Shown here one piece after another: positions 1 to 10,842 of a DNA stretch of 10,842 nucleotides (position 1 is the stretch's first letter; every line of letters starts with the position of its first letter). A model generated the notes under the pieces. The model was not told the DNA's origin and did not search any database. It saw only the letters and a list, made by a program, of their open reading frames with translations. The translations under genes and the position numbers were made by a program. The stretch covers positions 1 to 10,842 of the forward strand of contig CAIQEX010000532.1 of assembly GCA_903870955.1 (NCBI GenBank). Reading direction: 5' to 3'. Source of the stretch: an uncultured beta proteobacterium (GTDB taxonomy: Bacteria > Pseudomonadota > Gammaproteobacteria > Burkholderiales > Burkholderiaceae_C).

Positions 1-1
1 G

Positions 2-766
2 GCGCCCAAGGAATGCTTTGGCTGTCACGAAAAAGACGATAAGCACAAGACCAATCTGGGCAAAACGTGCGCTGACTGCCATAACGAGCAGGACTGGAAG
101 AACACCGAAGGCCGCTTCAAACACGACAAGACCAAATTCCAGTTGCGCAACGCCCATGCCGCGCCCACCGTGAAATGCGTGGCCTGCCACAAAGACCTGA
201 CCAGTTTCCGCAACACCCCGCTGTTGTGCATAAATTGTCACAAGAAAGACGACAAGCACGAAACCCAGCTAGGTGATAAATGTGAATCCTGTCACAACGA
301 CAAGGCCTGGAAAGGCACTACTTTCAACCATGGTAAATCTCGCTTCCCGCTGACCGGTCAGCACATTGTTGTGGAATGCAAAAAGTGCCACGAAACAATG
401 CGTTACAAAGACGCACCCCGCGACTGCTATTCATGCCATAAAAAGGACGACAAGCACAAGCAAGTGTTCGGAACGCGCTGCGAATCGTGTCACAACACCC
501 GGGCCTGGACGACGTGGTCTTTCAACCACGATACCCAGACCAAGTACCGCCTGGAGGGCTCTCACGTCAAGGTGACCTGTGAAAGCTGTCACAAACAGGT
601 AGCACCATCGGGTAAGGACGCTGCGCCTTTGGGAAGTGCTTGTGTAACGTGCCACCGCAAGGACGATGTGCACAATGGCGGCTTCGGCCCCCGCTGTGAC
701 CAGTGCCACCAGGTGGAAAGTTGGAAAAAAGTGAAGACGCGTGTGGGTCAGGTGCCGGATAAATGA
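2..766 (+). CDS. Multiheme c-type cytochrome with three-heme modules, 5'-truncated
   Basis: The reading frame enters from upstream at base 2 and ends at TGA 764-766, leaving 254 residues; start and any signal peptide are outside. Eleven CXXCH sites are visible: CFGCH, CADCH, CVACH, CINCH, CESCH, CKKCH, CYSCH, CESCH, CESCH, CVTCH, CDQCH. They fall into modules of 66-72 residues with three hemes each; the first hemes of successive modules begin at 14, 227, 425 and 641. Each module reads roughly CxxCHxKDDxH, then G(x)2CxxCHNxxxW, F(N/K)H, and GxHxxxxCxxCH. The last module stops after its second heme with a short basic tail. Three non-heme His per module (KDDKH, FNH and one before the third heme) match three hemes, suggesting bis-His ligation. 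The Lys/Asp-rich modules differ clearly from the neutral downstream protein. Role inferred: periplasmic or extracellular electron carrier working with the giant cytochrome 40 bases downstream. A more exact family cannot be assigned without the N-terminus. Confidence 0.95.
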   Translation, partial: APKECFGCHEKDDKHKTNLGKTCADCHNEQDWKNTEGRFKHDKTKFQLRNAHAAPTVKCVACHKDLTSFRNTPLLCINCHKKDDKHETQLGDKCESCHNDKAWKGTTFNHGKSRFPLTGQHIVVECKKCHETMRYKDAPRDCYSCHKKDDKHKQVFGTRCESCHNTRAWTTWSFNHDTQTKYRLEGSHVKVTCESCHKQVAPSGKDAAPLGSACVTCHRKDDVHNGGFGPRCDQCHQVESWKKVKTRVGQVPDK

Positions 767-807
767 ATACGAAATCAAAATACATCAATGTGCGAGGGAG
801 CCGCTAA
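763..807 (+). promoter_or_regulatory. Possible coupling mini-ORF (14 codons) linking the two cytochrome genes
   Basis: An ATG at 763-765 overlaps the stop of the upstream gene (ATGA, 763-766). It opens a frame of 14 codons (MNTKSKYINVRGSR) ending in TAA at 805-807, which overlaps the ATG of the giant cytochrome (TAATG, 805-809). A weak AGGTG at 750-754 lies about 8 bases upstream of this ATG. Such stop/start overlaps are a known way to couple translation by reinitiation. That this one is translated is inference; in a 40-base gap it may be chance. Confidence 0.25.
794..800 (+). promoter_or_regulatory. Ribosome binding site of the giant cytochrome
   Basis: The purine-rich GAGGGAG ends six bases before the ATG at 807. 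It is the strongest Shine-Dalgarno-like sequence near the gene start and fixes that start, since the encoded N-terminus is a good signal peptide. The site lies within the small upstream reading frame 763-807. Confidence 0.8.
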
Positions 808-932
808 TGGCCAAGCTGATTAACCTGCTTGCGCGACTGCGTGGGCACATAGGGCGACCAAGCTTTGCTGGTCTTTTGGCAATGCTGCTTGTGGCAACGT
901 TGCAGTTCAGTGCCACGCAACCCGCACAAGCC
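807..932 (+). other. Sec signal peptide of the giant cytochrome
   Basis: Residues 1-42 show a basic n-region (K3, R10, R12, R17), a hydrophobic core around residues 20-32 (FAGLLAMLLVATL) and a likely signal peptidase I site after AQA (residues 40-42), giving a mature start QQVGADF. No Cys lies near the cleavage site, so it is not a lipoprotein signal. Export by Sec is required for c-type heme attachment in the periplasm. Confidence 0.88.
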
Positions 933-3900
933 CAACAGGTAGGCGCTGACTTTGATCACAGCAGTACCGGCTATGTACTCAACGCGCAGCACCAGAACGT
1001 GCGTTGCGAAACCTGCCACGTCAAGGGTGTTTTCAAGGGCACGCCCAAAGACTGTGAGTCATGCCACGGTTGGAATAATCCGCGCGCCACGTTCTCGGTC
1101 ATGCCGGTAACCCACATCCCGACGGGCAACGCCACGTGTGAAAGCTGCCACCAAGCCAATATGGCGCAGTTTGTGGACGCCACCCGCACTTTTAATCACG
1201 CTATGGTGAGATCACTGACCTGTGTGAACTGCCATAGTTCCAACAACCCGCACCCCAATGTGCGGACCAATCCTTCGGATGCCACCCACCAAGCCGTTAT
1301 GGCGCAAGGCCAGGCATGCGACCAGTGCCACACCACGATTGTGTTTACGGGCCCCAAGAAGCCAAGCAATCACATCCCCATCTCTCCTCTGGCATCCTGT
1401 GCCTCGTGCCACACCAACGCCGACTATGGAGTGATGCCAAGCATTACGGCCATTCACGCCAATGCGCCATCGTCGAACACCAATTGTGCTGATTGCCATA
1501 GCGCTTCAAATGCGGCCAAGTTTGCAACTGCCAAGATGGTGCCGCCCTTGATGGCGCCACCCACGGGCCACGTGGCCATGAATAACCAGGCTTGCGAAAC
1601 CTGCCACGTGGGAGCGATAGGCAGTCTGCAGTTACCCGTCGTTGATGGCGCCAAATTTAGCGGCTCGGCCTTTAGCCATGCCGGCATCACAGGAGGCTGT
1701 GCCTCGTGCCACGCTGCGAATGCCGTGGTCGGTTTTGGCATTAACAACATCATCCAGATGCCGTGGGCTGGTTCCCCGGCGCATATCCCAACGACAGCAG
1801 CATGCGAGTCTTGCCACAAGAGTGCGCCGTCTGGTTTGGTGCCTGGTAATGCCATCAACGCGATTGGTGCAACAGAGTTCATGTCGCCACCTCCTGCAAA
1901 TGCGGATATCCATGCCAACGTGACGTCCGGCTGCGCGGCCTGCCACGGCAACGCCATGGACTGGCAGGGCATGGGGCTGTATCCCCGCACTTCGACTTTC
2001 ACCACCATTGGGGCCAGCTACTTTGGGTTCCAGACCCGCCCGGGCGCTGGTGGGCCATACGCACTGGCCGATGCAAGTCATGCGGCCGTGCTCGGTGGTC
2101 GGGGCGCCACGGACGATTGTTCCCAGTGCCACACGGTTGCTGCCGGATTTGGAGCGCCGTCCAAGGGCTCCAACCACATTCCAACAGTCGCGCCATGTAG
2201 CAATTGCCACAAAGGCGCAGACTACAAGGCGATGCCAGCCGTATACGACATTCACACCAATGTCGATACGACATCGTGCAAGGCCTGCCACGCTGACACC
2301 ACCACGTACCCGATGACGCCGGTCATCACTGCACCGCCGACAGGGCACGTTAACTTTGTGTCGACGATGGATTGCCAGACCTGCCACGTAGGGCCCAACT
2401 CGAGCATTCAGTCGGTAGCCAGCATTTCCAACGGTTCCAATTTCAAGAACTCCGCCTATGTGCACAACGGACCGGCCACCGGTTGTGACACCTGCCACGG
2501 AACGGGTGCTGCAACAGCCAACCTCTACGGTGTAGTGCCCAAAAACATTGCCTCTCTGGCTCCGGGACACTTGCCTATCAACAGCGGAGCAGCTTGCGAG
2601 GCTTGCCACAAATCCGCACCCGGCGCGACACAGATCCCGTTGACGGGCGCCATTGGCGGAAATCCGACCTTTGCGGGCGCGATTTTCAACCACAGTTACA
2701 CCTCAGCAACCTGTGCCTCATGCCACGGTCAGGGCGTGAGTGGCTCCAGTTTTGCGGGTAGCCCCAACATTCTGGTCATGCCTTCTTCGGCTGCACCGAG
2801 TGACACTTCCCACATTCCGACCACGGCCGCATGCGAGGCTTGCCACGGCAGCACCTATCCCGCGGGAGACTATTCGCTGAGTGCAACCAAATCGGTACCC
2901 GGCAGTGGCTTCTTGGCGCTCAAGCCATCCCCTGCCCAGATCCATAACAACTCCAGCGCGAGTTGCTCCACCTGCCATGAAGTGGGTAGCTGGGTTAGTG
3001 TCGGCCCGGCTCAGTATCCGCGTACGACCACCTCACCCTATGTGTCCGGCGCGTATTTCGGCTTTCAGGTTCGACCCACCACCACCGGCGCTGGCCAATA
3101 CTCAATTCAGGACAACACACCGCACCCTGTTACGGGCGAGTGCTCCGATTGCCACAGCAGCTATGTGGGTGGTTTTGCCGCTCCGGTGAAACCCACCGGA
3201 CATATTCCGGTCACTACGTCGGGTTGCGCCTCGTGCCACAAGGACCCCAGTTACACGGTCATGCCGGCGATTGCCGACATTCACAACGCCAGCAATATCG
3301 ATTTGACGCAAAAGTGCCAGGTCTGCCACGCCGATACCACCACCTACCCGATGGTGCCGGTTATCAAGGCGCCGCCGACGGATCACATTGCCCAAGCTAA
3401 TCTGGATTGCAAGGATTGCCACGTTGGCCCTAACTCCAGCATCTTGTCTGTGGCGACGATCAGCAATGGATCCAGCTTCAGAAATTCTGCCTACGTGCAC
3501 GATGGTACGGGCGTTGGCTGTGATACTTGCCACGGTTCGGGTGCGGCCACGGCCAATCTGTATGGCGTGGTGCCCAAGAACATTGCAACGCTTGCACCAG
3601 GGCATTTGCCGATCACCAGCGGAACGGCTTGCGAGGCTTGCCACAAAGCCAGTCCGGGAGTAACCCAGGTGCCATTGACGGGCGCCATCGGCGGTTCACC
3701 GACCTTTGCTGGTGCGACCTTTAACCACAACGCGACCACCGTCAGTTGTGCAACCTGCCATGGTCAGGGAATCAGCGGTTCCAGCTTTGCGGGCAGCCCG
3801 AGCATCGTTGTAATGCCAGCCTCCAGTACGCCCGGACCGAACTCGCACTTGCCGTCAACGGCGGATTGCCAGACCTGCCACACGGTTAAGCCCTCGGGCG

Positions 3901-6900
3901 ATATCTCTGCGAACGCGCCTGCCGCAACGACGTTCAAGACTTCGTTGCCTACGGCCGCCAACATCCACGCCAACACCACCACAGGTTGTTCTGGTTGCCA
4001 TGAAAGCGGCACCTGGCTCGGTATGGATTTGCCTTTGTATAAAGCAAACCCAACCGGTACGACCTATGTTTCAGGGACTGCCTACCACGGCTTCCAGACC
4101 CGTCCGACATTGAGCGGCGGACTCAACTCGATAGCTGACCCCACGCCACACCCTGTAACGGGTGAGTGCTCGAACTGCCACGGCAGCTATAGCGCCGCAG
4201 GTTTTGGCGCGCCGGCGAAACCCGCAGGTCACATTCCGACGATTACATCGGGTTGCGCTAGCTGCCACACGAGTTCTGACTATTCCGTGATGCCGGCGAT
4301 TTCTGATATCCATAACTCCAGCAATATCGATTCGTCATCGTGCAAGGTTTGCCACGCCAACACCACAACCTACCCGATGTCGCCGGTCATCAAGGCACCG
4401 CCGACGGGACACGTTGACCCGGGTACCCTGGATTGCCAGGATTGCCACGTTGGGCCTAATTCCAGTCTGGCCTCGACGACGATTGTCAATGGTGCCAACT
4501 TCCAAAACTCCGCCTATGTGCACAACGGAACCGCAACTTGCGCTAGCTGCCACGGCTCTGGCGCTGCACCCATCTTTGGCGTGGTACCCAAGAATATTGC
4601 CAGCTTGACGCCCGGACATTTGTCCGTATCGGTCAAACCTGAATGCGGCAGTTGCCACACTGCACCCGGTTCGACCCAGTATCCCGTCAGCGGTGCTATG
4701 TCCGGCATGCCTACTTTCGCCGGCGGCACCTTCAACCATGACGCGACCAACGCCAGTTGTGCGGCTTGCCATGGACAAAGCGTCAAGCTGTCGAATTTTG
4801 CAGGTAACCCGACCATCCTGCTGATGCCGCAATCGAGCATTCCGGGCACTGACGCGCACATTCCTACTACCGCCGCCTGTGACGTGTGCCACGGTAGCGC
4901 GCCAACCGGCTCCTTCGATTTGAATAACACCAAGAGCGTGGGCGCCAGTGGATTCAGGACGCCAGCACCTGGAACCCAGGTGTTGCATGCCAACGTATCC
5001 GCGAGTTGCTCCACTTGCCACGAATCCGGCAAGTTGTGGGCAGGGGTGGAGCCAGCCTTGTACCCGCGTGACGCGACCTTCCCGGGCACGCCACCTTACA
5101 AAGGATTCCAGACCCGACCCAACCTGAGCGGATTTACCTACTCATTGCCCGATGGCTCGCACCCCGCCTCAGGCGAGTGTTCGGGTTGCCACAGTGTGGC
5201 GGCTGGATTTGGCCCGGTTGCCAAACCCACAAACCACATTCCGGTCACTACAGCGGGCGATGCCAACTGCTCCTTGTGCCACAAGAGCGCTGATTACACG
5301 GTGATGCCGAGCCTGTCGGACATCCACACCCATGCGGGCAAGACGCTGTGTTCTGATTGCCACACCACCACCAACGCTGCCAAATACCCGATGACGCCAG
5401 CGATCATGGTGCCGCCCGCCGGTCACATTGACCAAGGGACTTCGGGCTGTGCAGATTGCCACGTGGGAACCGGTTCGAGCATGACATCCGCCACGCCGGT
5501 GCCGGATGGCGCGCTGTTTAAAGGTTCGTTGTTCAATCACAGCGGCATTGCGGTTGCCTGTGCGATATGCCATGGCTCAACCGTCCCGAAGACTGGCTTC
5601 TATGGCGTGGTGCCCAAGGCCATTTCCAACTTGCAGCCTAAGCACATGCCAACTACGGACAGCTGTACCGACTGCCACACCAACAGTGTGCCGACAGGTC
5701 TGGTGCCGTCGAATGGCATGAAGACATTTGCCGGGGCGCAGTTCAGTCACAACGGCATTTCGTCGGGTTGTGACGCCTGCCACGGTCCCAACATCGTCCC
5801 GGGAAGCTTTGCGGGCAGCCCGAGTATTGTGGTGATGCCTGCGACCAGTCCAGCCGGCCCTCAGGCGCACATTCCGTCATCCACGACCTGCGAAACATGC
5901 CACAGCCGTAGCCTGCCGTCCGGACTTTTGGCCGGCAGCGCCAGCAAGCTAACGGGTCCCGGAACGGGCTTCCAGGTGGGGGCACCCAATTCGAAGGAGA
6001 CGCACACCGGCGTAAACGGCAGCTGCGCAAGCTGCCATGGCGACGGAATGCAGTGGATTGGCATGAGTCTGTACCCAAGCCTGCCGTCGTCCACGTATGT
6101 GGCGCATGCCAACTACACTGGATTCCAGACGCGTCCGGGTGCGGGCGGTCCTTTTGCAATCAACGACTCGACCCACCCCGGTGCCGGTCTGGATTGCTCG
6201 AACTGCCACACCAGCTTTACCAGTTTTGGTCCGCTGACCTTGCCTGGCGGGCATATTCCAGTCGCAACTTCCGCGGTCTGCGGTGACTGCCATACCAACT
6301 TCTCGACACCGCCGACGAGCCTGACCGCCATTCACGCCAAGGCGCCGTCCACGACTACCAATTGCGTGCAATGCCACGACGCAACCAACGCCAAAGACTT
6401 CGTGCTGATCAATCCGATCGTAGTTCCCAGTGTGGATCACGTTCCGATGGTTGGCGCAAGCTGCGAGAAATGCCATATGGGCGCCAACTCCAGCATCAAG
6501 GGTGGAGCGGTGAAAGATGGAGACAAGTTTGCCGGTTCACTGTTCGACCATAACGGTGTCAGCTCGGGCTGCGATGTCTGCCATGGTGTCAATGTGGATA
6601 GCACGACATTTATTGGTCTTCCAAACATCAAGGCCCTCACGTACACGGGCGCCCTGCCGCACATGAAGGTTGGTACCAACGGTTGCGAAGCCTGCCACAC
6701 CAACAGCGTGCCGGTTGGACAAGTGCCAGCTGCCAACATGAAGACGTTTGCCGGTGCCAGCTTTACGCATAGCAATAACGCGACCGCGTGCGAAGTCTGC
6801 CATGTGCCAAGCCCAGGAGTTGCCACATTCATGGGTAATCCCAAAATTGTGGGTATGCCGCCGACCAGTCCGTCTGGCTCGCAGGCACACATTCCTTCAT

Positions 6901-9900
6901 CCACCACGTGCGCAAGCTGTCACAGTGGCAGTACGCCCGCAGGCCTGATAGCAGGAAGCGCAACCAAGGCCATTGGCAGTACCGGCTTCAAGACTTCGTT
7001 GCCAGACTCCGCCACGATTCACGCCAACTCTGACACCACCAGTTGCAACGTCTGCCATGAGAGCGGTAAAGACTGGGCCAGTGTCGGCACGTACACGCGC
7101 GGACCGCAAAACACGCCGTTGGCCGGCACCCTGTTTACCGGGTTCCAGACGCGTCCAATTTCTGGAGGTGGAACCTATTCGGTCAACGACGCTGCCCACG
7201 TCGGAGTGGGTGTTGGGGATTGCAGCAACTGCCATACGGGCTTCACTGGCTTTGGCCCGCCGTCGTTGCCCGCCAACCATATTCCCTATTCCACGGCGAA
7301 CACAACCACCTGCGGTAGTTGCCATAAGGTGGCCGACTATTCCGTCTTCCCGGCCTATGCGGACATTCACAAAAATGCCCAGTCGACGACGACCAACTGT
7401 GTGCAATGCCACAGCGCTACCAATGCTGCGACCTACAACCTGCTTTCTGGCATGAAAGGCAAACTGGTGGCACCTGCGACCACGGGTAACAAGCACATCG
7501 ATATGGCCGCTTTGAGCTGCGAAACCTGCCACGTGGACAGCCTGACGGGTCTTACCACCACCACGACCAGTTTCGCGGGCGGTAAGTACAGCCATCAAGG
7601 GGTGACGACGGGATGCAATGCTTGCCACGTCAGTGGAACCGGTCCGTTCCAGGGTACGTTGAATATCATTGTGATGCCGCCAACCACGGGAACCGGATCA
7701 TCCACATCACATTTGCCGACCTCCACGACCTGTGAGGATTGCCATGCAGGCAGTACACCGTCGGTCTTGCTGCCGGCGGTTACAACCAAGACGGCATCGG
7801 CCAATGATTTCGCATTGCCCGTGCCTACCGCCGCGATGAACCACAAGAACGTCACGGGTTCCTGCTCCACGTGCCATGACGCGGGAGGTACCAGCACCGC
7901 CGATGTCTGGATGAACATGGCTGCCTACCTGGGTCAGACCAACGTAAACGGACCTGCGCCGTACAAGGGATTCCAGACGCGTCCTAACGCGGCCGGAGGC
8001 ACCTTCAAAGCGAAAGATGCAATTCACCCAGCGACCGGTGATTGCTCCACGTGCCATACCAGCTTTACGGACTTTGCGTCAGCCGTGCTACCGCAGTTCC
8101 ACATTCCCACGAGCACGCTGGTTTGTACGAACTGCCATACGACCAGCAATTACGCGACGATGCCCACGCTGACGAACATTCACAAGTACGCGCCAGCTAA
8201 CGCTCAGCAGGGCAACTGCCAGCTTTGCCACAGCGCAGCCAATGCGGCGACCTACATGCAACTGGCAGGGTTGGCTGGAAAGCTGAAGTACCCGACAAAC
8301 GTTGGCTCAGCCAACGGCCACGTCGACATGGCCGGCCTGGACTGTGTGAATTGCCACGTGGGAACGGGTTCGAGCATTGCAGCCAATGCCTTGCCTGTCC
8401 AGAATGGAGCGCTCTTTACCAACTCGGCCTATATCCATACCGGTGTCACTGCGAATTGCGCTTCTTGCCATGGTGACGGGGTGACTGCCCTGAGTTTCCT
8501 GGGTCAGACGCCCAAACCCATTCCAAACGGGCACGTGCCAAATAACGGATCACAAGACTGTGTGGCCTGCCACACCACGGCCCCAGCTGGTTTGATTCCG
8601 TACGCAGGTGCAACGGCAGCCGCTCAGACCTTTGCCACTACCAAGTACAGCCACAACGGTATTACTTCAAACTGCCAGGCCTGCCACGCTGGAGGCACGA
8701 CCTTTTTGGGCATTACGAACAATGTGGTCTTAAGCAACTTCAGTACCCATATTCCGACGACCCTGGCTGCTGCCGCCAAGCCGGATTGCGCGAGCTGCCA
8801 TTTGGGCAGCACACCTTCTGCGTTGGTCACATGGACCAAGGGCGCTGTGCCGAAAACCGCTGGCAATACGGGGTTCAAGACGCCCATTCCAACTGGCTCC
8901 ATGATTCACGCGAATGTGACTTCAGGTTGTATCGGATGCCATGAAAAGGGTATGTCCTGGCTCGAAGTTGACACCACTTTCTACAACCGTACGCCTACGG
9001 TCAAGACGGCAGGTGCCAATTATCTTGGTTTCAATACCCGACCTAGCGCCAACGGCACGGGCTTCTCGATTCCTGATGCCAACCACCCCACGACGGGCGA
9101 CTGCTCAAATTGCCACGGAAGCACCGCGAGCTTCTCGGTGTCTGCGGTACCGACCAATCACATTCCGTATGCGACAACGGCAACTTGCGACAAATGCCAT
9201 ACCAACATCAACCTGGTTGCAGGCAATGCCGACTTCTCGCAAATGCCGACCTTGACGAATATCCACGCGTACGCTCCGTCTACGACGACCAACTGCGCGC
9301 AGTGTCACGATTCGGCTAACGCGACCAAATACAACGCAGGTGGCGTCGTGATCAAGTCGCCTGCGAGCGTAACGAAGCACGTGCCCTATGGAACGGTAGC
9401 CTGTGAGACCTGCCACACAGGACTTACCCCCGTGGTGGAAACCACCAAGTTTTCGGGCGGCAAGTTCAGCCACTCCGGTATCACAACCGGTTGCGCAACC
9501 TGCCATGGCAATGGTCTGGCGGCAAACAACTTCTATGGCATTACGAACCTGATTGCGATACCGACCACGGCGACCATGGGCGCTTCTTCGCATATTCCAT
9601 ACACGGCAGCCTGCGAAGCCTGCCACACCGGTACCGGTGCTATCCCCAGTGCACTGCTGTCTGTGACAGGAGCGCCCGCCGTTTCGTCCGGATTCAGGAC
9701 GCCAGCACCTACTGGCGGCAATATCCACAGTGGTATCAGCGCAGGTTGCAATAGCTGCCATGACACCAACTACGTGTGGAAGGGCGTGGATCTGTACCCG
9801 ATCAACCCGAGCGCCATCACCGCCAACGGCAGCTACACCGGCTTCCAGACGCGACCTGTTGCATCTCCGGTGACCACGGCGCTGGGCAAGTTTGGTATTA

Positions 9901-10842
9901 CGGACAGTGCGCACCCGACCACGGGCGATTGCTCACAGTGCCATACCAGTACTACCGCATTCAGTGGCGTGGCCAAACCGACTGGACACATGGTCACCAC
10001 GGCGAGCTGCGCCTCCTGCCACTCTGCGACCGATTACTCGGTGGTTGGCTTGGGATTGCCTGGAAAATTGACGACCATGCACACGGCCTTCAACATTACA
10101 GCCGCCCCGATTACTGCGGCAACCGCAGCCAACATGGCCAGCCAGAAATGTGGTTCCTGCCACGCCACCACGGCCAAATTTGCGGGTTGCGCCACGTCGA
10201 CCGCCTGCGCATCGCCGCCACCGACTACCTGGCAGGCAACCAACACGGGTCTGCACCCATTGCACGTGCCAATCGGTACGACGACAGCCCTGACGGTGGA
10301 CTGCAGCGGTTGCCATGCTTCGGTCACGGCATTCTCTGGCGTCAACATGAAGAACGCGACCATGCACACCAGCGTGAACGGCACGGCCAAGGTTCAATGC
10401 CAAGCCTGTCATGAGAATGGCATGGCTTGGTATGGCGTGACAAACTTGGTGGTGCGACCCTCAATCACAGGTACTACGTCCACCGGCAAGACGGGGCTAA
10501 CCAAGCACACCGGTAGCAAGGCAGCGCCTAACGATTGCAGCAACTCGGGTTGCCATAGCTATTCCAATCCGAATGGCATGCGTGGTCTGCCGCGCCCTGT
10601 CATGCGCAGTGCCTTGGTGAGCCCGAACTTGGGCCGTGCCAAACCCAATGCCCCGACCACCAAACCGTCGCGCGGCAGTCTGGGTAACAGCTTCGACCAC
10701 AAGGGCGTGGCGGCAGGCAAGTGCAAGGATTGCCACGACGGAAAGAGTGCGTCGGGCATGCCCGCACGCCACCTGATGGTGACCACCTCCTGCGACATCT
10801 GCCACCGTCCCACCACCTGGTTGCCGGCGCAGTTCAACCACA
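807..10842 (+). CDS. Giant repeat-built multiheme c-type cytochrome, at least 87 hemes, 3'-truncated
   Basis: The frame runs from ATG 807 to the window end without a stop: 3345 complete codons, with the C-terminus missing. A signal peptide (residues 1-42) is followed by a four-heme cap (hemes 1-4, residues 67 to about 143), ten repeat units (hemes 5-84, from residue 171) and a C-terminal region (hemes 85-87, from residue 3244). I count 86 CXXCH sites and one CX4CH (CSNSGCH). There is about one non-heme His per heme, mostly in HIP, GHV/GHL, IHAN and FNH/YVH contexts, suggesting bis-His hemes throughout. Outside the heme sites I saw only two Cys (residues 3128 and 3134). The chain is rich in Ala, Gly, Ser, Thr and Pro and poor in charge. 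There is no lipobox, and no membrane segment after the signal peptide in the visible part. Heme content greatly exceeds MtrC/OmcA-type cytochromes (about ten hemes). Role inferred: long-range extracellular electron conduit, probably in one operon with the upstream cytochrome. Localisation and redox partner are unknown. Confidence 0.96.
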   Translation, partial: MAKLINLLARLRGHIGRPSFAGLLAMLLVATLQFSATQPAQAQQVGADFDHSSTGYVLNAQHQNVRCETCHVKGVFKGTPKDCESCHGWNNPRATFSVMPVTHIPTGNATCESCHQANMAQFVDATRTFNHAMVRSLTCVNCHSSNNPHPNVRTNPSDATHQAVMAQGQACDQCHTTIVFTGPKKPSNHIPISPLASCASCHTNADYGVMPSITAIHANAPSSNTNCADCHSASNAAKFATAKMVPPLMAPPTGHVAMNNQACETCHVGAIGSLQLPVVDGAKFSGSAFSHAGITGGCASCHAANAVVGFGINNIIQMPWAGSPAHIPTTAACESCHKSAPSGLVPGNAINAIGATEFMSPPPANADIHANVTSGCAACHGNAMDWQGMGLYPRTSTFTTIGASYFGFQTRPGAGGPYALADASHAAVLGGRGATDDCSQCHTVAAGFGAPSKGSNHIPTVAPCSNCHKGADYKAMPAVYDIHTNVDTTSCKACHADTTTYPMTPVITAPPTGHVNFVSTMDCQTCHVGPNSSIQSVASISNGSNFKNSAYVHNGPATGCDTCHGTGAATANLYGVVPKNIASLAPGHLPINSGAACEACHKSAPGATQIPLTGAIGGNPTFAGAIFNHSYTSATCASCHGQGVSGSSFAGSPNILVMPSSAAPSDTSHIPTTAACEACHGSTYPAGDYSLSATKSVPGSGFLALKPSPAQIHNNSSASCSTCHEVGSWVSVGPAQYPRTTTSPYVSGAYFGFQVRPTTTGAGQYSIQDNTPHPVTGECSDCHSSYVGGFAAPVKPTGHIPVTTSGCASCHKDPSYTVMPAIADIHNASNIDLTQKCQVCHADTTTYPMVPVIKAPPTDHIAQANLDCKDCHVGPNSSILSVATISNGSSFRNSAYVHDGTGVGCDTCHGSGAATANLYGVVPKNIATLAPGHLPITSGTACEACHKASPGVTQVPLTGAIGGSPTFAGATFNHNATTVSCATCHGQGISGSSFAGSPSIVVMPASSTPGPNSHLPSTADCQTCHTVKPSGDISANAPAATTFKTSLPTAANIHANTTTGCSGCHESGTWLGMDLPLYKANPTGTTYVSGTAYHGFQTRPTLSGGLNSIADPTPHPVTGECSNCHGSYSAAGFGAPAKPAGHIPTITSGCASCHTSSDYSVMPAISDIHNSSNIDSSSCKVCHANTTTYPMSPVIKAPPTGHVDPGTLDCQDCHVGPNSSLASTTIVNGANFQNSAYVHNGTATCASCHGSGAAPIFGVVPKNIASLTPGHLSVSVKPECGSCHTAPGSTQYPVSGAMSGMPTFAGGTFNHDATNASCAACHGQSVKLSNFAGNPTILLMPQSSIPGTDAHIPTTAACDVCHGSAPTGSFDLNNTKSVGASGFRTPAPGTQVLHANVSASCSTCHESGKLWAGVEPALYPRDATFPGTPPYKGFQTRPNLSGFTYSLPDGSHPASGECSGCHSVAAGFGPVAKPTNHIPVTTAGDANCSLCHKSADYTVMPSLSDIHTHAGKTLCSDCHTTTNAAKYPMTPAIMVPPAGHIDQGTSGCADCHVGTGSSMTSATPVPDGALFKGSLFNHSGIAVACAICHGSTVPKTGFYGVVPKAISNLQPKHMPTTDSCTDCHTNSVPTGLVPSNGMKTFAGAQFSHNGISSGCDACHGPNIVPGSFAGSPSIVVMPATSPAGPQAHIPSSTTCETCHSRSLPSGLLAGSASKLTGPGTGFQVGAPNSKETHTGVNGSCASCHGDGMQWIGMSLYPSLPSSTYVAHANYTGFQTRPGAGGPFAINDSTHPGAGLDCSNCHTSFTSFGPLTLPGGHIPVATSAVCGDCHTNFSTPPTSLTAIHAKAPSTTTNCVQCHDATNAKDFVLINPIVVPSVDHVPMVGASCEKCHMGANSSIKGGAVKDGDKFAGSLFDHNGVSSGCDVCHGVNVDSTTFIGLPNIKALTYTGALPHMKVGTNGCEACHTNSVPVGQVPAANMKTFAGASFTHSNNATACEVCHVPSPGVATFMGNPKIVGMPPTSPSGSQAHIPSSTTCASCHSGSTPAGLIAGSATKAIGSTGFKTSLPDSATIHANSDTTSCNVCHESGKDWASVGTYTRGPQNTPLAGTLFTGFQTRPISGGGTYSVNDAAHVGVGVGDCSNCHTGFTGFGPPSLPANHIPYSTANTTTCGSCHKVADYSVFPAYADIHKNAQSTTTNCVQCHSATNAATYNLLSGMKGKLVAPATTGNKHIDMAALSCETCHVDSLTGLTTTTTSFAGGKYSHQGVTTGCNACHVSGTGPFQGTLNIIVMPPTTGTGSSTSHLPTSTTCEDCHAGSTPSVLLPAVTTKTASANDFALPVPTAAMNHKNVTGSCSTCHDAGGTSTADVWMNMAAYLGQTNVNGPAPYKGFQTRPNAAGGTFKAKDAIHPATGDCSTCHTSFTDFASAVLPQFHIPTSTLVCTNCHTTSNYATMPTLTNIHKYAPANAQQGNCQLCHSAANAATYMQLAGLAGKLKYPTNVGSANGHVDMAGLDCVNCHVGTGSSIAANALPVQNGALFTNSAYIHTGVTANCASCHGDGVTALSFLGQTPKPIPNGHVPNNGSQDCVACHTTAPAGLIPYAGATAAAQTFATTKYSHNGITSNCQACHAGGTTFLGITNNVVLSNFSTHIPTTLAAAAKPDCASCHLGSTPSALVTWTKGAVPKTAGNTGFKTPIPTGSMIHANVTSGCIGCHEKGMSWLEVDTTFYNRTPTVKTAGANYLGFNTRPSANGTGFSIPDANHPTTGDCSNCHGSTASFSVSAVPTNHIPYATTATCDKCHTNINLVAGNADFSQMPTLTNIHAYAPSTTTNCAQCHDSANATKYNAGGVVIKSPASVTKHVPYGTVACETCHTGLTPVVETTKFSGGKFSHSGITTGCATCHGNGLAANNFYGITNLIAIPTTATMGASSHIPYTAACEACHTGTGAIPSALLSVTGAPAVSSGFRTPAPTGGNIHSGISAGCNSCHDTNYVWKGVDLYPINPSAITANGSYTGFQTRPVASPVTTALGKFGITDSAHPTTGDCSQCHTSTTAFSGVAKPTGHMVTTASCASCHSATDYSVVGLGLPGKLTTMHTAFNITAAPITAATAANMASQKCGSCHATTAKFAGCATSTACASPPPTTWQATNTGLHPLHVPIGTTTALTVDCSGCHASVTAFSGVNMKNATMHTSVNGTAKVQCQACHENGMAWYGVTNLVVRPSITGTTSTGKTGLTKHTGSKAAPNDCSNSGCHSYSNPNGMRGLPRPVMRSALVSPNLGRAKPNAPTTKPSRGSLGNSFDHKGVAAGKCKDCHDGKSASGMPARHLMVTTSCDICHRPTTWLPAQFNH
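933..1316 (+). other. N-terminal four-heme cap domain
   Basis: Hemes 1-4 (CETCH at 1005, CESCH 1053, CESCH 1137, CVNCH 1221) precede the regular repeats. The opening DFDH, GYVLNAQH, CETCH, FKGTP, CESCH pattern resembles the N-terminal region of other long extracellular multiheme cytochromes, recalled from general family knowledge. Four non-heme His (FDH, AQH, THIP, FNH) match the four hemes, with one extra in NPHPN. The spacing of hemes 3-4 does not match the a-i order of the later units, so this is a distinct cap. Confidence 0.75.
1317..2117 (+). repeat. Repeat unit 1, seven hemes (5-11)
   Basis: Residues 171-437 (267 residues). Sites: a CDQCH, b CASCH, c CADCH, d CETCH, g CASCH, h CESCH, i CAACH; e and f are absent. 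Seven non-heme His match seven hemes (THQ, NHIP, AIHAN, GHV, FSH, AHIP, DIHAN). The unit ends with the GFQTRP box at 2025-2042. Confidence 0.85.
2118..3140 (+). repeat. Repeat unit 2, nine hemes (12-20)
   Basis: Residues 438-778 (341 residues). Sites a-i: CSQCH, CSNCH, CKACH, CQTCH, CDTCH, CEACH, CASCH, CEACH, CSTCH. Nine non-heme His match nine hemes. Closest to unit 3: both carry HVGPNSS after site d, ANLYGVVPKNIA after e and PLTGAIGG after f. The terminal box is GFQVRP at 3060-3077, with Thr replaced by Val. Confidence 0.88.
3141..4166 (+). repeat. Repeat unit 3, nine hemes (21-29)
   Basis: Residues 779-1120 (342 residues). Sites a-i: CSDCH, CASCH, CQVCH, CKDCH, CDTCH, CEACH, CATCH, CQTCH, CSGCH. 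Nine ligand-type His plus one extra in the AYHGFQTRP box (4089-4106). With unit 2 it is the best conserved pair, consistent with tandem duplication. Confidence 0.88.
4167..5177 (+). repeat. Repeat unit 4, nine hemes (30-38)
   Basis: Residues 1121-1457 (337 residues). Sites a-i: CSNCH, CASCH, CKVCH, CQDCH, CASCH, CGSCH, CAACH, CDVCH, CSTCH. It keeps HVGPNSS, NSAYVHNG and GVVPKNIASL from units 2-3 but has diverged at site f. Nine non-heme His. GFQTRP box at 5103-5120. Confidence 0.88.
5178..6194 (+). repeat. Repeat unit 5, nine hemes (39-47)
   Basis: Residues 1458-1796 (339 residues). Sites a-i: CSGCH, CSLCH, CSDCH, CADCH, CAICH, CTDCH, CDACH, CETCH, CASCH. Nine ligand-type His plus an extra one in DIHTHAG. 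After site f it switches from the PLTGAIGG type of units 2-3 to NSVPTGLVPSNGMKTFAGA, shared with unit 6. GFQTRP box at 6120-6137. Confidence 0.88.
6195..7220 (+). repeat. Repeat unit 6, nine hemes (48-56)
   Basis: Residues 1797-2138 (342 residues). Sites a-i: CSNCH, CGDCH, CVQCH, CEKCH, CDVCH, CEACH, CEVCH, CASCH, CNVCH. Nine ligand-type His, with one extra in VAHANY at the end of unit 5. Site a is preceded by an HPGAGLD variant of the usual HPxTGE/D. GFQTRP box at 7140-7157. Confidence 0.88.
7221..8042 (+). repeat. Repeat unit 7, seven hemes (57-63)
   Basis: Residues 2139-2412 (274 residues). Sites: a CSNCH, b CGSCH, c CVQCH, d CETCH, g CNACH, h CEDCH, i CSTCH. Sites e and f are missing, together with about 70 residues and their two His. 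The missing block is replaced by a Thr-rich link (LTTTTTSFAGGKYSH). GFQTRP box at 7968-7985. Confidence 0.87.
8043..9101 (+). repeat. Repeat unit 8, nine hemes (64-72)
   Basis: Residues 2413-2765 (353 residues), the longest unit. Sites a-i: CSTCH, CTNCH, CQLCH, CVNCH, CASCH, CVACH, CQACH, CASCH, CIGCH. Nine non-heme His. Extra residues lie between c and d (YMQLAGLAGKLKYP), a stretch resembling the same place in unit 7. The box reads GFNTRP at 9027-9044. Confidence 0.87.
9102..9929 (+). repeat. Repeat unit 9, seven hemes (73-79)
   Basis: Residues 2766-3041 (276 residues). Sites: a CSNCH, b CDKCH, c CAQCH, d CETCH, g CATCH, h CEACH, i CNSCH. It lacks e-f in the same way as units 1 and 7; seven non-heme His match. 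The link after d (KFSGGKFSHSGITTG) matches unit 7. GFQTRP box at 9840-9857. Confidence 0.87.
9930..10535 (+). repeat. Degenerate repeat unit 10, five hemes (80-84)
   Basis: Residues 3042-3243 (202 residues). Sites: a CSQCH, b CASCH, c CGSCH, then CSGCH and CQACH, the last followed by the W-containing pattern of site i. About four sites are missing compared with a full unit. It contains two non-heme Cys (CATSTAC, 10188-10208), the only ones I found in the protein, and a degenerate terminal box (LVVRPS). It appears to be a transition between the repeats and the C-terminal region. Confidence 0.75.
10536..10842 (+). other. C-terminal heme region with one CX4CH site (hemes 85-87), truncated
   Basis: Heme 85 is CSNSGCH at 10536-10556, with four residues between the cysteines. 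A heme-free basic/proline-rich stretch follows (residues about 3252-3295: RGLPRPVMR, RAKPNAPTTKPSR). Then come CKDCH at 10722 and CDICH at 10791, in a pattern SFDHKG, CKDCHDG, ARHLMVTT, CDICHRPTTW, PAQFNH. That pattern resembles a widespread two-heme repeat (FDHxG, CxxCHNG, HxxT, CxxCHxTxxW, FxH) near the ends of extracellular multiheme cytochromes, recalled from general knowledge. It would predict more copies beyond the window edge. Confidence 0.72.

Follow-up and report, generated by a model that had tools for sequence, protein, structure and literature searches.

The window analysed here, a stretch of 10,842 nucleotides that makes up the whole of one contig (C532) of a draft genome (787 contigs, 86.84% complete, 5.58% contaminated), carries a giant multiheme cytochrome gene from a Rhodoferax-like bacterium. 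In our reading, its product is quite probably the extracellular cytochrome predicted for a porin-cytochrome conduit of the PCC3 type. The protein is built as a covalent concatemer: 11 hemes in the N-terminal part are followed by eight modules of 7 or 9 hemes each and by a C-terminal part in which about 11 sites are expected, all in a single chain. The host genome falls in the genus of Rhodoferax lacus (G077; NZ_QFZK01000017.1, with the same frames). The features of the window are the following.

2..766, + strand: predicted periplasmic multiheme cytochrome, 3' part (254 codons, 11 CXXCH; open at the 5' end of the contig)
807..10841, + strand: giant multiheme cytochrome (3345 codons, 86 CXXCH and one CX4CH; 3' end cut by the contig)
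807..932, + strand: putative N-terminal signal peptide, assigned by eye (cleavage after AQA, residue 42)
807..2027, + strand: N-terminal part, up to the first anchor (signal peptide plus 11 hemes; FDHSSTGY follows the signal)
2028..3062, + strand: module 1 (345 aa, 9 hemes)
3063..4091, + strand: module 2 (343 aa, 9 hemes)
4092..5105, + strand: module 3 (338 aa, 9 hemes)
5106..6122, + strand: module 4 (339 aa, 9 hemes)
6123..7142, + strand: module 5 (340 aa, 9 hemes)
7143..7970, + strand: module 6 (276 aa, 7 hemes)
7971..9029, + strand: module 7 (353 aa, 9 hemes)
9030..9842, + strand: module 8 (271 aa, 7 hemes)
9843..10841, + strand: C-terminal part (7 CXXCH and the CX4CH; incomplete)
10536..10556, + strand: CX4CH heme motif CSNSGCH at residue 3244, at a conserved position

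The original prediction had read one continuous frame with 86 CXXCH and one CX4CH, without a stop in 10 kb. This frame is indeed present at 807-10841 (3345 codons) and is open throughout, but the absence of a stop is explained in part by the end of the contig, which removes the 3' end of the gene. The full length, which the original prediction had proposed to establish, can be approached from relatives: in all 17 compared at this end, picked from the 120 homologues listed, the protein continues for 85 to 93 residues with exactly three more CXXCH, so that a complete cytochrome of about 3434 aa and about 90 sites is expected, the missing 3' end corresponding to some 89 codons with three CXXCH. 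A DNA search of the host genome for this missing part returned no gap filler, the sole match being the end of the contig itself.

Chance or composition is ruled out as the source of the heme motifs by 500 residue shuffles of the giant frame, which averaged 0.45 CXXCH and never exceeded 3. The CX4CH is probably a real heme site as well: such a motif lies within the last 300 residues in 30 of the 60 homologues examined (of the 120 listed), and its distance from the C-terminus is 188 to 195 residues in all 25 of these 30 for which it was listed, as in the giant cytochrome. The protein has 38 aa per heme, with linkers rich in small residues (A, T, G and S account for 44%), and a mass of 3.9 kDa per heme, which places it in the 'peptide minimized' electron-transfer class of multiheme cytochromes, defined by less than 5 kDa per heme (PMC7096707).

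It had also been expected that this protein would be among the most heme-rich that one could meet. Our homologue search, in which only proteins of 0.55 to 1.75 times the query length were eligible, retained 176 proteins from 2575 scored candidates, and the counts given here cover the 120 listed. At least 25 of these have 86 CXXCH or more, 8 exceed 113 and the maximum, which the original prediction had suggested looking up, is 134; the giant cytochrome is thus not extreme, and a record heme number is ruled out by these homologues and by a published case with 113. The richest is P0090 (5296 aa, 134 CXXCH and 14 CX3-4CH), along with P0119, P0087, P0088 and P0114 (131, 129, 129 and 123 CXXCH, the last a Bradyrhizobium protein).

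The modules are delimited by an anchor motif, GF[QN][TV]RP, which was read off the window and whose nine occurrences cut the giant cytochrome into the parts listed above. With a looser form of this motif, at least four anchors are found in 74 of the 120 listed homologues, and 406 of the 435 intervals between anchors in these 74 proteins contain exactly 7 or 9 hemes (300 with 7, 106 with 9). Among the other 29, 23 hold 14, 16, 18, 23 or 27 hemes, all sums of 7s and 9s, which fits with missed anchors; six depart from the rule: two have 11 hemes, and four, all from P0071, have 6. The N-terminal part is also recurrent, an FDH..TG[FY]-type start being present in 53 of the 74 anchor-bearing homologues, some of which are perhaps truncated. 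The most regular example is P0003 (4275 aa, 113 CXXCH in total), with 13 successive 7-heme modules of 267 to 268 aa; identity from module to module is 61 to 79% in this protein versus 40 to 60% in the window. Fewer than four anchors were found in 46 of the 120 homologues, including the most heme-rich ones (P0090, P0119, P0087, P0088 and P0114 all lie outside the 74), so the repeat rule of these five heme-rich relatives probably differs from that of the 7- and 9-heme modules. The idea of a design in which repeated units are joined covalently, rather than assembled from subunits, is supported by the modules and their anchors. A concatemer of exact 7- or 9-heme modules in a PCC3-type cytochrome may be new: we found no description of fixed modules of this kind in the parts of the literature covered. 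The ratio of nearly one additional histidine per heme, and the apparent N-side duplication of modules next to a partner with a constant 24 hemes, also seem to be new.

Boundaries as regular as these, each with a conserved GF[QN][TV]RP anchor, might also be expected if the giant protein were a polyprotein precursor, cut after export into 7- or 9-heme cytochromes. We know of no precedent for polyprotein processing among c-type cytochromes of this class, and hold this scenario to be very unlikely.

An artefact of assembly should also be considered, in which shorter cytochrome genes were merged or the number of repeats came out too high or too low. The genome is a fragmented draft with some contamination, and neighbouring parts of the cluster sit on other contigs. 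However, the giant gene is repetitive at the protein level and not at the DNA level: TRF detected 0 tandem arrays in the window, exact direct repeats of 25 bases or more are absent from the giant gene, and its best ungapped 150-base self-match reaches 78% identity, so that it contains no long DNA repeat able to confuse an assembler. The module order 9-9-9-9-9-7-9-7 is shared by the window, P0001, P0002 and P0014, which are respectively 85%, 53% and 41% identical to the giant cytochrome for the last three, and in the genus-mate G061, assembled as a single contig of 5,486,892 bases, the homologue is a 2742-codon frame with 72 CXXCH at the same place. A collapsed or expanded repeat region had been named in advance as an observation that would overturn the single-chain reading; these sequence checks gave no sign of one, they make repeat misassembly unlikely, and we regard an artefact of either kind as extremely improbable.

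The genes surrounding the giant gene argue for a conduit. Frame 2-766 is the end of the predicted periplasmic 24-heme partner: the 3' end of contig C435 overlaps the opening 128 bases of the window, inexactly, with 123 of 128 positions identical, and the 15 CXXCH on that contig plus the 11 in the window, minus 2 shared, give 24, the number also found in the six genus-mate genomes read (6/6). Against the HmcA model (NF045713), this incomplete frame scores 32.9 bits, below the cut-off of 400. Before this cytochrome, C435 carries a gene of inner-membrane type, 70% identical to an R. lacus gene, whose 297-aa product has two WX3HX13H and one SGXXG motif and, by a crude Kyte-Doolittle scan, about five hydrophobic segments (18-37, 54-75, 86-111, 116-134 and 266-297). 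Eight loci were scanned for these motifs, one of them the more distant L022 and the others from seven genomes of the genus, and all eight have them. The inner-membrane protein also has an identical counterpart, P0121, on four contigs; the longest, at 41,781 bases, may carry the cluster in full, with the 3' end that the window lacks.

In the host genome, the porin-like gene lies on a contig separate from the window (C473), where its N-terminus is cut by the contig end. It is 84% identical (81% by blastp) to the gene directly after the homologue in L021; Pfam gave only a weak TPR match, and the PDB only weak TPR designs. The order inner-membrane protein, 24-heme cytochrome, giant cytochrome, porin-like gene is unbroken in 5 of 6 genus-mates (G061, G053, G073, G032 and G077), with porin-like genes 55 to 82% identical to that of L021; in G014, the contig stops inside the giant gene and another contig carries the gene end and the porin. 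The same gene order occurs in a more distant proteobacterial MAG (L022:8288-17519), with a 21-CXXCH gene, a 60-CXXCH gene and a porin-like gene of 28% identity; at 1748 aa, or about 29 aa per heme, the 60-CXXCH protein is heme-denser than the giant cytochrome.

Further downstream on C473 are DUF2844 and DUF3443 genes (L057, 5208-5708 and 3740-5212, both on the - strand) and a pair of cytochrome c assembly genes, of which one is truncated where the contig ends. Genes close in size to the two DUF genes also come after the porin in L060, L063 and L064, and the DUF proteins could be an uncharacterised part of the system. Cytochrom_C_asm genes stand a few genes downstream of the porin in L057 and in L064 (G014; CcmB in L064), so that machinery for heme attachment may adjoin the giant cytochrome.

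PCC3 conduits are described in He 2017 (PMC5566968) as having a conserved inner-membrane protein of about 300 aa with five transmembrane helices, two WX3HX13H and SGXXG, a periplasmic multiheme cytochrome (MHC) with about 21 to 27 heme sites, and an extracellular MHC with a median of 34 sites and up to 85, at 22 to 39 aa per heme, rich in A, T, S and G and made of repeats with at least one heme each, with a porin gene next to it. The cluster studied here presents an unusually heme-rich MHC gene (86 CXXCH and one CX4CH, counted in the sequence), a 24-heme MHC whose periplasmic location is predicted, and the 297-aa product of the C435 gene with its motifs.

How the giant cytochrome varies in length can be followed within the genus, where heme counts are 56 (G032), 72 (G061), 78 (G073) and 90 (G053); the G014 gene, cut by a contig end, has at least 81. 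The R. lacus gene is split into two overlapping frames with 4 and 67 CXXCH (L019:4612-5301 and 5192-12733, on NZ_QFZK01000017.1; the DNA is identical in L062), by either a real frameshift or a sequencing error. A module tree was built with FastTree from eight chosen proteins, leaving out the last two modules of P0014 (missed anchor), and was read for topology only. Modules 4 to 8 of the window group by position with modules of P0002. Modules 1 to 3 of P0002 fall together, those of the window cluster among themselves and with P0001, a close relative, and module 1 of P0019, and modules 1 to 5 of P0005 and of P0014 group within each protein; module 5 of P0005 and module 6 of P0019 do not fit their position. 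Module duplication or gene conversion on the N side seems the simplest reading of this tree. Length would then evolve one module at a time, for the most part near the N-terminus; the periplasmic partner stays at 24 hemes in the genus. At E <= 1e-25, module 3 was found in the host genome only, among 300 genomes of the order (1/300), and is therefore rare outside the genus at this threshold; a search with the C-terminal 847 aa in 149 relatives gave 16 matches, including the host genome, several of them weak.

From this we advance the proposal, which we hold tentatively and at a little less than an even chance, that the giant cytochrome is a covalent wire whose length is set by the gene, with whole modules gained or lost on the N side and both ends and the 24-heme partner kept fixed. 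If so, extracellular reach would be an evolvable and countable trait, with 56 to about 90 hemes within the genus and a maximum of 113 CXXCH across the 74 homologues that bear anchors.

The distribution of histidines bears on the nature of the hemes. Exactly one other histidine occurs since the previous motif for 78 of the 86 CXXCH of the window, mostly 6 to 8 residues upstream; seven have two or three extra histidines before them and one has none. Exactly one other histidine likewise precedes 7822 of the 8832 CXXCH in the 120 listed homologues, and when 44 module pairs of up to 18 hemes each are aligned, 13 histidines outside the motifs are invariant. Because nearly every heme motif has one further histidine just upstream, most hemes of the giant cytochrome probably have bis-His ligation and serve electron transfer rather than catalysis. 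Structural modelling was less informative: an AlphaFold2 model of modules 1 and 2, computed from a 44-row alignment with no hemes modelled, was of middling confidence (mean pLDDT 67.3, pTM 0.41) and had little regular structure, and with this model Foldseek ranked no PDB chain and no heme path was seen. The single giant sequence had no PDB match at E 0.001. The best PDB profile match of the modules was 3ov0 chain A (E 2.6e-7), a weak match possibly driven by the heme motifs; we take this entry to be the 12-heme GSU1996 of G. sulfurreducens, made of four triheme c7 repeats.

In the conduit that we propose, electrons would be exchanged between the quinone pool and the inner-membrane protein with its two histidine pairs, between the latter and the 24-heme periplasmic cytochrome, between this cytochrome and the outer-membrane porin, between the porin and the chain of about 90 hemes outside the cell, and finally between this chain and an external electron donor or acceptor. 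The location of the giant cytochrome, its heme loading and the stacking of its hemes into one wire are what we infer from the gene and its neighbours. For the 86-heme protein of A. oligotrophica, a chain of 630 A passing through the porin has been extrapolated (PMC7096707); scaled by 90/86, this estimate would give a chain of about 66 nm, and the span of tens of nanometres suggested in the original prediction is a reasonable inference.

A different role may be imagined, in which some 90 hemes at the surface chiefly store electrons, perhaps in a compact fold, distance being secondary. A storage role is among the published ideas on PCC3 (PMC10734462), linkers rich in small residues at 38 aa per heme would permit a compact fold, and the scarcity of regular structure in the two-module model points the same way. 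Yet a conduit is what one would expect from modules regularly placed in line, each with its conserved anchor, and from a porin-cytochrome cluster with a fixed 24-heme partner, and storage and conduction are not mutually exclusive; a function primarily as a capacitor therefore seems rather unlikely to us.

The direction of electron flow along the proposed conduit is a separate question. We lean slightly towards uptake, with reduced iron or minerals as the source: iron oxidizers are where PCC3 was originally reported, although few known iron oxidizers have it (PMC5566968), and the host genome also encodes RuBisCO. Neither point is decisive. A 10-CXXCH gene beside an MtrB/PioB-family porin in the host genome can be read in favour of uptake as well. 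The same conduit may instead carry electrons out of the cell, to respire Fe(III), Mn(IV) or humics, a possibility that we take seriously even if we would place it somewhat under one half. For this reading, the genome contains that same 10-CXXCH gene and porin, together with a fragment that matches the MtrC/MtrF domain model; flow through Mto/Mtr conduits can be reversible (PMC10734462); and PCC3 expression in S. lithotrophicus ES-1 does not track Fe(II) oxidation, both clusters being lower on Fe(II) than on thiosulfate (PMC8788666). In the proteome table of PMC12016527, the extracellular PCC3 subunit of ES-1 stands at 0 in all eight columns, magnetite being among the conditions, and for strain CL21 a significant change was confined to one PCC3 copy, in its inner-membrane gene. 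The ES-1 and CL21 data count against a simple iron-oxidase role; in the passages of the literature covered, we found no tested function for PCC3.

PCC3 conduits are present in many iron-cycling and other Proteobacteria (PMC5566968), and the family described here offers natural length variants: genus-mates have 56, 72, 78 and 90 hemes, and one homologue further away has 113. Since heme number varies by whole modules and the rest of the conduit is unchanged, conduction over tens of nanometres along a single chain becomes directly testable. The 7-heme module is a potentially tractable unit for structure work; as of a 2019 review, no structure of a 7-heme cytochrome was available (PMC7096707).

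Several known systems can be compared with this protein. The nearest is PCC3 itself (He 2017, PMC5566968), whose extracellular MHC resembles the giant cytochrome in heme count, few residues per heme, richness in A, T, S and G, and repeats, and whose cluster has, like that of the host, an adjoining periplasmic MHC of about 21 to 27 hemes and an inner-membrane protein of about 300 aa with WX3HX13H; it also has a porin, for which the porin-like gene on C473 is the candidate counterpart. This likeness is one of published description. What sets the giant cytochrome apart is that its repeats resolve into fixed 7- and 9-heme modules, with about 90 sites in all. The PCC3 class, very high heme counts, heme-bearing repeats and the idea of length are already in print: the MHC of Agromonas oligotrophica S58 has 85 sites according to PMC5566968, given as 86 in PMC7096707, those of Gallionellaceae have 10 to 35 hemes with long, mostly linear models (PMC10734462), and those of Leptothrix relatives 10 to 57. 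A Ca. Methanoperedens MHC with 113 hemes (PMC7082337) shares the extreme heme number, a likeness by description; it is archaeal.

The original prediction had taken MtrC, OmcA and OmcS as its reference, and so missed the better match, a PCC3 cluster with a predicted extracellular subunit. MtrCAB and MtoAB conduits would fulfil the same kind of task, and the Pfam MtrC/MtrF domain II/IV model matches parts of the giant cytochrome. Membership of the OmcA/MtrC decaheme family (TIGR03507) was rejected at 125 bits for a cut-off of 209.3, as was that of the DmsE decaheme family (TIGR03508) at 83.4 bits for 192.2. Elsewhere in the host genome, a separate 10-CXXCH gene (324 aa) precedes the MtrB/PioB-family porin on contig C750 (G000; L066), and the fragment matching the MtrC/MtrF domain model is on contig C513 (L002). 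These genes probably belong to a second conduit.

GSU1996 (3ov0) is also a single chain of tandem cytochrome repeats, but with 12 hemes in triheme units. The OmcS, OmcE and OmcZ filaments, proposed long-distance electron carriers, are polymers of separate small multiheme subunits. They and the giant cytochrome both repeat multiheme units, and only the giant cytochrome would join these units in one chain.
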